64,000 nucleotides of DNA from Sphingopyxis italica. Lineage in GTDB: Bacteria > Pseudomonadota > Alphaproteobacteria > Sphingomonadales > Sphingomonadaceae. The stretch lies in assembly GCF_011926545.1 (NCBI RefSeq), contig NZ_JAATIT010000001.1:529969-593968 (forward strand), given 5' to 3'. The number at the start of each line of letters is the position of its first letter. Position 1 is the stretch's first letter. The notes under the pieces were generated by a model. That model searched no databases and was not told where the DNA came from. It saw only the letters and a program-made list of their open reading frames with translations. A program made the translations under genes and the position numbers. Below, piece after piece: positions 1-64,000 of the stretch.

Positions 1-54
1 CCTATCCGCCCGGGTCCATATTCGAACGATTATGCGAATTAGATAGGATATATC

Positions 55-1209
55 TTATTTATTTGGATCATGCAACGCGGAGGCTATTTTCGCCTGCATC
101 CGCCGGAAATCATCGATCCACGCATAGTTGAATGCCGCAGTGCCATCGGCATTCGGCCGGATCGTGCGCCCCGCATAGACGCTGTTGAGCAGCCAGGGCG
201 TCTTCTTCGGGCCGAAATTGTTCGACATCGAACTGCCCTGCTTGAAGCCGTATGTCGCAACCGCGAGCCGCCCGGTGTCGCGGAATATCTTCATCTGGTT
301 GGCGAGATAATGTTTGCGGTTTTCGAACCACGGGCTCATCCGCAGGAAATCGTCCCATTGCTCCTTGGGAAAAGGCGTCTCGAGCGCGGCGTGGATGATC
401 TGCCAGTTCTGCGCGGTGCGCGGCGCCTGATATTTATCGGCGAAGGCCGGGGCGACCGGCTTGGTCAGATTTTTCTGCCACCAGCCGACGAGCGAGAATT
501 CGGTGACGATGAACGTCTGCTCGGGGCGCATTCTCGGCAAAATATAGTCGAGAAACGCCTTCGATAGCTCGATTTTGGGAACATGGGGGTGGATGTTGAC
601 GCCCTCGATCGCGGGCGTCGCTTTCACGAACGCCAGCCAGCGTTCGGTCGACGGCGTGATATTTTTCTTGAGGTCGAGCCGGTTGAGCGCCCCCATATAG
701 AGCCTCGTCTTGCAGTCGCTGCCGCAGTTCGCGTTGCGATAGGCGATGATGCGCCCCGCCATCGCTTCGTAAAAGGCATTGAGGTCGAGGTCGCGGTCCT
801 GCTCGCGCGTTTCGAAATAGGGCTCGTTGCCGATCACCAATATATCGACCTTGCCCATCACCAGCGGCAAAACCGCATCGAGCCGCGCGAGTTCGCGTGC
901 GAACGCCGCGCTTCCCGCCTCGGGAAAATCGCGGTCCTTTTGCGGCCATTTGAGCGTGAAGATCGTCTTGTATCCGCGCGCGCCGGCTTCAAGCGTCGTG
1001 CGGATGGCGCCATGTCCGGCCGCCCCGCGATCGACCTGCGGCATCGGCAGGAACAGACGGATCCATTTCGCCCCCGCGCTATCGAGTTCGCGATAGTCGA
1101 CATCTTCGTAGTGCTCGTTGAAATTGGCGCCGAGCGCCCCCTGCGCCGCGGCAGCGACCGGCTGCAACGCCAGTATCAAACCTGCCACTCCAACCCATTT
1201 CCTCAGCAT
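55..1209 (-). CDS. Secreted clan-A-like TIM-barrel glycosidase, family unassigned
   Basis: Predicted exported protein of 384 aa. The start at 1209 was chosen over the upstream in-frame Met (1233) because GGGGGAGGATGAA lies directly in front of it and the product then begins with a clean signal peptide (MLRKW, hydrophobic core, cleavage near AAAQG, residue 23). The body has the look of a (beta/alpha)8 glycosidase: a GNEPY motif at about residue 129 and a VTEFS motif at about residue 237 sit where clan GH-A enzymes carry the acid/base and nucleophile glutamates. I cannot assign a GH family. It is transcribed divergently from a sulfatase at 1297, with only 87 bp between the starts, and lies beside a carbohydrate-type TBDR, so a role in degrading a sulfated glycan is inferred. 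The substrate is unknown. Confidence 0.75.
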   Translation of the reverse strand: MLRKWVGVAGLILALQPVAAAAQGALGANFNEHYEDVDYRELDSAGAKWIRLFLPMPQVDRGAAGHGAIRTTLEAGARGYKTIFTLKWPQKDRDFPEAGSAAFARELARLDAVLPLVMGKVDILVIGNEPYFETREQDRDLDLNAFYEAMAGRIIAYRNANCGSDCKTRLYMGALNRLDLKKNITPSTERWLAFVKATPAIEGVNIHPHVPKIELSKAFLDYILPRMRPEQTFIVTEFSLVGWWQKNLTKPVAPAFADKYQAPRTAQNWQIIHAALETPFPKEQWDDFLRMSPWFENRKHYLANQMKIFRDTGRLAVATYGFKQGSSMSNNFGPKKTPWLLNSVYAGRTIRPNADGTAAFNYAWIDDFRRMQAKIASALHDPNK

Positions 1210-1234
1210 TTCATCCTCCCCCTCACGCCGCAAA

Positions 1235-1286
1235 CTTGACTCATCTTAATTATACGATAATACAGATATAACGAAAGATGAGCAAG
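1235..1286. promoter_or_regulatory. Inverted repeat in the divergent glycosidase/sulfatase promoter region
   Basis: Arms CTTGACTCATCTT (1235-1247) and AAGATGAGCAAG (1275-1286) are reverse complements except for one extra base, and flank a 27-bp AT-rich centre midway between two divergent starts. Such symmetry fits a shared operator or paired promoter elements. The right arm runs up to the Shine-Dalgarno of the sulfatase. No cognate regulator is encoded next to it. Confidence 0.35.
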
Positions 1287-1296
1287 GGAGGGATAG

Positions 1297-2754
1297 ATGA
1301 AATCGGCACGACGTACGCGTCGATGGGCGATGGGGGCGGCAGGAGCCGCCCTTTTCGCGATGCTCGGCACCGCGATCGTCCCCGCCCACGGTTTCGCGCC
1401 GAGCCTCGCGCCAGCAGACGCGGCTCCGCGCGCACCGGCGCCGGAACCGAACATCCTCTTCATTCTGATCGACGACATGGGATTTGCCGACCTCTCGCTG
1501 ACCGGCAACAAGCTGGTCGCCACGCCGAACATCGACGCCCTCGCGCGCGACGGCATGGTGATGACGCAATTCTATGACGCGGCGCCGATCTGCTCGCCCT
1601 CGCGCGCCGGGTTTATGACCGGCCGCTTTCCCGCGCGCGACCGCTTCGTCACCTATATCGACGGCCGGAAGCGCAACCGCGCCTTCGGCCAGGCCGACTG
1701 GCTCGACCCGTCGCTTCCGGTGCTGCCGCGCTTGATGCGGCAGGCGGGCTATGCCACCGGCCATTTCGGCAAATGGCACCTCGGCGGCGGCCGCGACATC
1801 GGCGACGCGCCGCTCCCCTCGGCCTATGGCTTCGACGAAAGCTATACGCAGTGGGAAGGCCTCGGCCCACGCGTCCTGCCGACCGATCTCACCAACCGGC
1901 TCGGGCAGCAAAGCGCCGAACTCGGTCAGGGCCCGGTCGAATGGCTGCCGCGCGCGAAGATTACCGGTCGCTTTGTCGACAAGACGCTCGATTTCGTCGG
2001 GCGCAGCAAGGACCGTCCGTGGTTCGCGCAGCTGTGGCTGACCGACATGCACACACCGTGGGTGCCCAGCGCCGAGCAGCTCGCCGCCACCAAGGGCAAG
2101 GGCGCGACGCCGCGCGAGGACCAGTTCCTTGCCGTGCTCGTCGCGATGGATGCCGAGATCGGCCGGCTCATCGACGGGCTGCGGCAGGCGGGCGAACTCG
2201 ACGATACGCTGATCGTCTTCACCTCGGACAATGGCCCCACCATCGGCGCCAACGCGCCGGGGTCGGCGGCGCCCTACCGCGGCCGGAAAGCGAGCCTCTA
2301 TGAAGGCGGCATCCGCCAGCCCTTGATCATCCGCTGGCCCGGCCATATCGCCGCCGGCGGCCGCGATGCGCAGAGCGTGGCGCAGGCGGTGGACCTGCTG
2401 CCGACGCTCGCCGCGATCACCGGCGCCCCCACGCCTGCGGGGATCGACGGCATCGACATGTCCGCCGCATGGCGCGGCCGGCCGATCGCGTCGCGTCCCG
2501 ATATTTACAGCCATATCGCCCGCCCCGGCGGCGAAGCTTTCGGACCGCTCTATTCGATCCGGTCAGGCCCTTGGAAACTACTGATGAACGCCGACGGCGG
2601 CAGTGCAGAACTCTATAATATCGAAGACGATCCACGGGAACAGCGTGACCGGCAGGCCGATGCCCCCGCGATCGCGGCCAAGCTGTCGGCAAGACTTTCA
2701 AAATGGATCGCCGGCCTGCCGCCGCCGGCCTTGCCGCGACGCCGCGCGATGTAG
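1297..2754 (+). CDS. Exported type I (formylglycine) sulfatase
   Basis: 485-aa sulfatase of the alkaline-phosphatase superfamily, predicted to hydrolyse sulfate esters in the periplasm or outside the cell. The N-terminus (basic RRTRRW, then hydrophobic stretch to about residue 31) is a signal peptide. The metal-binding motif ILIDDMG is at residues 56-62, and the signature C-S-P-S-R starts at about residue 99, where the Cys must be oxidised to formylglycine. Start ATG follows AAGGGAGGG. The enzyme's maturation would need a formylglycine-generating enzyme, and one with both catalytic cysteines is encoded at 31250-32266. Followed 85 bp later by a TBDR, so uptake and desulfation are probably coupled. 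Substrate not deducible. Confidence 0.92.
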   Translation: MKSARRTRRWAMGAAGAALFAMLGTAIVPAHGFAPSLAPADAAPRAPAPEPNILFILIDDMGFADLSLTGNKLVATPNIDALARDGMVMTQFYDAAPICSPSRAGFMTGRFPARDRFVTYIDGRKRNRAFGQADWLDPSLPVLPRLMRQAGYATGHFGKWHLGGGRDIGDAPLPSAYGFDESYTQWEGLGPRVLPTDLTNRLGQQSAELGQGPVEWLPRAKITGRFVDKTLDFVGRSKDRPWFAQLWLTDMHTPWVPSAEQLAATKGKGATPREDQFLAVLVAMDAEIGRLIDGLRQAGELDDTLIVFTSDNGPTIGANAPGSAAPYRGRKASLYEGGIRQPLIIRWPGHIAAGGRDAQSVAQAVDLLPTLAAITGAPTPAGIDGIDMSAAWRGRPIASRPDIYSHIARPGGEAFGPLYSIRSGPWKLLMNADGGSAELYNIEDDPREQRDRQADAPAIAAKLSARLSKWIAGLPPPALPRRRAM

Positions 2755-2839
2755 CGCGCTCCCGCGAGGCTAGAAACGCGCACACTTTATTTTATCATAT
2801 TAATTATATATATAACCAACAACCAAGGGGGAGAGTTTA

Positions 2840-5578
2840 ATGCGAAACCGAATAATCCTGGCGTGCACCACGTCGGCCTTGGCGCTTGTCGCCATGCCGT
2901 CGGCCGCACTGGCGCAGGACCAAGATGGACAGGTCACCGTCGAGTCGGCGCCCGAGGACCCGACGGCGGACGACGCGATCGTCGTAACCGCGATCCAGCG
3001 CAGCCTCGCGACGTCGCAGGCGATCAAGCAAGACTCCGACCAGATCGTCGATTCGATCGTAGCCGAGGATATCGGCAAGCTGCCCGACGTGACCGCGACC
3101 GAGTCGCTCGCCCGCATCACCGGCGTTCAGGTCGATTATGCCAACGGCACCGCCGCCGGCACCCGTGTTCGCGGCCTGCCCAACATCGCCACCACCTATA
3201 ACGGGCGCGAACTCTTCACTGGCCAGGGCCGCGCGGTCGCGCTTCAGGATTTTCCATCGAGCAGCATCGCGCGCATCGACGTCTATAAATCGGGCAGCGC
3301 CAATCTGCTCGAACCCGGCGTTGCGGGTCTGATCGACGTGCGCGCGCGCAAGCCGCTCGACTTCAAGGGCGACCGCATCGCCGGCGGCGTCAGCGGCGTA
3401 CACTGGAAACAGTCGCAGAAACTGGGCGTCGACGCGAACCTTCTGCTCAGCAAGCGGTGGGAAACGGGTATCGGCGACATCGGCTTCCTGATCGAGGGGT
3501 CCTATACCGACCTCAAATTCCTCGATTCCTCGCGCAACGTCGCGCAGGCGATTCTCAGCCGCAACGTCGCGGGCCTCGGCACGATCCGTTACCCTTCGTT
3601 CGTGAACATCAACTACAATACCGCCGACCGCTACCGGCCGTCGGTGGCAACCGCGCTGCAATGGCGCCCGAGCAACGAACTCGAACTCTATGCCGACTTC
3701 CTGTTCCAGGGCTATCGGAGCAGCGGGTACGGCAGCAACCTTCAGATCAACTCGGGCGTCCAGGCCAACCTGACCGACATCGAGCTGTTCCCCGGCACCA
3801 ACAAGGTCAAGAGCATGACCGCAAGCGCCGGCGGCGTTCCGACGGGCAACCAGAATGTCGTCACTGGCAAGACCGACACCTATCAGGCGGGCACCGGCTT
3901 CATCTGGAAGCGCGACGGCCTGAAGATCACCGGCGACGTCGCCTTCACCGATTCGACCTACACCCGCGAAACGACGCAGTTCAACTATTCGCTCGTCGTG
4001 CCGCAGCCGACGCGTACCTATGATTTCGACACCGACATCGGCGCCGGCGGCGGCGGGGTCGTCGTGTCCAATTTCCCCGTCAACGATCCCGCGCGCTATC
4101 GCATGGTGGCGCTCGGCGAAAATGGCGAGCAGAGTCACGGCCGCGACTGGCAGGGGCGACTCGACCTCGACTACCGGATGGGTCCGACGGGCATCACCAA
4201 CGTCCAGGCGGGTGTCCGCTTCAACAGCCGCGATTTCGACTTCGCCAACTATTCGGAAAGGGGCAACGCGCCCGCCGGTCAATTCTATTCGCTGCTGCCG
4301 CTCGACTATCACACCGTCGCCCCGGGTTTCCGCGGCGACAAGGTGCCGATCACGCGCGTCTTCCTGACCCCGACGGCCGACAGCATCATGGGGAATCTGG
4401 ACTTCCTGCGCGATCTTACGGGCGACCGCACCGAAGTCCCGCCGTTCGATCGGGTCTTTTTCGGGAATGAAAAGGGATATGCGGGCTATGTCCAGGGCCG
4501 CTATGCCTTCGACCTCGGCAGCATGACGGTCGATGGCCTCGTCGGCCTTCGCGCCGTGCGCACCGAGACCGAGATCAACGGGTTCGACCGGGTGACCGAG
4601 GGTGGTGAGACGATCTTGCGGCCGGTATCGCGCAGCAAATCCTATACCGATTTCCTGCCCAACGTCAGCGCGCGCCTGCGCCTGACGCCCAAGCTGCAGC
4701 TTCGCCTCGCCTTCACGGAGACACGGACGCGGCCCGGTTTCGGAGATCTGAATCCCTCGCTCACGATCGGCGCCCCGGCCACGATCTGCACGCCCAGCCC
4801 GGACGATCCGGAGGCAGGGCCGGACAATCCCAATTGCGTCCGCACCTCGAACGGCGGCAACGCCGATCTCGAGCCGATCAAGTCGCAAAACTACGACGCG
4901 TCGCTCGAATGGTATTTCTCGCGCGGCGGCTCGCTCACGCTCGGTCTTTTCCAGCGCGACGTGACCGGCTTCATCTCCGACTTCACGACCGATGTGGAGG
5001 ACGCCGAATTCGGCCGCCTGCGCGTCACGCGGCCGTTCAACGGCGGCAAAGGCCGGCTGCGCGGCATCGAGGCGGCGTTCCGCACCTTCCTCCGCTTCCC
5101 GCAACTGCCCGAATGGCTGCAGAATTTCGGCGTCCTCGCAAACTACACCTATATCGATCATGGAACCGAATTGCCCGAGGCGCTGGCCGAAAGTCTGCCG
5201 GGCCAGCAGCGGATCGCGGGGGTGTCGAACCATATTGCGAACGCATCGGTCTTTTACGAGAACCAGTCCTTCTCGGCGCGGCTTTCGTATAATTACCGGT
5301 CGGATTTCGTGGTCGTCTATAACCGCGTGAACGACCCGTCGCTCGGCGCAGGGGTGCTTGGCCCGACGCTTCCCGTGGTCGAAGACGGCCGCGGCAGCCT
5401 CGACTTCAACGCCACGCTCGATCCGACGAAGAATGTCACCATCGCGTTCAGCGCAACGAACTTGCTCGGCGCGGCGGCGACCAACCACCGGCAATATGAC
5501 GCCGAGGGCAACACCTATCCGTGGCAGACGCGTTTCCTCGAGACGATCTACCGCGTCGGCGTCCGTTTTCGTTTCTGA
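2840..5578 (+). CDS. TonB-dependent receptor, carbohydrate-uptake type
   Basis: 912-aa outer-membrane receptor. Signal peptide (cleavage near ALAQD, residue 25), TonB-box-like DDAIVVTAI at about 45-53, plug domain with AEDIGKLPDVTATESL and RVRGLPN motifs, then a 22-strand-type beta-barrel ending in the terminal aromatic RVGVRFRF. The EDIGKLPDxxxxESL plug motif is typical of the Xanthomonas/Caulobacter carbohydrate TBDR group. Strong Shine-Dalgarno AAGGGGGAGAG before the ATG. Flanked by two sulfatases and a secreted glycosidase, it probably imports oligosaccharides released from a sulfated polysaccharide. It is followed by a clear intrinsic terminator. Confidence 0.95.
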   Translation: MRNRIILACTTSALALVAMPSAALAQDQDGQVTVESAPEDPTADDAIVVTAIQRSLATSQAIKQDSDQIVDSIVAEDIGKLPDVTATESLARITGVQVDYANGTAAGTRVRGLPNIATTYNGRELFTGQGRAVALQDFPSSSIARIDVYKSGSANLLEPGVAGLIDVRARKPLDFKGDRIAGGVSGVHWKQSQKLGVDANLLLSKRWETGIGDIGFLIEGSYTDLKFLDSSRNVAQAILSRNVAGLGTIRYPSFVNINYNTADRYRPSVATALQWRPSNELELYADFLFQGYRSSGYGSNLQINSGVQANLTDIELFPGTNKVKSMTASAGGVPTGNQNVVTGKTDTYQAGTGFIWKRDGLKITGDVAFTDSTYTRETTQFNYSLVVPQPTRTYDFDTDIGAGGGGVVVSNFPVNDPARYRMVALGENGEQSHGRDWQGRLDLDYRMGPTGITNVQAGVRFNSRDFDFANYSERGNAPAGQFYSLLPLDYHTVAPGFRGDKVPITRVFLTPTADSIMGNLDFLRDLTGDRTEVPPFDRVFFGNEKGYAGYVQGRYAFDLGSMTVDGLVGLRAVRTETEINGFDRVTEGGETILRPVSRSKSYTDFLPNVSARLRLTPKLQLRLAFTETRTRPGFGDLNPSLTIGAPATICTPSPDDPEAGPDNPNCVRTSNGGNADLEPIKSQNYDASLEWYFSRGGSLTLGLFQRDVTGFISDFTTDVEDAEFGRLRVTRPFNGGKGRLRGIEAAFRTFLRFPQLPEWLQNFGVLANYTYIDHGTELPEALAESLPGQQRIAGVSNHIANASVFYENQSFSARLSYNYRSDFVVVYNRVNDPSLGAGVLGPTLPVVEDGRGSLDFNATLDPTKNVTIAFSATNLLGAAATNHRQYDAEGNTYPWQTRFLETIYRVGVRFRF

Positions 5579-5601
5579 TCCCATCCTCCAAGGGAACATC
5601 G

Positions 5602-5640
5602 GCCCGCAATCGCCATCCGGCGATTGCGGGCTTTCTTTTT
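5602..5640 (+). terminator. Rho-independent terminator of the TBDR gene
   Basis: Perfect 13-bp GC-rich stem (5602-5614 with 5619-5631; arm CCCGCAATCGCC), ATCC loop, then TTTCTTTTT. It lies 23 bp after the TBDR stop and before the convergent sulfatase. Confidence 0.9.
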
Positions 5641-5664
5641 GGGGCGAGGCGCGCCCCGGCTGCA

Positions 5665-7416
5665 TCATGCGCCGGCCGCGGCCTGCGCGGCACGCTTGCG
5701 TTTGCCCTTGCCGTGCTTGCCCTTGCCCGGCGCCTTGCCGCCCTCCAGCCGGCCCTTGATCACGCCGCCGTCGACCTTGTTCGGCCACGGATCGACGAAG
5801 CTCTTCGCGGCCCAGTCGTTCCATTGCTGCGTCATACGCGCGGCGATGTCGGGGTGCGCGGCGGCAAGATCGCGGGTCTCGGTCCGGTCGGTGCTCATGT
5901 CGTAAAGCTGCCAGGGGGCGCCGAACTGCGCGACCAGCTTCCACTTGCCGTCGCGCACCGCCTTGTTGCCCTCATGCTCCCAGAATATCGGCACGCTGCG
6001 CGTCAGCGGCTTGCCATCGAATGCGCCGGCGAAGCTGCGCCCCGACATCGGACGGATGTCGTGCCCGTCGAAGCGCGCGGGATATTTGGCGCCGGCGAGT
6101 TCGGCCAGCGTCGGCATGACATCGACCAGATGGCCGGGCTCGCGCACCATCGTGCCGCGGACCTTCGCGTCGATCCCGGCGGGCCACGAGGCGATCAGCG
6201 GCGTCGCGATGCCGCCTTCCTCGGCATAATGTTTGAAATAGCGGAACGGCGTGTTCTGGAGCGTCGCCCAGTTGAGCCCGACGAAGATGTTCGAATATTT
6301 GCCGCCCCACGGCGCCGCGCCGGTGCGGCCGTCAGGGCCGCTTTCGGCGTTGCCGCCATTGTCCGACATGAAGAGAATGAGCGTATTGTCGAACTCACCG
6401 CGCGCCTTCAAATCGGCGACGAGCGTTCCGATCGCCTTGTCCATGCGCGAGATGGCGGCGGCATAGACCGCCATGATCGTGTCGAACCGCTCCTTGTCGG
6501 CGGCGGGCAGCTTATCCCAGTCATAGGCTTCCGGCAGCACATCGGGCAGCGTCGCGTCAGCCGCGATCAAGCCCGTCTTCTTCTGGCGCTCGAACCGGTC
6601 GCGGCGCAGCTGATCCCAGCCCGCCATATATTTGCCTTTGAATTTCGCGATCTCGTCGGCGGGCGCCATCACCGGAAAGTGGACCGCGGTGAACGGCAGA
6701 TAGAGGAAGAAGGGTTTGCCCGCCACCTTCGCCTCGTCGACGAAACGCACGGTCCAGTCGACGAGCATGTCCGACGCATACCATTCGCCCTTCCCCACTT
6801 CGGGCGAATCGAGCCGCGCCTGCCGGCCGTCGATCGTAACGAAGGTCCGCCCCTTGCCCGGCTGATCGGGGAAATAGGTTCCGCCTTTCTGGAACATCGA
6901 CCGGTCGAATCCCACCGCTTTCGGCGGCGTGCCATGCTGTGCGCCGACATGCCATTTGCCCGCCATGCCGGTGAAATAACCTGCGGGCTTCAGCACCTCG
7001 GCGATCGTGACCGCGCGGTCGGCGAGCCGTCCCTGAAAGCCGCCGAGACCGGGACGCACGATGCTGTCGAGGCCGCCCATCCCCGCCTCGTGCGGATAGA
7101 GCCCCGTCAGCAGCGACGCACGCGACGGGCTGCAGCGCGCTGAATTGTAGAATTGCGTGAAGCGGAGGCCGTTCGCGGCCAGCGCGTCGAGATTCGGCGT
7201 CGGGATCTCGCTGCCATAAGGGCCGATGTCCGAAAACCCCATGTCGTCGACGAGGATGACGATCACATTGGGGCGCTTTGCCTGCTGGGCGGCCGCCAAG
7301 GCGGCGGGCCGGGCCGGGGTCTGCGCGGTCGCGGGAAGCGCGCATGGGCCGGCGAGCAGGGCCAGCGCGGTTGCGGTCGTGGCGGTGGCGCGCAGGACGG
7401 ACTTCACGATGTTCAT
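5665..7416 (-). CDS. Exported arylsulfatase with basic C-terminal tail
   Basis: 583-aa type I sulfatase. Signal peptide ends near PATAQ (about residue 31), metal motif ILVDDMG at 54-60, and sulfatase signature C-S-P-S-R starting at about residue 95, followed by ASLLTGLYP. Length and motif order fit arylsulfatase A/AtsA-type enzymes. ATG is preceded by AGGGGAATATGT. The last 25 residues are an unusual Lys/Gly/Arg/Ala-rich tail (KAPGKGKHGKGKRKR) with no family counterpart I know, which could bind an anionic glycan or the cell surface. Convergent with the TBDR at 2840. The Cys-type active site implies dependence on the formylglycine-generating enzyme at 31250. Confidence 0.93.
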   Translation of the reverse strand: MNIVKSVLRATATTATALALLAGPCALPATAQTPARPAALAAAQQAKRPNVIVILVDDMGFSDIGPYGSEIPTPNLDALAANGLRFTQFYNSARCSPSRASLLTGLYPHEAGMGGLDSIVRPGLGGFQGRLADRAVTIAEVLKPAGYFTGMAGKWHVGAQHGTPPKAVGFDRSMFQKGGTYFPDQPGKGRTFVTIDGRQARLDSPEVGKGEWYASDMLVDWTVRFVDEAKVAGKPFFLYLPFTAVHFPVMAPADEIAKFKGKYMAGWDQLRRDRFERQKKTGLIAADATLPDVLPEAYDWDKLPAADKERFDTIMAVYAAAISRMDKAIGTLVADLKARGEFDNTLILFMSDNGGNAESGPDGRTGAAPWGGKYSNIFVGLNWATLQNTPFRYFKHYAEEGGIATPLIASWPAGIDAKVRGTMVREPGHLVDVMPTLAELAGAKYPARFDGHDIRPMSGRSFAGAFDGKPLTRSVPIFWEHEGNKAVRDGKWKLVAQFGAPWQLYDMSTDRTETRDLAAAHPDIAARMTQQWNDWAAKSFVDPWPNKVDGGVIKGRLEGGKAPGKGKHGKGKRKRAAQAAAGA

Positions 7417-7655
7417 ACATATTCCCCTGTCGACGATTGAATTGACCTATTTATCCTACAATAATTGTCGCAGAAGTATGTTAGTCACTGTCGGGTGCGC
7501 TGGCCCGCTCGAAAGCCGACGCGATCCCTCGCCGGTCGGGCTGGCGACCATGGTCCGGAGATATAGCTTATAGTTATGGGCCTGCCTCGCCTTTGAAGAC
7601 GCGCGCGCCGGGGGCTTCGAGCATGATGCCCCTGTCCCCACCTGAGAGGCCTTTC

Positions 7656-8693
7656 ATGATCGCCAGCCCCTACCTCCTCTATCTTGGCCATGTGAACGAC
7701 GAAGTCGGCATCAAGACTTCGCGCGGCCTCGCGGTTTTCCGGCCCGACGATTGCGTCGGCGAATTTCGCCACGACGATTGCGAGCTGACGCTGGGCCTCC
7801 CGCGCATGGGCTTTGCCGAAGCGGTCGCCGCGGGCGCCCGGACGCTCGTGCTCGGCATCGCCAATGCGGGCGGCAAGATGGGCGACGATCTGGTTCGCGA
7901 CGCCGTCGCGGCGATCGAGGCCGGGCTCGACGTCGCCTCGGGCCTCCACAACCGGCTGCGCGACGAGCCGGCACTGGTCGAAACGGCCGGGCGCCACGGC
8001 CGCACGCTCCACGACGTGCGCGATCCGCGCCCCGACATTCCGATCGGCAACGGCAAGCCGCGCGCCGGCAAGCGGCTGCTCGCCGTCGGCACCGATTGTT
8101 CGGTCGGCAAGATGTACGCGACCCTCTGCCTCGAACGCGCGATGCACGCGCGCGGCATGAAGGCCGATTTCCGCGCGACGGGCCAGACCGGCATCCTGAT
8201 CGCGGGCAGCGGCGTGCCGCTCGACGCGGTGATCGCCGATTTCATCTCGGGCGCGATCGAACAGCTGTCGCCGCCGCGCGACGATGATGGCTGGGACCTG
8301 ATCGAGGGTCAGGGCTCGCTCTTCCACCCCTCCTTCGCCGGGGTTTCGACGGGCCTCCTCCACGGCGCGCAGCCCGACGCGCTGTTACTGTGCCACGACC
8401 CCGTGCGCCCGCACATGCGCGGGCTGCCGCATTATCCGATGCCGGGTCTTCGCGAGACGCTCGACGCGAACCTCCAGGTCGCGCGGCTCACCAACCCCGA
8501 CGTCCGCGCCGTCGGCGTCGCGCTCAACACGTCCAAGCTGTCCGCCGCCGAGGCCGAACGGCTGTGCGCCGAAACCGCCGACGCGCTCGGCCTGCCCTGC
8601 ACCGACCCCTTTTCCATGGGCGTCGACCCCATCATCGACTGGATCGTCAAATGCTTCGAACCCTCGCCGCGCAAAGCGACGCTTTCCCTCTAG
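7656..8693 (+). CDS. dgcN: DUF1611 N-acetyltransferase-like protein DgcN, D-glutamate catabolism
   Basis: 345-aa member of the DUF1611 family. Together with DgcA the family has been described as a D-glutamate catabolic pair: DgcN acetylates D-Glu and DgcA racemises N-acetyl-Glu. Visible features are an N-terminal alpha/beta domain and a C-terminal NTPase-like domain with the P-loop-like G-T-D-C-S-V-G-K-M at about residue 146, and the conserved GQGSLFHP and HDPxRPHMRG segments. I chose ATG 7656 (GAGAGG 9 bases upstream; MIASPYLLYLGH is a typical family N-terminus) over the longer reading from 7593. It overlaps dgcA by 43 bp, so the two are certainly co-expressed. Cytoplasmic; neighbours supply N-acyl-D-amino-acid deacylases and a transporter. 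Confidence 0.85.
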   Translation: MIASPYLLYLGHVNDEVGIKTSRGLAVFRPDDCVGEFRHDDCELTLGLPRMGFAEAVAAGARTLVLGIANAGGKMGDDLVRDAVAAIEAGLDVASGLHNRLRDEPALVETAGRHGRTLHDVRDPRPDIPIGNGKPRAGKRLLAVGTDCSVGKMYATLCLERAMHARGMKADFRATGQTGILIAGSGVPLDAVIADFISGAIEQLSPPRDDDGWDLIEGQGSLFHPSFAGVSTGLLHGAQPDALLLCHDPVRPHMRGLPHYPMPGLRETLDANLQVARLTNPDVRAVGVALNTSKLSAAEAERLCAETADALGLPCTDPFSMGVDPIIDWIVKCFEPSPRKATLSL

Positions 8694-9640
8694 CCCGGCC
8701 GTTCCGCATCTCGCGCGGGGTCAAGACCGTCGCGGATGTGGTGACGGTCGAAATCGGGCACGACGGCCTCACCGGGCGCGGCGAAGGCGTGCCCTATCCG
8801 CGCTATGGCGAATCGATCGCGGGCGCGCTGGCGGCGATCGAAGCGGCGCGCGGCGCGATCGCGGCGGGTGCGACGCGCGAAGATCTGGCCGAAATCATGC
8901 CCGCGGGCGCCGCGCGCAACGCGGTCGATTGCGCGCTGTGGGATCTCGAAGCGAAAACATCGGGACAGAGTGTCACCGACCGCCTCGGCCGCCCGCCGCT
9001 TGGCGCCACCCCGACCGCGATCACCGTCGGCCTCGACGATCCGGCCGCGATGGGCGCCGCCGCCCGCGCGCTCGCTCGCGTCCCGCTGATCAAGATCAAG
9101 GTCGACCGCAGCGATCCCGAAACGCAGATCCGCACCGTGCGCAATGCGGCGCCCGCCCCGCGCGTCATCGTCGACCCCAATGAAAGCTGGACCTTCGCCG
9201 AGGTCGAGCGGCTCCAGCCCCTGCTCGCCGAACTGCGGATCGACCTTCTCGAACAGCCGCTGCCGGCGGACGACGACGACGCGCTCGCGGGCTTCGCCCC
9301 GCTCGTGCCGATCGCCGCCGATGAATCGGCGCATGTCGCGGGCGACGTCGGCGCGCTCGCGGAGAAATATCAGGTCGTCAACATCAAGCTCGACAAGACG
9401 GGCGGGCTGACCGGCGCGCTCGCGCTCGCCGATGCCGCCGCCGCCGCCGGGCTCGGGGTGATGACCGGCAGCATGATTTCCTCGTCCCTGTCGATCGCGC
9501 CCGCGCTGATAATCGCGGCGCGATCGGCCTTCGTCGATCTCGACGGCCCCTTGTGGCTGGCGAACGATCGGCCGGGCGGCGTCGAGCACGGCACGGGTGT
9601 CTTGACGCCGCCCGCACGAGGCTTTTGGGGAACGGTATAA
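8651..9640 (+). CDS. dgcA: Enolase-superfamily N-acetyl-D-glutamate racemase / dipeptide epimerase DgcA
   Basis: 329-aa enolase-superfamily enzyme of the muconate-lactonising/dipeptide-epimerase group. Visible catalytic elements: the KxK motif in LIKIKVD (about residue 147), metal ligands in VDPNES, LLEQPL and AADES, and the second-face lysine in NIKLDKTGG (about residue 245). On its own it could be read as an L-Ala-D/L-Glu epimerase. Its overlap with dgcN points to the N-acetyl-D-Glu racemase role. The start at 8651, inside dgcN, gives a normal family N-terminus; a longer frame reaching back to 8390 would overlap dgcN by 300 bp and is rejected. Confidence 0.87.
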   Translation: MLRTLAAQSDAFPLARPFRISRGVKTVADVVTVEIGHDGLTGRGEGVPYPRYGESIAGALAAIEAARGAIAAGATREDLAEIMPAGAARNAVDCALWDLEAKTSGQSVTDRLGRPPLGATPTAITVGLDDPAAMGAAARALARVPLIKIKVDRSDPETQIRTVRNAAPAPRVIVDPNESWTFAEVERLQPLLAELRIDLLEQPLPADDDDALAGFAPLVPIAADESAHVAGDVGALAEKYQVVNIKLDKTGGLTGALALADAAAAAGLGVMTGSMISSSLSIAPALIIAARSAFVDLDGPLWLANDRPGGVEHGTGVLTPPARGFWGTV

Positions 9641-9678
9641 AGTCCTTAGCTATGTAAGAAAAAAAAGGGGAGTCGCAC

Positions 9679-11313
9679 ATGATCCGTTCTTTGAGGACAA
9701 GCAGCGCGATCGTCGCGCTTTTCGCCGCGAGTGTTGTCATGGCATCGCCGGGGACCGCGCAGCCCGATGGCGGCGCCGACCTGATCCTGCGCGGCGGCAC
9801 CATCTATAGCGGCGAGGCCGCGCCCTTTCGCGGCGACGTCGCGATCCGCGGCGACCGCATCACCTATGTCGGCCCGAAAGCCCCGGGGACCGCGGCGCGG
9901 ACGATCGACGCCACCGGGCTGATCGTCGCGCCCGGCTTCATCGATCCCCATACCCATGTGGGCGAGGCGCTTGCCTCCTCCGATCCCGCCGCGCGGCTTG
10001 TCCTCCCCTTTTTGACGCAGGGCGTCACCACCGCCTTCATCGGCGTCGATGGCGGCGGCGATCCCGATATCGCCCGTATCTTCGGCACCGCAAAGGCTGG
10101 CGCGGGCGGCGAAGGCGAAGCGGGGCTGGGTCAGTCGACGCGCGACTTCGGGATCAATTTCGCCGCTTATGTGGGCCTCGGCGCGGTGCGTGCGAAAGTC
10201 GTCGGCGCCGCCGACCGCGCGCCGACGCCCGCCGAACTCGGCGAGATGACCGGCCTGGTCGACAAGGCGATGTGCGACGGCGCGCTCGGCCTTTCGACCG
10301 GGCTCTTCTATGCCCCGCAAAGCTTCGCCAAGCGGGGCGAAGTGGTCGCGCTCGCCAAGGCCGCGGCGGCGAAGGGCGGCATCTACGACAGCCATTTGCG
10401 CGACGAATCGAGCTATACGATCGGCCTGACCGCCGCCGTCGACGAAGCCCTGTCGATCGGCCGCGACGCGAACATTCCCGTGCATATCGCGCATATCAAG
10501 GCGCTCGGCGTCGATGTCCACGGTCAGGCTCAAGCCGTGATCGCGCAGATCGAAAAGGCGCAAAAGGCCGGACAGATCGTCCACGCCGACCAATATCCCT
10601 GGTCGGCATCGGGCACCGGCCTGTCGGCCGCGCTGCTCCCGCGCTGGGCGCAGGACGGTGGGCGCGCGGCGATGCTGAAGCGTTTCGACGATAGCGCGGC
10701 GATGGCGCGGATGCGGCCCGAGATCGCCGAAAATCTGCGCCGCCGCGGCGGCCCCGCATCGCTGCTGATCACCTCGGGTCCGGGCGGAACCGAGAACAAG
10801 ACGCTCGAAGACGTCGCCAAGGAGCGCAGCGTCGATCCGGTCGATGCCGCGATCGCGATACTCCGCCAGCGCGAGGCCGGGGTCGCCTCGTTCAACCAGA
10901 CCGAGCCCGACATCGCCGCCTTTATGACGCGTCCGTGGGTCGTCACCAGTTCGGACGCCTCGCGCGGCCACCCGCGCTACTACGCCTCCTACGCGCGCAA
11001 ATATGCGACCTATGTGAAGGACAAGCGGGTGCTCGACCTTCGCAGCTTCATCGCGCAGAGCACGGCGGTCCCCGCGCGGCTGTTCGGGCTGGAGGGACGC
11101 GGCGAGCTCAAGGCCGGCGCCTTCGCCGACGTCATCGCCTTCGATCCCGCGACCTTCGCGCCGCGCGCCGACTATGCGCATCCCGCGCTCTTTTCGACCG
11201 GGATGCGCTTCGTGCTCGTCAACGGGGTGCTCGCGCTCGAGAATGGCGAGCCGACGGGCGCCGCGGGCGGGACGCCGCTGCCGCGCACACCGGCGGCGGG
11301 CAGCTGCACATAA
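9679..11313 (+). CDS. Exported N-acyl-D-amino-acid deacylase family amidohydrolase (copy 1)
   Basis: 544-aa metal-dependent amidohydrolase of the D-aminoacylase group. Signal peptide to about residue 28 (PGTAQ), HTH metal motif at residues 91-93 in FIDPHTHVGE, later His ligands in DSHLRDES and HIAHIK, and the catalytic Asp region VVTSSDASRGHPR. The family removes N-acyl groups from D-amino acids. The signal peptide puts the activity in the periplasm. AAAAAAGGGGAG precedes the ATG, 38 bp after dgcA, so it is probably in one operon with dgcNA. A second, diverged copy lies at 14249, on the other side of the TBDR. Exact substrate (N-acyl-D-Glu, D-Asp or peptide-like) cannot be told from sequence. 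Confidence 0.85.
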   Translation: MIRSLRTSSAIVALFAASVVMASPGTAQPDGGADLILRGGTIYSGEAAPFRGDVAIRGDRITYVGPKAPGTAARTIDATGLIVAPGFIDPHTHVGEALASSDPAARLVLPFLTQGVTTAFIGVDGGGDPDIARIFGTAKAGAGGEGEAGLGQSTRDFGINFAAYVGLGAVRAKVVGAADRAPTPAELGEMTGLVDKAMCDGALGLSTGLFYAPQSFAKRGEVVALAKAAAAKGGIYDSHLRDESSYTIGLTAAVDEALSIGRDANIPVHIAHIKALGVDVHGQAQAVIAQIEKAQKAGQIVHADQYPWSASGTGLSAALLPRWAQDGGRAAMLKRFDDSAAMARMRPEIAENLRRRGGPASLLITSGPGGTENKTLEDVAKERSVDPVDAAIAILRQREAGVASFNQTEPDIAAFMTRPWVVTSSDASRGHPRYYASYARKYATYVKDKRVLDLRSFIAQSTAVPARLFGLEGRGELKAGAFADVIAFDPATFAPRADYAHPALFSTGMRFVLVNGVLALENGEPTGAAGGTPLPRTPAAGSCT

Positions 11314-11393
11314 TTCAGGGAAATGCGCCGGCCGCGCCGGCGGAACGGAGGCGTCCTTCACGCGAAACAAACAGATAAAAAAGGGGAAGACAG

Positions 11394-14234
11394 ATGACCA
11401 GATCAATGCCGATCGTATCGACCACGGCGCTCGCCACCGCGCTGCTTTGGAGCGCACCCGCGCTGGCGCAGGACGCGGCCGACGCATCCGCCGCGCCGCC
11501 CGCACCCGCCGCCGAAACTTATTCCGACGCGGCGATCACCGTCACCGGCAGCCGCATCCAGCGCGACGGTTTCCGCGCCCCGACCCCGCTCACCGTGCTC
11601 AATGCCGAGGATATCGAAAGCTCCGCGCCGGCGAACATCGCCGACTATGTCAACGACATCCCCTCGCTCGTCGGCAGCGTCACGCCGGCCAGCTCGAACC
11701 TCAACATCAGCGCGGGCACCGCCGGGGTCAACGCGCTCAACCTGCGCGCGCTCGGCACCGCGCGCACGCTCGTGCTGCTCGACGGCCAGCGTTCGGTCGG
11801 ATCGACGATGACCGGGCTGGTCGACGTGAACACTTTTCCGCAAGGCCTGATCAAGAGCGTCGAGATCGTCACCGGCGGCGCATCGGCGGCTTATGGCTCC
11901 GACGCCGTGTCGGGCGTCGTCAACTTCATCCTCGACAAGGATTATACGGGGATCAAGGGATCGGCCGAATATGGCATCACCACCTATGGCGACGCGCCCA
12001 ATTATCGCGCGACGCTGACCGCGGGCACCGCCTTCGCGGGCGGGCGCGGGCATTTGCTGCTCAACGGCGAGATCGCGATCAAGGACGGGCTGCACAGCGT
12101 GCCGCGCGACTGGAACCAGCAGGGCTGGTACATGATCCGCAACCCCGCGTATGTGGCGGGCAACGGCGCGCCTGAACGGCTCGTCGTGTCGGGCGCGGGG
12201 CTCAGCCTCGCGACCCCCGGCGGGATCATCACCGATACGGCGCTGCGCGGCACCGTTTTCGGGCGCGACGGCGCGGTCGGCCAGTTCGATTATGGCACCG
12301 TGCGCAACCCGTGGATGATCGGCGGCGACTGGGAATCGACGCAGGTGAACAGTTTCCAGTCGCTCGACCCCGCTGAAAACCGCAAGAGCCTGTTCGGGCG
12401 CCTCAGCTTCGAAGTCTCCGACGGGCTCAACCTCTTCGTCCAGGCCTCCTATGCCAAGTCGAAGAATCGCGGGAACCTCGGCATCCAGCTCAACCAGGGG
12501 AATGTCACGATCCAATCGGACAATGCCTTCCTGCCGCAATCGGTGCGCGACGAGCTGGCGCTGCGGGGTATCGACGAGTTCAAGCTGGGCACCACCAACG
12601 CCAATCTGCCGGTCCGCAAGAATGATACGCGGCGCGAACTGCAACGCTACGTCGTCGGCGCCAACGGCGAGTTCGACCTTTTCGGATCGAGCGCGCGCTG
12701 GGACGTCTATTATCAGAAGGGGATCAGCCGCACGCGCGAAATGGCGCGCGACATCAGCAACAATGCGCGCCTCGCGCTCGCGCAGGACGCGGTGTTCGCC
12801 CCTGCCGGCAATTCACTCGGCGTGGCCGAGGGCACGATCGTCTGCCGCTCGTCGCTCACCAGCCCCGACAATGGCTGCGTGCCCTTCAACCGCATCGGCA
12901 TCGGCACCGCGAGCCAGGAGGGGCTGGACTATGTGCTCGGCAACCCGTTCCGCAACCAGAAATTCCAGCAGGATGTGTTCGCCGCCAACCTGTCGTTCGA
13001 CGCCTTCGAGCTGCCCGCCGGCCCGGTATCGGTGGCGATCGGCGGCGAGCACCGGCGCGAGAAAGTGTCGGGCGACGTGGCCGAAGAATTCCAGACCGGC
13101 TGGTTCGTCGGCAATTTCCTGCCCAGCTTCGGCTCCTACAATGTCAGCGAGGCCTATCTCGAGCTCGCGGTGCCGGTGTTCGATGGGCTCGACCTCAACG
13201 GCGCGGTGCGCGCCACCGACTATTCGACCTCGGGCTATGTCACGACGTGGAAGGCGGGGCTGACCTGGGAACCGGTTCCCGACATCCGCTTCCGCGCGAC
13301 GCGATCGCGCGACATTCGCGCGCCCAATCTGGGCGAATTGTTCACCGCCGGCTCGACGCGCATCAACGTGTTGCTCGACCCGACGCAGAACAATGCCTCG
13401 GTGCAGTTCGCCGGAACAACGCGCGGCAATCCGCTGCTCGACCCCGAAAAGGCCGACCAATGGGGCGTCGGCGTCGTGCTGCGGCCGCGCTTCATCCCCG
13501 GCTTCGCGCTGTCGGCCGACTATTATGACATCAAGATCAAGAATGCGATCGGCACCGTCCCGGCGCAAAAGATCGTCGATCGCTGCGCCCAAGGCGTGCA
13601 GGCCTTTTGCGCGGCGGTCGTGCGCGGACCCAATGATTTCGACAACGATCTGCAGGTCTTCGAAACCCCGTTCAACTTCGCGGTCCAGCGCGCGACGGGG
13701 ATCGATTTCGAGGGGTCGTATCGGATGCCGATCGGCAGCGGCGACCTGACGCTGCGCGCGATGGCGACGCGCTACATCAAGAATTATTTCGACAATGGCA
13801 TCGATGATGCGACCGACACGGTGGGACAGAATGCACCCGGCGGAACGCCCAAGTGGCTGTATCGCGTCCAGGCCAATTGGGCGACCGACGGCTTCAACTT
13901 CAACCTGACGGGGCGCGGCATTTCGAGCGGCGTCTATGACACCAGCTTCGTCGAATGCGCCTCGGGCTGTCCGGCGTCGACCGTCACCAACCCGACGATC
14001 AACGACAATCATATCGCGGGCGCCTTCTATCTCGATACCTCGCTGACCTTCGACGTCGAAATGGCGGGCAAGGAGCTCGAACTTTATCTCGCGGTGAACA
14101 ATTTGCTGAACAAGGATCCGGCGATCGTCGCGCCGGGGCCGGCGGGCAGCGCCTATGCGACGCCGGCGACCAACCAGTCGCTCTATGACCTGCTCGGCCG
14201 GACCTATCGCGTCGGAATTCGCTTCAAGCTGTAA
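11394..14234 (+). CDS. TonB-dependent receptor of the D-amino-acid locus
   Basis: 946-aa outer-membrane receptor: signal peptide (cleavage near ALAQD, residue 25), TonB-box-like AAITVTGSRI at about 48-56, plug domain with the GGASAAYGSDAVSGVVNF motif typical of this subgroup, barrel, and terminal YRVGIRFKL. ATG follows AAAAGGGGAAGACAG. It sits between two exported D-aminoacylase-like enzymes and downstream of dgcNA. The likely ligand is therefore an N-acylated or peptide-bound D-amino-acid compound, for example peptidoglycan or poly-glutamate fragments; this is inferred from context alone. 14 bp separate it from the next amidohydrolase, indicating one transcript. Confidence 0.94.
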   Translation: MTRSMPIVSTTALATALLWSAPALAQDAADASAAPPAPAAETYSDAAITVTGSRIQRDGFRAPTPLTVLNAEDIESSAPANIADYVNDIPSLVGSVTPASSNLNISAGTAGVNALNLRALGTARTLVLLDGQRSVGSTMTGLVDVNTFPQGLIKSVEIVTGGASAAYGSDAVSGVVNFILDKDYTGIKGSAEYGITTYGDAPNYRATLTAGTAFAGGRGHLLLNGEIAIKDGLHSVPRDWNQQGWYMIRNPAYVAGNGAPERLVVSGAGLSLATPGGIITDTALRGTVFGRDGAVGQFDYGTVRNPWMIGGDWESTQVNSFQSLDPAENRKSLFGRLSFEVSDGLNLFVQASYAKSKNRGNLGIQLNQGNVTIQSDNAFLPQSVRDELALRGIDEFKLGTTNANLPVRKNDTRRELQRYVVGANGEFDLFGSSARWDVYYQKGISRTREMARDISNNARLALAQDAVFAPAGNSLGVAEGTIVCRSSLTSPDNGCVPFNRIGIGTASQEGLDYVLGNPFRNQKFQQDVFAANLSFDAFELPAGPVSVAIGGEHRREKVSGDVAEEFQTGWFVGNFLPSFGSYNVSEAYLELAVPVFDGLDLNGAVRATDYSTSGYVTTWKAGLTWEPVPDIRFRATRSRDIRAPNLGELFTAGSTRINVLLDPTQNNASVQFAGTTRGNPLLDPEKADQWGVGVVLRPRFIPGFALSADYYDIKIKNAIGTVPAQKIVDRCAQGVQAFCAAVVRGPNDFDNDLQVFETPFNFAVQRATGIDFEGSYRMPIGSGDLTLRAMATRYIKNYFDNGIDDATDTVGQNAPGGTPKWLYRVQANWATDGFNFNLTGRGISSGVYDTSFVECASGCPASTVTNPTINDNHIAGAFYLDTSLTFDVEMAGKELELYLAVNNLLNKDPAIVAPGPAGSAYATPATNQSLYDLLGRTYRVGIRFKL

Positions 14235-14248
14235 GGAAAGGACGATCG

Positions 14249-15823
14249 ATGAAACGCCTTACGCTCGCAATCGGAGCATTGCTCGCCACCACCGCGCCCG
14301 CCCTCGCCCAGCATTATGACGTGCTGATCCGCGGCGGCACGCTCTACGACGGCAGCGGCGGACCCGCGCGCACCGCCGACGTCGCGATCACCGGCGACCG
14401 CATCGCGGCGGTCGGGTCGATCCCCGATAGCGCGACGGCGACGACGCTGATCGACGCCGCCGGCCGGATCGTCGCGCCGGGCTTCATCGACCCCCATTCG
14501 CACGCGGCGCCGAACATCCAGACGAAGGAACTCGCCGCCGCGCTGCCGATGCTGCATCAGGGGATCACGACGCTGGCGATCAATCCCGATGGCGGCGGGC
14601 CGGCCGAACTCGGCCAGCAGATCGTCGACCTCAAGACCCATATCCCCGGGGTCAACGTCATCCCGCTGATCGGCCACAACGCCGTGCGCCGCGCGGTGAT
14701 GGGCGATGTCGCGCGGCTCGCGACCGCCGACGAGCAGGCGAAGATGGAAGGGCTCGTCACCGCGGCGATGGCGGCGGGCGCCTATGGCCTGTCGGGCGGC
14801 CCTTTCTACATTCCCGGCAAATATTCGAACACCGCCGAAATCGTCGAACTCGCGAAGGCGGCGGCGCGCTTTCCCGGCGCCTTCTACATCAGCCATGTCC
14901 GCGACGAGGGCAATTACGACATCGGCGTCGTCGCCGCGGTCGACGAAGTGATCACCGTCGCGCGCGAGGCGAAGATTCCGGGCGTCGTCACCCATATCAA
15001 GGTGCTGGGACCGCAGGTGTGGGGCAAGTCGGCCGACGTCATCGCCACGATCGAAAAGGCGCGCGCCGAGGGGCTCGAAATCTGGGCCGACCAATATCCC
15101 TATACGGCCTCGGGATCGAGCCTGATGACCTCGCTCGTCCCCGGCTGGGCGCAGGAGGGCGGCGCGGCGGCGCTGGCGAAGCGGCTGCAGGATCCCGCGA
15201 TGCGCGCGAAGATCCGCGCCGGGATGGTGCCGAACCTCGAACGCCGCGCCGGGGCGCATGCGCTGATGATCCGCAGCTTCGCGCCCGATCCCTCGCTCGA
15301 AGGCAAAAGGCTCGACGAGGTTGGCCGGATCAAGGGCATGGACCCGCTCGACGCCGCGATCGAGATGCTGATCGCGGGCGGCGCGCCGACGATCTCGTTC
15401 AACATGAGCGACGCCGATGTCGAGGCCTTCATGCGCCAGCCGTGGACGATGACCTCGACCGACGGCGGGCTGCCGCCTTTCGGCAAGACGTCCGAGCATC
15501 CGCGCGCTTATGGCGCCTTCCCGCGCAAGCTGCGCCGCTATGTGCTCGACAAGCCGGTGATCCCGATGGCGCAGGCGATCCACGCCGCGACCGGGCTGCC
15601 CGCGAAAATCCTCGGCGTCCCCGACCGCGGCCTGCTGCGCGAAGGCGCGTTTGCCGACGTGATCGTCTTCGATCCCGAGACCATCCGCGACCTCGCGACC
15701 TATGAACGGCCGCACGCCTATTCGGTCGGCGTGGATTATGTCTTCGTCAATGGAAAGGCCGCGCTCGCGAAGGGGAAACCCACCACCGATCGCCACGGCC
15801 GCGTGCTGCTCCGGCCGCGCTGA
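14249..15823 (+). CDS. Exported N-acyl-D-amino-acid deacylase family amidohydrolase (copy 2)
   Basis: 524-aa amidohydrolase with signal peptide (MKRLTLAIGALLATTAPALA), HSH metal motif at 83-85 in FIDPHSHAA, ISHVRDEGN and VVTHIKVLG histidines, and the TSTDGGLPPFGKTSEHPR segment carrying the catalytic Asp. It is the same family as 9679-11313 but clearly diverged in length and loops, suggesting a different acyl group or amino acid. ATG is 14 bp after the TBDR stop with GGAAAGGA upstream. Periplasmic hydrolysis followed by uptake through the symporter at 16895 and cytoplasmic conversion by DgcN/DgcA makes a coherent route; this is inference from gene order. Confidence 0.86.
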   Translation: MKRLTLAIGALLATTAPALAQHYDVLIRGGTLYDGSGGPARTADVAITGDRIAAVGSIPDSATATTLIDAAGRIVAPGFIDPHSHAAPNIQTKELAAALPMLHQGITTLAINPDGGGPAELGQQIVDLKTHIPGVNVIPLIGHNAVRRAVMGDVARLATADEQAKMEGLVTAAMAAGAYGLSGGPFYIPGKYSNTAEIVELAKAAARFPGAFYISHVRDEGNYDIGVVAAVDEVITVAREAKIPGVVTHIKVLGPQVWGKSADVIATIEKARAEGLEIWADQYPYTASGSSLMTSLVPGWAQEGGAAALAKRLQDPAMRAKIRAGMVPNLERRAGAHALMIRSFAPDPSLEGKRLDEVGRIKGMDPLDAAIEMLIAGGAPTISFNMSDADVEAFMRQPWTMTSTDGGLPPFGKTSEHPRAYGAFPRKLRRYVLDKPVIPMAQAIHAATGLPAKILGVPDRGLLREGAFADVIVFDPETIRDLATYERPHAYSVGVDYVFVNGKAALAKGKPTTDRHGRVLLRPR

Positions 15824-15887
15824 CGCCGGGAGCCCCCGCCTTGCCGCAACGCAAAATATCTTGCCGCGAGGCGGGGCACCGCTAACC

Positions 15888-16781
15888 ATGGCGGGGATGA
15901 ACCTGCGCCATATCGAGATATTCCACGCGGTCTATACCAACGGATCGGTCAGCGCCGCCGCGCGCGCACTCAATATTTCGCAGCCGTCGGTGTCGAAGAC
16001 GCTGCGCCACGCCGAATCGATCCTCGGCTTTCCGCTGTTCGAACGCTCGGCCGGGCGCCTCGTCGCGACCGACGACGCGCACGCGCTGTTCGCCGAGGTC
16101 AGCGAGATTCAGGACCGCGTCCACGCGCTGCGAGAAGGCGCGCGCAACCTGCGACGCGGTGCGGGCATGAAGCTGCGCATCTCGGCGCTCCCGTCGCTGG
16201 CGCTCGGCGTCCTCCCCGAAGCCGTCGCGCGCTTCCTCACCAGCCATCCCCATGTCAATTTCGACCTGCAGACGGTCCACCACGACGATCTGGTCCGCAA
16301 GCTCCACGAGCGCGAAACCGACGTCGCGATCGCGGTCGAGGTGCCGCAGAACGCCCCGATCGGCAGCCGCTGGCTCGGTGAGGGCGAGTTGGTCGTCCTC
16401 TATCGCGAAGCCGACATGCCCGAAGCGCCGCCGCGCCTCGCGCTCGGCGACCTGCGCGAACATCGCTTTATCAGCGTCGCGGCGAGCGGGCCGATCGGCG
16501 AGATATTCGTCGAGGAGCAGCGCCGGCTCGGGCTGGAATTCGACCATGCGATGTCGGCGCGCACATTCTATATCGCGACCGCGCTCGTTCGCGCGGGAGT
16601 CGGGTTGACCGTCGTCGACAGCTTCACCGCGCAGGCCGCGCTGGCGCCGGGCCTCGCGATCCGTCCGCTGACGCCGCCGCTGACCTTCGATCTTTACGCG
16701 ATGTATTATCACAATCGCCCACCCACCGCGCTGACGACGGACTTTCTGAAAGTCGTGGCGGACGTCATCGACGGGATATAG
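15888..16781 (+). CDS. LysR-type transcriptional regulator of the D-amino-acid locus
   Basis: 297-aa LTTR. N-terminal winged helix-turn-helix (LRHIEIFHAVYTNGSVSAAA, residues 5-24, followed by ISQPSVSKTLRHAE), linker helix, then a two-subdomain effector-binding domain from about residue 95. ATG 15888 is used; ATG 15897 (MNLRHIE) is equally plausible, and neither has a strong Shine-Dalgarno. It lies 64 bp after the second amidohydrolase on the same strand. A LysR-type activator has been reported for dgcN/dgcA clusters elsewhere, so control of this locus by D-Glu or an N-acyl derivative is a reasonable guess. A T-N11-A type site lies just after the gene (16795-16813), before the symporter. Confidence 0.88.
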   Translation: MAGMNLRHIEIFHAVYTNGSVSAAARALNISQPSVSKTLRHAESILGFPLFERSAGRLVATDDAHALFAEVSEIQDRVHALREGARNLRRGAGMKLRISALPSLALGVLPEAVARFLTSHPHVNFDLQTVHHDDLVRKLHERETDVAIAVEVPQNAPIGSRWLGEGELVVLYREADMPEAPPRLALGDLREHRFISVAASGPIGEIFVEEQRRLGLEFDHAMSARTFYIATALVRAGVGLTVVDSFTAQAALAPGLAIRPLTPPLTFDLYAMYYHNRPPTALTTDFLKVVADVIDGI

Positions 16782-16794
16782 CGACGGGTTATGG

Positions 16795-16813
16795 ATAGAC
16801 GCACATTCGCTAT
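16795..16813. promoter_or_regulatory. Candidate LysR-type T-N11-A box before the symporter gene
   Basis: ATAG-N11-CTAT, a dyad with the classic LTTR spacing, lies 13 bp after the LysR stop and 82 bp before the symporter start. It could be the regulator's activation site for the symporter gene. Short arms make chance occurrence possible. Confidence 0.35.
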
Positions 16814-16894
16814 GCGGTCCGGGCCGCACGTCCGACTAGGCTCGCGGGCCATGACATATCTTCCACCCCATCGCGTCCGACGGGCGGCCGGGCG

Positions 16895-18139
16895 ATGATG
16901 CGCCGCTGGTTCGCTATCCCGCTGTGGAAGCGCGTGCTCGGCGGGCTGGTTCTCGGACTGCTGCTCGCGCTCGTCTGGCCGGAGGCGGCGCCCAAGGTCG
17001 CGGTCTTCGGCGATCTGTTCGTGCGCGCGATCCGGATGCTCGTCGCGCCGATCGTGCTCGTCACCATCGCCGCGGGGATCACCTCGCTTGCCGACCCCAA
17101 GCGCCTCGGCCCGCTGGGCGGGCGCACGGTCGGGCTGTTCGCGCTGACGACCGCGATCGCAGTATCGATCGGCATGGCCGTCGCGCTGATCGTCGAGCCC
17201 GGCGTCGCCGCCCCCGTCGGCACCGCCGCGCCCAAGGCGCTCGGCGACCCGGTGCCGCTCTATGACCAGCTCGTCGGCATCGTCCCGCTCAACATCGTCG
17301 ACGCCTTGGCGAAGGGCGACATGCTCGCGCTGATCTTCGTCGCGATCCTCGTCGGCGTCGGCACCGTCCTCACCGGCGAGGCGGGCAAGCCCTTCGCCGG
17401 CCTGTTGCAGTCGCTGTCGGCGGTGCTGCTGAAGATCGTCGGGCTGGTGATGGAGGCGACCCCGATCGGCGTGTTCGCGCTGATCGCCAACGCCGTCGCC
17501 GCCAACGGCGCGGCGGTCTTCGTCAACATCGGCTGGCTGGCGCTCGCCGTCGTCCTGGGGTCGGCGATCCAGATCATCCTCGTCCACAGCCTCATCCTGC
17601 GGCTGCTCGCACGCCTGCCCGTCTTCACCTTTTTTCGCGGCATCGTCGACGCGCTCGTCGTCGCTTTCTCGACCGCCTCGTCATCGGCGACCCTGCCCGT
17701 CGCGATGACCGTCGCGGGCAGGAACCTCGGCATATCGTCGAGCGTCTATTCGACTGTGCTGCCGCTCGGCGCCAGCATCGGCAAGGACGGCACCGCCATG
17801 TATGTCGGGCTGCTCAGCATATTCAGTCTGCAGGCGTTCGGCGTGCCGATCGATGCCGGAACGCTCGCGATCATTTTGCTCACCGGCGCGCTCGCGGCGT
17901 TCGGCACCGCACCCGTTCCGTCGGCGTCGCTCTTCATGCTCGCCGCGGTGCTTTCGGCGGTCGGCGTTCCGCCCGAACAGACCGCGCTGATCGTCGGCTT
18001 CGTGCTCCCCTTCGACCGGTTGCTCGACATGACGCGCACCGTGCCGAGCGCGAGCGCGAATCTGGTCGTCGCTACGACGGTGGCGCGGTGGGAGGGCGAG
18101 CTCGACCAGGCTGTCTATCGCGCGCCGCCGCGTCGTTAG
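16895..18139 (+). CDS. Dicarboxylate/amino acid:cation symporter (SDF/DAACS family)
   Basis: 414-aa inner-membrane carrier of the Glt/DctA family. Hydrophobic segments throughout; family hallmarks are the serine-rich hairpin TASSSATLPVAM (about residue 262), GKDGTAMYVG in the position of the NMDGT cation-binding motif, the second hairpin GTAPVPSAS, and the substrate-binding TM8 segment DRLLDMTRT. The family takes up glutamate, aspartate or C4-dicarboxylates with Na+ or H+. Next to dgcNA and the deacylases, import of free D- or L-glutamate/aspartate is the likely job. NMDGT is replaced by GKDGT, a substitution near the Na3/substrate site that may alter ion coupling. Confidence 0.92.
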   Translation: MMRRWFAIPLWKRVLGGLVLGLLLALVWPEAAPKVAVFGDLFVRAIRMLVAPIVLVTIAAGITSLADPKRLGPLGGRTVGLFALTTAIAVSIGMAVALIVEPGVAAPVGTAAPKALGDPVPLYDQLVGIVPLNIVDALAKGDMLALIFVAILVGVGTVLTGEAGKPFAGLLQSLSAVLLKIVGLVMEATPIGVFALIANAVAANGAAVFVNIGWLALAVVLGSAIQIILVHSLILRLLARLPVFTFFRGIVDALVVAFSTASSSATLPVAMTVAGRNLGISSSVYSTVLPLGASIGKDGTAMYVGLLSIFSLQAFGVPIDAGTLAIILLTGALAAFGTAPVPSASLFMLAAVLSAVGVPPEQTALIVGFVLPFDRLLDMTRTVPSASANLVVATTVARWEGELDQAVYRAPPRR

Positions 18140-18162
18140 AGCGTGATCATTCCTAATTGAAT

Positions 18163-18240
18163 CGTCATCCCGGCGAAGGCCGGGATCTCGCCGGTGCGTC
18201 AGGGCGAGAGGGCGAGATCCCGGCCTTCGCCGGGATGACG
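18163..18240. repeat. Perfect 30-bp inverted repeat (extragenic palindrome)
   Basis: Two 30-bp arms (18163-18192 and 18211-18240) are exact reverse complements, separated by 18 bp. The core CGTCATCCCGGCGAAGGC is of the kind dispersed between genes in many alphaproteobacteria. It sits in the 135-bp gap between two convergent genes, where it can act as a bidirectional transcription stop or mRNA 3'-end stabiliser. Confidence 0.85.
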
Positions 18241-18274
18241 ACAATAAAATGACCGCTTTCCAGAGACTTTCGGC

Positions 18275-20323
18275 CTACTTTCCCCGCGCGACGCGCATCG
18301 CGGCTCCGCCGCCCGGCGCGAGCCAAAGCTTGTAGGTGTCACCCTTCTTCACCTTGATCGTGTCATAGGCGATGCGGTGCCGCGCGTCGGTCAGATAGGT
18401 GGCGCCTTCGCCATCCTTCCAGATCGTCGCGGTATAGGTCTTGCCGGGGTCGAGGAAATCGAAGCTCAGCGTCAGCGTGCGCGCGGTCGCGTCGTTGACC
18501 CCGCCGACATACCAGTCGGCGCTGTTCCGGTCCTTGCGCGCGAAAATCGCATAGTCGCCGACTTCGCCCGCGATCAGCCTGCTTTCGGACCAGTCGGCGG
18601 GGACCATCTTGATGAATTCGAGTTCGCGCGGATGCGCTTCCAAATTCTCGATAAAGTCCGCCGCCATCTGGATCGGCGAATAGAGGGCGAGATAGAGGCC
18701 GAGTTGCTTCGCGAGCGTCGAGGCGAGCGGCGCCCCGTTCGCGCCCTCCAGGCTGAGCACGCCGGGCGTATAATCCATCGGGCCCGACAGCATCCGCGTA
18801 TAGACGAGCGTCGGCACATGATCGGGGCCGTTGGCGAAGGCGCCCCAGGCATTATATTCCATGCCGCGCGCGCCTTCACGCGCGACCCAGTTGGGCCAGG
18901 TGCGGCGAAGCCCCGTGTCCTTCACCGGTTCGTGCGGGTTGACCGCGACATGATATTTGGCGGCGGTCTCGACCACCTTCAGATGATGCCGCACCTGCCG
19001 CTGGCCGTCGTGCCATTCCATCGCGGTCGCCCCCGGCGTGCCGCCCGGCGCGATGATCCCGCCCGCGTCGGCGACATAGCCGGTCTTGACCGTCCCGACG
19101 CCGAGCCGGCCATAGAGCTTCATCGCGTCGTCGAGCTGCGCTTCGTAGACCGCGATATTGCCGCCGGTTTCGTGATGGCCGATCAGCTGGACGCCCTTTT
19201 TCCGCCCATAGTCCGTCACCGCCTTCAGGTCGAAATCGGGGGTCGGCTGCGTGAAGCTGAATTCGTCGCCATGGCCGAACCAATTGCCGTTCCAGCCCTT
19301 GTTCCAGCCCTCGACGAGCACGCCGCCGAAGCCGTGCTTCGCCGCGAAATCGATATATTGCTTTGTCCGCTCGGTCGTCGCGCCGTGTTTGGGGCCTTCG
19401 GCCCAGCTCCAGTCGCCGCGGATCATGCCCCACCAGATGCCGATATATTTCATCGGCTTGAACCAGCTGACGTCGCCGAGCTTGTTCGGCTCGTTGAGGT
19501 TGAGTTCGAGATCGCTTTCGACCAGCCCCGCCGCATCGCCCGCGATGCGGATCGTCCGCCACGGCGTCGCGAACGGCAGGTCGCGGATGACGCGCGGCCC
19601 CTGCGACGACGGCGACAGGGTGGCGCGGAACTTCTGTCCCTCGATGCGTTTGAACCACATGCCCGCATAATCGACGAGCGCGGCTTCGTGGAACGCGAGG
19701 TGGGTGCCGTCGTCGAGGCGCATCGTGATCGGCGTGTGCGCGGTCGCGACCGCGTCGATCGGCGTTTGCTGATAGAGCTGCTCGTAGCGGTTCCATTCGC
19801 CGCCGGTGATCCACCAGGCGGTGCCCTTTGGCACGATGTCGAATTCGGTGATTTCGTCGGCGATCTTCGCGGTCTGGAGCCCCGCCTGCTCGGGGAGTTC
19901 ATAGCGGAAGCCGATGCCGTCGTCGAACAGGCGGAAGCGAACGTTCATCGCATGACCGCCCCAGCTTTCATTCTGGCGGAAGCGGACGAGCAATTCATTG
20001 TGGCGGTCGCGCACGAAGCGGCGTTCGCCCCAAGGCTGTTCCCAGCGCGTGTCGGCGCTGGCACGCTCGGCGCTCTCGATCGCGAAACCGCGCTGGAGCG
20101 CGATGCCGTCGGTCAGCAGGAAGCCGAGCTTCGACGGCGCGATCAGCAGCTTGCCCTTGCGCGTCAGCGACCAGGTCGGGCGCTGATCATTGTCGGTCGA
20201 CACGGTGAGCACGATGCTGCCGTCGGGCGATGCGGCGGTCTGCTGCGGCCGCGTTTCCTGCGCCGCAGCGGGAACGGTCGCGGCGGCGAGCAGCGGGAGA
20301 ACGGCGAACAGGCTACGCATCAT
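18275..20323 (-). CDS. Glycoside hydrolase family 97, SusB-like alpha-glucosidase
   Basis: 682-aa exported GH97 enzyme. Signal peptide MMRSLFAVLPLLAAATVPAA, N-terminal beta-sandwich to about residue 270, catalytic TIM barrel (YIGIWWGMIRGDWSW, LVEGWNKGWNGNW, IGHHETGGN, VNPHEPVKDTGLRRTWPNW) and a C-terminal beta domain. The NPHEP/KDTG segment and the HHETGG glutamate are characteristic of the inverting SusB-type alpha-glucosidases. It is the last gene of the maltodextrin operon and its start overlaps the upstream alpha-glucosidase by 11 bp. A periplasmic role in releasing glucose from malto-oligosaccharides is expected. The annotation as alpha-glucosidase rather than alpha-galactosidase rests on context as well as motif. 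Confidence 0.93.
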   Translation of the reverse strand: MMRSLFAVLPLLAAATVPAAAQETRPQQTAASPDGSIVLTVSTDNDQRPTWSLTRKGKLLIAPSKLGFLLTDGIALQRGFAIESAERASADTRWEQPWGERRFVRDRHNELLVRFRQNESWGGHAMNVRFRLFDDGIGFRYELPEQAGLQTAKIADEITEFDIVPKGTAWWITGGEWNRYEQLYQQTPIDAVATAHTPITMRLDDGTHLAFHEAALVDYAGMWFKRIEGQKFRATLSPSSQGPRVIRDLPFATPWRTIRIAGDAAGLVESDLELNLNEPNKLGDVSWFKPMKYIGIWWGMIRGDWSWAEGPKHGATTERTKQYIDFAAKHGFGGVLVEGWNKGWNGNWFGHGDEFSFTQPTPDFDLKAVTDYGRKKGVQLIGHHETGGNIAVYEAQLDDAMKLYGRLGVGTVKTGYVADAGGIIAPGGTPGATAMEWHDGQRQVRHHLKVVETAAKYHVAVNPHEPVKDTGLRRTWPNWVAREGARGMEYNAWGAFANGPDHVPTLVYTRMLSGPMDYTPGVLSLEGANGAPLASTLAKQLGLYLALYSPIQMAADFIENLEAHPRELEFIKMVPADWSESRLIAGEVGDYAIFARKDRNSADWYVGGVNDATARTLTLSFDFLDPGKTYTATIWKDGEGATYLTDARHRIAYDTIKVKKGDTYKLWLAPGGGAAMRVARGK

Positions 20324-21956
20324 TTTTTCCTTCGAGTTTCAGCCAGAGGGCGCCGCACGGCGGCAAGTGCGCCGGATCGGCGCCGTTCAATGCGACGATC
20401 GGTTCGGCGCCGGCGCCATGGGACGCGATGTCGATCGCCGCGCCGCCGAGATTGAAGAGGCAGCGGACATGCTCGCCGCCCGCGACGCGATCGAAACCGA
20501 GGAGGTCGCCCTCGGCGATCCAGTGCGCGTTGGCGCCGAGCCGCAGCGCCGGGTGCGCCGCGCGCAGCGCGACGAGATGGCGGGTGAGGTTGAGCAGCGA
20601 AGCGGGGTCGTCGTGCTGCCGGTCGACCGCGAGATCGCCATGCGCGGCGCCGACCGGCAGCCACGGATCGACGCTCGAAAACCCCGCGTGATTTTCGCCC
20701 GCCGCCCAGGGCAGCGGCGTCCGCGCACCGTCGCGCGACAGCGTCAGCGGCCAGTTCTTGAGCGCCTCGGGATCCTTGACGAGTTCGAACGGAATCTCGA
20801 CCTGGTCGAGCCCGAGTTCCTCGCCATTATAGATGATGATATTGCCGCGCAGCGCGCAGAGCAGCGCCATCTTCATGCGCGCATAAGCCGCCGGATCGAC
20901 GCCCTCGGGCGTCCAGCGCGATAAAGCGCGCGGCGCGTCGTGATTTTCAAACGCCCAGCTCGGCCAGCCCATGCCCGGCGCGTCAGGCCATTGTTCGGCC
21001 GCCTCGCGCACCAGCTGCGGCGTCAGGCGGTCCGCATAGAGGAAATCGAAGCCATAGGCGCTGCTCAGCCGGCGGTCGCCCGCGGTGAACAGCTTCATCT
21101 CGCGCACCGCGTCGTCGCCGCCGACTTCGGCGACGGTGAAGCGGCCGGGATATTGATCGGTCAGCGCGCGGATGCGTTCGAGGAACAGCGGGATGTCGGG
21201 GTGCGACTGGTTGTAGATTTTCTGCTGGAAATCGAACGGCCGGGTACGCGGCTTGTTCGACGGCAGCGCCGGCGGATTGTCGCGAAGTTCGGGATCGTGC
21301 ATCGAAAAATTGATCGCATCGATGCGGAAACCATCGACGCCCCTGTCGAGCCAGAAGCGCACCGCGCCGAGCAGCGCGTCCTGCACCTCCGGGTTGTGGA
21401 CGTTGAGCTGCGGCTGCGACCCCAGGAAATTGTGCAGATAATATTGGCCGCGCCGCGCGTCCCACGTCCAGGCGGGACCGCCGAACACCGACTGCCAGTT
21501 GGTCGGCGGCGAGCCGTCGGGCTTGGCATCGGCCCAGACGTACCAGTCGGCCTGATCATTATATTTGTTCGCGCGGCTCGCCGCGAACCAGGCGTGACGG
21601 TCGGAGGTGTGCGCGAAGACGAGGTCGGTCGTGACTTTCAGCCCCAGCGCATGCGCGCGCGCCACCAGCGCGTCGAAATCGTCGAGCGTGCCGAAGATCG
21701 GATCGACGTCGCAATAGTCGGCAATGTCATAGCCGAAATCGTCCATCGGCGAGGGGTAGAAGGGCGACAGCCAGATCGCGTCGACGCCCAGGGAGGCGAT
21801 ATAATCGAGCCGTGCGGTGATGCCGGCAAGATCGCCGATGCCGTCGCCGTTCGAATCGGCGAAGCTGCGCGGATAGACCTGATAGATCGCCGCGCCCTTC
21901 CACCAGACATGCGGCGATTGGCGGACGGACGACGGCAGGGGAGAGAGTTCGTTCAT
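20313..21956 (-). CDS. Cytoplasmic alpha-glucosidase, GH13
   Basis: 547-aa GH13 enzyme of the oligo-1,6-/alpha-glucosidase type. No signal peptide: it begins WWKGAAIYQVYPRSFADSNGDG, the standard start of the family. Catalytic residues are visible as the nucleophile in DGFRIDAINF, acid/base in VAEVGGDD and transition-state Asp in ENHDAPR. It would hydrolyse maltose and maltodextrins delivered by the MFS transporter at 29772. Its ATG overlaps the amylase stop (ATGA), implying translational coupling in the operon. Confidence 0.94.
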   Translation of the reverse strand: MNELSPLPSSVRQSPHVWWKGAAIYQVYPRSFADSNGDGIGDLAGITARLDYIASLGVDAIWLSPFYPSPMDDFGYDIADYCDVDPIFGTLDDFDALVARAHALGLKVTTDLVFAHTSDRHAWFAASRANKYNDQADWYVWADAKPDGSPPTNWQSVFGGPAWTWDARRGQYYLHNFLGSQPQLNVHNPEVQDALLGAVRFWLDRGVDGFRIDAINFSMHDPELRDNPPALPSNKPRTRPFDFQQKIYNQSHPDIPLFLERIRALTDQYPGRFTVAEVGGDDAVREMKLFTAGDRRLSSAYGFDFLYADRLTPQLVREAAEQWPDAPGMGWPSWAFENHDAPRALSRWTPEGVDPAAYARMKMALLCALRGNIIIYNGEELGLDQVEIPFELVKDPEALKNWPLTLSRDGARTPLPWAAGENHAGFSSVDPWLPVGAAHGDLAVDRQHDDPASLLNLTRHLVALRAAHPALRLGANAHWIAEGDLLGFDRVAGGEHVRCLFNLGGAAIDIASHGAGAEPIVALNGADPAHLPPCGALWLKLEGKNDA

Positions 21957-23737
21957 TGGGCTTTGCAGATCATATATCCGAGCGGCGGCAGTTTGATGGC
22001 GAGCTGTCCCGGCGCGGCGGACCTCGCCGGGCAGTCGCCGTAAAGCGCCGTGTAGTTATTCTTCAGGGGATCGACGGCGACATTGGCGCTGAGCGGCGCG
22101 TTCGACGTGTTGAACGCGAGCAGGATTTCCTGCCCCGACGCCGCGTCGATGCGCGACACGGCGAACAGCCCCGGCTTTTCGGCATAGGTGCGGATGCGTT
22201 GCTCTCCGCGCCGAAGCGCGACATGATCCTGCCGCAGCTTCGCGAGCCGCGCGAAGGCGCGGTAGAGCGGATGGTCGGGGTCGAAATTGCTCCGGGCCGT
22301 CGTCGCATCGGTGCCGATCAGCTCATTGTCGTTATAGACCGCGACCTTTGAGGGGAACATGTCCTCGCGCGCATCCTGGTCGCCGCCGTCGCCGGTGAAG
22401 CCCTGCTCGTCGCCCGAATAGAGCACCGGCACGCCGCGCAGCGTGAGCAGCATCGCGTGCGCAAGCTCGGTGCGGCGCAGGATTTCCTGATCGCTCGCCG
22501 CGGGAAAGGCCTTGCGCGCGAAGTGGGCGAAGCGGCCGAAATCATGGTTGCCGGTGAAAGTCGGAAGCCGGAGCGCCGTCCGGTCGTCGCCATAGAGCGG
22601 ATCGGCCGAGAACAGCTTTTCCAGCCAGTCGGGCGCTTTGGTCCCGCCGGCGACGTCGCGAACCGCGGCGAAGAAGGGGAAATCGAGGCTCGACGGCAGC
22701 CCCGCGACCCGCGTGCCCTGCGCGGTGATAGTCGGGTCCATATCGCCGGTCGCATATTCGCCGAAGATGTGGAAGTTCGGGATGCCATTCTTCGCCGCGC
22801 GATCGAGCATCGCGGGGGCGAAGGCGCGCCAGAATTCTGGGTTCACATGCTTGGCGGTGTCGATACGGAAGCCGTCAACCTTATAGCGGTCGATCCAGTC
22901 GCCATAAATGTCGACGAAGCCCTGAACGACGCGGGGATTTTCGGTCATCAGATCGTCGAGCCCGACGAAATCGCCCATCGTCGAGCTTTCGCCGGTGAAG
23001 GTCGAATTGCCGCGGTTGTGATAATAGATCGGCTCGTTGAGCCACGCCGGGACCTTGATGTCCTTCTCGTGCGGCGCGACCTTGACCATATAGGCGAAAT
23101 TCGGGTCGGTCAGGCGGGCGAAATTCTCCGTGGTCTGAACATCGTCGCCGGCGAAGCCGTCGTTGACCGACGCCCCGTCGGCGGCGCGGCGCGCATAGGG
23201 ATAATCGGCGCGGCTGCGATAGGGGCAGTCATAGCCCTTGCATTCGGCCATCTCGATCACGTCGGCGGTATGGTTGATGAGAATGTCCATATAGACCTTC
23301 ATGCCCTTCGCGTGCGCGGCATCGACCAGCGCCTTGAAATCCGCGTTGGTGCCGAGGTGCGGATCGACCCGGGTGAAATCGGTCACCCAATAGCCGTGAT
23401 AACCCGCGCTCTCCTGTCCCTTCGGGCCCTGCACCACCTTGTTCTTGAACACCGGCGACAGCCAGACCGCGGTCGCGCCGAGCGACTGGATATAGTCGAG
23501 CCGCCGGATCACGCCTTTCAGGTCGCCGCCGTGGAAAAAGCCCTTCGATGCGGGGTCATAACCCGTCGCGAGCCGATCGCCCTCCAGCCCGCCCTTGTCG
23601 TTGCCGGCATCGCCATTCTCGAACCGGTCGGGCAGCAGGAAATAGACGATCTCGTCCTCGGGCGGGCGCTGCCGGTAATCGGCGGCGGGCGCGGCGCCCG
23701 CCATGCTCAGCGCGATCAAGGATGCGAACAGGCTCAT
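21953..23737 (-). CDS. Exported alpha-amylase family protein, GH13
   Basis: 594-aa GH13 enzyme with signal peptide (MSLFASLIALSMAGAAPAA). The start at 23737 has GGCAGGAG upstream; the in-frame Met at 23758 has none. Catalytic motifs: region I DILINHTAD, nucleophile DGFRIDTAKHV, acid/base HIFGEYATG, and TFTGNHDFGR. It hydrolyses alpha-1,4-glucan or maltodextrin in the periplasm or outside the outer membrane, feeding GH97 and the TBDR. ATGA overlaps on both sides (stop of the halogenase-like gene and start of the alpha-glucosidase) show tight coupling. Confidence 0.93.
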   Translation of the reverse strand: MSLFASLIALSMAGAAPAADYRQRPPEDEIVYFLLPDRFENGDAGNDKGGLEGDRLATGYDPASKGFFHGGDLKGVIRRLDYIQSLGATAVWLSPVFKNKVVQGPKGQESAGYHGYWVTDFTRVDPHLGTNADFKALVDAAHAKGMKVYMDILINHTADVIEMAECKGYDCPYRSRADYPYARRAADGASVNDGFAGDDVQTTENFARLTDPNFAYMVKVAPHEKDIKVPAWLNEPIYYHNRGNSTFTGESSTMGDFVGLDDLMTENPRVVQGFVDIYGDWIDRYKVDGFRIDTAKHVNPEFWRAFAPAMLDRAAKNGIPNFHIFGEYATGDMDPTITAQGTRVAGLPSSLDFPFFAAVRDVAGGTKAPDWLEKLFSADPLYGDDRTALRLPTFTGNHDFGRFAHFARKAFPAASDQEILRRTELAHAMLLTLRGVPVLYSGDEQGFTGDGGDQDAREDMFPSKVAVYNDNELIGTDATTARSNFDPDHPLYRAFARLAKLRQDHVALRRGEQRIRTYAEKPGLFAVSRIDAASGQEILLAFNTSNAPLSANVAVDPLKNNYTALYGDCPARSAAPGQLAIKLPPLGYMICKAQ

Positions 23738-25251
23738 GCGGGCACTCCTGCCGCGCAATGCTGCGCGATGAAATCTTCGTGGGTAGGCAAATGCGACGCG
23801 GTGCGCGCGACGATCGTTTCGATGTCGGCGAAAAAGCCCGCGAGTTCATCGCGCGTGAGCTGGTCGGCCATCGGATGATGGGTCTTGGGCTCGATATTCT
23901 GCCCGGTCAGCACCTGGAACCAGCCGATTTCGACGAACAGTTCGTCGGCTTCGCGCACGATCTGGCCCTGACTGCGGAACAGCTCGATCTTGTGCGCGAG
24001 CGTTTCGGGGATGCCCATCTCGCGGCAGCGGATCCAGAAGGGCGAGTCGGTGCGCTGGTTGGCGTGATAATGGAGGATGATGAAGTCGCGGATGCGTTCA
24101 TAATCGAAGCGAACGCGGCGGTTATAGGCGTCGATATTGGCGGCATCGAAATCGCGGTTCGGAAAATGCGCGAGCAGCTTGGCGATGCCGTTCTGGATCA
24201 GGTGGATGCTCGTCGATTCGAGCGGTTCGAGGAAGCCCGAGGCGAGGCCGAGCGCGACGACATTGGCGTTCCACGCGCGCCGCCGCATCCCGGTACGGAA
24301 GCGCAGCGTCCGCGGTTCGGCGAGCGGGCGCCCTTCGACGTTCGCGAGCAGGGTCGCCGTCGCTTCATCCTCGCCGATGAAGTCGCTGCAAAAGACATGG
24401 CCGTTGCCCGTCCGGTGCTGGAGCGGGATGCGCCATTGCCAGCCGCTCTGGTGCGCGATCGCCTGCGTATAAGGGCGCGCCGGGCCGGCATTTTCGCTCG
24501 GCACCGCGATCGCGCGGTCGCACGGGAGCCAGTGCGTCCAGTCTTCAAAGCCCGTTTCGAGCGCCTCCCCGATCAGCAGCGCGCGAAAGCCCGAGCAGTC
24601 GATGAAGAGTTCGCCTTCGATCGCCGTGCCATTTTCGAGGACGACGGCTTCGACATGGCCGCTCGCGCCATTGCGCCGCACGCTTTCGATCTTGCCCTCG
24701 ATCCGCACGACGCCTGCATGTTCGGCGATTTTGCGCAGATAGGCGGCATAGAGCGCGGCATCGAAATGAAAGGCATGGGCGATGCCGTCGAGGCCCGTGT
24801 TCGCGATTTGCGGCAGCCGCGCGAAGCGGTTCGCGCGCGCGGCACTTTCGTTCAGCGAATAGTCGCCGAGCCGCCCCGCGATGCCCTCGGCCCGGCCGCG
24901 TAGCCAATATTGCGGGAACTGGAGCATGCCGAGGCTGCGCCCGACCTGCCCGAAAGCGTGCATATAGGTATCGCCGAGCCGGCCCCAGTCGCGAAACTCG
25001 ATGCCGAGCTTGAACGTCCCGCGCGTTTCGCGGACGAATTCATCCTCGTCGATGCCGATCAGCGCATTGAACAGGCGGATCGCCGGGATGGTCGCTTCGC
25101 CAACGCCGATGGTGCCGATTTCGTCGCTTTCGACCAGCCGGATCGACAGATTGTCCATCGTGCGCGACAGCGCCGCGGCGGCCATCCAGCCCGCGGTGCC
25201 GCCACCGACGATCACCACCTTCGTGATGCGGTTCTCACCCACGCTGCCCAT
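23734..25251 (-). CDS. Flavin-dependent tryptophan-halogenase family protein
   Basis: 505-aa FAD-dependent halogenase-like protein. The FAD-binding VIVGGGTAGW is at about residues 13-22. The catalytic lysine of the PrnA family is conserved in GTFKLGIEF (K81), WQWRIP provides the WxWxIP motif, and the Glu of LEPLESTSIHLIQ is in place, so the active site looks intact. The start at 25251 (AGAGGA upstream) is preferred over 25374, which would overlap the TBDR. Members of this family occur in TBDR/sugar loci of Xanthomonas and Caulobacter, and some halogenate indoles in vitro. Its purpose in a maltodextrin operon is unknown, and no flavin reductase gene is nearby. Confidence 0.9.
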   Translation of the reverse strand: MGSVGENRITKVVIVGGGTAGWMAAAALSRTMDNLSIRLVESDEIGTIGVGEATIPAIRLFNALIGIDEDEFVRETRGTFKLGIEFRDWGRLGDTYMHAFGQVGRSLGMLQFPQYWLRGRAEGIAGRLGDYSLNESAARANRFARLPQIANTGLDGIAHAFHFDAALYAAYLRKIAEHAGVVRIEGKIESVRRNGASGHVEAVVLENGTAIEGELFIDCSGFRALLIGEALETGFEDWTHWLPCDRAIAVPSENAGPARPYTQAIAHQSGWQWRIPLQHRTGNGHVFCSDFIGEDEATATLLANVEGRPLAEPRTLRFRTGMRRRAWNANVVALGLASGFLEPLESTSIHLIQNGIAKLLAHFPNRDFDAANIDAYNRRVRFDYERIRDFIILHYHANQRTDSPFWIRCREMGIPETLAHKIELFRSQGQIVREADELFVEIGWFQVLTGQNIEPKTHHPMADQLTRDELAGFFADIETIVARTASHLPTHEDFIAQHCAAGVPA

Positions 25252-25300
25252 TCCTCTCGTCCGGAAGCGGACGGGCTTTTCGGCCCGCCCGCGCATTCCG

Positions 25301-28060
25301 TCAGAACTTGTAGGTGACACCGGCCATGAAGTTGCGACCATAATTCTGATAGTCGCGGATCTGGCGCGGATCATTGTTGTAATAGGTCACGAACGGCTCG
25401 TTGGTGAGGTTCGACGCCTGGAGCAGGATGCCGAGCCCTTCGAGCGCGCCGCTCTGGAAGGTATAGCCAACCTGCGCATCGACGACCATCTCGCTCTTCG
25501 CCGTCACCAGGTCGCGCTTCAGGCTGAGACCCGACACTTCGGCGAGGAACTTCGAGCGATAGCGGCCCGATATGCGTGCCTGGAAACCGGCCTTTTCGAA
25601 ATAGGCGGTGCCGTTCACGACCCAGCGCGACAGGCCGGGCATGGCGATCGGGTCGGCGCTGCCTTCGCGGACGCGGCTCTTCGTAAAGGAGCCGCTGGCC
25701 AGCACGCCGAATCCGTCGAGCGCCTGGGTGAAGGTCGCGAAGGGCAGCGAGAGCGCGGCTTCGGCGCCATAGACGCGCCCGCCATTCCCGTTGCGCCACT
25801 GGTTGGCCAAACCCTGATAGGTCGCGACCGTTCCGCCGTCCGGAATTTCAAAGCCCGTGAAGTCGAACGCGTCGCTTTGGCGGTAGATGTAATTTTCGAG
25901 ATATTTGTAGAAACCGCCCAGCGACACATAGGCGCCCTGACCGAAATATTTCTCGAGCGAGACGTCGACCGTGTCGGCCATCAGCGGCCGCAGCTTCGCA
26001 TTGCCGAGGTCGAGCGACCAGGGCGACGCTTCGATGTCGGTGTTGTTACGCCTCGACGCGTCGAAATTGACGCCGCCGCCGGGCTTCAGCTGATCCATGC
26101 GCGCCCGCGCCAGCATCCGCGCGGCGCCGAAGCGCAGGAAGGTGTTGTCGGCGAATTCGACCGTCAGGTTCATGCTGGGCAGGAAGTCGGTATAGGTCGC
26201 GCCGTCGGTCACCGGCGTCGATTGCACCTGCCCACCGACGACCTGCGCAAAAAAGCTCGACGCCGACTGGTCGGTGTGGACGATCTGGATACCGACATTG
26301 CCGCGGATGGGGGTGCTGCCCGTGTCGGCGTCGAAATTGGCCTGGACGAAGCCCGTCAGCACCTTTTCGCGAACATTATAGTCGTTGAAGATGCGGCCCG
26401 GCGTCCAGCCCGCTTCGTCGGTGAGCACATAGTTTCCGTCGTTGTAATAGCGCCAGCTGTCGAACGCGACCATGCCGGGAATGCCGATGAAGTCGAGCGA
26501 CACGGGGTCGTAGAGATAGTCGGCGGGCACCGCGGTATTCGCCGGATAATCATTGCTGGTCAGCACGAAACCGCGATCGTCGAGGCTCTTTTCGCGATCC
26601 GAATAATTGGCGCCGACGCGAATGCTGCTGAGCACGCCGTCCAGTTCCTGCGTCGCCTGCAGGCGCAGCGATTTGAGCTCGTCCTTGATCTTCGGCGTGT
26701 TGACGAAGCCGTCCTGGCAATTGGGAACCGCACCGCCGCAGCTGTTCCAGCCCTGCGGATCGGTGATCAGGAACAGGTTCGGATCGGCATAGTCGAGCGA
26801 CGGGTCGAGGATGATGCCGCCCTTTGGCCGCAACTGGAACCCGAGCGCGGTTTCGCGCGCGCCGACGCCCGCGCCGCGGCCCGTGCCGAGATAGATTTCC
26901 AGATTTTCCTCGGTCTTCTTGAGCCGCGAATAGCCGAGGTCGAGTTCGAGCGTCAGCCGGTCGTTGGGCTTGAACTGGCTGTTCCAGCCGCCGGCGATGA
27001 TCGTCGAGGTGCGGTGGACGACGTCGTTGCGCATCACGGCTTCGGTGCCCGACCAGGTGCCCGAGGTCACCAGCCCGTCCTCGATCGTGAAATCGGTCAG
27101 CGTGGAATTGCCCCACGCCAGCGGCAGTTCGATGCCGCGCAGCCGCTGGTCGTCCTTGAATCGCGACCAATAGGCGTCGATCGTCGTGTGGAACTTGTCG
27201 CTCGGTTCCCATTCGACCACCGCCATCACGCCGTCGCGCTTCAGCTCGTTCGATTTCACATAGGGCTTGGCGCCGCCGATCAGGAAGGCGGTGTTCGTCC
27301 CGTCGGTCAGCTCGGGATAGCCCCAGGCGTTGAACCGCTCCTCGGCGGTCGGCGACTGCATGCGCGCATAGCCGATCGCCCAGCCGAGCGTGCCGTCGGC
27401 ATTCTGGTCGATATAGGAGATGTTGGCACGATAGCCCTTGTTCGAAATATCGGGATTGAGCTCGCCGAGATCGTTGATCTCGAACCGCGCGCCGGCCGCG
27501 ATCGCGCGCCGGCCATAAGCGAGCGGACGCACCGTCCGCATGTCGATCGTGCCGCCGAGCGCCTGCCCGATCAGCGACGCGTCGGGGGTCTTGTAGACGA
27601 CCGCGCCGTTGAGCAGCTCCGACGGATATTGGTCGAGCTCGACACCGCGATTGTTGCCCGCCGAAACCTGTTCGCGCCCGTTGAGCAAGGTCGTGGTGAA
27701 ATCGGGCGCGAGGCCGCGGATCGACACGACATTGGCGCGGCCATCGAGGCGCTGGGTGGCGAGGCCCGGCAGGCGCGACAGCGATTCGGCGATCGACAGG
27801 TCGGGCAGCTTGCCGATGTCCTCGGCCGAGATCACTTCGACGATCGAGGTGTTGTTTTTCTTCGCCTGCACCGAATTGTTGATCGCGCCGCGGATGCCGG
27901 TGACGACGATGGCGTCTTCGGCCGGCGCTGCATCGACGGGTGCGGTGCTCGCGTCCTGCGCCATCGCGGCGCCGGGCAGGAAGGCGGTCAAGGTGAGGCC
28001 AAGCGCGATGGCGCTGGCACCCCGGCTAAGATTGGGGCGAAGATTGGTCGGCATGGTCAT
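25301..28060 (-). CDS. TonB-dependent receptor for maltodextrins
   Basis: 919-aa receptor heading the maltodextrin operon. Signal peptide ends near AMAQD, the TonB-box-like DAIVVTGIRG follows, plug motif AEDIGKLPDLSIAESLSRLPG, and the C-terminus is YGRNFMAGVTYKF. Start at 28060 (AGGGGAG 9 bases upstream) preferred over the longer 28102 frame. The plug motif is that of the sugar-importing Xanthomonas/Caulobacter TBDR group. The divergent LacI gene and the downstream amylase, glucosidase and GH97 genes make malto-oligosaccharide the best ligand guess, functionally like the MalA receptor of Caulobacter. Confidence 0.94.
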   Translation of the reverse strand: MTMPTNLRPNLSRGASAIALGLTLTAFLPGAAMAQDASTAPVDAAPAEDAIVVTGIRGAINNSVQAKKNNTSIVEVISAEDIGKLPDLSIAESLSRLPGLATQRLDGRANVVSIRGLAPDFTTTLLNGREQVSAGNNRGVELDQYPSELLNGAVVYKTPDASLIGQALGGTIDMRTVRPLAYGRRAIAAGARFEINDLGELNPDISNKGYRANISYIDQNADGTLGWAIGYARMQSPTAEERFNAWGYPELTDGTNTAFLIGGAKPYVKSNELKRDGVMAVVEWEPSDKFHTTIDAYWSRFKDDQRLRGIELPLAWGNSTLTDFTIEDGLVTSGTWSGTEAVMRNDVVHRTSTIIAGGWNSQFKPNDRLTLELDLGYSRLKKTEENLEIYLGTGRGAGVGARETALGFQLRPKGGIILDPSLDYADPNLFLITDPQGWNSCGGAVPNCQDGFVNTPKIKDELKSLRLQATQELDGVLSSIRVGANYSDREKSLDDRGFVLTSNDYPANTAVPADYLYDPVSLDFIGIPGMVAFDSWRYYNDGNYVLTDEAGWTPGRIFNDYNVREKVLTGFVQANFDADTGSTPIRGNVGIQIVHTDQSASSFFAQVVGGQVQSTPVTDGATYTDFLPSMNLTVEFADNTFLRFGAARMLARARMDQLKPGGGVNFDASRRNNTDIEASPWSLDLGNAKLRPLMADTVDVSLEKYFGQGAYVSLGGFYKYLENYIYRQSDAFDFTGFEIPDGGTVATYQGLANQWRNGNGGRVYGAEAALSLPFATFTQALDGFGVLASGSFTKSRVREGSADPIAMPGLSRWVVNGTAYFEKAGFQARISGRYRSKFLAEVSGLSLKRDLVTAKSEMVVDAQVGYTFQSGALEGLGILLQASNLTNEPFVTYYNNDPRQIRDYQNYGRNFMAGVTYKF

Positions 28061-28203
28061 TTGTGGCTCCCCTGGCACGGACGGGCGGTCTTGCCCGCGC
28101 ATCGGACCGGGGACGCGAAGCGTCCGTCAGGCTCCTCTCCGATGCGTGGGCTTTCCCATCTTGAGCCTCGCAATTGAAACCAATCGCGGCGGGCCGCCAT
28201 AGG

Positions 28204-28215
28204 GTATACGTATAC
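28204..28215. promoter_or_regulatory. Candidate LacI-family operator (site 1)
   Basis: Perfect palindrome GTATACGTATAC in the 318-bp gap between the divergent TBDR operon and the LacI gene. A near copy (GTATTCGTATAC, 11 of 12) occurs in front of the MFS transporter gene at 29671. I see nothing else recognisable in the rest of this gap (28061-28378). Confidence 0.65.
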
Positions 28216-28378
28216 GCATAATATGCACGAGCGGGCGCTGTCGCAGAAATGTCACGCTTTCGCCGCGCTATGAACCACGGCCGGCGTCATGCAAATTCTT
28301 GGCAGCGACCGGACCAATCGTTAGGTTGATGCCATGGAACGGCGCGCGACACGACGGCCGTGACGGGGAGAGACGAGC

Positions 28379-29413
28379 ATGGGGCGCCAGCCCTCCGCCA
28401 AGCCGACGAGCTTCGACATCGCCTATCTGGCGGGCGTCTCACAGCCCACGGTGTCGCGCGCGCTGCGCGGCAGCAAGTCGGTCAGCGCCGCGACCCGCGC
28501 CAACATCGAACGCATCGCGCGCGAGCTCAACTACACCGTCGACAAGAACGCCTCGAGCCTGCGCTCGCAGCGCACCCACACGCTGGCTTTGCTCTTTTTC
28601 GAAGATCCGACCCCCGACGAATCGATGATCAACCCCTTCTTCCTGTCGATGCTGGGGTCGATCACGCGGCAATGCGCGCTCAAAGGCTATGACCTGCTCA
28701 TCAGTTTTCAGCAGATGCACAACGACTGGCACGTCGCCTATCAGGACAGCCACCGGTCGGACGGCATCATCCTTTTGGGTTATGGCGATTATCAGCTTTA
28801 CCGAACCAAGCTCGAGCATCTGGTCGAGATGGACACGAAATTCGTGCGCTGGGGATCGGTTTCGGATGACAGCATCGGGCTGACCGTCGGGTCGGACAAT
28901 GTCGGCGCGGGCGAGCTGGCGGGCGCGCATCTGGTCGAGATCGGGCGGCGGCATATCGCCTTCCTCGGCGACGCGTCGGACCATGCTCCCGAATTTCAGG
29001 ACCGCTATACCGGGCTTTGCCGCGCGATGCGCGCCGCGGGGATCGCCCCCGACCCGGGATTGCAGCAGGGTGCGGTGTCGTCGGAGGCGTCGGGCTATGC
29101 CGCAGCGCGGTCGCTGCTCGCGAGCGGACAGCCGTTCGACGCGATTTTCGCCGCGAGCGACCTGATCGCGATCGGCGCGATGCGCGCACTCGCCGAAGCG
29201 AAGCTGCGCTGCCCGCCGGACGTCGCGCTGATCGGCTTCGACGATATCCCCGCCGCCAGCCAGACTTCGCCGACGCTGACGACGGTGATGCAGGATATGA
29301 AGGGCGCGGGCGAGTTGCTCGTGGACGCGCTGCTCCGCCGCATTGGCGGCGCCGACGCCGAGCGCACGATGCTGCCGGCGAAGCTGATCAAGCGGCAGAG
29401 CACGGCGGTTTAG
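28379..29413 (+). CDS. LacI-family regulator of the maltodextrin locus
   Basis: 344-aa LacI/GalR regulator. Helix-turn-helix and hinge helix at residues 12-60 ([20 protein letters not shown], then SSLRSQRT), followed by a periplasmic-binding-protein-like effector domain with the conserved [18 protein letters not shown] near the C-terminus. Divergent from the TBDR operon and followed by the sugar transporter gene. It most likely represses both units in the absence of maltose or maltodextrin through the two GTATWCGTATAC sites. GGGGAGAGACGAGC precedes the ATG. Confidence 0.92.
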
Positions 29414-29460
29414 AGAGGCTTCGAAGATCGCTTGGGGGGTGGGGAGCGGGCGTTGATCAA

Positions 29461-29622
29461 CCCCCTCCTCTTCAGAGGAGGGGCAGTGAGACTTGGTCCG
29501 GCGCAGCCGGGCCTTTAGTCGAGCGGGGTGGCGGCGGGACCGCCCATCCTCGGCGAACACCACCCCGCTGCGACTAACGAACAAGTTCGTAAGTCTCGCT
29601 ACCCCTCCTCTGAAGAGGAGGC
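29461..29622. repeat. Compound inverted repeat between lacI and the transporter gene
   Basis: Begins with palindrome CCCCTCCTCT-TC-AGAGGAGGGG (29462-29483) and ends with its near copy (29602-29621). The outer segments (GTGAGACTTGG / AAGTCTCGC, CGAGCGGGGTGG / CCACCCCGCTGCG) are also inverted copies, so the whole 160 bp can fold into one long branched hairpin. It looks like a dispersed extragenic palindromic element and may end lacI transcription. The remainder of the 29414-29771 gap holds only the operator-like site at 29671. Confidence 0.75.
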
Positions 29623-29670
29623 GCTGACCGATGGTCTCCGACGGTAACTTCCGGCCAAAACACCCGCCAC

Positions 29671-29682
29671 GTATTCGTATAC
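29671..29682. promoter_or_regulatory. Candidate LacI-family operator (site 2)
   Basis: GTATTCGTATAC differs by one base from the perfect palindrome at 28204 and lies 89 bp before the MFS transporter start. The pair supports joint control of outer-membrane and inner-membrane transport by the LacI regulator. Confidence 0.62.
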
Positions 29683-29771
29683 ACGCCGCCCGCGCGCTTG
29701 CTCTCTCCCGCCCACGCTGCGACACCCGGGCGCGACGAGAGCCGCCGACCGGCCGCAAGGGGAGAGACGCG

Positions 29772-31274
29772 ATGGACAAGCCGCGACAGGGTTTCGCCGG
29801 CCTGTGGAATATCAGCTTCGGCTTTTTCGGCATCCAGATCGGCTTCGCGCTGCAGAATGCGAATATGAGCCGCATCTTCCAGTCGCTGGGCGAGGATATC
29901 GAGAAGCTGCCCGGCCTGTGGGTCGCCGCGCCGCTGACCGGGCTGCTCGTCCAGCCGATCATCGGCCATATGAGCGACAGGACCTGGCTCGGCCGCCTCG
30001 GACGCCGCCGTCCGTACTTTCTCGCCGGCGCGATCCTCGCCGCGATCGCGCTGTTCGTCATGCCCGAAAGCCCGGCGATCTGGTTCGCGGCGATGATGCT
30101 GTGGCTGCTCGACGCGTCGCTCAATATTTCGATGGAGCCGTTCCGCGCCTTCGTCGGCGACATGCTGGGCAAGGATCAGCATAGCGTCGGCTATGCGGTG
30201 CAGACCGCCTTCATCGGCGCCGGCGCGGTCGTCGGATCGCTGTTCCCCAGCCTGATGGAAGCGATGGGCGTCGCCAATGTCGCGCCGCCGGGGCAAATCC
30301 CCGACACGGTGCGCTACGCCTTCTGGTTCGGGGGGCTCGCGCTGTTCCTCGCGGTGCTGTGGACCGTCGTCGCGACGCGCGAATATAGTCCCGAACAGAT
30401 GGCCGCGTTCGAACCACCCGCCGCCGCGAACGCGCCCGCCGTTCGTCCGCTCGCTTCGCACGGTTATGCGGTCAGCGTCGGCTGGGTCGCCGCGGGGATC
30501 GCCGTCGCGCTGGTCCAGATGCGGTTCGCGCTGCTGCGCGAGGTGCTGCTGCTCGGCGCGCTGCTCGCCGGATATGGCCTCGCGAGCGCACTCGCGATCA
30601 CGCTGGCGCGGCGCGGGAACGACCGGAACATGCTGTCGAGCATCGTCGGCGATTTCGCCGGCATGCCGGTGCTGATGAAGCGGCTGGCGCTGGTGCAATT
30701 CTTCAGCTGGTCGGCGCTGTTCATCATGTGGATCAACACCACGCCGATCGTCGCCCAATATCATTATGGCGCGACCGACGCGGCGAGCGCCGCCTATCAG
30801 GACGCGAGCAACTGGGTCGGCGAACTGTTCGCCATCTACAACGGCGTCGCGGCCGTCGCCGCGCTGACCCTGCTTCCCTGGCTCTCCCGGCGGCTGGGGC
30901 AGGCACGGACGCATATGGTCGGGCTCGCCTGCGGCGCGATCGGCTATGCGAGCTTCTTCCTGCTCCGCGACCCGGCGCATCTGATCGCGAGCGAGATTTT
31001 CATCGGCATCTTCTGGGCGTCGGTGCTCGCCATGCCCTATGCCATCCTCGCCTCCAGCCTGCCGCAGGCGAAGCTCGGCATCTATATGGGGCTGTTCAAC
31101 ATGTTCGTCGTGCTGCCGCAATTGCTCGTCGCGACGGTGATGGGCTCGATCATGCAGGCGCTGTTTCCGGGCGAGCCGATCTATACGATGGCGTTCGCCG
31201 CGGTGACCCTGCTGCTTGCCGTGCTCGCGATGACGCGCGTCGCCGCCGTTCAGCCTGCGGGTGCCTTGTCATAG
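29772..31274 (+). CDS. MFS sugar transporter, SLC45/maltose-sucrose type
   Basis: 500-aa inner-membrane transporter with about 12 hydrophobic segments. The N-terminal WNISFGFFGIQIGFALQNAN, LTGLLVQPIIGHMSDRTW, GRRRPYF and NISMEPFRAFVGDM motifs are typical of the bacterial sucrose/maltose:H+ symporter group (relatives of Caulobacter MalY and Xanthomonas SuxC). The start at 29772 has GGGGAGAGACGCG; the longer 29631 frame has no hydrophobic or conserved content. It would move maltose or short maltodextrins into the cytoplasm for the GH13 alpha-glucosidase. Its 3' end overlaps the convergent lipoprotein gene by 25 bp. Confidence 0.92.
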   Translation: MDKPRQGFAGLWNISFGFFGIQIGFALQNANMSRIFQSLGEDIEKLPGLWVAAPLTGLLVQPIIGHMSDRTWLGRLGRRRPYFLAGAILAAIALFVMPESPAIWFAAMMLWLLDASLNISMEPFRAFVGDMLGKDQHSVGYAVQTAFIGAGAVVGSLFPSLMEAMGVANVAPPGQIPDTVRYAFWFGGLALFLAVLWTVVATREYSPEQMAAFEPPAAANAPAVRPLASHGYAVSVGWVAAGIAVALVQMRFALLREVLLLGALLAGYGLASALAITLARRGNDRNMLSSIVGDFAGMPVLMKRLALVQFFSWSALFIMWINTTPIVAQYHYGATDAASAAYQDASNWVGELFAIYNGVAAVAALTLLPWLSRRLGQARTHMVGLACGAIGYASFFLLRDPAHLIASEIFIGIFWASVLAMPYAILASSLPQAKLGIYMGLFNMFVVLPQLLVATVMGSIMQALFPGEPIYTMAFAAVTLLLAVLAMTRVAAVQPAGALS

Positions 31275-32266
31275 ACGAGGCGGAAGCCGACATTGCTCGT
31301 GCCGAGGCCGGGATCGCGGCCCTGGCGTGAGGCGGGGCGGTAGCGTTGGCAATAATTGGGGGCGCAGAGGTAGCTGCCACCCTTCACCGTGCGCGACGGC
31401 ATGCCGGGATTGAAAGGGTCATAGGCGTTGTTTTCGCTGGGGCCCTTGGGATTGTCCCTGTCGTCGGGATCGTGGCCCGGCCGGAAAAAATCCGATGTGA
31501 CCTCCCAGACATTGCCGACCATGTCGTAGAGGCCGTTGGCGTTCGGCTTGTAACAGCCGACCGGCGCGATGCCCTTGAAACCGTCGCTTTCGGCATTGTA
31601 ATTGGGGAAGGCACCCTGCCAGCTGTTCGCCTCGGCGGGTTGGACATTCTTCGACCGCTCGCCCGCGCTCGCGGCATATTCCCATTCGGCCTCGGTCGGG
31701 ATGCGCCCGCCCGCCCATTTGGCATAGGCGACCATATCGTCCCACGCGAGATGGACGACGGGCTCGTTCTGAACCTGATCGGGCCCGGTCGGGCCATAGG
31801 GCTTTTTCCAGTTCGCGCCGGGGAGATATTTCCACCAGTCGGCATAATTGTTCGACGGGAAATCGGGCGGGGTGAACACCGCCGAACCCGCTTTCAACAT
31901 GTCGGGCGGGATCTGGTCGGCGGGGACCTGAAACTGCTTGGGGTCGACGGGCTTTTCGGCGATGGTGACATAGCCGGTCGCCTTTACGAAGGCAGCGAAC
32001 TGGCGGTTGGTGACCTCGTGCGGGTCGATCCAGAAGCCGGCGACCGTCGTTTCGCGAACCGGGCCTTCCTCGGCATAGACATCGTCCTCGCCCATTGCGA
32101 AGGTCCCGCCCGCGAGCTTGACCGGCGTGTCGGCGATCGCCGGGCATTGACGCGGAGTTGCGGCGGCGACCTGTTTGTCCTCGGTCTTGTCGCCGCTGCA
32201 CGCCGACACAAGGCCCAGCAGCGCGGCCGCGCCGAGAACGGGAAACAGCGTCGAACGGATCATCAT
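31250..32266 (-). CDS. Formylglycine-generating enzyme family lipoprotein (sulfatase-modifying)
   Basis: 338-aa SUMF1/FGE-sulfatase domain protein. The start at 32266 has GGTGGAGAAG directly upstream. Hydrophobic leader followed by lipobox LVSAC (Cys at about residue 23) predicts a lipid-anchored periplasmic protein. FGE-fold motifs: FAMGEDDVYAEEGPVRETTV, WIDPHEVTNRQFAAFV, RIPTEAEWEYAA, MVGNVWEVTSD, VKGGSYLC and NVGFR. The two cysteines used by genuine FGEs to oxidise the sulfatase Cys are both present (LCAPNYC, residues about 301 and 306), so this is probably a real enzyme, not just a fold relative. It probably matures the CxPxR sulfatases at 1297 and 5665. On the same strand 61 bp after hutC. 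Confidence 0.88.
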   Translation of the reverse strand: MMIRSTLFPVLGAAALLGLVSACSGDKTEDKQVAAATPRQCPAIADTPVKLAGGTFAMGEDDVYAEEGPVRETTVAGFWIDPHEVTNRQFAAFVKATGYVTIAEKPVDPKQFQVPADQIPPDMLKAGSAVFTPPDFPSNNYADWWKYLPGANWKKPYGPTGPDQVQNEPVVHLAWDDMVAYAKWAGGRIPTEAEWEYAASAGERSKNVQPAEANSWQGAFPNYNAESDGFKGIAPVGCYKPNANGLYDMVGNVWEVTSDFFRPGHDPDDRDNPKGPSENNAYDPFNPGMPSRTVKGGSYLCAPNYCQRYRPASRQGRDPGLGTSNVGFRLVYDKAPAG

Positions 32267-32327
32267 CTTCTCCACCGGGCCGCGTTGACGGCCATCGGCG
32301 CGCGGGTCAAGAGCCCGCGCTTGCCTG

Positions 32328-33008
32328 TCACGGCCCCGCATTGAACTCCGCGACCAGATCGAAGCGATCACCGCGAAACAATTGCCGGACGTGGGTGACG
32401 ACGCGCCCCGCGCGCCAGGTCGTGCGGTCGAGTTCGAGACAGGCGGCCGCCGCCCCTGCCCCCAGCAGTCCCGCCTCCTTTCGCGTCGGCGTCACTGCGC
32501 GGATGACGTGCCGCGCCTGCGTCCACGGAATATGGCCGAGCAGCCACGTTCCCGGCGCTTCGGCGGCAAAATCCGCGCCCAGCGCCTCGGGCACTTCGTC
32601 GAGCGCGATGAACCGCCGTTCGAGCGCGAAGGCTTCGTCCGCCGCCATATGCACGCCCTCGATGCGGAGCGCGGGACCGGGGCACGACGCCTCGCCGACA
32701 TCGTCTGTATCGGCCAAGAGGAGGTCCCAGCGATAGGCCTCGCCCCGCGCGGCGATGAGTTCGGCGAGATCGGGCACCGTCATCACCGCCGAATGAACCG
32801 GCGGATGCGCAACGAAAGTCCCCGCCTTGCGCCGCCGCTCGACCAGGCCCGACGCCGCAAGCTCGCCGAGCGCCTTGCTGACCGTCGCGCGCGCGCAGCC
32901 ATAGCGCGCGGCGAGTTCCTGCTCGGTCGGCACCCGGTCGCCGGGGCGCCATTCGCCCGACCGGATCGCGGCCGCGATCTCGTCCCGGATGCGCCGCGCC
33001 GGGTTCAC
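32328..33008 (-). CDS. hutC: Histidine utilisation repressor HutC (GntR family)
   Basis: 226-aa GntR/HutC regulator: N-terminal winged helix (ARRIRDEIAAAIRSGEWRPG, then GCARATVSKALGELAASGLV) and C-terminal UTRA effector domain from about residue 75. Best start is GTG 33008, overlapping the hutF stop in a GTGA. The longer frame to 33104 would run into hutF and starts with low-quality Arg-rich sequence. In the family urocanate is the inducer that releases HutC from DNA. The perfect palindrome at 34368, between hutF and hutI, is its likely operator. Confidence 0.92.
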   Translation of the reverse strand: MNPARRIRDEIAAAIRSGEWRPGDRVPTEQELAARYGCARATVSKALGELAASGLVERRRKAGTFVAHPPVHSAVMTVPDLAELIAARGEAYRWDLLLADTDDVGEASCPGPALRIEGVHMAADEAFALERRFIALDEVPEALGADFAAEAPGTWLLGHIPWTQARHVIRAVTPTRKEAGLLGAGAAAACLELDRTTWRAGRVVTHVRQLFRGDRFDLVAEFNAGP

Positions 33009-34354
33009 GCGAGCAGCCGTGCGATGCAGGCGCGATAGGTCGCGGCGATCGCCTCGGCGTCGACATGGCGCCCCTTTTCGACGCGCTTCACGCCCGCGCG
33101 CCATACGCTGTCGATCGCGCCCGCGCGCGCCGCGAAAATCCAGCGGTCGAGGAGCGTCGCATCGTCGCTGCCGGCGAAGGACGGGTGATCGAGGTCGAGC
33201 GAGACGATGTCGGCGGCATGGCCGACGGCGAGGCCGGCGGGGACGCCGAGTGCCTGCGCGCCGCCGTCGAGCGCGCGCGCGAAGAGGTTGGCGCCGACGA
33301 ACGGCGCCTCCTCGCCCGCCAGCAGGGCGCGGGCGCGGTGCGCGAGCCGCTGCGAATATTCGAGCGCACGAAGCTCCTGCGCCGCATCGACGAGGATATT
33401 GCTGTCGGTGCCGACCCCGAAGCGCCCGCCCGCGGCGAGATAGTCGATCGCCGGAAAGATGCCGTCACCGAGATTGGCCTCGGTAACCGGACACAGCCCG
33501 GCAACCGCGCCGCTCGCGGCGAGCCGCGACACTTCATGTTCGGCAAGATGGGTCGAGTGGATCAGACACCAGCGCGCATCGACCCCGGCGTTGCCCAGCA
33601 ACCATTCGACCGGCCGCGCGCCGCTCCACGCGACGCAATCGGCGACTTCCTTTTCCTGTTCGGCGGCATGGATATGCACCGGCCCCACCGGCGACATGTC
33701 GAGCAACGCCTCGAGTTCGTCGGGCGTGACCGCGCGAAGCGAATGCGGCGCGACGCCGATATTCGCGTCGCCCGAAAGCTTGGGCCGCGCCGCGTCGAGC
33801 AGTTTCGCAAAGCCGTCGATGTCATTGAGAAAGCGCCGCTGGCCCGCGCTCGGCGGCGCGGCGCCGAAATTGCCATGCGCGTAGAAGACGGGGAGCAGCG
33901 TCAACCCGATCCCCGTCGCCGCGCTCGCCCGCGCGATTGCGCCCGCCATCTCGGCCGGATCGGCATAGGCGGCGCCCGCGGGATCGTGATGGAGATAGTG
34001 GAACTCGCCGACGCGCGTGAAGCCCGTCTCGAGCATCTCGGCATAGGCCTGCGCCGTGATCGCCGCGACATCGTCAGGCGTCAGCCGGTCGAGGAAGCGG
34101 TACATGATCTCGCGCCAGCTCCAGAAATTGTCATCGGGGCGGCTGCGGCGTTCGGACAATCCCGCCATGCCGCGCTGGAAGCCGTGGCTGTGGACGTTGC
34201 ACAGGCCGGGCAGCGCGACACGGTGGCGTTCATCGCCGGCTTCCTCCACGGCTCCGGTCTCGACCGACGCGATCCGGCCGTCGGCGATCCGCAGCCTTAC
34301 GCCCTTTTCCCAACGATTGCCGATCCATGCGCGTTCGAACCAGAGCGAAGTCAT
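33005..34354 (-). CDS. hutF: Formimidoylglutamate deiminase
   Basis: 449-aa amidohydrolase of the ATZ/TRZ group that converts N-formimino-L-glutamate to N-formyl-L-glutamate and ammonia, step 4 of the five-step histidine pathway. HSH metal motif in [14 protein letters not shown], long conserved [33 protein letters not shown] and GTDSNILV segments. Cytoplasmic. Divergent from hutI, with hutC overlapping downstream. Its presence together with HutG shows that this organism uses the deiminase/deformylase branch and not direct formiminoglutamase. Confidence 0.95.
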
Positions 34355-34367
34355 TATCCGTCCTCAT

Positions 34368-34385
34368 ATTATGTCTAGACATAAT
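34368..34385. promoter_or_regulatory. Perfect 18-bp palindrome, likely HutC operator
   Basis: ATTATGTCTAGACATAAT is its own reverse complement and lies between hutF and hutI, 13 bp before the hutF start codon on one side and 25 bp before hutI on the other. The central TGTCTAGACA matches the GntR/HutC-type half-site pattern. One dimer could control both divergent units. Confidence 0.8.
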
Positions 34386-34410
34386 GACGCATCGGCGCGA
34401 GACTGTCCAG

Positions 34411-35595
34411 ATGGAGCAACGCTGGACGAACGCCCGACTCGCGACGATGGCCGATGACACCCTCGGCCTGATCGACGATGGCGTGGTGATCTCGAAGGAA
34501 GGCCGGATCGTCTATGCCGGTCCGGCCGACGGCGCGCCGACGACCGATGCGAAAGTCCATGATTGCGAAGGCCGGCTGATCACGCCCGGGCTGATCGATT
34601 GTCACACGCACCTGATCCACGGCGGTAACCGTGCGAACGAATGGGCGATGCGGCTTCAAGGCGCGAGCTATGAAGAGATCGCGCGTGCGGGCGGCGGAAT
34701 CGTGTCGACGATGCGCGCGACGCGCGAAGCGAGCGAGGAGGAACTGGTCGAAAGCGCCCTTCCCCGCCTCGACGCGCTGATCGCCGAGGGCGTGACGACG
34801 ATCGAGATCAAGTCGGGCTATGGTCTATCGACCGAAGATGAGATCAAGATGCTGCGCGCCGCGCGCGCGCTCGCCGATCGCCGCGCGATCCGCATCGAAC
34901 CGACCTTCCTCGGCGCGCACGCGCTGCCCCCCGAATACAAAGACAACAGCGACGCCTATATCGACCTCGTGGTGGGCGAGATGATTCCCGCCGCCGCGCC
35001 GTTCGCGACCGCGGTCGATGCCTTTTGCGAGGGCATCGGCTTTTCGCCCGACCAATGCGCGCGGGTGTTCGCGGCGGCCGAAGCGCATGGGCTCAAGGTC
35101 AAGCTCCACGCCGAACAATTGTCGGCGCTCCACGGCAGCGCGCTCGCGGCAAAGCACGGCGCGCTGTCGGCCGATCATCTCGAACATGCGACCGACGACG
35201 ACGTCCGCGCGATGGCCGAGGCAGGCACCGTCGCGGTTCTCCTCCCCGGCGCCTATTATTTCATGCGCGAGACGAAGCGGCCGTCGATCGACGCGATGCG
35301 CCGCCACGGGACGCGCATCGCACTCGCGACCGACAACAACCCCGGCACCTCGCCGACGACTTCGCTGCTGCTGATGCTCAACATGGGCGCGACCTTGTTC
35401 GGGCTGACGGTGATCGAGGCGCTGCGCGGCGTCACGGTGAACGCCGCCGCCGCGCTCGGCCTGTCCGCCGAAATCGGCACGATCGAGGCCGGCAAGGCGT
35501 GCGACCTCGCGATCTGGGACGTCGCCGACCCCGCCGAGCTTGTCTACCGTATCGGCTTCAACCCGCTTCACCAACGCATCAAGGACGGTCAATGA
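34411..35595 (+). CDS. hutI: Imidazolonepropionase
   Basis: 394-aa metal-dependent amidohydrolase that hydrolyses imidazolone-5-propionate to N-formimino-L-glutamate (step 3). HTH metal motif in [15 protein letters not shown], then [27 protein letters not shown] and [10 protein letters not shown], all textbook for HutI. I chose ATG 34411 ([10 protein letters not shown]), since the earlier in-frame ATG at 34384 overlaps the operator palindrome. Start of the hutIHGU operon. Stop overlaps the hutH start (ATGA). Confidence 0.95.
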
Positions 35596-37121
35596 AAGCT
35601 GTGACGATCACGCCGGGCACGACGACGCTCGGCCGGTGGTTCGCGATCTACGAAGGCACCAGCGTCGCGCTCGATGCGGGCGCGTGGGATGCGATCGACG
35701 CCAGTGCCGCCGCAGTCGCGCGCATCGTCGCGAAGGGCGCGCCCGTCTACGGCATCAACACCGGCTTCGGAAAGCTCGCGAGCGTGCGGATCGCCGACGA
35801 CGAACTGTCGACGCTCCAGCGCAATATCGTCCTCAGCCACGCCGCGGGCACCGGCGCGCCGTCGCCGGCGAAGATCGTGCGGCTGATGATGGCGCTGAAG
35901 CTCGCGAGTTTCGGCATGGGCGCGTCGGGAGTGAAGCGCGAAACTGTCGCGATGATCGAGGCGATGCTTGCCAAGGGCCTGACCCCCGTCGTCCCGTCGC
36001 AAGGATCGGTCGGCGCGAGCGGCGATCTCGCGCCGCTATCGCACATGGCCGCCGCGATGATCGGCGTCGGCGCGATCGAGGTCGGCGGCAAAACGCTTCC
36101 CGCTGCCGATGCGCTGAAGCAGGCGGGCCTCGCGCCGCTCGACCTCGGCCCGAAGGAAGGGCTCGCGCTGCTCAACGGCACGCAATTTTCGGCCGCCAAC
36201 GCGCTCGCGGGCCTGTTCCGCGCCGAAACCGTCTTCCGCGCGGCGCTGATCACCGGCGCGCTCTCGACCGAGGCCGCCAAGGGCTCCGACGCACCGTTCG
36301 ATGCGCGCATCCATGCGCTACGCGGCCACGCCGGGCAGCGCGAGGTCGGCGATGCGCTCCGCGGCCTGATGGCGGGGTCGGCGATCCGCGCCTCGCACGC
36401 GGAGGGCGATCCGCGCGTGCAGGATCCCTATTGCCTGCGCTGCCAGCCGCAGGTGATGGGTGCCGCGCTCGACCTGCTCCGCCAGGCTGCGACGACTCTC
36501 GGCATCGAGGCGAATGGCGTTTCGGACAATCCGCTGATTTTCGCCGACACCGATGAAGCCTTGTCGGGGGGCAATTTCCACGCCGAACCCGTCGCCTTTG
36601 CCGCCGACATGATCGCGATGGCCTTATGCGAGATCGGTTCGATTTCGGAGCGCCGCATCGCGATGCTCGTCGACCCGGCATTATCGGGCCTGCCCGCCTT
36701 CCTCACCCCGCGCCCGGGCCTCAATTCGGGCTTTATGATCCCGCAGGTGACGGCGGCGGCGCTCGTCAGCGAGAATAAGCAGCGTGCCTATCCCGCCAGC
36801 GTCGACTCGATCCCGACTTCGGCCAATCAGGAGGACCATGTTTCGATGGCCGCGCATGGCGCGCGCCGCCTGCTCGACATGGCCGACAATGTCAGCGTAG
36901 TGATCGGCATCGAATTGCTCGCGGCGTGTCAGGGCATCGATTTCCATGCGCCGCTCAAATCGAGTGACGCGCTCGAAGCCGCGCACGAGCATCTGCGCGC
37001 CGCGGTGCCCACGCTCGAAGACGACCGGCATTTCCATCCCGATATGGAAGCTGCGACCGCGCTGATCCGCTCGGGCAGCCTTGTCGCCGCGGTGCCAGCC
37101 GACCTGCCGGGCCTCGGCTGA
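35592..37121 (+). CDS. hutH: Histidine ammonia-lyase
   Basis: 509-aa enzyme that deaminates L-histidine to urocanate, the first step of the pathway. The Ala-Ser-Gly triad that cyclises to the MIO cofactor is at residues 142-144 in [49 protein letters not shown] and [10 protein letters not shown] are family signatures. Its ATG overlaps the hutI stop by 4 bp and its stop shares one base with the hutG start (TGATG). A longer in-frame reading back to 35025 covers hutI and is rejected. Confidence 0.97.
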
Positions 37122-37924
37122 TGGACTGGCTGCGCGTCCACCGCGGCGACGCGCCGCTCGTCATCGCCTTCCCGCACGGCGGCACCGATCTGGCGGGCCT
37201 CGACGAGCAGTTCGTGTCGCCCTGGCACGCGCAGATCGATACCGACTGGTGGATCGCAGATCTCTATGCTTTCGCCGCCGATCTCGGCGCGACGCTGATC
37301 GCGACCGGCATTTCGCGCAGCGTCATCGACATGAACCGCGATCCGTCGGGCGCGTCGCTCTACCCCAGGCAGGCGACGACCGAGCTCTGCCCGACGACGA
37401 CCTTCGACGGCGAGCCGCTCTATCGCTTTGGCGAGCCCGACGAGGCGTCGATCACCCAGCGGCTCAACCTCTATCACCGCCCCTATCACGACACGCTGGC
37501 GGCCGAACTCGACCGGCTGAAAGCCGCGCACGGCAGGGTCGTGCTCTACGACGCGCATTCGATCCGCAGCCATGTCCCGCGCCTGTTCGGCGGCGAGCTG
37601 CCGCAGTTCAACATCGGCACCAACGGCGGCGCGACCGCGGCGCCCGAGCTCGAAACGATCGTCGCGAACATTTGCGCCGCGAGCGGCCACGGCCATGTCG
37701 TCAACGGCCGCTTCAAGGGTGGCTGGACGACACGCCATTACGGCCGTCCCGACGATGGCATCCACGCGGTCCAGATGGAACTCGCGCAGCGCGGCTATAT
37801 GGCCGAGCCACCCGAAATCACCCACGCCAACTGGCCCTCCCCCCTCGACCCCAAGCCCGCGATCCGGCCCGTGCTGGAGCAAGTGATCGCGGCGACCCTC
37901 GATTTTGCGAAAGGACGACCATGA
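37121..37924 (+). CDS. hutG: N-formylglutamate deformylase
   Basis: 267-aa N-formylglutamate amidohydrolase, releasing formate and L-glutamate (step 5). Conserved [11 protein letters not shown] near the N-terminus, [42 protein letters not shown] and NIGTNGGA segments. Coupled to hutH by TGATG and to hutU by ATGA. This HutG is the formylglutamate type, matching the presence of hutF. Confidence 0.95.
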
Positions 37925-39600
37925 CCACCCGCCCCCTTAGTCCGAGGTTGGACAACAGCCGCGTGATCCGCCCGGCGACCGGGCCCGAGATCAGTGCGAA
38001 GAGCTGGCTCACCGAAGCGCCGATGCGGATGCTGATGAACAACCTGCACCCCGACGTCGCCGAGGCGCCGCACGAGCTGGTCGTCTATGGCGGCATCGGC
38101 CGCGCCGCGCGCGACTGGGAAAGCTATGACCGGATCGTCGAAACGCTGAAGCGGCTCGAGGGCGACGAGACGCTGCTGATCCAGTCGGGCAAGCCCGTTG
38201 GCGTGTTCCGCACGCACGAAAACGCGCCGCGCGTGCTCCTCGCCAATTCGAACCTCGTCCCCGAATGGGCGAATTGGGAGCATTTCCACGAGCTCGATAA
38301 AAAGGGCCTGATGATGTACGGCCAGATGACCGCGGGCAGCTGGATCTATATCGGCAGCCAGGGCATCGTTCAGGGCACGTACGAGACCTTCGTCGAAATG
38401 GGGCGCCAGCATTATGGCGGCAGCCTCGCCGGCCGCTGGCTGCTGACCGCCGGGCTCGGCGGCATGGGCGGCGCGCAGCCGCTCGCGGCGGTGATGGCGG
38501 GCGCGAGCTGCCTCGCGATCGAATGCCAGCCGAGCCGCATCGAAATGCGCCTCAGAACCGGCTACCTCGACAAGCAGGCGAACAGCATCGACGAAGCCAT
38601 CGCGATGATCGAGGCGAGCCACGCCGAGGGGAAGCCGGTCTCGGTCGGCCTGCTCGGCAACGCCGCCGAAATATTGCCCGAGATGGTTCGCCGCGGCATC
38701 CGCCCCGATCTGCTCACCGACCAGACCTCGGCGCACGATCCGGTCAATGGCTATCTTCCCGCCGGCTGGACGCTCGACGAGTGGTTTTCGAAGCGCGAGA
38801 GCGATCCCGCCGCCGTCGCCAAAGCCGCCAAGGCGTCGATGGCGGTGCACGTCCAGGCGATGCTCGACCTCCAAGCCGCGGGCGTGCCGACGACCGACTA
38901 TGGCAATAATATCCGCCAGATGGCGAAGGATGAGGGGGTCGAGAACGCCTTCGACTTCCCGGGTTTCGTTCCCGCCTATGTCCGCCCGCTCTTCTGCCGC
39001 GGTATCGGCCCCTTCCGCTGGGCGGCGCTGTCGGGCGATCCCGAGGACATCTACAAGACCGACGCCAAGGTGAAGGAGCTGCTCCCCGACAACGCGCACC
39101 TCCACAACTGGCTCGACATGGCGCGCGAGAAGATTCGGTTCCAGGGCCTGCCCGCGCGCATCTGCTGGGTCGGGCTCGGCGACCGCCACCGGCTCGGCCT
39201 CGCGTTCAACGAGATGGTCGCGTCGGGCGAGCTCAAGGCCCCTGTCGTGATCGGCCGCGACCATCTCGACTCGGGCTCGGTCGCCTCGCCCAACCGCGAG
39301 ACCGAGGCGATGCGCGACGGGTCCGATGCGGTTTCGGACTGGCCGCTGCTCAACGCGCTCCTCAACACCGCGTCGGGCGCGACCTGGGTGTCGCTGCACC
39401 ACGGCGGCGGGGTCGGCATGGGCTATTCGCAGCATAGCGGCATGGTGATCGTCGCCGACGGCACCCCGGAGGCGGCGAAGCGGCTCGAGCGCGTGCTGTG
39501 GAACGATCCCGGCACCGGCGTGATGCGCCACGCCGATGCCGGCTATGACATCGCGATCGACTGCGCGCGCGAAAAGGGCCTCGACCTGCCGAGCATCTAG
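37921..39600 (+). CDS. hutU: Urocanate hydratase
   Basis: 559-aa urocanase, converting urocanate to imidazolone propionate with tightly bound NAD+ (step 2). The family's long conserved blocks are present: [89 protein letters not shown] and [13 protein letters not shown]. Its length matches other urocanases. ATG overlaps the hutG stop. A longer frame starting at 37081 is spurious. Last gene of the hut operon. Confidence 0.97.
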
Positions 39601-39630
39601 AGGCTTGGCGCGTGAAGCTTCGTATTCTAA

Positions 39631-39658
39631 GGCTCTCCCCGACGATCAGGGGAGAGCC
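39631..39658 (+). promoter_or_regulatory. 10-bp hairpin covering the acyl-CoA dehydrogenase ribosome-binding site
   Basis: GGCTCTCCCC (39631-39640), 8-base loop, GGGGAGAGCC (39649-39658). The right arm contains the only Shine-Dalgarno-like GGGGAG before ATG 39667. No T-run follows, so it is a poor terminator for hutU. It could mask the ribosome-binding site or mark the 3' end of the hut mRNA. Confidence 0.45.
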
Positions 39659-39666
39659 AGACGCCG

Positions 39667-40830
39667 ATGTCCGAAGCCCAGCCGCAGAGCCATCCCGAAA
39701 TCCGCGAGGCGGTGCGCCGCCTCTGCGCCGATTTCCCGGGCGAATATTGGCAGCGGCTCGACCGCGAGCGCATCTATCCGACCGAATTCGTCCGCACGCT
39801 GACCGAGGCAGGTTTCCTCTCGGTCCTGATCCCCGAACAATATGGCGGATCGGGTCTCGGTCTCGGCGCGGCGACCGCGGTGCTCGAGGAAATTCACCGT
39901 TCGGGCTGCAACGGCGGCGCGTGCCATGCGCAGATGTACACGATGGGCACCTTGCTCAAGCACGGATCGGAGGCGCAGAAACAGGCCTATCTGCCCGCGA
40001 TCGCGCGCGGCGAACTCCGCCTGCAAGCCTTCGGCGTCACCGAACCGACCGCGGGCACCGACACGACGCGCATCCGCACCTTCGCCAAGCGGGTCGGCGA
40101 CAAATATATCGTCAACGGGCAGAAGATCTGGATCAGCCGCGCCGAACATTCGGACCTGATGATACTGCTCTGCCGCACGACGCCGCGCGAGGATTGCGCC
40201 AAGCCGTCCGACGGGATGAGCGTGCTGCTCGTCGACATGCGCGAGGCGGTGGGCAACGGCCTGACGATCCGCCCCGTCCGCACGATGCTCAACCATGCGA
40301 CGACCGAGCTGTTCTTCGACGACCTCGAAGTCCCCGCCGCGAACCTGATCGGCGAGGAGGGCAAGGGCTTTCGCTACATCCTCTCGGGCATGAACGCCGA
40401 ACGCATCCTGATCGCATCCGAATGTATTGGCGACGGGCGCTTTTTCATCGACCGCGCGGCCGCCTATGCGAAAGACCGCTCGGTCTTCGGCCGCGCGATC
40501 GGGGAAAATCAGGGCGTGCAGTTCCCGATCGCCCGCGCCTATGTCCAGATCGCCGCCGCCGCCGAGATGGTCGACAAGGCGGCGCGGCTGTTCGACGCGG
40601 GGGCCGATGGCGGGACCGAAGCCAATATGGCGAAGATGCTGGCGTCCGAAGCCAGCTGGTATGCCGCCGATATGTGTATTCAGACGCACGGCGGTTTCGG
40701 ATTCGCCGAGGAATATGACATCGAGCGCAAGTTTCGCGAAACGCGCCTCTATCAGGTTGCGCCAATCAGCACGAATTTGATCCTGAGCCATGTCGCGACC
40801 CACGCGCTCGGCCTGCCCAAGAGTTTCTGA
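39667..40830 (+). CDS. Acyl-CoA dehydrogenase
   Basis: 387-aa flavoprotein of the acyl-CoA dehydrogenase family. N-terminal helical domain to about residue 115, FAD/substrate contact motif FGVTEPTAGTDTTRIRTFA, beta-domain with NGQKIWISRAEHSD, and C-terminal helices with FGRAIGENQGVQFPIA and QTHGGFGFAEEYDIERKFRETR. It oxidises an unidentified acyl-CoA and passes electrons to ETF. Its stop shares a base with the start of the dehydratase-like gene (TGATG), so the two form a dehydrogenation/hydration pair. No link to histidine breakdown is required; the substrate is unknown. Confidence 0.92.
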   Translation: MSEAQPQSHPEIREAVRRLCADFPGEYWQRLDRERIYPTEFVRTLTEAGFLSVLIPEQYGGSGLGLGAATAVLEEIHRSGCNGGACHAQMYTMGTLLKHGSEAQKQAYLPAIARGELRLQAFGVTEPTAGTDTTRIRTFAKRVGDKYIVNGQKIWISRAEHSDLMILLCRTTPREDCAKPSDGMSVLLVDMREAVGNGLTIRPVRTMLNHATTELFFDDLEVPAANLIGEEGKGFRYILSGMNAERILIASECIGDGRFFIDRAAAYAKDRSVFGRAIGENQGVQFPIARAYVQIAAAAEMVDKAARLFDAGADGGTEANMAKMLASEASWYAADMCIQTHGGFGFAEEYDIERKFRETRLYQVAPISTNLILSHVATHALGLPKSF

Positions 40831-41669
40831 TGGACGATTACTCCGCCTGGGTCGGCCGCAGCGAAACGCGCGAGGATGTCGCGACCGCGGCGCCGCTTGC
40901 CGGCCTCGCCGCGCTGCTCGACCATGATGTCTCGCCATGGACCGCCGGCACCGTCCCGCCGCTCGGCCATTGGCTCTATTTCCTGCCCGCCGCGCGCCAG
41001 TCGGTGATCGGCGAAGACGGCCACCCGCGCCGCGACAGTCAGGGCCTGCTCCCGCCCGTTCCGCTGCCCCGCCGCATGTGGGCGGGCAGCCGCCTCGATT
41101 TCCTGACGCCGATCGCGGTCGGCGCGGCATTGACCCGCGTCACCACGATCGAGGCGATCAAGCCCAAGCGCGGCGCGAGCGGCGATCTGCTCTTCGTCAC
41201 CTTGCGCCACGACATCGCGGCCGATGGCGTGCCCGCGATCCGCGAGGAACAGGATATCGTCTTTCGCGAACCCGCCCCGACATCACCCGCGCCGCAGGCA
41301 CCGACCCCGGTCGCACCCGCCGAACCCGCCGATGCGACCCGCAGCATTTCGCCCGATCCGGTGCTGCTGTTCCGCTATTCGGCGCTGACCTTCAACGCGC
41401 ACCGTATCCATTACGACCGCGACTATGCACGGGACGTCGAGGGCTATGCCGGACTGGTCGTGCACGGCCCGCTGATCGCGACGCTGCTGATCGATCATGC
41501 GCAGCGCGCCGCGCCCGATATCGTCCCGCGCCAATTCGCCTTCCGCGCCGAAGCGCCGCTGATCGACGGGGCGCCCTTCGACCTTTGCTTCGCGCGCGAC
41601 GGCAACGGGGCGAGGCTGTGGGCGCGCGATGCCGCCGGACGTGCGACGATGCGCGCAAACCTCTCCTGA
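40830..41669 (+). CDS. MaoC/HTD2-type acyl-CoA hydratase-like protein
   Basis: 279-aa double-hotdog protein. The N-terminal half resembles the FAS1-like/HTD2 dehydratase domain (LGHWLYFLPAARQSVIGEDGHPRRD), a Pro/Ala-rich linker lies around residue 150-165, and the C-terminal half carries the MaoC-type active-site segment FRYSALTFNAHRIHYDRDYA with GLVVHGPLIATLL. It likely hydrates the enoyl-CoA made by the preceding dehydrogenase. Mesaconyl-CoA hydratases and fungal-type HTD2 share this architecture, so the exact substrate is open. Confidence 0.85.
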   Translation: MDDYSAWVGRSETREDVATAAPLAGLAALLDHDVSPWTAGTVPPLGHWLYFLPAARQSVIGEDGHPRRDSQGLLPPVPLPRRMWAGSRLDFLTPIAVGAALTRVTTIEAIKPKRGASGDLLFVTLRHDIAADGVPAIREEQDIVFREPAPTSPAPQAPTPVAPAEPADATRSISPDPVLLFRYSALTFNAHRIHYDRDYARDVEGYAGLVVHGPLIATLLIDHAQRAAPDIVPRQFAFRAEAPLIDGAPFDLCFARDGNGARLWARDAAGRATMRANLS

Positions 41670-41886
41670 AACCGGGACTTCATCGGCCGGATTGATCCAA
41701 GCAATCCACCCACCGGGATCATCTGGGTATTTCCCCTCTCACGACATTGCCAATTCGCAAAGCGGCAAGGCCGGCCGCGGAGCATCATCGCCTTGTTCGC
41801 ACCGATGCGGACGGAGTCGGGGAGGATCCGCATCAGCCATGCCATCCGGCATCGCGAGCCGTCCCCATGATTGAGAGGAAGATGTC

Positions 41887-42405
41887 ATGATCAAGAAAGT
41901 CATGCTCGCGGTGTCCACGCTTGCGCTGGCAGCCACCGCAGCCCCTGCCATCGCGCAAGACCAGGACAACGACAACACCACGACCGGCGCCGCTGGCAAC
42001 AACAGCGACACCGTCGTCGTCAACGACCTGATCGACCTGTTCGTCACGGACAATGCCGCCGATACGTTCAACGACAACGACCAGGACAATGACGGCAATG
42101 GATCGCTCAACGGCAACAGCCTGGTTGTCGCGACCCAGACGCTCAGCGCCACCAACACCAACCATGATATGGACGAACTCGTCGATCTGGACGGTGAAGA
42201 CGGCACCGAAACGGCTGTTGGCTACAACAGCGGCAACAACTCGGTGCGCGGCAACGCTTTCGCGGCCTATGCCGGCATCCTGAACTCCGCATGGAACACG
42301 GGCATCAATGCCAACACCCAAGCGGCGACCAACATCGCGGCGAGCGGCACCGTCAGCTTCGGCGACAGCGCGCCCGCCGGCGGTGGCGGTGGCGGCGGCG
42401 ACTGA
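41887..42405 (+). CDS. Exported Asn/Asp/Gly-rich protein, candidate amyloid-type subunit
   Basis: 172-aa protein of no family I can name. Signal peptide MIKKVMLAVSTLALAATAAP (cleavage near AIAQD). The mature part is acidic and very rich in Asn, Asp, Thr, Gly and Ala, with alternating short motifs such as GNNSDTVV, NGNSLVVATQT, NSGNNSVRGN and NTGINANTQAATNIAASG, and ends in GGGGGGGD. No cysteine. The composition and short beta-prone Asn/Gln motifs recall FapB/FapC and curlin-type subunits, but no repeat matches closely. It opens a run of exported proteins with a C39 peptidase and is separated from them by a hairpin that may reduce read-through, as expected for a major subunit. GAGAGGAAG precedes the ATG. 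Confidence 0.7.
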   Translation: MIKKVMLAVSTLALAATAAPAIAQDQDNDNTTTGAAGNNSDTVVVNDLIDLFVTDNAADTFNDNDQDNDGNGSLNGNSLVVATQTLSATNTNHDMDELVDLDGEDGTETAVGYNSGNNSVRGNAFAAYAGILNSAWNTGINANTQAATNIAASGTVSFGDSAPAGGGGGGGD

Positions 42406-42418
42406 TCGGTCCCCCCGG

Positions 42419-42457
42419 ATGGCCGGCCCGGCACCACTGGCGGGCCGGCCATTTCTT
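42419..42457 (+). terminator. Strong hairpin between first and second gene of the Fap-like cluster
   Basis: Perfect 12-bp stem ATGGCCGGCCCG / CGGGCCGGCCAT (42419-42430, 42441-42452) with 10-base loop, followed by a short TTCTTT. It lies 13 bp after the first gene. The T-run is weak, so partial termination (attenuation) or mRNA 3'-end protection is more likely than full stop. Confidence 0.65.
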
Positions 42458-42483
42458 TCCGTTTCGCTTTCGAGGAGCGCATT

Positions 42484-42891
42484 ATGAAACCCCCGATCGT
42501 CCCGGTTCTGCTGGTCATGGCGGGCTTGTCCGTGCCGGTATCGGCCCAACTGCCCCCACCCGATGCGGCGTTGCCCGTCGTGACGGTATCCGCCCCCGCC
42601 GAAGCCCTTGCGATACCGGCGATCCCGGTGCGGCCCGCACGCCAATCGCCGATGCTGAACGACAGCGAACTCGATACGCAACGCGGCGGCCAATCGCTCG
42701 TGATCACCAACCAGACGATGGATTCGATCGTCGCCGGCAATGTGCTCAATGGCGATTACACCGCGGGATCGGTCGCGCTCAGCGATTTCGCCCTGTCGAA
42801 TTTCAACGGTGTCGGCAATCTGCTGATCAACACCGGCGCGCAGGTCAGCGCCCAGAGCGGCATGAACCTGACCATCAACCTCGGCGATTGA
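42484..42891 (+). CDS. Small exported protein with double-glycine motif
   Basis: 135 aa, family not recognised. Signal peptide MKPPIVPVLLVMAGLSVPVS, then a Pro/Ala-rich spacer to residue 55, then LNDSELDTQRGG ending at residue 69, which reads like the double-glycine leader consensus cut by C39 peptidases. The 66 residues after GG are Asn/Gly/Ser-rich (NQTMDSIVAGNVLNGDY, NFNGVGNLLINTGAQVS, MNLTINLGD). The NLLINT-x3-VS segment recurs in the protein at 43630, so the two are probably related. GAGGAG is 6 bases before the ATG. The C39 peptidase follows after 7 bp. Confidence 0.72.
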   Translation: MKPPIVPVLLVMAGLSVPVSAQLPPPDAALPVVTVSAPAEALAIPAIPVRPARQSPMLNDSELDTQRGGQSLVITNQTMDSIVAGNVLNGDYTAGSVALSDFALSNFNGVGNLLINTGAQVSAQSGMNLTINLGD

Positions 42892-42898
42892 ATTCGCC

Positions 42899-43633
42899 GT
42901 GCGGCCCATGCGAGCCTTGATCGCGGGGATGCTGTGCGCCCTCGCCGCGGCGCCCGCCGCCGCCGAGGTCCGGCTGACCGGGCCCGAAACCGGCGGCACC
43001 TACCAGCTTCGGGTGATGACCTGGTGGGACATTCCCTTCCGCTCGGTCATCCGCCAGCGGTATGATTTCAGCTGCGGCTCGGCGGCGCTCGCGACTCTGC
43101 TCACCTATCATTATGGCGCGCCGACCTCCGAAGCGATGCCGTTCCGCGCGATGTGGGAAAAGGGCGACCGCGAAGCGATCCGCAAAGTCGGCTTCTCGAT
43201 GCTCGACATGAAGACCTATCTCGCCTCGCGCGGCTTTCGCGCCGAAGGTTTCCGGATCACCGTCGACCAGCTGAAACTGGTGAAGCGTCCGACCATCGTG
43301 CTGATGGATCTCAAGGGTTTCAAGCATTTCGTCGTGATCAAGGGCGTTCGCGGCGACCGTGTGCTCACCGGCGATTCGGTGCTCGGCCTCAACGAATATT
43401 CGCTCGAGGATTTCGAAAAGCACTGGAACGGCATCGCGCTGGCGATCGTCGAAGGCGGCAAGAAACGCCCGGAATTCAACCTCGCCGGCGACTGGGGTCC
43501 CTGGTCGCAAGCCCCGCTCGAAAAGGACGGCTCGCTCCACGTCTCGGCCGGCGATCTCACCACCCACCTCCCCCCGCAATATCAGCTGACCCCGCAGATC
43601 CTGCTCGATGTGCGCGTCGGCACCGTGAAATGA
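42899..43633 (+). CDS. Periplasmic C39-family peptidase, FapD-like
   Basis: 244-aa exported papain-like protease. Hydrophobic signal (MRALIAGMLCALAAAPAAAEV), then the C39 active-site pattern: Gln53 and Cys59 in RQRYDFSCGSAALATLL, His143 in GFKHFVVIKG, and an Asp in TGDSVLGLNEYS (about residue 159). C39 enzymes cut after Gly-Gly in leader peptides. FapD of the Pseudomonas Fap amyloid system is a stand-alone periplasmic member like this one. Not fused to an ABC transporter, unlike bacteriocin exporters. The GTG at 42899 and ATG at 42908 are both possible starts; neither has a clear Shine-Dalgarno. Stop overlaps the next ATG. Confidence 0.85.
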   Translation: MRPMRALIAGMLCALAAAPAAAEVRLTGPETGGTYQLRVMTWWDIPFRSVIRQRYDFSCGSAALATLLTYHYGAPTSEAMPFRAMWEKGDREAIRKVGFSMLDMKTYLASRGFRAEGFRITVDQLKLVKRPTIVLMDLKGFKHFVVIKGVRGDRVLTGDSVLGLNEYSLEDFEKHWNGIALAIVEGGKKRPEFNLAGDWGPWSQAPLEKDGSLHVSAGDLTTHLPPQYQLTPQILLDVRVGTVK

Positions 43634-44208
43634 GAAAGACCATGTCCCCACGCATCCTCCTGCTCGCCCTCGCGCCCGTGCTCCTCGCGGCAAGCGAGCC
43701 CGGGGATGCCGATCCGCTGGCCGGCGCGCGAACCGTGCCCGACGAGGTGCTGGCCGCACAGCGTGGCGGCTTCGCCTTTCAAGGCATGGTGATCGCCTTT
43801 GGCGCCGACATCCGCAGCTATGTGAACGACGAGCTCGCGCTGCGCACGATCGTCAGCTGGACGCCCGAGGGACAAACGATCGAACGCTTCGTCTCGCCGT
43901 CGCTGACCGCGGTCGACGCGGCGCAGGTGCAGGGCGGCATATTGACCAGCGGCGGCATCTCCATGCGCGTCGGCGACGAGACGGTGTTCCTCGCGAACAA
44001 CGGTCAGACCGCGCTGATCCAAAGCACCGACGCGATCCAGAATGTGCTGATCAACACCGCCAGCAACGTCTCGCTGAACCAGCAGGTCGATGCCGTGCTC
44101 GACATCAGCGGCTATGAAGGCTTCCGCGACGCGCTCGCGACGACCCGGCTCAGCGACGCGATCGGCGCCGTGATGGGCGCCCAGACCGTCGGAGCACTCG
44201 GCAACTAG
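43630..44208 (+). CDS. Exported protein with QRGG motif, FapE-like or second subunit
   Basis: 192 aa, no named family. Short signal sequence (SPRILLLALAPVLLAAS), then VPDEVLAAQRGG ending at about residue 47, the same (D/S)E(L/V)-x3-QRGG pattern as the protein at 42484. The rest is beta-prone (FVSPSLTAVDAAQ, GGISMRVGDETVFLANNGQT) and contains NVLINTASNVSLNQQ, matching the NLLINT-x3-VS segment of the 42484 product. Translationally coupled to the peptidase (ATGA; alternative ATG 43642). A role as processed minor subunit, nucleator or export chaperone is inferred only. A hairpin terminator follows. Confidence 0.7.
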   Translation: MRKTMSPRILLLALAPVLLAASEPGDADPLAGARTVPDEVLAAQRGGFAFQGMVIAFGADIRSYVNDELALRTIVSWTPEGQTIERFVSPSLTAVDAAQVQGGILTSGGISMRVGDETVFLANNGQTALIQSTDAIQNVLINTASNVSLNQQVDAVLDISGYEGFRDALATTRLSDAIGAVMGAQTVGALGN

Positions 44209-44259
44209 GCTCTTTCCGAACGACCCCCCGCCCCCGTTTCGACAGGGACGGTTCACCTG

Positions 44260-44286
44260 GCCCCGCCATCACCGGCGGGGCTTCTT
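44260..44286 (+). terminator. Intrinsic terminator after the Fap-like plus-strand genes
   Basis: GCCCCGCC / GGCGGGGC stem (44260-44267, 44274-44281), ATCACC loop, followed by TTCTTT. It lies 52 bp after the QRGG-protein gene and before the convergent outer-membrane gene. Confidence 0.7.
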
Positions 44287-44310
44287 TCCATGTGGGCTTG
44301 CGGGCTGAGG

Positions 44311-45750
44311 CTATTTGCCGCCGAACGGCATGCGCAGCGTGATCGACACGTCGGGCGCATCCTCGGTCACCCCGATTTCAAAACCAAGGTTGAGCACGTC
44401 GCGCTGGGTCAGCCGGTACGACATGCCGAAATTGAGCGAGCCGACGTGGAGATAGTTGGACTTCTGATGCGTATCGCCGATTTCGGTCTTCGTCGGGAAG
44501 ATATAATTGTGGCGATAGCCGAGCGAGAAGGAAAAGCGCGGGTTGAGGGCAAAGCCGAAGCCGATGTTGGCCGATACCGCGTCGCCCGGGTCGACGCGCC
44601 CGATCAGCACGTCGCCGACCATTTCATTCACGTCGCGCGGGATGTGATAGAGATAGGCCGCGCCGCCATAGATCACCGCGGGATCCGACGGCATCAGGAA
44701 GTTGAGCCCCGGCTGGACGGCCCAGAAACCCGACCCGGTGGCGAGCCCCGTCGCGACCCCGAATTCGTCATAGCCGATCTCGAACGGCCCCTTGCCCGTG
44801 TCCGATTTAACGCGCAACGTCCCGACGAAAATCGGCTTTTGCCCGACCGGCCGGTTGAATTGATAGCGAAGCGAGAATTCGGCGTCGCCGACCCCGTCCT
44901 CGCGCAGCGCGATCTGGCGGACGATGCCTTCGTCGCGCTGCTGCACCACCTCGATCCGGTCGTTGCGATACAGATAGGGCAGCCGCACTTCGGCTTCGAG
45001 GCGGTCGGTGATCCCGTAACGCAGCGACGCGGTGCCGACGAGCGTGTCGCGATCGGCATCGGTCGCCTCGATCAAGCCGATCTGGATGCCGGGGATCAGC
45101 TCGATCCCGCGGAACACGAGTCGATTGGTCGACGAGCGCGTATATTCGAACGAGGGTTCGAAAAAGAGCTCGCCGGCGCGCGTGAGCACGCCTTGCCCCT
45201 CGGGGACCGCCGCGACGCGTTGCTCGGGGGGCTCGCTGGGCGGCGGCGCTTCGCCGACGGGAGCATCGGGCAGCGCGACCGCGTCGCTGCCCGGGCCGGG
45301 AAGCGCGGGTCCGGCGCCGACGCCCTGCCCCCCCAACCCCGTGCCGCGGAAGAGGTCGAGCGGCGCTTCGGCGAGCGCGAAGGAGGACAGCCGGTCGACC
45401 TGCGCCTGCTGGGTCACGATCTGTTGCTGCAACGTCGCGATCTGCTCTCCCTGCTCGGCGATCATGGCGCTCTGCCGGTCGATCAGCGCGCGCTGCTCGG
45501 CGATGATCCGGCGCTGCGCGTCGACCTCGCTCTCGGCGCTCGCGGCGGGCTGGCCCTCGGCCGCGCCCGCCGATGCCAGCGCGGCCGCACGCCACGTCGG
45601 CGCGGTATCGAGGAACGGCAGCGTCTCGCACAGGCATTCGAGTGCCGGCGCTTCATGCGCCCGCGCCTGCGCGGGCATGAAGACGGCCGAGAAACCGGCG
45701 GCCGCAACGCTCAGATGGCGCAGCGCGGGCGGAGCCGATACGATGCTCAT
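44311..45750 (-). CDS. Outer-membrane beta-barrel protein with N-terminal heptad coiled coil, FapF-like
   Basis: 479 aa. Signal peptide to about residue 31 (AQARA). Residues 80-121 form six consecutive heptads (RRIIAEQ, RALIDRQ, SAMIAEQ, GEQIATL, QQQIVTQ, QAQVDRL), a clear coiled coil. A Gly/Pro-rich linker runs to about residue 205, then a roughly 270-residue amphipathic barrel (FEPSFEYTRSSTNRLVF, SLRYGITDRLEAEVRLPYLYRN, LNFGMSYRLTQRD) ends in ITLRMPFGGK. The order signal, coiled coil, linker, barrel is that of FapF, the trimeric amyloid secretion pore; the barrel also resembles the phenol-degradation MetA/'transporter' family often annotated here. ATG overlaps the stop of the Crp-type regulator (ATGA). 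Convergent with the peptidase operon. Confidence 0.8.
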   Translation of the reverse strand: MSIVSAPPALRHLSVAAAGFSAVFMPAQARAHEAPALECLCETLPFLDTAPTWRAAALASAGAAEGQPAASAESEVDAQRRIIAEQRALIDRQSAMIAEQGEQIATLQQQIVTQQAQVDRLSSFALAEAPLDLFRGTGLGGQGVGAGPALPGPGSDAVALPDAPVGEAPPPSEPPEQRVAAVPEGQGVLTRAGELFFEPSFEYTRSSTNRLVFRGIELIPGIQIGLIEATDADRDTLVGTASLRYGITDRLEAEVRLPYLYRNDRIEVVQQRDEGIVRQIALREDGVGDAEFSLRYQFNRPVGQKPIFVGTLRVKSDTGKGPFEIGYDEFGVATGLATGSGFWAVQPGLNFLMPSDPAVIYGGAAYLYHIPRDVNEMVGDVLIGRVDPGDAVSANIGFGFALNPRFSFSLGYRHNYIFPTKTEIGDTHQKSNYLHVGSLNFGMSYRLTQRDVLNLGFEIGVTEDAPDVSITLRMPFGGK

Positions 45751-46427
45751 GCCCCAAGCTCCTGCCCGGCGAAGGGTCGCCGCATCGGCATCGCGCCCAT
45801 CTTGCCGATCGCCACGCCCGCCTCTTCGCCGGCGATCGCGCGCAGCCCGCCCGGATCGAGCAGCCGGCACGATTGCGGCCCGTCGAGCTCGATCAGGCCC
45901 TGGCGGACGAAGCCCGATATGGTACGGCTGACCGTGTGGATCGTCAGCCCCAGATGATCGGCGATGTCGCCGCGCGTCATCGGCAGCGGAACGCTGCCGA
46001 TCGCCGACAAACGCTTCGCCGCGATCAGCAGGAAAGCCGCGACGCGTTCGTTCGCGTTGCGGCGACCGAGCAGGAATATACATTGGTTGGCGCTGTCGAG
46101 CGCACGCTCGAGGGCGCGGTTCTGCCCGGGCGCATCGGGTCCGCCACTCGACGCGGGGCGGCGCGCCAGGACGGCGTTCGTCACGGCTTCGGCCGCCGAA
46201 TCGCGCAAGCCATATTCGACCCCGAACACGTCGCCCTGATAGAAAAAGCCGGTCAGCTGGCGATGCCCGTCGATGTGAAAATGACAGGTTCGAACGGTGC
46301 CGGATATGACTTCGAACCAGCAATCGCCTGGATCGCCCTGCGAAAATATGATTTCGCCCTTACGAAATTTCAGGATGGTATCCTGCGGGATCGCCCCGCC
46401 ACGAACTTCTGCCGACAGACCTTGCAC
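45747..46427 (-). CDS. Crp/Fnr-family regulator without Fe-S cysteines
   Basis: 226-aa protein: cyclic-nucleotide-binding-like beta-roll (KFRKGEIIFSQGDPGDCWFEVISGTVR, residues about 20-48), dimerisation helix, and C-terminal winged helix with DIADHLGLTIHTVSRTISGF (about 155-175), the FixK/FNR-type recognition helix. The N-terminal cysteine cluster of true FNR is absent, so it is not an oxygen-sensing Fe-S FNR. Start is GTG 46427 with TTGGAGACG upstream. Overlaps the outer-membrane barrel gene by 4 bp, so regulator and pore are made together; control of the amyloid-like cluster is an inference. Confidence 0.87.
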   Translation of the reverse strand: MQGLSAEVRGGAIPQDTILKFRKGEIIFSQGDPGDCWFEVISGTVRTCHFHIDGHRQLTGFFYQGDVFGVEYGLRDSAAEAVTNAVLARRPASSGGPDAPGQNRALERALDSANQCIFLLGRRNANERVAAFLLIAAKRLSAIGSVPLPMTRGDIADHLGLTIHTVSRTISGFVRQGLIELDGPQSCRLLDPGGLRAIAGEEAGVAIGKMGAMPMRRPFAGQELGA

Positions 46428-46785
46428 GCCACGTCTCCAATCTAGAATTGGTATTTGCGGCGACCCCGTTTGCGAGTCTCATCTGCCTTTGCGGGCCGTG
46501 AATCCATCCGGGTAAAGACCTAGGAATTCGTGTGTAGCAATGGCTTAGATGAATCACTTACGTATAATTCCTTAGCATTTTCGGGGAATATACAATTGGA
46601 TTTCAGCGCCATAGCTGTGTCGGCCTCTTTAGCGCGGTCAGATGCTTAATTAGTTTACGTTAATTGCTAAACAGCGCGCAAAGAGATATGCTGCCCGCCA
46701 GAGCAGGTGGGTTGCGGCGTTGCCGCGCAAAAGATGCTCGTCGGTCGCAAAGAGTCCACGCCTTGGGTGTCAGGGGAATTGCACC
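46428..46785. other. AT-rich intergenic region between two divergent regulator genes
   Basis: 358 bp without a credible gene and with visibly lower GC than its surroundings. It holds the dyad CCAAT-CTAGA-ATTGG (46437-46451) next to the Crp-type start and AATTA-N8-TAATT (46648-46665) upstream of the LuxR-type gene, both possible regulator sites. Promoters of both regulators must lie here. Confidence 0.5.
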
Positions 46786-47052
46786 GTGCATCATAACGCT
46801 TTGAACGTCGAACCGCATTTGACCTTTCGTGAACATCAAATATTGGAATTGGTCGCCGTCGGCTGCTCGGCCAAGCAGATCGCGCTTGAGATCAATATCG
46901 CGCCGCGCACCGTCGAGCGGCATATCGAAAATGTGCGCCTCAAACTCAACGCGCGCAACCGCGCACACCTGATCACCCAGGCGATGCACCTCGGCCTGCT
47001 CGTCATCGAAACCCCGCCCCCCGACGAGCCGACGCTCTTCGAACTCAAATGA
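46786..47052 (+). CDS. Small LuxR-type HTH regulator (DNA-binding domain only)
   Basis: 88-aa protein that is little more than a GerE/LuxR helix-turn-helix: LTFREHQILELVAVGCSAKQ followed by IALEINIAPRTVERHIENVRLKLNARNRAHLITQA. No receiver or autoinducer domain. GTG 46786 is the best start (CAGGGGA 6-10 bases upstream); the longer frame from TTG 46720 is Arg/Cys-rich and unlikely. It is divergent from the Crp-type gene and could co-regulate the Fap-like cluster or the SulP gene 176 bp downstream. Partner and signal unknown. Confidence 0.8.
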   Translation: MHHNALNVEPHLTFREHQILELVAVGCSAKQIALEINIAPRTVERHIENVRLKLNARNRAHLITQAMHLGLLVIETPPPDEPTLFELK

Positions 47053-47228
47053 TCGAGGCGGCCGCCGGGGCTTGCAATTGAAGTTCACATCGGGATAGGG
47101 CGCCGCCATTCGCAAGGACCCGGTGCAACTCCGGGTGGCTATTCCGGCCGCCGATCCGCCGGACAACATCGCGCATGCAAATAGGAACGCGTCCGTCGGG
47201 ACGCCATGTGTCTTGATGTGAGCTTTTC

Positions 47229-48725
47229 ATGTTCGACGGACTGACCGCCTACCGCCAGCAATGGTTCGCCGGCGCCGCGACCGCGCGCACCGACATTCTC
47301 GCCGGCATCGTCGTCGCGCTCGCGCTCATCCCCGAGGCGATCGGCTTTTCCATCATCGCCGGAGTCGACCCGCGCGTCGGCCTCTATGCCTCAATCGCGA
47401 TCGCGATCGTCATATCCTTCACCGGCGGCCGGCCCGGGATGATCTCGGCGGCGACCGCCGCGGTCGCCGTGCTGGTCATCCCGCTCGTCCGCGAACATGG
47501 CGTCGAATATCTCTTCGCCGCGACGATCCTGATGGGCATCATCCAGATTATCGCCGGCCTGCTGCGCCTCGACCTCGTCATGCAGTTCGTGTCGCGCTCG
47601 GTGATCACGGGGTTCGTCAACGCGCTCGCCATCCTCATCTTCATGGCGCAGCTGCCGCAGCTCATCGATGTGACGTGGCATGCCTATGCGATGGTCGCGG
47701 GCGGGCTCGCGATCATCTACCTGTTGCCGCGCCTGACCAAAGCGGTGCCCTCGCCGCTTATCGCCATCCTGGTCCTGTCGGCGATCGGCATCGGCTTCGG
47801 CCTGCCGGTGAACACCGTCGGCGACATGGGCAAGCTGCCCGAGGGTCTTCCGAGCCTCGTCCTGCCGAACGTCCCGCTGACGCTGGATACGCTGCGGATC
47901 ATCCTGCCCTATTCGCTGACGATGGCCGCGGTGGGCCTGCTCGAATCGCTGCTGACCGCGCAGATCGTCGACGATATGACGCACAGCGACAGCGACAAGC
48001 GCCGCGAATGCGCCGGCCAGGGCACCGCCAACATCGCCGCCGCGTTCGTCGGCGGCATGGGCGGCTGCGCGATGATCGGCCAGTCGGTGATCAATGTGAC
48101 CTCGGGCGGCCGCACGCGGCTGTCGACCTTCACCGCCGGCGCGACGCTGCTGATCCTGCTCGCACTGCTCGGGCCCTATGTCGGCCGGATGCCGATGCCC
48201 GCGCTCGTGGCGGTTATGATCATGGTGTCGATCGGCACCTTCAGTTGGAATTCGATCGCGAATCTGCGCCGCCATCCGCCGACCTCGTCGATCGTGATGG
48301 TGACGACTGTCGTGGTTGTCGTCGCGACGCACGATCTCTCGCTCGGCGTGCTGGCGGGCGTGCTGCTATCGGGGATATTCTTCGCCGCCAAGGTCCAGCG
48401 CATGTTCGAGGTGCGACGCGACGTCAGCCCCGACGGAATGCGGGCGACCTATTTCGTGACCGGCCAGATCTTCTTCGCCTCGGTCGACCGCTTCACGCGG
48501 AGCTTTCAGGTCGATGAAGCCGCGCCCGCCATCCTCATCGACGTGTCGGCCGCCCATTTCTGGGACATTTCGGGCGTCGGCGCGCTCGACAAAATCATCG
48601 CGCGCCTGCGCCGCGAGGGCCGCACGGTCGAAGTCGTCGGCTACAATCGCGCCAGTGCCGACATCGTCGACAGGTTCGCGCTGCACGACAAGACGGGTTT
48701 CGAGCTGGGAGCGGTACCGCACTGA
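47229..48725 (+). CDS. SulP-family anion transporter with STAS domain
   Basis: 498-aa inner-membrane transporter. N-terminal membrane domain with the SulP signature [24 protein letters not shown]-type segment at about 25-48 and about 11-12 hydrophobic helices, then a cytoplasmic STAS domain from about residue 400 ([26 protein letters not shown]). SulP proteins carry sulfate, bicarbonate or C4-dicarboxylates. Given several sulfatases in the window, sulfate is tempting, but nothing in the sequence decides it. Monocistronic by spacing. Confidence 0.92.
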
Positions 48726-48957
48726 CGCTGATCGAGCGATTGGAGAGCGGGAAGAGCGACGACGCTGCGGAACGGGTTGCGTGCGCAAGACGAGTTGGTT
48801 ACGTCTCGAAAATGCCACAGCGGTCCCGGCGATCGCTCCCGCTTCAATCTTCACAACAAATCGGAGTCGCGGTTGACGACAGGTCATAAACGCTTGGGCG
48901 GGAGTTTATCGAACGCCCCGCGGCCGCTCGCCCGGTCGCTATGGAACGGGGACGAAG

Positions 48958-49524
48958 ATGCGTGACGGCGGGCTTGTCCAGTTGCTCGATGAATTGCGGC
49001 CCGCACTCTTGCGCTTCCTCATCGCGCGCGGGGCGCGGCCCGACGAAGCCGAAGACATTCTGCAGGATGTTCAGGTCAAATTGCTCGCCGAACGGATCGG
49101 ACCCGTCGCACAGCAGCGCGCCTATCTCTATAGCATGACCAACAACCAGTTCCTCATGCACCGCCGGACCACCGGACGCCGTGCGCGCCGCGAGGAAGAC
49201 TGGGCCGACGTCAACGGCGGCGGAAGCCGGGAAGCCGACGAACGGCCGTCGATCGAAACGGAGCTCATCGCCAAAGAGCAACTCGCAGCGCTTCAGCGCG
49301 TCATCGATGCGTTGCCCGCGCGGAGCCGGTTCATCTTCAAACGTTTCCGGATCGACGGTGAGCCGCAGCGCCGGATCGCGGAGGAATTGCAGATCAGCGT
49401 GAGCGCCGTCGAGAAGCACCTCGCGCGCGTCTATGATGCGATCACCTCGGCGCGGCAACGCTGGGATGAGGATCGTCTCGATCGGCGGCATCTCGAGGGG
49501 GAGAGAAACCGCCATGTCACTTGA
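48958..49524 (+). CDS. ECF sigma factor, FecI-like
   Basis: 188-aa sigma-70 family factor. Region 2 (RPALLRFLIARGARPDEAED, ILQDVQVKLL, then RAYLYSMTNNQFLMHRR) and region 4 (LPARSRFIFKRFRIDGEPQRR, then IAEELQISVSAVEKHLARVY). The EDILQDVQ and SAVEKHL patterns place it with iron-starvation/FecI-type ECF factors of cell-surface signalling. Followed with an 11-bp overlap by a FecR anti-sigma gene and then an STN-containing TBDR, the complete Fec-type relay. GGGGACGAAG precedes the ATG. Confidence 0.92.
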   Translation: MRDGGLVQLLDELRPALLRFLIARGARPDEAEDILQDVQVKLLAERIGPVAQQRAYLYSMTNNQFLMHRRTTGRRARREEDWADVNGGGSREADERPSIETELIAKEQLAALQRVIDALPARSRFIFKRFRIDGEPQRRIAEELQISVSAVEKHLARVYDAITSARQRWDEDRLDRRHLEGERNRHVT

Positions 49525-50491
49525 TACTCCAGATCGCGTCCGGGCGCGCGCCATCGAATGGCATATCAGGCTGCGCGACGGCGATGACGCCACCTGGGAG
49601 GCCTTTGCCGAGTGGATCGCCGCCGACCCGCGCCACGCCTCGGCCTATGACCAGGTCGAAGCGGCCGACCACGCGCTCGATCCGCTGCTGCCCGAAGTGG
49701 TCGTTCGGGAAGCCGCCAACGATATGGACGAAACCGAACAGGGCGACGAGGGGGGCTACGCGCCACCGCCGCGCCGTTGGCGCCGGGGTTTGGCGGGCGG
49801 TGCGATCGCGGCATCGATCGCCGCCGTCCTGCTGCTGGTGCAGGGGTCGGACTCGAGCCGCTATCAGGTCACGACCGCGCCCGGCGAACGGCAGGTCATC
49901 ACGCTCGATGCGTCGACCAGGGTCACCCTCAACGGCGGCACGCGCATGACCTTCGACCGCAAAGATCCGCGCTATGCCTCGCTGGCCTCGGGCGAAGCCT
50001 ATTTCCAGGTCCGTCACGACGCGGCGAATCCCTTCCGCGTCGAGGTCGGCGGCAATATCGTCGAGGATGCCGGGACGATTTTCAACGTCGTGCGCGAGGA
50101 TGACGAGGTTCGCGTCGCGGTCGCCGAAGGCAAGGTCGTCTACAATCCGGGATCGCGCGCAGTGGCACTCGATGCCGGACAGGCGCTCGTGGACCGGCGC
50201 GGCGCCACGCGGGTGAGCCGGGTGCCGGCCGCGGTGGTCGGATCCTGGAAGACGGGCACGCTCGTGTACGACGCGGCGCCGCTCGCGCGCGTCGCCGCGG
50301 ATCTCAGCCGCGTGCTCGACGAACCCGTCGCTTCCGCGCCTTCGGTCGCCGGCAGGCCCTTTACGGGCACGATCACCCTCGACGGCAGCGGCTCCGCGCA
50401 ATTCGCGCGGCTCGGCGCGGCGCTTGGCGTCGCCATCGAAAAGCGCGAGGGACGATGGATCATGGGGCCGGCGGGCAGTGCCCGGCCGTAG
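49514..50491 (+). CDS. FecR-family anti-sigma/sigma regulator
   Basis: 325-aa single-pass inner-membrane protein. Cytoplasmic N-terminal DUF4880-type domain (AIEWHIRLRDGDDATWEAFAEWIAADPRH, residues about 13-41, written here as its two conserved halves AIEWHIRLRDGD and WIAADPRHASAYD), transmembrane helix at about 93-110, and periplasmic FecR domain (TAPGERQVITLDASTRVTLN, FDRKDPRYASLASGEAYF, EDAGTIFNV). It transmits receptor occupancy to the ECF factor. Start at 49514 has GGGGGAGAGAAACC upstream. Its 3' end overlaps the receptor gene by 14 bp. Confidence 0.92.
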   Translation: MSLDTPDRVRARAIEWHIRLRDGDDATWEAFAEWIAADPRHASAYDQVEAADHALDPLLPEVVVREAANDMDETEQGDEGGYAPPPRRWRRGLAGGAIAASIAAVLLLVQGSDSSRYQVTTAPGERQVITLDASTRVTLNGGTRMTFDRKDPRYASLASGEAYFQVRHDAANPFRVEVGGNIVEDAGTIFNVVREDDEVRVAVAEGKVVYNPGSRAVALDAGQALVDRRGATRVSRVPAAVVGSWKTGTLVYDAAPLARVAADLSRVLDEPVASAPSVAGRPFTGTITLDGSGSAQFARLGAALGVAIEKREGRWIMGPAGSARP

Positions 50492-52838
50492 CTGGGCTGC
50501 CGCCGCCGCCGCGCTTGTCGCCCTTGCCGCCGCGCCGCCGGCCGAGGCGCGATCGTTCGACATCGCGCCGGGTCCGCTCGGCGAAGTGATCGCGGCGATC
50601 GGCGTGCAGGCGCGGATCACCATCGCGATACTCGATCCCGAACTCGCATCGCACCGTTCGCCCGGAGTCAAAGGCGATGTTTCGGTTCGCGCCGCGCTCG
50701 ACCGGGCGTTGCGCGGGACGGGAGCGGAGGCCGTCTTCTACGACCGCGCGACCGTTCGCATCATTCGTTCCAGGCCGCGGCCGAAGCCGTCGCCACGCCC
50801 GAAGCCGCGGCCGCCCAAGCTCCCCGCCACCGAGGCGCCGCCCGTCGAGATCATCGTCTCCGCGACCAAACAGACGATGCACCTCGACAATTTTCCGGGT
50901 ACGGCGAAGATTATCGACCTCGAAGCCGGACGGCTTGCGCGAAAGGCGGGCGATGGCACCGCCGCCATCGCGGCTCTTCAGCCGACGCTGACCACGACCA
51001 ATCTCGGCCGCGGCCGCAACAAACTTTTTGTGCGCGGCATTGCCGACAGCAGTTTCAACGGGCCCACGCAAGCGACCGTGGGCCAGTATCTCGGGGACGT
51101 CCGGCTTACCTACAATGCGCCCGACCCCGACCTCAACCTGTACGACCTCGAACGGGTCGAGATTCTCGCCGGCCCCCAGGGTACGCTTTACGGGGCCGGC
51201 TCGATCGGGGGAATCGTACGGCTCGTTCCGAACACCCCCGACAGCACCGCCGCTTATGCCTCGGCATCGGCCGGGCTGAGCGCGACGCGCTTCGGCGGCA
51301 TCGGCGGCGACGCGGCCGCCATGGCGAACCTGCCCATCCTGAAAGGGCAAGCGGCCGTGCGTCTCGTCGTGCATGGCGGCCGCGATGCGGGCTATATCGA
51401 CGACCCGTCGCGCGGCCTTCGCGACATCAACAGCGGCCGGAATTTCGGACAGCGCCTCCTCGTTCGCATCGACGACATCGCTGGTTGGACGATCGATCTC
51501 GGCGGTGTCCATCATCGCGTCGAGACCGACGACGGCCAATATCTGATCCGCGGGCAGCCGCCGCTGACGCGAAGCAACCCGATCGCGCAACCTTTCGGCA
51601 GCCGTTTCCAGCTGGCTTATCTGACCGCACGGCGGCCGATCGGCGCGACCGAGCTGGTTTCGACAAGCTCGGTCGTCTGGCAGGATATGGAATCGGCTTT
51701 CGACGCGACCGGTTCGGACGGTACGAGCGCGCCCCTTCTTTTCCGGGAACGCAACGACATCACCTTCTGGTCGCACGAAACGCGGCTCGCGGGCGGGGGC
51801 ACGCGGATGCCATGGGTGGCGGGGCTGGCGGGCGTCTATAATATCAACCGCCTCACGCGCTCGCTCGGACCGCCCGACGCGCCGCGGCAAATCACCGGGG
51901 TCCGCAACCGGCAGCTCGACCTCTCGCTCTATGGACAGGCGACCCTGCCCCTTACGCGGTCGCTCGACCTGATGATGGGCGGGCGGTTCGCCCTGGGCAA
52001 CGGCGGCGGTCGCCTGCTGGGCGAAAATGCGGACGAGTCCTCGCTCTCCTCCAAGACGCATTTCAAATTTTCGGCGACGGTCGCGCTGGACTGGCGTCTC
52101 AGCCCGTCGCTCTCGCTCTATTCCAATTATCAGGAGGGATTTCGGGCGGGCGGGCTCGCCATCGCGCCTGCGGGATCCGCCACCGACAGCCAGGAATTCG
52201 TAAGCGACGAATTGTCGCAGATCGAGATCGGCGCGCGCTGGCGGGACAAGGACCGTGACGGTTTCTCGGCCCGCGCCGCCATCTTCAGGGTCGACTGGAA
52301 CAATATCCAGGCCGACCTCGTCGATACGGCCGGCCTGCCCTATACCGCCAATATCGGCAATGGCCTCGTCTATGGCCTCGATGGCGAACTCAATTGGCGC
52401 GTTTCGAAGGCGCTGGCGCTGACCGTCTCCGCATTCCTCAACGAAAGCTATCTCTACGACGCGCCGGCCGAGTTCGCGAATCCCGACCGCAACACGCTTC
52501 CCAACATCCCCACCGATGGCGTGCGGCTCGGCGCCGAATGGCGCCTGCCGCTCGGACGCGGGATCGACCTCTCGGGCGACGCTTCGCTCCGTTATGTCGG
52601 CCGATCGAACCTTGGCGCGGGCCCCTCGCTCGACGTCACGCAGGGCGATTATTATGTCGGCGATGTCGGCGCTCGCCTGGACTTTTCGCGGTTCGGCCTG
52701 TCGCTCGATATCAGCAATATCGCCGACACGCGTGCCAACACCTTCGCTTTCGGCAATCCCTTTGGCCTGGCGCGCGAAGACCAGATCACGCCCCTGCGGC
52801 CGCGAACCGTGCGCCTCGGGATCGATACCCGCTTCTGA
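50478..52838 (+). CDS. TonB-dependent transducer with STN domain, FecA-like
   Basis: 786-aa receptor read from GTG 50478, which yields a good signal peptide (WAAAAAALVALAAAPPAEA). Next comes a secretin/TonB N-terminal (STN) signalling domain (FDIAPGPLGEVIAAIGVQAR to about residue 95), a striking Pro/Arg/Lys-rich linker (RPRPKPSPRPKPRPPK), TonB-box-like VEIIVSATKQ, plug (LFVRGIADSSFNGPTQATV, GPQGTLYGAGSIGGIVRLV) and barrel ending in RTVRLGIDTRF. The STN domain plus upstream fecI/fecR genes mean it both imports a ligand and induces its own expression. Ligand may be a siderophore or another complex nutrient; no biosynthetic hint nearby. Confidence 0.92.
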   Translation: MPGRSWAAAAAALVALAAAPPAEARSFDIAPGPLGEVIAAIGVQARITIAILDPELASHRSPGVKGDVSVRAALDRALRGTGAEAVFYDRATVRIIRSRPRPKPSPRPKPRPPKLPATEAPPVEIIVSATKQTMHLDNFPGTAKIIDLEAGRLARKAGDGTAAIAALQPTLTTTNLGRGRNKLFVRGIADSSFNGPTQATVGQYLGDVRLTYNAPDPDLNLYDLERVEILAGPQGTLYGAGSIGGIVRLVPNTPDSTAAYASASAGLSATRFGGIGGDAAAMANLPILKGQAAVRLVVHGGRDAGYIDDPSRGLRDINSGRNFGQRLLVRIDDIAGWTIDLGGVHHRVETDDGQYLIRGQPPLTRSNPIAQPFGSRFQLAYLTARRPIGATELVSTSSVVWQDMESAFDATGSDGTSAPLLFRERNDITFWSHETRLAGGGTRMPWVAGLAGVYNINRLTRSLGPPDAPRQITGVRNRQLDLSLYGQATLPLTRSLDLMMGGRFALGNGGGRLLGENADESSLSSKTHFKFSATVALDWRLSPSLSLYSNYQEGFRAGGLAIAPAGSATDSQEFVSDELSQIEIGARWRDKDRDGFSARAAIFRVDWNNIQADLVDTAGLPYTANIGNGLVYGLDGELNWRVSKALALTVSAFLNESYLYDAPAEFANPDRNTLPNIPTDGVRLGAEWRLPLGRGIDLSGDASLRYVGRSNLGAGPSLDVTQGDYYVGDVGARLDFSRFGLSLDISNIADTRANTFAFGNPFGLAREDQITPLRPRTVRLGIDTRF

Positions 52839-52953
52839 TTGCGCGCCGCGCGGCGGAATATGCGCATCTTTCGGCGCCGCCTATCCGGCATTTCATTTTT
52901 CTGGTGAGGACCGGCCAAGGTCTCGGCGTCTCATGGGTGAAAGGAGCCCATGG

Positions 52954-53382
52954 ATGACCGACGAGTTGACGCGACTGGAAAAGCAGGTGGTTGCTTTGGC
53001 CCTTCGCGACCCGCTGTCGAGCCTGACGCCGCAACGCCGCCTGTCCGCATGGCTGTTCGGCGGCCAGATGCTGTCGCTGCCGCTCGCCAATCCGCGCCTC
53101 GAGGCGCTGCGCCGATACGTCGTCCTCAGCCGGTCCTTCGGCGCCATCCCACCGGCCGGCGAATGCGATCGCCTCGCCGATATGGGGTTTGAGCGGGCGA
53201 AGAGGGACGCGATCGACGCGCTGCTCGCCCCGTACCGCACGCCGAAAGGCCTTCGGGCCCATGTCGGCCATTTCTTCCGGCGCATTGCCAGAAGCCGGGC
53301 GTCGGCCCTCTCCCCTCCCTCCCAAGGACCGACGCCCGGAACCGCCCATCACTCCCTCACCAACAGCCAAGCGAAGGAAAAT
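52954..53382 (+). CDS. Unrecognised reading frame joined in frame to the MipA gene
   Basis: Begins MTDELTRLEKQVVALALRDP with AAGGAG 8 bases upstream. About the first 110 codons have the strong G/C third-position bias of real genes here and encode a helical, cytoplasmic-looking sequence (LSSLTPQRRLSAWLFGGQML, GECDRLADMGFERAKRDAID). Codon bias fades after RRIARSRAS, yet no stop codon occurs before the MipA start at 53383, so translation would continue to 54189. Either this is a separate gene that lost its stop, a true fusion, or a sequencing error hides a stop. I know no family for it. Linked to the ECF/FecR/TBDR unit by position. Confidence 0.5.
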
Positions 53383-54189
53383 ATGGCTTATCTCACCTCT
53401 CCCCGATCGCGCCTCGGCATATGGGCCGCGCTACTGCCGATCGCCGCGACGCCAACCGCCGTTTGCGCGCAAGCCGAACCGGCCACCCAAGGTCCGCCGG
53501 ACGGGTATGACGACGGCGATCACATCGTCATCGGGGTGGGCGGGGTCTATGCGCCCGCCTATCAGGGCGCCGACGATTACCGGTTCCAGCCCCTTCCCAT
53601 GATCGACGTGAAATGGGGCCGCTTCTTCGCCAACTTCCAGGACGGCATCGGCGCCAATCTGATCGAGACCGAAGCCGTCACCGTCGGCGTCGGCCTGACC
53701 ATGGCCGACGGCTATCGCCGCAAGGACGCGCCGCCGGGCATCGGCAAGCTGTCGGCCGGCCTTGGCGGGCGCGGGTTCGTCAAGCTTCGCCAGGCGGGTT
53801 TCGAGGCGACGCTGGGCGCGACCAAGATCATCACCGGCAACACCGAAGGCGTCGTCGCGGACGCCAGCCTCGCCTATCCGATCATAGTGAGCGAGAAGCT
53901 GATGCTGATGCCGTCGATCGGCACCCGCTGGGCGAACGCCAAGCATAACAATCGTTATTTCGGCGTGACCGCGCAGCAATCGGCGGCGTCGGGTCTGGCG
54001 CAATATCGGGCCGGCAGCGGGCTGGTCGACGCGAAGGCCGAGCTCGGCATCGTCTATCGCCTGACCGATCGCATCGGCGTGATGGCGATCGGCGGCCTAT
54101 CGTCGCTGCTCGGCGACGCAAAGGACAGCCCGATCGTCTATCACAAGACGCGTCCGCACGGGATCTTCGCAATCACCTATAGCTTCTGA
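53383..54189 (+). CDS. MipA/OmpV-family outer-membrane protein
   Basis: 268 aa read from ATG 53383, with AAGGA upstream and a signal peptide ending near AVCAQ (residue 26). The mature part is an outer-membrane beta-barrel of the MltA-interacting/OmpV family: HIVIGVGGVYAPAYQGADDY, DYRFQPLPMIDVKWGRFFA, GLGGRGFVKLRQAGFEATLG, MLMPSIGTRWANAKHNNRYF and terminal FAITYSF. Family functions range from peptidoglycan hydrolase scaffold to antibiotic- and osmotic-response porin. Probably induced with the ECF sigma unit upstream. See the preceding entry for the uninterrupted upstream frame. Confidence 0.88.
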   Translation: MAYLTSPRSRLGIWAALLPIAATPTAVCAQAEPATQGPPDGYDDGDHIVIGVGGVYAPAYQGADDYRFQPLPMIDVKWGRFFANFQDGIGANLIETEAVTVGVGLTMADGYRRKDAPPGIGKLSAGLGGRGFVKLRQAGFEATLGATKIITGNTEGVVADASLAYPIIVSEKLMLMPSIGTRWANAKHNNRYFGVTAQQSAASGLAQYRAGSGLVDAKAELGIVYRLTDRIGVMAIGGLSSLLGDAKDSPIVYHKTRPHGIFAITYSF

Positions 54190-54253
54190 GGCGCATGTGG
54201 AGGCGAGAAGCCGTCGCCTCTCTTTTTCCTTGCCCCCCAACGGCAGCAATTCT

Positions 54254-54279
54254 ATTTACGGTCAGAACTGATTGTAAAT
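54254..54279. promoter_or_regulatory. 26-bp dyad before GH1, candidate TetR operator (site 1)
   Basis: Arms ATTTAC (54254-54259) and GTAAAT (54274-54279) with inner TCAG (54262) and CTGA (54268) are symmetric. The reverse complement matches the site at 62234-62259 upstream of the TetR gene at 21 of 26 positions. It lies 9 bp before the GH1 start codon, so binding would block transcription. Confidence 0.65.
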
Positions 54280-54288
54280 GGAGGGTGT

Positions 54289-55584
54289 ATGGAACGGCGT
54301 GATTTTCTGGGCATCGCAGGCGGCGCAGCCAGCGCCTTGCTGGTCGCAGGCCCCGCAACGGCCGCAGCCGGCAAAAAACGCGCGGGGTTCCTCTGGGGCA
54401 CAGCCGGCGCCGCATATCAAGTCGAAGGCGCGAATGTCGCAAGCGACCTGTGGGTGATGGAACACATCCCCATCCCCATCTTCACCGACAAGTCGGGCGA
54501 CGCCTGCGACGTCTATCATCGCTTCGACGAGGATATCGCGCTTGCCGCATCGCTGGGTTTCAACACGCATCGCTTCGGCATCGAATGGTCCCGGATCGAA
54601 CCCGAGCGCGGGCAGATTTCCGAAGCCGGCCTCGCCTATTACCGGCGCGTCCTCGAATCCTGCGAGCGCCGCAAGATGAAGGCGGTCGTCACGCTCAGCC
54701 ATTTCACCGTCCCACGCTGGGTTGCCGCGAGCGGCGGCTTCACCGATCCAGCGAATGTCGAGGCCTTTGCCGCCCACTGCGCGCGCATCGTCAAAAGCAT
54801 GGGGGAGAAGATCCACCTCGCGATCACCTTCAACGAACCCAATCTCGCCACCGTGGTCCGCTGGAGCGGACTGTCCGAGAAATATCGCCCCTATATCGAG
54901 GCGGCGCAGAAGGCGGCGGGCATTGCGCAAAATGCGCCGAACTGGTCGAGCCCGATGCTCGCGGGCGAGCGCCAATATGACGGCATCGTCGCGGCGCACA
55001 CCAAGGCGGCCGAGGCGATGCGTGCCGCCGGAGCAAGCTTCCCGATCGGCCTGTCGCTGGCCATTCCCGCCGATACCGCGGCGGGGGGCGACGACCGCGG
55101 CCTAAAGCGCAAACAGGGCGAGATGCTCGACCGCTGGCTTGCCGCGCCGGGGGACTTCATCGGCATCCAGACCTATACCGGGGGCGAGGTGGGACCCGAC
55201 GCCGATGTTCCGCCGCCGCCGGGCGCCGAAGTCACGCAAATGGGCTATGCTTTCACTCCCGGGGCGATCGAAGGCGCGATCCGGCTGGTCGCCAGCCGCA
55301 CGGGCCGGCCGCTTTATGTGACCGAGAATGGCGTCGCGACCGAGGATGACACACGCCGCATCGCCTATATCGAAGGCGCCGTGGCCGGTGTCGAGCGCTG
55401 CCTCGCCGACGGCATCGACCTGCGCGGCTACATCCACTGGTCTCTGCTCGACAATTGGGAATGGGTCGCGGGTTATCGCCCCAGGTTCGGACTCGTTGCC
55501 GTCGAGCCCAAGACGTTCCGGCGTATCCCCAAGCCGTCGGCCCGCTTTCTCGGCAAAATCGCCAAGCGCGGCGGCTTGGCCTGA
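54289..55584 (+). CDS. Tat-exported family GH1 beta-glycosidase
   Basis: 431-aa GH1 enzyme with a twin-arginine-type leader (ERRDFLGIAGGAASALLVAG). Acid/base Glu183 in TFNEPN and nucleophile Glu346 in YVTENG, with FLWGTAGAAYQVEGA, RFGIEWSRIEP and HWSLLDNWEW completing the GH1 signatures. Acts on beta-glucosides or beta-galactosides, probably in the periplasm, which is unusual since most bacterial GH1 enzymes are cytoplasmic. Preceded by the TetR-type dyad, hence likely in one regulon with the GH3/GH20 operon at 55.6-62.2 kb. Confidence 0.92.
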   Translation: MERRDFLGIAGGAASALLVAGPATAAAGKKRAGFLWGTAGAAYQVEGANVASDLWVMEHIPIPIFTDKSGDACDVYHRFDEDIALAASLGFNTHRFGIEWSRIEPERGQISEAGLAYYRRVLESCERRKMKAVVTLSHFTVPRWVAASGGFTDPANVEAFAAHCARIVKSMGEKIHLAITFNEPNLATVVRWSGLSEKYRPYIEAAQKAAGIAQNAPNWSSPMLAGERQYDGIVAAHTKAAEAMRAAGASFPIGLSLAIPADTAAGGDDRGLKRKQGEMLDRWLAAPGDFIGIQTYTGGEVGPDADVPPPPGAEVTQMGYAFTPGAIEGAIRLVASRTGRPLYVTENGVATEDDTRRIAYIEGAVAGVERCLADGIDLRGYIHWSLLDNWEWVAGYRPRFGLVAVEPKTFRRIPKPSARFLGKIAKRGGLA

Positions 55585-55632
55585 GCGAGAGGGCGCGGCG
55601 TCGGCACAAAGCCGGTGCCGCGATCGCTCCGC

Positions 55633-57756
55633 TTATTTGGCCGCGGCTTCCACCAGCGTCCGGACGCCCGGCCCGATCTTCACGATCAGATCGGCGGCGG
55701 GTTGCGGGCGCAGGAAGGAATCGAACGGCCGCCACGATGCCGCTTCTTCCTTTTCCAGTCGTGCCAGCAGTTCCTCGGCGTTCTGCACCTGCGCGGCCGA
55801 CAGCGGCTTCCCCGCCTCCAAAGCGTCGAGCGCATCGAGGCCCGCTGCCGCGACGGCGGCGATCAGCACCGCGGTCGGGCGCGCCGGCTCCAGCATCGGA
55901 TTTTCGGTCGCGATCGCGCCGAAGCGTGCTTCATTGCCGCGCCAGTCGTTCATCTGCGCCTTGAGTGGCGCGCCGAGCGCGCGTTCGCCGGCGACGTAGC
56001 GTTTCGCCTCGTCCGCAAAACGCCGCGCGACGAGGCTGTCGACCGGCGCGGTATCAGCGAGCGCGTTCAAGGGCTGGACGATGCGCTGGCCCGCGAGCAT
56101 CGCCTTGATCCGGTGATCATGCGCCATGTTACGCACGGGGCCGGTGATCGCGAGCAGGTCGGTCACGGCTCCATTGTCGCCCGGCGCGATGCGTGCGGCG
56201 ATCCGCTGCCGGTTGGCTTGGTCGTCGAGCCCGCTGACCGCTAGCTGGGCGGACACGATCGCGAGTCGGCGATACATATCCCGCGCATCGGTGACGCTCG
56301 CGGGCGACCAGAAGCGTTCGGCGAGCGCTGCCGCGCGGGGCCAGAGATAATGGTCGATCAGCTCGTCGGCCGCGATCTCGCCCCAGAGCGGCGCCTCCGC
56401 CCCGATCAGCAATTTTTCCTGTTCGGCCGACAGCGGCTCATGCGGAAAGTCGATCAGCGCGTCGGTGACTAAATTCGCGAGCAGCGGACTGAGACCGCGC
56501 AGCGCCTTCGCATGTTCGGGCGTCAGGCCCGCGGCGGCGGTCGCCGCGGGATCGATGCCATAATGATAGTCGGCGGGCATCAGCAGGTTGAGATAATAGC
56601 CCGCCGACATGATCGTCCGGTGCCCCTTCGCGGTCGCGTCCGCCATCGCGTTCGACGTCTGCCAGGCCTGAACGATACTGTCCTTCGAAAGCCCCGCCCC
56701 CGCGACTTCCTCCCACCCGATGACCGTCTTGCCCAGCCGGCGCACGATGCCCGCCGCGCGGCGCAGGAAAAACGCCTCGACCGCCTTGCTGTCGGCGAGG
56801 TTTTCGCGAGTCATCAGCGCTTTCACATCCTCCGCGTCGGCCCAGACGGTCTTGCTGACCTCGTCCCCGCCGATGTGGAAATGCGGGTCGGGAAACAGCG
56901 GCGCCATCTCGCCGAACAGGCGTTCAAGAAAGCGATAGGTCTTCTCCGACGCCGGATTGAGCGCGACCTCGGGCTGACCCAGGAACATCGTCTTGGAGAA
57001 GGTGCCGACTTCGGGATACGCGGTGACGATCGCGCGGCTGTGCCCGGGCACGTCGAACTCGGGAACGACGCGGACGCCGCGATCGGCCGCATAAGCGACG
57101 ATGTCGCGGATCTCGGACTGGCGATAATATTCGCCGTCGGCGTTGAGCTTCGGGTAGCGCAGGCTTTCGACGCGAAAGCCCTGATCGTCTGACAGGTGGA
57201 GATGGAGCGTATTGAGCTTGAGCCGCTCCATCGCGTCGATCTGCCGCTTGAGCGTCGCGACCGAGATGAAATGGCGCGCCGGATCGAGCATGACGCCACG
57301 CCAGGCGAAGCGCGGCGCGTCGTTGATCGTCTGGTGCGGGATGGCGATGCCCGACGGCGAAAGCCCGGCGAGTTGCCGCAAGGTCGCATAGGCGCGGAGC
57401 ACACCGGTGGGTCCGTCGGCGTCGATGGCAATAGCTTCATTCCCCACCGTCAGGCGATAGGCCTCTCCGCTATCGACACCGCCTTTCGGCGACCGACAGA
57501 TCGCGCGCACGGAGACGGGCTTTGCGGGATCGAAGATCAGGCCCGTCTGCCGCAGGACATCCCCGCCGAGCCGCGCGGCCGCGCGATCGAGCGCCGCCGC
57601 GTTGCCGCAACCCGTCCATTCGGCCTTCATCGGCCCTTCGACACGCAGCGTATCGGTGCCGTTCGGGACCACCGATACGGGCAGCGGCATCAACGCGGGC
57701 GCCGCATAGGCCGGGAATGCAGCCAGCGCGGCCGCTGCCATCCCGAAAATCTTCAT
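55633..57756 (-). CDS. Family GH20 beta-N-acetylhexosaminidase
   Basis: 707-aa exported enzyme; start 57756 (AGGAGG upstream) gives signal peptide MKIFGMAAAALAAFPAYAA, whereas the longer 57849 frame overlaps the esterase gene. N-terminal GH20b domain to about residue 145, catalytic barrel with RFAWRGVMLDPARHF, LNTLHLHLSDDQGFR, PEFDVPGHS and the catalytic Asp-Glu pair (residues 298-299) in HFHIGGDEV. Cleaves terminal GlcNAc/GalNAc residues. Last gene of the TetR-GH3-esterase-GH20 operon, suggesting a glycan containing N-acetylhexosamine. Confidence 0.93.
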   Translation of the reverse strand: MKIFGMAAAALAAFPAYAAPALMPLPVSVVPNGTDTLRVEGPMKAEWTGCGNAAALDRAAARLGGDVLRQTGLIFDPAKPVSVRAICRSPKGGVDSGEAYRLTVGNEAIAIDADGPTGVLRAYATLRQLAGLSPSGIAIPHQTINDAPRFAWRGVMLDPARHFISVATLKRQIDAMERLKLNTLHLHLSDDQGFRVESLRYPKLNADGEYYRQSEIRDIVAYAADRGVRVVPEFDVPGHSRAIVTAYPEVGTFSKTMFLGQPEVALNPASEKTYRFLERLFGEMAPLFPDPHFHIGGDEVSKTVWADAEDVKALMTRENLADSKAVEAFFLRRAAGIVRRLGKTVIGWEEVAGAGLSKDSIVQAWQTSNAMADATAKGHRTIMSAGYYLNLLMPADYHYGIDPAATAAAGLTPEHAKALRGLSPLLANLVTDALIDFPHEPLSAEQEKLLIGAEAPLWGEIAADELIDHYLWPRAAALAERFWSPASVTDARDMYRRLAIVSAQLAVSGLDDQANRQRIAARIAPGDNGAVTDLLAITGPVRNMAHDHRIKAMLAGQRIVQPLNALADTAPVDSLVARRFADEAKRYVAGERALGAPLKAQMNDWRGNEARFGAIATENPMLEPARPTAVLIAAVAAAGLDALDALEAGKPLSAAQVQNAEELLARLEKEEAASWRPFDSFLRPQPAADLIVKIGPGVRTLVEAAAK

Positions 57757-57769
57757 GGCTGCATTCCTC

Positions 57770-59326
57770 CTATTGCACGGCTTTGGCATGGGCCTCGGTG
57801 ACGTCGAGGCGCGCTTTCCACGGGTCGGCCTTGGTGACCACACGGCCATCGAGCTGAAACTCCAGCAGCGGATCGTCGGTAGTCGTAACCGGGGTCCATG
57901 CGGGCAGGTCGGCGCCGTTGGGATTGCCCGTCCGGGCGAAGTTCACCCAATAGCGGTGCATCGTCGATGCGACCGCCGCGTCGGTCGCGGTGACCTTGTC
58001 GCCAAGGAGCGCGCCCAGCCTGTCGAACGCATAGACGACTTCGCTCGAATGTTCGGCGCCCCTGATCGGCTTCCCACGTTGCGTTTCGGCGACATAGGAA
58101 AAGCGAAACAGCCAGGCCGGCGCGCCGTTCGCCGCGGCCGTGCGCGCGGCGAACCGCGCGGGCTCGATCATCGTCCGGTCGCGGCCGATCATGCCGTTGA
58201 CCTCGTCGAGCGTTGCCGTGCCGGCGGGGTCATAGGCAGCGCGCGCCTCGGCCGCCAGCGGACCGAAGGCGGCAAAGGCGGCATCCTTGTCCGGCGCGCG
58301 GTTGAGGCCGAGATCGGCCTCGTCGGCGCCGACGATGATCGGCAGAGCCGCGGCAGCCTTCAACGCTGCGGCAGGCTGCGCCGTGACGATGCGGCCATCG
58401 ACGATCGGCCCCGAGAAACGGCTGCGCTCGCCCAGAAACAACATACCGAGCGCGGTCAGATTGCCCGCGACCTTTTCCGCCGGCAGCGCGCGGAGCTTTT
58501 CGAGCGCCGCCGCGTCGCTCCCGCCGACACCGACGCTGGTTGCAAAGGCAAGGCCGATCTTCTCGGCCGAAGGATGTGCCTCGGTATCCGCGGACAGCAT
58601 CTGCGCGCCGAGCAATTGCGTGCGTCCGCCGCCGGACTGGGCGATCACCCGCTGGAACAGCCCCCGCGCAAGCGGCGAGGCGGCGAGCGCGAGCACCGAT
58701 TCCCCGCCCGCCGACGCGCCCATGATCGTGACATTGTCGGGATCGCCGCCGAAGGCCGCGATATTGCGCTTCACCCATTGCAGCGCCGCGATCTGGTCGA
58801 GATAGCCATAATTGCCCTTGGGCTCGTCCGGATGTTCAGCCGACAGCGCCGGGTGCGCAAAGAAGCCGAAGCGGCCGAGCCGGTAATTGGGCGCGACGAA
58901 GATCACCCCGTCGCGCGCAAAGGCGGCTCCCGATGCCTCGGCGGGAACATTCGATCCCGACACGAAGGCGCCGCCGTGGATCCACACGATCACCGGCCGC
59001 TTGTCATCCGTCGCCCCGGCAGGGCGCCAGACGTTGAGATACAGGCAGTCTTCCGAAGGGTCGTGCGCCGTATCGGCGACGGGACGCATGCAATCATGCC
59101 CGAAGCGGGACGCATCGTGCACGCCCTGCCAAGGCGTGGCGGGCTGCGGCGGCCGCCAGCGCAACTCTCCCACGGGCGGCGCGGCAAAGGGAACACCCTT
59201 AAAGACCTCGGCCCCCTCTTCGGCGATTCCCCGCACACGGCCCTCGGCAGTCGCGACTTGCTGGGCGGCGACGGGGGCCGCGACCGCCGCCAGCAGCAGA
59301 ACGGCCGTCATCGACCAACGACGCAC
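57770..59326 (-). CDS. Exported type-B carboxylesterase
   Basis: 518-aa alpha/beta-hydrolase. Signal peptide ends near PVAAQ (residue 22). Oxyanion HGGAF at about 117-121, nucleophile Ser205 in GASAGG (the family consensus is GESAGG, so the Glu is replaced by Ala), SEDCLYLNVW and HSSEVVYAF carrying the catalytic His. Probably removes acyl groups from sugars or lignocellulose-type esters before the glycosidases act. Follows the GH3 gene with only 2 bp between. Confidence 0.9.
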   Translation of the reverse strand: MRRWSMTAVLLLAAVAAPVAAQQVATAEGRVRGIAEEGAEVFKGVPFAAPPVGELRWRPPQPATPWQGVHDASRFGHDCMRPVADTAHDPSEDCLYLNVWRPAGATDDKRPVIVWIHGGAFVSGSNVPAEASGAAFARDGVIFVAPNYRLGRFGFFAHPALSAEHPDEPKGNYGYLDQIAALQWVKRNIAAFGGDPDNVTIMGASAGGESVLALAASPLARGLFQRVIAQSGGGRTQLLGAQMLSADTEAHPSAEKIGLAFATSVGVGGSDAAALEKLRALPAEKVAGNLTALGMLFLGERSRFSGPIVDGRIVTAQPAAALKAAAALPIIVGADEADLGLNRAPDKDAAFAAFGPLAAEARAAYDPAGTATLDEVNGMIGRDRTMIEPARFAARTAAANGAPAWLFRFSYVAETQRGKPIRGAEHSSEVVYAFDRLGALLGDKVTATDAAVASTMHRYWVNFARTGNPNGADLPAWTPVTTTDDPLLEFQLDGRVVTKADPWKARLDVTEAHAKAVQ

Positions 59327-59328
59327 CG

Positions 59329-61575
59329 TCAGCGTTTCCTGTTTTCGGTCGCGGCGGTCAGCATCGCGCTTCCGGTCAACACCGGCTCGCCCGCCGACTT
59401 GCCGACGAAGAAGCGATATTCACCGCGCGGCCGTTCCCATCGCTTGGCGGTCGCATCATATGAGAAGAGAAGCCAGGGATCGGCCTCGATCGTCACCTCG
59501 CGGCTCTCGCCGGGTTTGAGGCTGACCTTCGCCCAGCCGGCCAGCCGATGCGTGCGGCCCGGGGGCGCGACATAGAGCTGCGCAACCTCGGTGCCTTCCC
59601 GCGCGCCCCTGTTGGTGATGCGCGCCTTGACGCTCAGGCCTTTGCCGCCGCGAAACTCGAGGTCTCCGTAACCGAAATTCGTATAGGTCAGCCCGTAACC
59701 GAACGGAAAAAGCGGCTTCGCGCCGGTCCGCTCGAACCAGCGATAGCCGATGTCGCTCCCTTCGACATAGTCGATCGGGAAGGGATCATAGTGGACGCCG
59801 ATCCCGAGCGGACGCTGCTTCGCCGGATCGTAACCGGCGACCGTCTTTTGCGGAAGCTGATCGGCGCTCGCCGGAAAGCTGATCGGCAACCGGCCCTGCG
59901 GCGCGCTCTTTCCTGTCAGGATCGCAGCCATCGCCTCACCCCCGCGCTGGCCCGGGAACCAAGCCTCGAGCACCGCGCCGACTCTGTCCAGCCAGGGCAT
60001 GGCGACCGGATTGCCGGTCTGAAGAACGACGACCGTTTTGGGATTGGCTGCGGCGACCGTGCCGATCAGCGCATCCTGGTCATAAGGCAGCGAGAAATCG
60101 GCATGATCGATGCCCTCCATCTCGGGCTTGACCGCGTAGACGACGACGAGGTCGGCCTTCTTCGCCGCTTCGGCGGCGCGCGCGGCGTCGCTGCCATCGT
60201 CGAAGCGGATCGCGGTGCCCGGCAACGCGGCCTGCAGCGCCTTCAGCGGCGAAGAGAGGCCATAGCTCGGCGCTAGCAGCGCCGAGAGCGGATTCGCGCC
60301 GGGCGCGTCGCGATAAACGCCGCCCCAGGGGATGACCTGCGACGAACCGCCGCCGATCGGCACCCCCTTGTCGGCGTGGCGACCAATGACCGCGATCGAC
60401 TTCGCCGTCGCCGCAAGTGGAAGGATGCCGTCATTCTTGAGCAACACCATGCCCGCCTCGGCCATCGCCTGCGCACGCGCGCTGTGCGCCTCGCGGTCGA
60501 TCGCGCCGCCCGGCGCCGCGCGATGGTCGAGCGCGCCGACGCGGACCATCGATCGCACGATGCGCAGCGCCATGTCGCGCACCCGCGCCGGCGCGATCTC
60601 GCCGGCCTTTACAGCGGCGGGGAGCCCGGCGAAAAAATCCTTGTCCTGCGGCGACTGCTGGTCGAGCCCGGCGTCGATCGACGGCTTGAGGCTGTGCACC
60701 GCGCCCCAATCGGACATGACCCAGCCCGCATATTGCCAGTCGCCTTTCAGCACCTCGCGCATCAGAAATTCATTTTCGCACGCGTAGGTGCCGCCCACCT
60801 TATTGTATGCGCACATGATCGAGGCGGGCTTGCCGCGCTTGATGCCGATCTCGAAGGCGAGCAGGTCGGATTCGCGCAGCGCCGCCTCGTCGATCCGCGC
60901 GTTATAGACGAAGCGGCCGCTCTCCTGCGGGTTCAGCGTATAATGCTTGATGGTCGAGGCGACGTGGCGATCCTGGATACCCGCGATCTGCTCGCCGACG
61001 AGGATGCCCGCGAGCAACGGATCCTCGCCGAGATATTCGAAATTGCGGCCGTTTCGCAGCTCGCGCGCAAGATTGACGCCGCCGGCGAGCATCACGTTGA
61101 TGCCCTTCGCAAAGGCCTCTGCACCAATCAGCCGTCCCGCCTCGCGCGCCATCGCGGGGTCGAAAGTCGCGGCCAGTGACAGCGTCGCGGGGAGCGCCGT
61201 CGATTCCTGACCGGGGCGCAGATAGCCGATGTCGGCGACTCCAAGGCTGGCATCGCCAAGATGGAGCGCCGGGAAGCCGACACGATCCACCGCGGGCACG
61301 AAACCGGCGGTGCCGATCGCGCCCTCGGGCTTCGGCTGGCGCATCGCTTCGGGGATGAAGGACGGGAGCGGAATGCCGAGGTCGAGCAGGCTGCCGCCCG
61401 ACATCGATTTCGTCAGCGATATCTGTTCGTCGAGCGTCATCGCATCGACGATCGCCACGGCGCGCTCTTCCGCCGCTTTTGTTTGTTCGGTCATTTCGTT
61501 CGCCTGTTTGGCCGTCGCCGGCGTGGCAATAATCGTGGCAACCGCCAGAATGGCGGTGGACATGGTGCGTCCCAT
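59329..61575 (-). CDS. Exported family GH3 beta-glucosidase
   Basis: 748-aa GH3 enzyme. Signal peptide MGRTMSTAILAVATIIATPATA. N-terminal barrel with ASTIKHYTLNPQESGR and nucleophile Asp289 in GWVMSDWGAVHS, the middle alpha/beta sandwich (SIAVIGRHADKGVPIGGGSS), and the C-terminal fibronectin-III-like domain (GEYRFFVGKSAGEPVLTGS). This three-domain order is standard. Periplasmic hydrolysis of beta-glucosides or beta-xylosides is expected. Starts 12 bp after the TetR gene, so it is under that regulator. Confidence 0.93.
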   Translation of the reverse strand: MGRTMSTAILAVATIIATPATAKQANEMTEQTKAAEERAVAIVDAMTLDEQISLTKSMSGGSLLDLGIPLPSFIPEAMRQPKPEGAIGTAGFVPAVDRVGFPALHLGDASLGVADIGYLRPGQESTALPATLSLAATFDPAMAREAGRLIGAEAFAKGINVMLAGGVNLARELRNGRNFEYLGEDPLLAGILVGEQIAGIQDRHVASTIKHYTLNPQESGRFVYNARIDEAALRESDLLAFEIGIKRGKPASIMCAYNKVGGTYACENEFLMREVLKGDWQYAGWVMSDWGAVHSLKPSIDAGLDQQSPQDKDFFAGLPAAVKAGEIAPARVRDMALRIVRSMVRVGALDHRAAPGGAIDREAHSARAQAMAEAGMVLLKNDGILPLAATAKSIAVIGRHADKGVPIGGGSSQVIPWGGVYRDAPGANPLSALLAPSYGLSSPLKALQAALPGTAIRFDDGSDAARAAEAAKKADLVVVYAVKPEMEGIDHADFSLPYDQDALIGTVAAANPKTVVVLQTGNPVAMPWLDRVGAVLEAWFPGQRGGEAMAAILTGKSAPQGRLPISFPASADQLPQKTVAGYDPAKQRPLGIGVHYDPFPIDYVEGSDIGYRWFERTGAKPLFPFGYGLTYTNFGYGDLEFRGGKGLSVKARITNRGAREGTEVAQLYVAPPGRTHRLAGWAKVSLKPGESREVTIEADPWLLFSYDATAKRWERPRGEYRFFVGKSAGEPVLTGSAMLTAATENRKR

Positions 61576-61587
61576 TTCCCTCTCCCG

Positions 61588-62220
61588 TTATTTGGTTTTT
61601 TCAGGCCCTACCGACAGGATTCCCGTTTCGAGCCCCGCCTCCATCAACCGCCTGAGCAGCTTTACCGAATCGCGGATGCTGCCGGGTGCGGGCGCAAGAA
61701 CCTGTGCGACGGAAAGGCCGCGGATCGCCCATACGACGAGCCGCATCAATGCCATCGCGCCGCGCGACTCGCCCGGTGCGGCAAGGCGTGTGAAATCCAG
61801 CGCTTCCGTTTCGATCCGCGTCTGGACCGGTGCCAGTTTCTCGCAAAGCTGGGGGTCGCTGCGCGAACCCTGCAATATCTCGAGCACCGCGACGCCCGAT
61901 GGTCGGCTGAGGACGTCCCACGCCATATCGGGATAAGCGAGCAACCGCTGCTTCGGATCATCAATGCCTTCGAGATATTCGCGGTAGTGCCGCACTTCCT
62001 GTTCGAAGACCGCTTCGACCACAAAGGTCATCAAATCGGCCTTGGTCGGAAACTGGTGCAGCATCGCGCCCCGGCTGACGCCCGCATTTTCGGCCACCAG
62101 CATTGTCGATGCCGCAGCATAGCCATGCTCGTGCAATGCTTCGATCGCCGCCGTCAGCAACGCTTCCCGCGTGCCCGCACTTCTCTCCGCCTGCGTTCGC
62201 CGGCGTACCTTCTCGGCCAT
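61588..62220 (-). CDS. TetR-family regulator of the GH1/GH3/GH20 locus
   Basis: 210-aa TetR protein. HTH region TREALLTAAIEALHEHGYAA followed by AENAGVSRGAMLHQFPTKADL, then an all-helical ligand domain. ATG 62220 (MAEKVRRRT) is preceded by GGAGTGGATGG; the alternative ATG 62235 would overlap the operator-like dyad. It heads the GH3-esterase-GH20 operon. A dyad immediately upstream recurs before the GH1 gene, so it likely represses its own operon, the divergent isomerase gene and GH1 until a glycan-derived signal appears. Confidence 0.9.
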   Translation of the reverse strand: MAEKVRRRTQAERSAGTREALLTAAIEALHEHGYAAASTMLVAENAGVSRGAMLHQFPTKADLMTFVVEAVFEQEVRHYREYLEGIDDPKQRLLAYPDMAWDVLSRPSGVAVLEILQGSRSDPQLCEKLAPVQTRIETEALDFTRLAAPGESRGAMALMRLVVWAIRGLSVAQVLAPAPGSIRDSVKLLRRLMEAGLETGILSVGPEKTK

Positions 62221-62233
62221 CCATCCACTCCAC

Positions 62234-62259
62234 ATTTACAAGCAGTGTTGACCGTAACA
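62234..62259. promoter_or_regulatory. 26-bp dyad in the TetR/isomerase divergent promoter, candidate operator (site 2)
   Basis: ATTTAC (62234-62239), GCAG, TTGA and GTAACA (62254-62259) keep the spacing of the dyad at 54254-54279. 21 of 26 bases agree with that site's reverse complement. It overlaps the region just upstream of the TetR start and 49 bp upstream of the divergent gene. Confidence 0.65.
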
Positions 62260-62307
62260 TATGGCGGCGATAGGAACATGGCAAGCGGAAAGGAAGAGGA
62301 TCGAGCC

Positions 62308-63216
62308 ATGGTGACGATTGCGCGACGCACATTCCTGGCGGCAGGAGCAGCGAGTCTGGCGCTACCCATGAAGAGCCGCGCGCGCGCGCCGCAGCCGGCG
62401 ATCGGCGTCCAGCTCTATATGGCGCGCGAGTTGCTCGCGAAGGATTTCGACGGAACGATCGCGGCGATCGCGAAGACCGGTTTGCGCCATGTCGAGTTCG
62501 CCGGTTTTTATGATCGCGATGGCGCCGCGATCCGCCGGACGCTCGCCGACAATGGCCTGATAGCCGTCGGCGCGCATGCCGTGCGCGCGGATATGGACGA
62601 CAGCGAAATCGACCGCACGATCGAGCAGTGCGCCGTCATCGGCATGCCTCATGTCGTCGCCCCGGTGCCGCTCGTGCCGGCATATTGCGCGCTCGTGGGG
62701 AAGTCCGACAATGTGTTCCGCGACGCCATCGCCGCGCTGACGCGCGACGACTTCCTGCGAACCGCGGACCGGTTCAACCGGATCGGCGAGAAGGTGAAGG
62801 CGGCGGGGATGCGCTTTGCCTATCACACCCACGGTCTCGATTTCCTCCGCTTCGAAGGGCGTTATGCGTTCGACGACATGACCGAACGCTGCGATCCGGC
62901 GCTGGTCGCGTTCGAACTCGATGCCGGCAATATGATCGCCGCTGGCGTCGATCCCATTCCCTATTTTCGCATGCTCGGCAGCCGCGTGACGCTCGCCCAC
63001 ATCAAGGACTGGCGATCGCCCCTCGAGCCGGCGGTCGATCGCATTCCGCCGACCGCGCCGATCGGCAAAGGCGTTGTCGATTTTCCGGCGATCATGGCCG
63101 CGATGGCAGCGGCGGGCGTTCGCCATGCCTTCATCGAGGAAGAGGACACTCCGGCCGAGCAGGTGATCGCGGCGATCGGCTCGGCGTACCGCTATCTGTC
63201 GCAATTGCCCGCATGA
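62308..63216 (+). CDS. Tat-exported sugar phosphate isomerase/epimerase-like protein
   Basis: 302-aa AP-endonuclease-2/xylose-isomerase-like TIM barrel with a twin-arginine leader (ARRTFLAAGAASLALP). Metal-site segments: GLRHVEFAGFYDRDG, FAYHTHGLDF, AFELDAGNM, LAHIKDW and HAFIEEEDTP (final Glu ligand). Exported members of this family act on keto-sugars or as 3-keto-glycoside hydrolases and epimerases, but the reaction here is unknown. AGGAAGAGGA precedes ATG 62308; ATG 62278 is an in-frame alternative. Divergent from the TetR operon and followed by the sulfatase remnant. Confidence 0.88.
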   Translation: MVTIARRTFLAAGAASLALPMKSRARAPQPAIGVQLYMARELLAKDFDGTIAAIAKTGLRHVEFAGFYDRDGAAIRRTLADNGLIAVGAHAVRADMDDSEIDRTIEQCAVIGMPHVVAPVPLVPAYCALVGKSDNVFRDAIAALTRDDFLRTADRFNRIGEKVKAAGMRFAYHTHGLDFLRFEGRYAFDDMTERCDPALVAFELDAGNMIAAGVDPIPYFRMLGSRVTLAHIKDWRSPLEPAVDRIPPTAPIGKGVVDFPAIMAAMAAAGVRHAFIEEEDTPAEQVIAAIGSAYRYLSQLPA

Positions 63217-63227
63217 GCCGCAAGGAA

Positions 63228-63830
63228 ATGGACATGGATTTTAGCCGGCGATCGACGCGCTGGCCGCCAAGGGGCTGCTGTTCCGCAACCTCTATTCGAA
63301 CGCCCCGGTCTGCGCGCCATCGCGCTTCTCCATCCTTACCGGCGTCTATCCCGAAAGCTGCGCACCGGCCCATCATATGCGAGCGCAAGCCCGGATCGCC
63401 TCGCTCTTCCGCACCTATCCCGAGCTGCAGCGCGCCGCGGGCTATTTTTGTCTCAACGCCGGCAAGACCGATTATAATTGTGACGTCGACCCCGAAGGCA
63501 TTTGGAACCTTCAGGGCCCCGAAAGCCCATTGGCGCCATGCCCCGTCCGGACGGCCCTTCATGGCGGCATTCAACTATGAAACGACTCATGAATCGAGGC
63601 TCTTCAAGCCGGTTTCCGGCCGGGTAAAGCCGGGCCGGATGGACGAGCGGACCGACTTGATCCGCACGGTGACCGATGGCCGCTGGCGCTATATCCGTGA
63701 TTATATGCCGCACCGGCCCTGGGGCCAGCACCAGGCCTTCGCATGGCGCGCGAAAGGCTATCAGGCGTGGGAAAGCGCATGGCTCGCCAGCGATCTTCAG
63801 CTTGCGGAAACTCTGGTAGGGACTTGCCGC
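63228..63830 (+). pseudogene. Broken type I sulfatase remnant
   Basis: A start region (AAGGAAATGGAC) remains 12 bp after the isomerase stop. Sulfatase-like sequence then appears from 63245 in a different frame (PAIDALAAKGLLFRNLYSNA, then PVCAPSRFSILTGVYPES with the C-x-P-S-R signature, AHHMRAQARIASLFRTYPEL, AGKTDYNCDVDPEGIWN). Near 63516 homology shifts into a third frame (APKAHWR, GRPFMAAFNYETTHESRLFK, DGRWRYIRDYMPHRPWGQHQ). The N-terminal metal-binding DD motif is missing and several hundred residues of the normal enzyme are absent. It resembles N-sulfoglucosamine sulfohydrolase-like enzymes. Two frameshifts plus deletions make function impossible. Confidence 0.85.
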
Positions 63831-63834
63831 CCCA

Positions 63835-64000
63835 CTATCGAACCGCGGCCAGCGCGCGTTCGGCGACCGGCCGCATCACGGCATAGCCCGCCGCGGTCGG
63901 GTGGACGCCATCTTCGGCATGGATCTTTGCCAACCCATGACTGCCGTCATCGAGCACCGCATAATAATCGGCGAAGACGAGCTTCTTTTCCGCGGCCAGT
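63835..64000 (-). CDS. SGNH/GDSL hydrolase, C-terminal part (runs off the window)
   Basis: The last 54 codons of a minus-strand gene are visible, ending in VAERALAAVR. The segment IHAEDGVHPTAAGYAVM contains the D-x-x-H catalytic pair (block V) of SGNH/GDSL esterases, and LVFADYYAVLDDG fits the strand and helix before it. Many such enzymes deacetylate carbohydrates, which would suit the glycan locus. The rest lies beyond the right edge. Convergent with the sulfatase remnant. Confidence 0.8.
   Translation of the reverse strand, partial: LAAEKKLVFADYYAVLDDGSHGLAKIHAEDGVHPTAAGYAVMRPVAERALAAVR

Follow-up and report, generated by a model that had tools for sequence, protein, structure and literature searches.

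A Fap-like locus of Sphingopyxis italica with predicted second leaders for a periplasmic C39 peptidase

Does the gene cluster at 41887-46427 of the window (the whole analysed stretch of 64,000 nucleotides from Sphingopyxis italica) encode a functional-amyloid system of the Pseudomonas Fap type, and what do its two small QRGG proteins share with the C39 peptidase encoded beside them? Five exported proteins and a Crp-type gene are arranged here (ORF list; signal peptides judged by eye), laid out as the first-pass annotation had described. It had also proposed an Asn/Asp/Gly-rich subunit, and these three residues do make up 42.3% of P0001 from aa 24 onward. Likewise borne out was its description of a convergent pore gene coupled to a Crp-type regulator: both genes are on the minus strand and share 4 bases.

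41887 to 42405, plus strand: P0001, exported Asn/Asp/Gly-rich candidate subunit (172 aa; no second leader seen; homologues in L033-L041)
42484 to 42891, plus strand: P0002, exported small protein (second leader, then a predicted mature part of 66 aa)
42899 to 43633, plus strand: P0003, free-standing FapD-like C39 peptidase with signal peptide (Q53/C59/H143/D159)
43630 to 44208, plus strand: P0007, FapE-like exported protein (second leader, then a predicted mature part of 145 aa)
44311 to 45750, minus strand: P0004, FapF-like outer-membrane pore (coiled coil aa 70-126, linker, barrel aa 195-478)
45747 to 46427, minus strand: P0005, Crp/FixK-type regulator (Pfam HTH_Crp_2 and cNMP_binding; homologue in L033-L039 and L041)
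46720 to 47052, plus strand: P0006, small LuxR-type HTH regulator (Pfam GerE, 1e-16)

In all seven genes, codon position 3 changed more than either other position in comparisons with L033, L123, and L131 (for P0006, 92 of 110 aa were aligned in two of these three). Homologues of P0006 at E <1e-20 were present in L033, L035, L036, L037, and L041 and in a canonical Fap locus, L068; its membership in the locus is uncertain. A promoter and terminator scan gave no signal above chance.

The locus is real and conserved. Among 296 Sphingomonadales genomes, the pore was found in 39, all within the 42 that have the C39 gene, and P0007 relatives were found in 11, again all within these 42 (whole-genome scans covered P0003, P0004, and P0007; relatives of P0001, P0002, and P0007 were sought in the collected loci). 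The C39 gene and the pore gene are inherited together. The neighbourhood survey that the first-pass annotation had proposed was favorable: the association exceeds chance, since the barrel gene lies inside the stretch around the C39 gene in 39 of 40 Sphingomonadales loci and homologues of P0001, P0002, P0007, and the barrel are all present in 9 of them (the 40 come from 43 C39 matches, leaving out the window itself, G100, and G264). A wider set took in 79 loci, from the best 80 among 572 confirmed stretches, and 20 regions were used from the 36 FapF matches listed. Counts of leaders, patterns, N/G/S/T/D-rich ORFs, and modules, as well as the peptidase tree, are based on 89 representative loci with <70% C39 identity, thinned from 140.

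The QRGG sites lie at aa 66-69 of P0002 and aa 44-47 of P0007, confirming the two small proteins described earlier. What is new here is that both proteins carry, behind the signal peptide, a second, double-glycine-type leader of the form L-12 ... L-7 ... R-3 G-2 G-1:

42655 to 42690, plus strand: double-glycine-type leader LNDSELDTQRGG of P0002, with a cut predicted after 42690 (aa 69)
43735 to 43770, plus strand: double-glycine-type leader VPDEVLAAQRGG of P0007, with a cut predicted after 43770 (aa 47)

Double-glycine substrate leaders of C39 peptidases have hydrophobic residues at -12 and -7 and Gly-Gly at -2/-1, and both leaders show this arrangement. QRGG is most likely the end of such a leader, the type of site cut by C39 peptidases, whose substrates are reported to carry GG or GA and to be cleaved behind the second residue (PMC10233263). 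A PDB search with the P0002 leader stretch returned no match. Among the 89 representative loci, 71 had the pattern [LIVMACT]....[LIVM]...RG[GKR][FY] in the ORF just downstream of the C39 gene. Of 88 loci, 40 had an upstream ORF that scored at least 10 bits with a matrix trained only on these downstream leaders, where shuffles predict 0.35, and in 15 of 81 pores the N-terminal part did so (0.5 expected); as controls, C39 proteins reached this mark in 2 of 89 cases (0.5 expected) and pore C-terminal parts in 0 of 81 (0.35 expected). With the mark lowered to 6 bits, the C39 controls too exceeded expectation (7 of 89 versus 2.45). The upstream leaders may share an ancestor with the downstream ones and so not be independent of them.

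From its sequence, P0003 is a predicted periplasmic C39 peptidase with FapD as its nearest relative. The HMM check proposed for this protein placed FapD first among NCBIfam models (7e-47, followed by FilB at 1.3e-28), yet the score of 159.6 bits against NF058616, the top of all models, fell below the curated cut-off of 330 bits; Pfam gave Peptidase_C39 at 1.4e-16. Like FapD, P0003 is an exported, free-standing C39 protein (signal peptide by eye), and the catalytic residues were intact as claimed: Q53, C59, H143, and D159 were unchanged across 49 aligned C39 sequences (the alignment took in 48 of 79 homologues; the C39 extracts from L044 and L165 were poor, at one step each). The predicted model matched the folds of ComA and of 6mpz, a double-glycine protease with leader peptide, the latter with a TM of 0.80 by target length at 2.0 A.

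P0004 has the architecture of FapF in its predicted structure, an N-terminal coiled coil, a linker, and a FapF-fold barrel, in agreement with the coiled-coil and beta-barrel protein first described. Its best NCBIfam match was FapF (1.6e-35), with FilC second; the score against NF058560 was 122.8 bits, below the curated cut-off of 700 bits, and the PDB sequence match was FapF 5o67 (1.2e-29). The pore alignment took in 55 of 72 listed homologues. The linker holds one further candidate:

45340 to 45375, minus strand: weak leader-like motif LAEAPLDLFRGT of P0004, between coiled coil and barrel, fitting the fixed pattern

This motif scored 7.1 bits in one scoring, and with the matrix trained on downstream-ORF leaders the best score in P0004 was only 3.1 bits. 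The fixed pattern occurred in 19 of 81 pore N-terminal parts (1.34 expected) and in 0 of 81 C-terminal parts (3.48 expected). We do not claim pore cleavage as a general rule; the motif was not seen in Pseudomonas FapF, and many other pores also lack it. In the locus of Cupriavidus metallidurans CH34, three partners carry the motif.

The P0001 and P0002 families are homologous beyond the leader (hhalign 94.7%, E 5.9e-8), and each protein contains a single module remotely related to the Fap repeat:

42238 to 42348, plus strand: single Fap-type repeat module ("NTG module") of P0001 (module HMM 2.8e-14, its own family; limits by eye)
42769 to 42888, plus strand: single Fap-type repeat module of P0002 (module HMM 4.4e-5; limits by eye)

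Applied to ORFs of canonical loci, the module HMM, built from non-canonical loci, gave seven matches of FapB type (E 6e-4 to 0.27) and no other canonical-locus ORF at E up to 1; the reversed HMM matched none, and the best E among 15 column-shuffled HMMs was 0.075. An HMM of single Fap repeats found no match within the window, a focused hhalign of module to repeat reached only 19%, and comparing whole FapB/C alignments with the families of P0001 and P0002 also gave negative results (1.6% and 3.1%, respectively). The module was present as a single copy, at the threshold used, in 111 of 114 module ORFs of non-canonical representatives, and none of these ORFs was opposite in strand to the C39 gene. 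Single-repeat subunits may serve as simple models of the Fap repeat.

The start of P0007 aligned with FapE of 18 canonical loci over 33 columns (hhalign 89.4%, E 2e-6). With the leader removed, the P0007 and FapE families showed no detectable similarity (hhalign 0.3%), and P0007 as a full-length FapE homologue is unsupported past these first columns. The leader element recurs in FapE of all 26 canonical Fap loci, with another residue in place of its final Gly: it reads [R/H/T]-G-[K/R] before Phe/Tyr. The -1 residue is Gly in the window and Lys or Arg in canonical FapE. With the first matrix, canonical FapE leaders scored 5.7 to 22.7 bits; because most lie below the 99.9% background mark of 16.2, their assignment rests on place and alignment. 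Because the relatives keep a canonical leader, a cut site in FapE can be specified to the residue, and the sequences predict that FapD would cut FapE at RG[K/R] before F/Y. The target of FapD was called unclear in 2017 (Rouse 2017, PMC5557850), which gives a residue-level site, testable with one mutant, its value. The results also set Fap in a broader group of loci that combine a C39 gene, a FapF-type pore, and second leaders. The same paper reports that Pseudomonas FapC secretion requires the FapD cysteine, that mass spectrometry showed complete N-terminal processing for FapE alone among the Fap proteins, and, in its supplementary files, that FapE has GG/GA motifs. FapD is described as modifying FapC, with no site given, in a 2023 paper (PMC10638192), and a 2025 review (PMC12822426) mentions only the view that FapD processes the N-terminus of FapE and the periplasmic region of FapF. 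Among the papers listed for the open PMC subset, we saw none that gives these leaders or a FapD cut site in FapE at RG[KR]. A cut at this site would be indistinguishable from a tryptic cut in mapping with trypsin; RGR|Y is itself a tryptic site. We do not count FapA among the targets of FapD: the Pseudomonas-type protein carries a leader-like ELSDxDIxxIxSG, but published mapping shows FapA-D peptides along the whole sequence.

Taking these results together, the locus probably encodes a one-repeat Fap-like secretion system in which the C39 enzyme removes second leaders in the periplasm. We infer cleavage, its order, pore passage, and fibre formation from the homologies, the shared motif, the predicted folds, and the co-inheritance. 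Read from the sequences, Sec-type signals would take all five proteins over the inner membrane. In the periplasm, P0003 would remove the second leader of P0002 after aa 69 and that of the FapE-like P0007 after aa 47, and perhaps cut the P0004 linker at the boundary of coiled coil and barrel. Once trimmed, P0002 and P0007 would exit via the FapF-like pore, as would the Asn/Asp/Gly-rich P0001, which stays uncut, and together they would form a fibre or matrix at the surface, to which P0001 and P0002 would contribute through their single Fap-type repeat module.

The first-pass annotation had read the cluster as the component list of Fap with rearranged gene order. The order has changed little: subunit-like, subunit-like, D, E is the Fap order, and the F-like gene alone departs from B-C-D-E-F on one strand. 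Such order, together with FapD and FapF as best matches, the FapE-like start, and the remote repeat module, would suit a true Fap functional-amyloid operon that has diverged and lost FapA. We nevertheless regard this as unlikely, and as it stands the locus is no canonical fap operon. The component list stands for the FapD- and FapF-type partners and the conserved neighbourhood, but FapA was not recognised in the window (ORF list and Pfam/NCBIfam family scans with models other than FapA), the three-repeat FapB/FapC is absent, and HMM scores are far below cut-offs. Grouping of the peptidase with non-Fap C39 proteins, named beforehand as evidence against Fap, was found in part: P0003 falls in a separate alphaproteobacterial branch of 22 rows (100/99), and the 12 canonical Fap rows form the FapD branch (97/98) without it, in a tree rooted at midpoint with no outgroup and one faulty row (L165). 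A pattern search gave no ORF with at least two Fap repeats in the window or in 27 of 40 sister loci (one of these, L066, has weaker Fap repeats by HMM), and Gly at -1 in the window stands against Lys/Arg in canonical FapE. The other 13 of the 40 sister loci have a three-repeat ORF. Three-repeat fap operons thus occur in the same family, and the earlier remark that Fap lies mainly outside Alphaproteobacteria needs care.

Could RG[G/K/R] instead be a docking element for pore or peptidase, with no cut site and the C39 protein as a chaperone? Some C39-like domains are reported to act as chaperones without cutting (PMC6173800), and the -1 residue varies among G, K, and R; this is a minor but real possibility, set against the invariant Cys, His, Asp, and Gln and the loss of FapC secretion in Pseudomonas FapD C38A (PMC5557850). 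A double-glycine peptide system, microcin-like or of autolysis peptides, might use the FapD/FapF pair as proposed for the Neisseria nap island, where a C39 peptidase and a homologue of FapF accompany GG peptides and periplasmic cleavage has been modelled (PMC11798529), and the predicted mature P0002 has 66 aa. We consider it very unlikely for this locus, whose cargo is Asn/Asp/Gly-rich with a module common to FapB-type proteins; N/G/S/T/D-rich ORFs lie upstream in 50 of 84 loci versus downstream in 1 of 88. Scarcely credible is an ordinary solute porin beside an unrelated peptidase. Pfam labels P0004 Phenol_MetA_deg, exactly at the cut-off, and FapF has been compared to COG4313 uptake channels (PMC6173800), but in the structure check proposed for P0004, FapF ranked first among solved folds (5.8e-22, TM 0.81 by target length), ahead of COG4313 (4.1e-11), and the C39 gene is present in 39 of 39 pore genomes.

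The one-repeat secretion system allows a wider reading, which we advance tentatively, as falling just short of an even chance. The locus may represent a large, mostly unnamed outer-membrane secretion family with leaders in series, Sec and then periplasmic double-glycine, in which one free-standing C39 peptidase would read one 12-residue code in up to three partners (the upstream subunit, the FapE-type protein, and its own pore linker), cutting both to mature cargo and to reset the gate. Pseudomonas Fap would be a derived branch, with the repeat tripled, GG changed to GK/GR, and FapD cutting FapE between RG[K/R] and [F/Y].

Pseudomonas fapABCDEF resembles the window in its C39 peptidase with signal peptide, its FapF-type coiled-coil pore, its FapE-like start with a leader-like RG element, and its subunit-like genes upstream of the peptidase with a remotely related repeat. 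FapB and FapC have three imperfect repeats (PMC12822426), whereas the window proteins have one module copy each. The window also differs in the -1 residue, in a second leader on its upstream subunit (the canonical upstream gene, FapC, has none), in the reversed orientation of its pore gene, which adjoins a Crp-type gene, and in a peptidase outside the FapD branch; FapA is often missing from true fap operons, and separation of fapF is a known variant (both PMC3792158). The Neisseria nap island (NapP, NapF, and NapA-C) likewise encodes, within a single locus, GG-motif proteins together with a C39 peptidase and a homologue of FapF; unlike the window, its products are small cationic peptides implicated in autolysis, and the likeness is to its published description (PMC11798529). 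FilB and FilC of the Acinetobacter fil operon (FilA-F) are the second-best NCBIfam matches of P0003 and P0004, with lower scores than the Fap models. In one Acinetobacter record, FilA has a leader-like MDDAALSAATGQ behind its signal, and visual inspection of the presumed FilC ORF of that record showed no such RG motif in its N-terminal part. The C39 domains of ComA and PCAT1 share with P0003 the fold, the catalytic residues, and a double-glycine-type substrate motif; unlike these domains, which are part of ABC exporters, P0003 is free-standing with a signal peptide.

Four plus-strand genes of the locus converge on the minus-strand pair P0004/P0005, with a LuxR-type gene placed behind that pair, in a genome of 4.04 Mb:

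41887-42405 (+), P0001, exported small subunit-like protein
42484-42891 (+), P0002, exported small subunit-like protein
42899-43633 (+), P0003, C39 peptidase
43630-44208 (+), P0007, FapE-like protein
44311-45750 (-), P0004, FapF-like pore
45747-46427 (-), P0005, Crp/FixK-type regulator
46720-47052 (+), P0006, LuxR-type HTH protein

P0003 and P0007 overlap by 4 bases, as do P0005 and P0004, and third codon positions were the most changed in all seven genes relative to comparison loci L033, L123, and L131. In the adjoining DNA, visual inspection of the ORF list suggested a SulP-type transporter (47229-48725) next to consecutive ECF sigma-like, FecR-like, and TonB-receptor-like ORFs (48958-52838).

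The genes of this locus are co-inherited. The C39 protein was detected in 42 of 296 Sphingomonadales genomes, and all those encoding the pore (39/296) or P0007 (11/296) were among these 42. Within the genus, distribution was patchy: 3 of 16 drawn genomes had a C39 match, one of them at a canonical Fap locus (L059 of genome G088). The first-pass annotation had made the gene neighbourhood in relatives a check on its reading, and the neighbourhood is conserved: 39 of 40 fetched loci had the pore and the whole set was present at nine (L033-L041), eight with the Crp-type gene. The FapF model matched in 15 of 385 genomes of the class (1e-15) and 33 of 398 of the phylum (1e-20), 7 of these 33 exceeding the cut-off. 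Among the best 80 of 572 confirmed stretches, P0003 homologues with 90-93% identity occurred at five loci (four Sphingopyxis, one Sphingomonadaceae).

P0003 matched Peptidase_C39 (Pfam, 1.4e-16). The earlier FapD assignment was borne out in part: FapD was the top NCBIfam model (7e-47; FilB second, 1.3e-28), but its 159.6 bits fell below the cut-off of 330 and the peptidase lay outside the canonical Fap branch. In the C39 tree (89 rows including L165, which was faulty and long; rooted at the midpoint without an outgroup), canonical rows formed a single branch of 12 (support 97/98). Ten of them carried the repeat label; the label rule missed the other two, L103 and L109 of the Pseudomonas group, so three label changes were counted. 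The window peptidase fell inside a 22-row branch (100/99) of Caulobacteraceae, Hyphomonadaceae, and Sphingomonadales. Its structure model (49 sequences, pLDDT 81.5, pTM 0.71) resembled ComA (1e-8) and 6mpz, in which a double-glycine protease is accompanied by its leader peptide (4.2e-7, TM 0.80 by target length, 2.0 A). Elsewhere, a stop codon splits the C39 (filB) frame of an A. baumannii record (L202:5291-6154, +), and ∼6-kb plasmids of E. coli (NZ_CP051731.1), Avibacterium (NC_005245.1), and Acinetobacter (NZ_CP114260.1) carry an annotated C39 peptidase matching P0003.

For P0004, FapF was the top NCBIfam model (1.6e-35, 122.8 bits; cut-off 700), and its sequence matched solved FapF (1.2e-29). 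The structure model (56 sequences, pLDDT 77.1, pTM 0.60) placed a coiled coil at 70-126, then a low-confidence linker and a barrel at 195-478. As the annotation had anticipated, this predicted fold ranked FapF first among solved structures (5.8e-22, TM 0.81 by target length), ahead of the COG4313 channel (4.1e-11).

The QRGG of P0002 and P0007 closes a second leader located behind the signal peptide. Its positions -12 (L/V), -7 (L), -3 (R), and -2/-1 (G) are joined by a frequent D at -10 and a frequent E at -8. A first matrix was built on 20 leaders taken from ten loci; 99.9% of 2720 other ORFs scored below 16.2 bits with it, and leaders outside the training set reached 31.5. Among the top five background ORFs, L121 and L035 were pores, and L120, L058, and L115 were locus members that the neighbour rule overlooked. 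RG[GKR][FY] occurred in 71 of 89 representative loci downstream of the C39 gene (-1 residue: G 61, K 6, R 4). A second matrix, trained solely on these 71 leaders with expectation from shuffles, detected at 10 bits an upstream ORF in 40/88 loci (0.35 expected) and the pore N-terminal part in 15/81 (0.5 expected), versus controls of 2/89 for C39 (0.5 expected) and 0/81 for the pore C-terminal part (0.35 expected); at 6 bits, the C39 control gave 7/89 (2.45 expected). Corresponding counts for the fixed pattern were 26/88 (2.86 expected) upstream, 19/81 (1.34 expected) in the pore N-terminal part, and 0/81 (3.48 expected) in the C-terminal part. One locus of Cupriavidus metallidurans CH34 has the motif in three proteins, the pore (VDSESLARKRGG) and two others (VASSKLDDVRGG and VAQARLEESRGG). 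In P0004, residues 126-137 (LAEAPLDLFRGT), at the end of the coiled coil, agree with the fixed pattern; with the second matrix, P0004 reached a mere 3.1 bits. Most likely, the C39 enzyme of the window locus removes second leaders in the periplasm.

Upstream exported proteins at two divergent C39 loci, where no FapE-type gene was seen, have AG-type leaders (L071:5474-5854, +, LDDVQLDALTAG; L072:5379-5831, +, LSDSDLDRVTAG). At the canonical Fap locus L115, the leader LDDQVLSRQRGG is found on an exported ORF that lies far upstream (L115:10909-11550, -).

We treated 26 loci as canonical: 13 with a three-repeat ORF plus L103-L115 (FapF scores of at least 343 bits). The start region of FapE in Pseudomonas and other canonical operons has LKDAEMADLRGR followed by FVMPGRIISFGI, or similar; across the 26 loci the element was RG[KR] in 23, HGK in two, and TGK in one, with F/Y next and always on the C39 strand. 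The P0007 family (10) and FapE of 18 canonical loci aligned across 33 columns, made up of the leader and a further 21 (hhalign 89.4%; single-comparison E 2e-6); the part after the leader alone gave no alignment. With the first matrix, canonical elements scored 5.7-22.7 bits, mostly below the 16.2-bit background mark. We predict FapE cleavage close to the start, between RG[KR] and [FY], instead of at the GG/GA motifs indicated in the available text of a 2017 study (PMC5557850). The ∼70 FapE residues without peptides there exceed what this site alone accounts for. A leader-like stretch, L.D.D[IFY]....SG, also occurs in FapA-position genes of L103, L104, L105, L107, L112, and L113; we do not claim FapA processing, as the published peptide mapping speaks against it.

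Beyond the leader, P0001 and P0002 belong to homologous families (hhalign 94.7%). An HMM of their module (∼37 residues, 46 copies, all from non-canonical loci) matched seven ORFs of canonical loci (E 6e-4, 7e-4, 0.0098, 0.014, 0.03, 0.069, and 0.27), called FapB because of their place and repeats, and no other ORF there at E up to 1; three FapB repeats of L104 were matched in register. When reversed, the HMM gave no match at E up to 1 among the ORFs of the canonical loci, and 15 column shuffles gave a best single match of 0.075 (next, 0.65). Module ORFs occurred in 63 of 77 non-canonical representatives, 43 of which had two. Of 114 such ORFs (73 not in HMM training), 111 held a single copy at the threshold applied, 97 lay upstream, ≤4.5 kb from the C39 gene (17 elsewhere), and none was on the strand opposite that gene. 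N/G/S/T/D-rich ORFs were found upstream in 50/84 loci, downstream in 1/88, and on the other strand in 0/89. P0001 homologues in frames of 470 aa (L039:7292-8701, -) and 323 aa (L036:4451-5419, +) have Asn/Asp/Ser-rich repeats before the constant C-terminal module.

Canonical Fap exists in the same family: 13 of 40 loci (L056, L058-L065, L067-L070), all of the window's family, have a three-repeat ORF. The repeat-pattern scan, which overlooks FapC of four canonical loci (L103, L105-L107), found none in the window or the remaining 27. L066:5411-7700 (-), also of this family, encodes repeat-rich cargo matched by a Fap-repeat HMM (0.0046) with the GG leader LSDEELSTKRGG followed by Y, and may be an intermediate linking canonical Fap and GG-leader loci. 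The proposed Fap-like cluster is supported in its FapD/FapF-type partners and conserved neighbourhood; it has no three-repeat ORF by pattern, and its peptidase lies outside the canonical branch. Homology, motif, and co-inheritance are observed, and the data support a secretion locus that resembles Fap but is not Fap; its products may be secreted and form fibres.

A 2013 survey, in its accessible text, restricted Fap to Beta-, Gamma-, and Deltaproteobacteria (PMC3792158); since a later one, as excerpted, reports it across many Pseudomonadota families (PMC12822426), we claim no novelty for Fap in this family. In the open-access literature, as far as its text is available, we found no earlier description of a leader shared by several partners, the single-copy module, or the FapE link. 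Such loci are not new as a class, given the available accounts of FapD-FapF neighbours recorded in five further phyla in 2018 (PMC6173800) and of the Neisseria nap island (PMC11798529), which combines GG peptides, a C39 peptidase, and a homologue of FapF.
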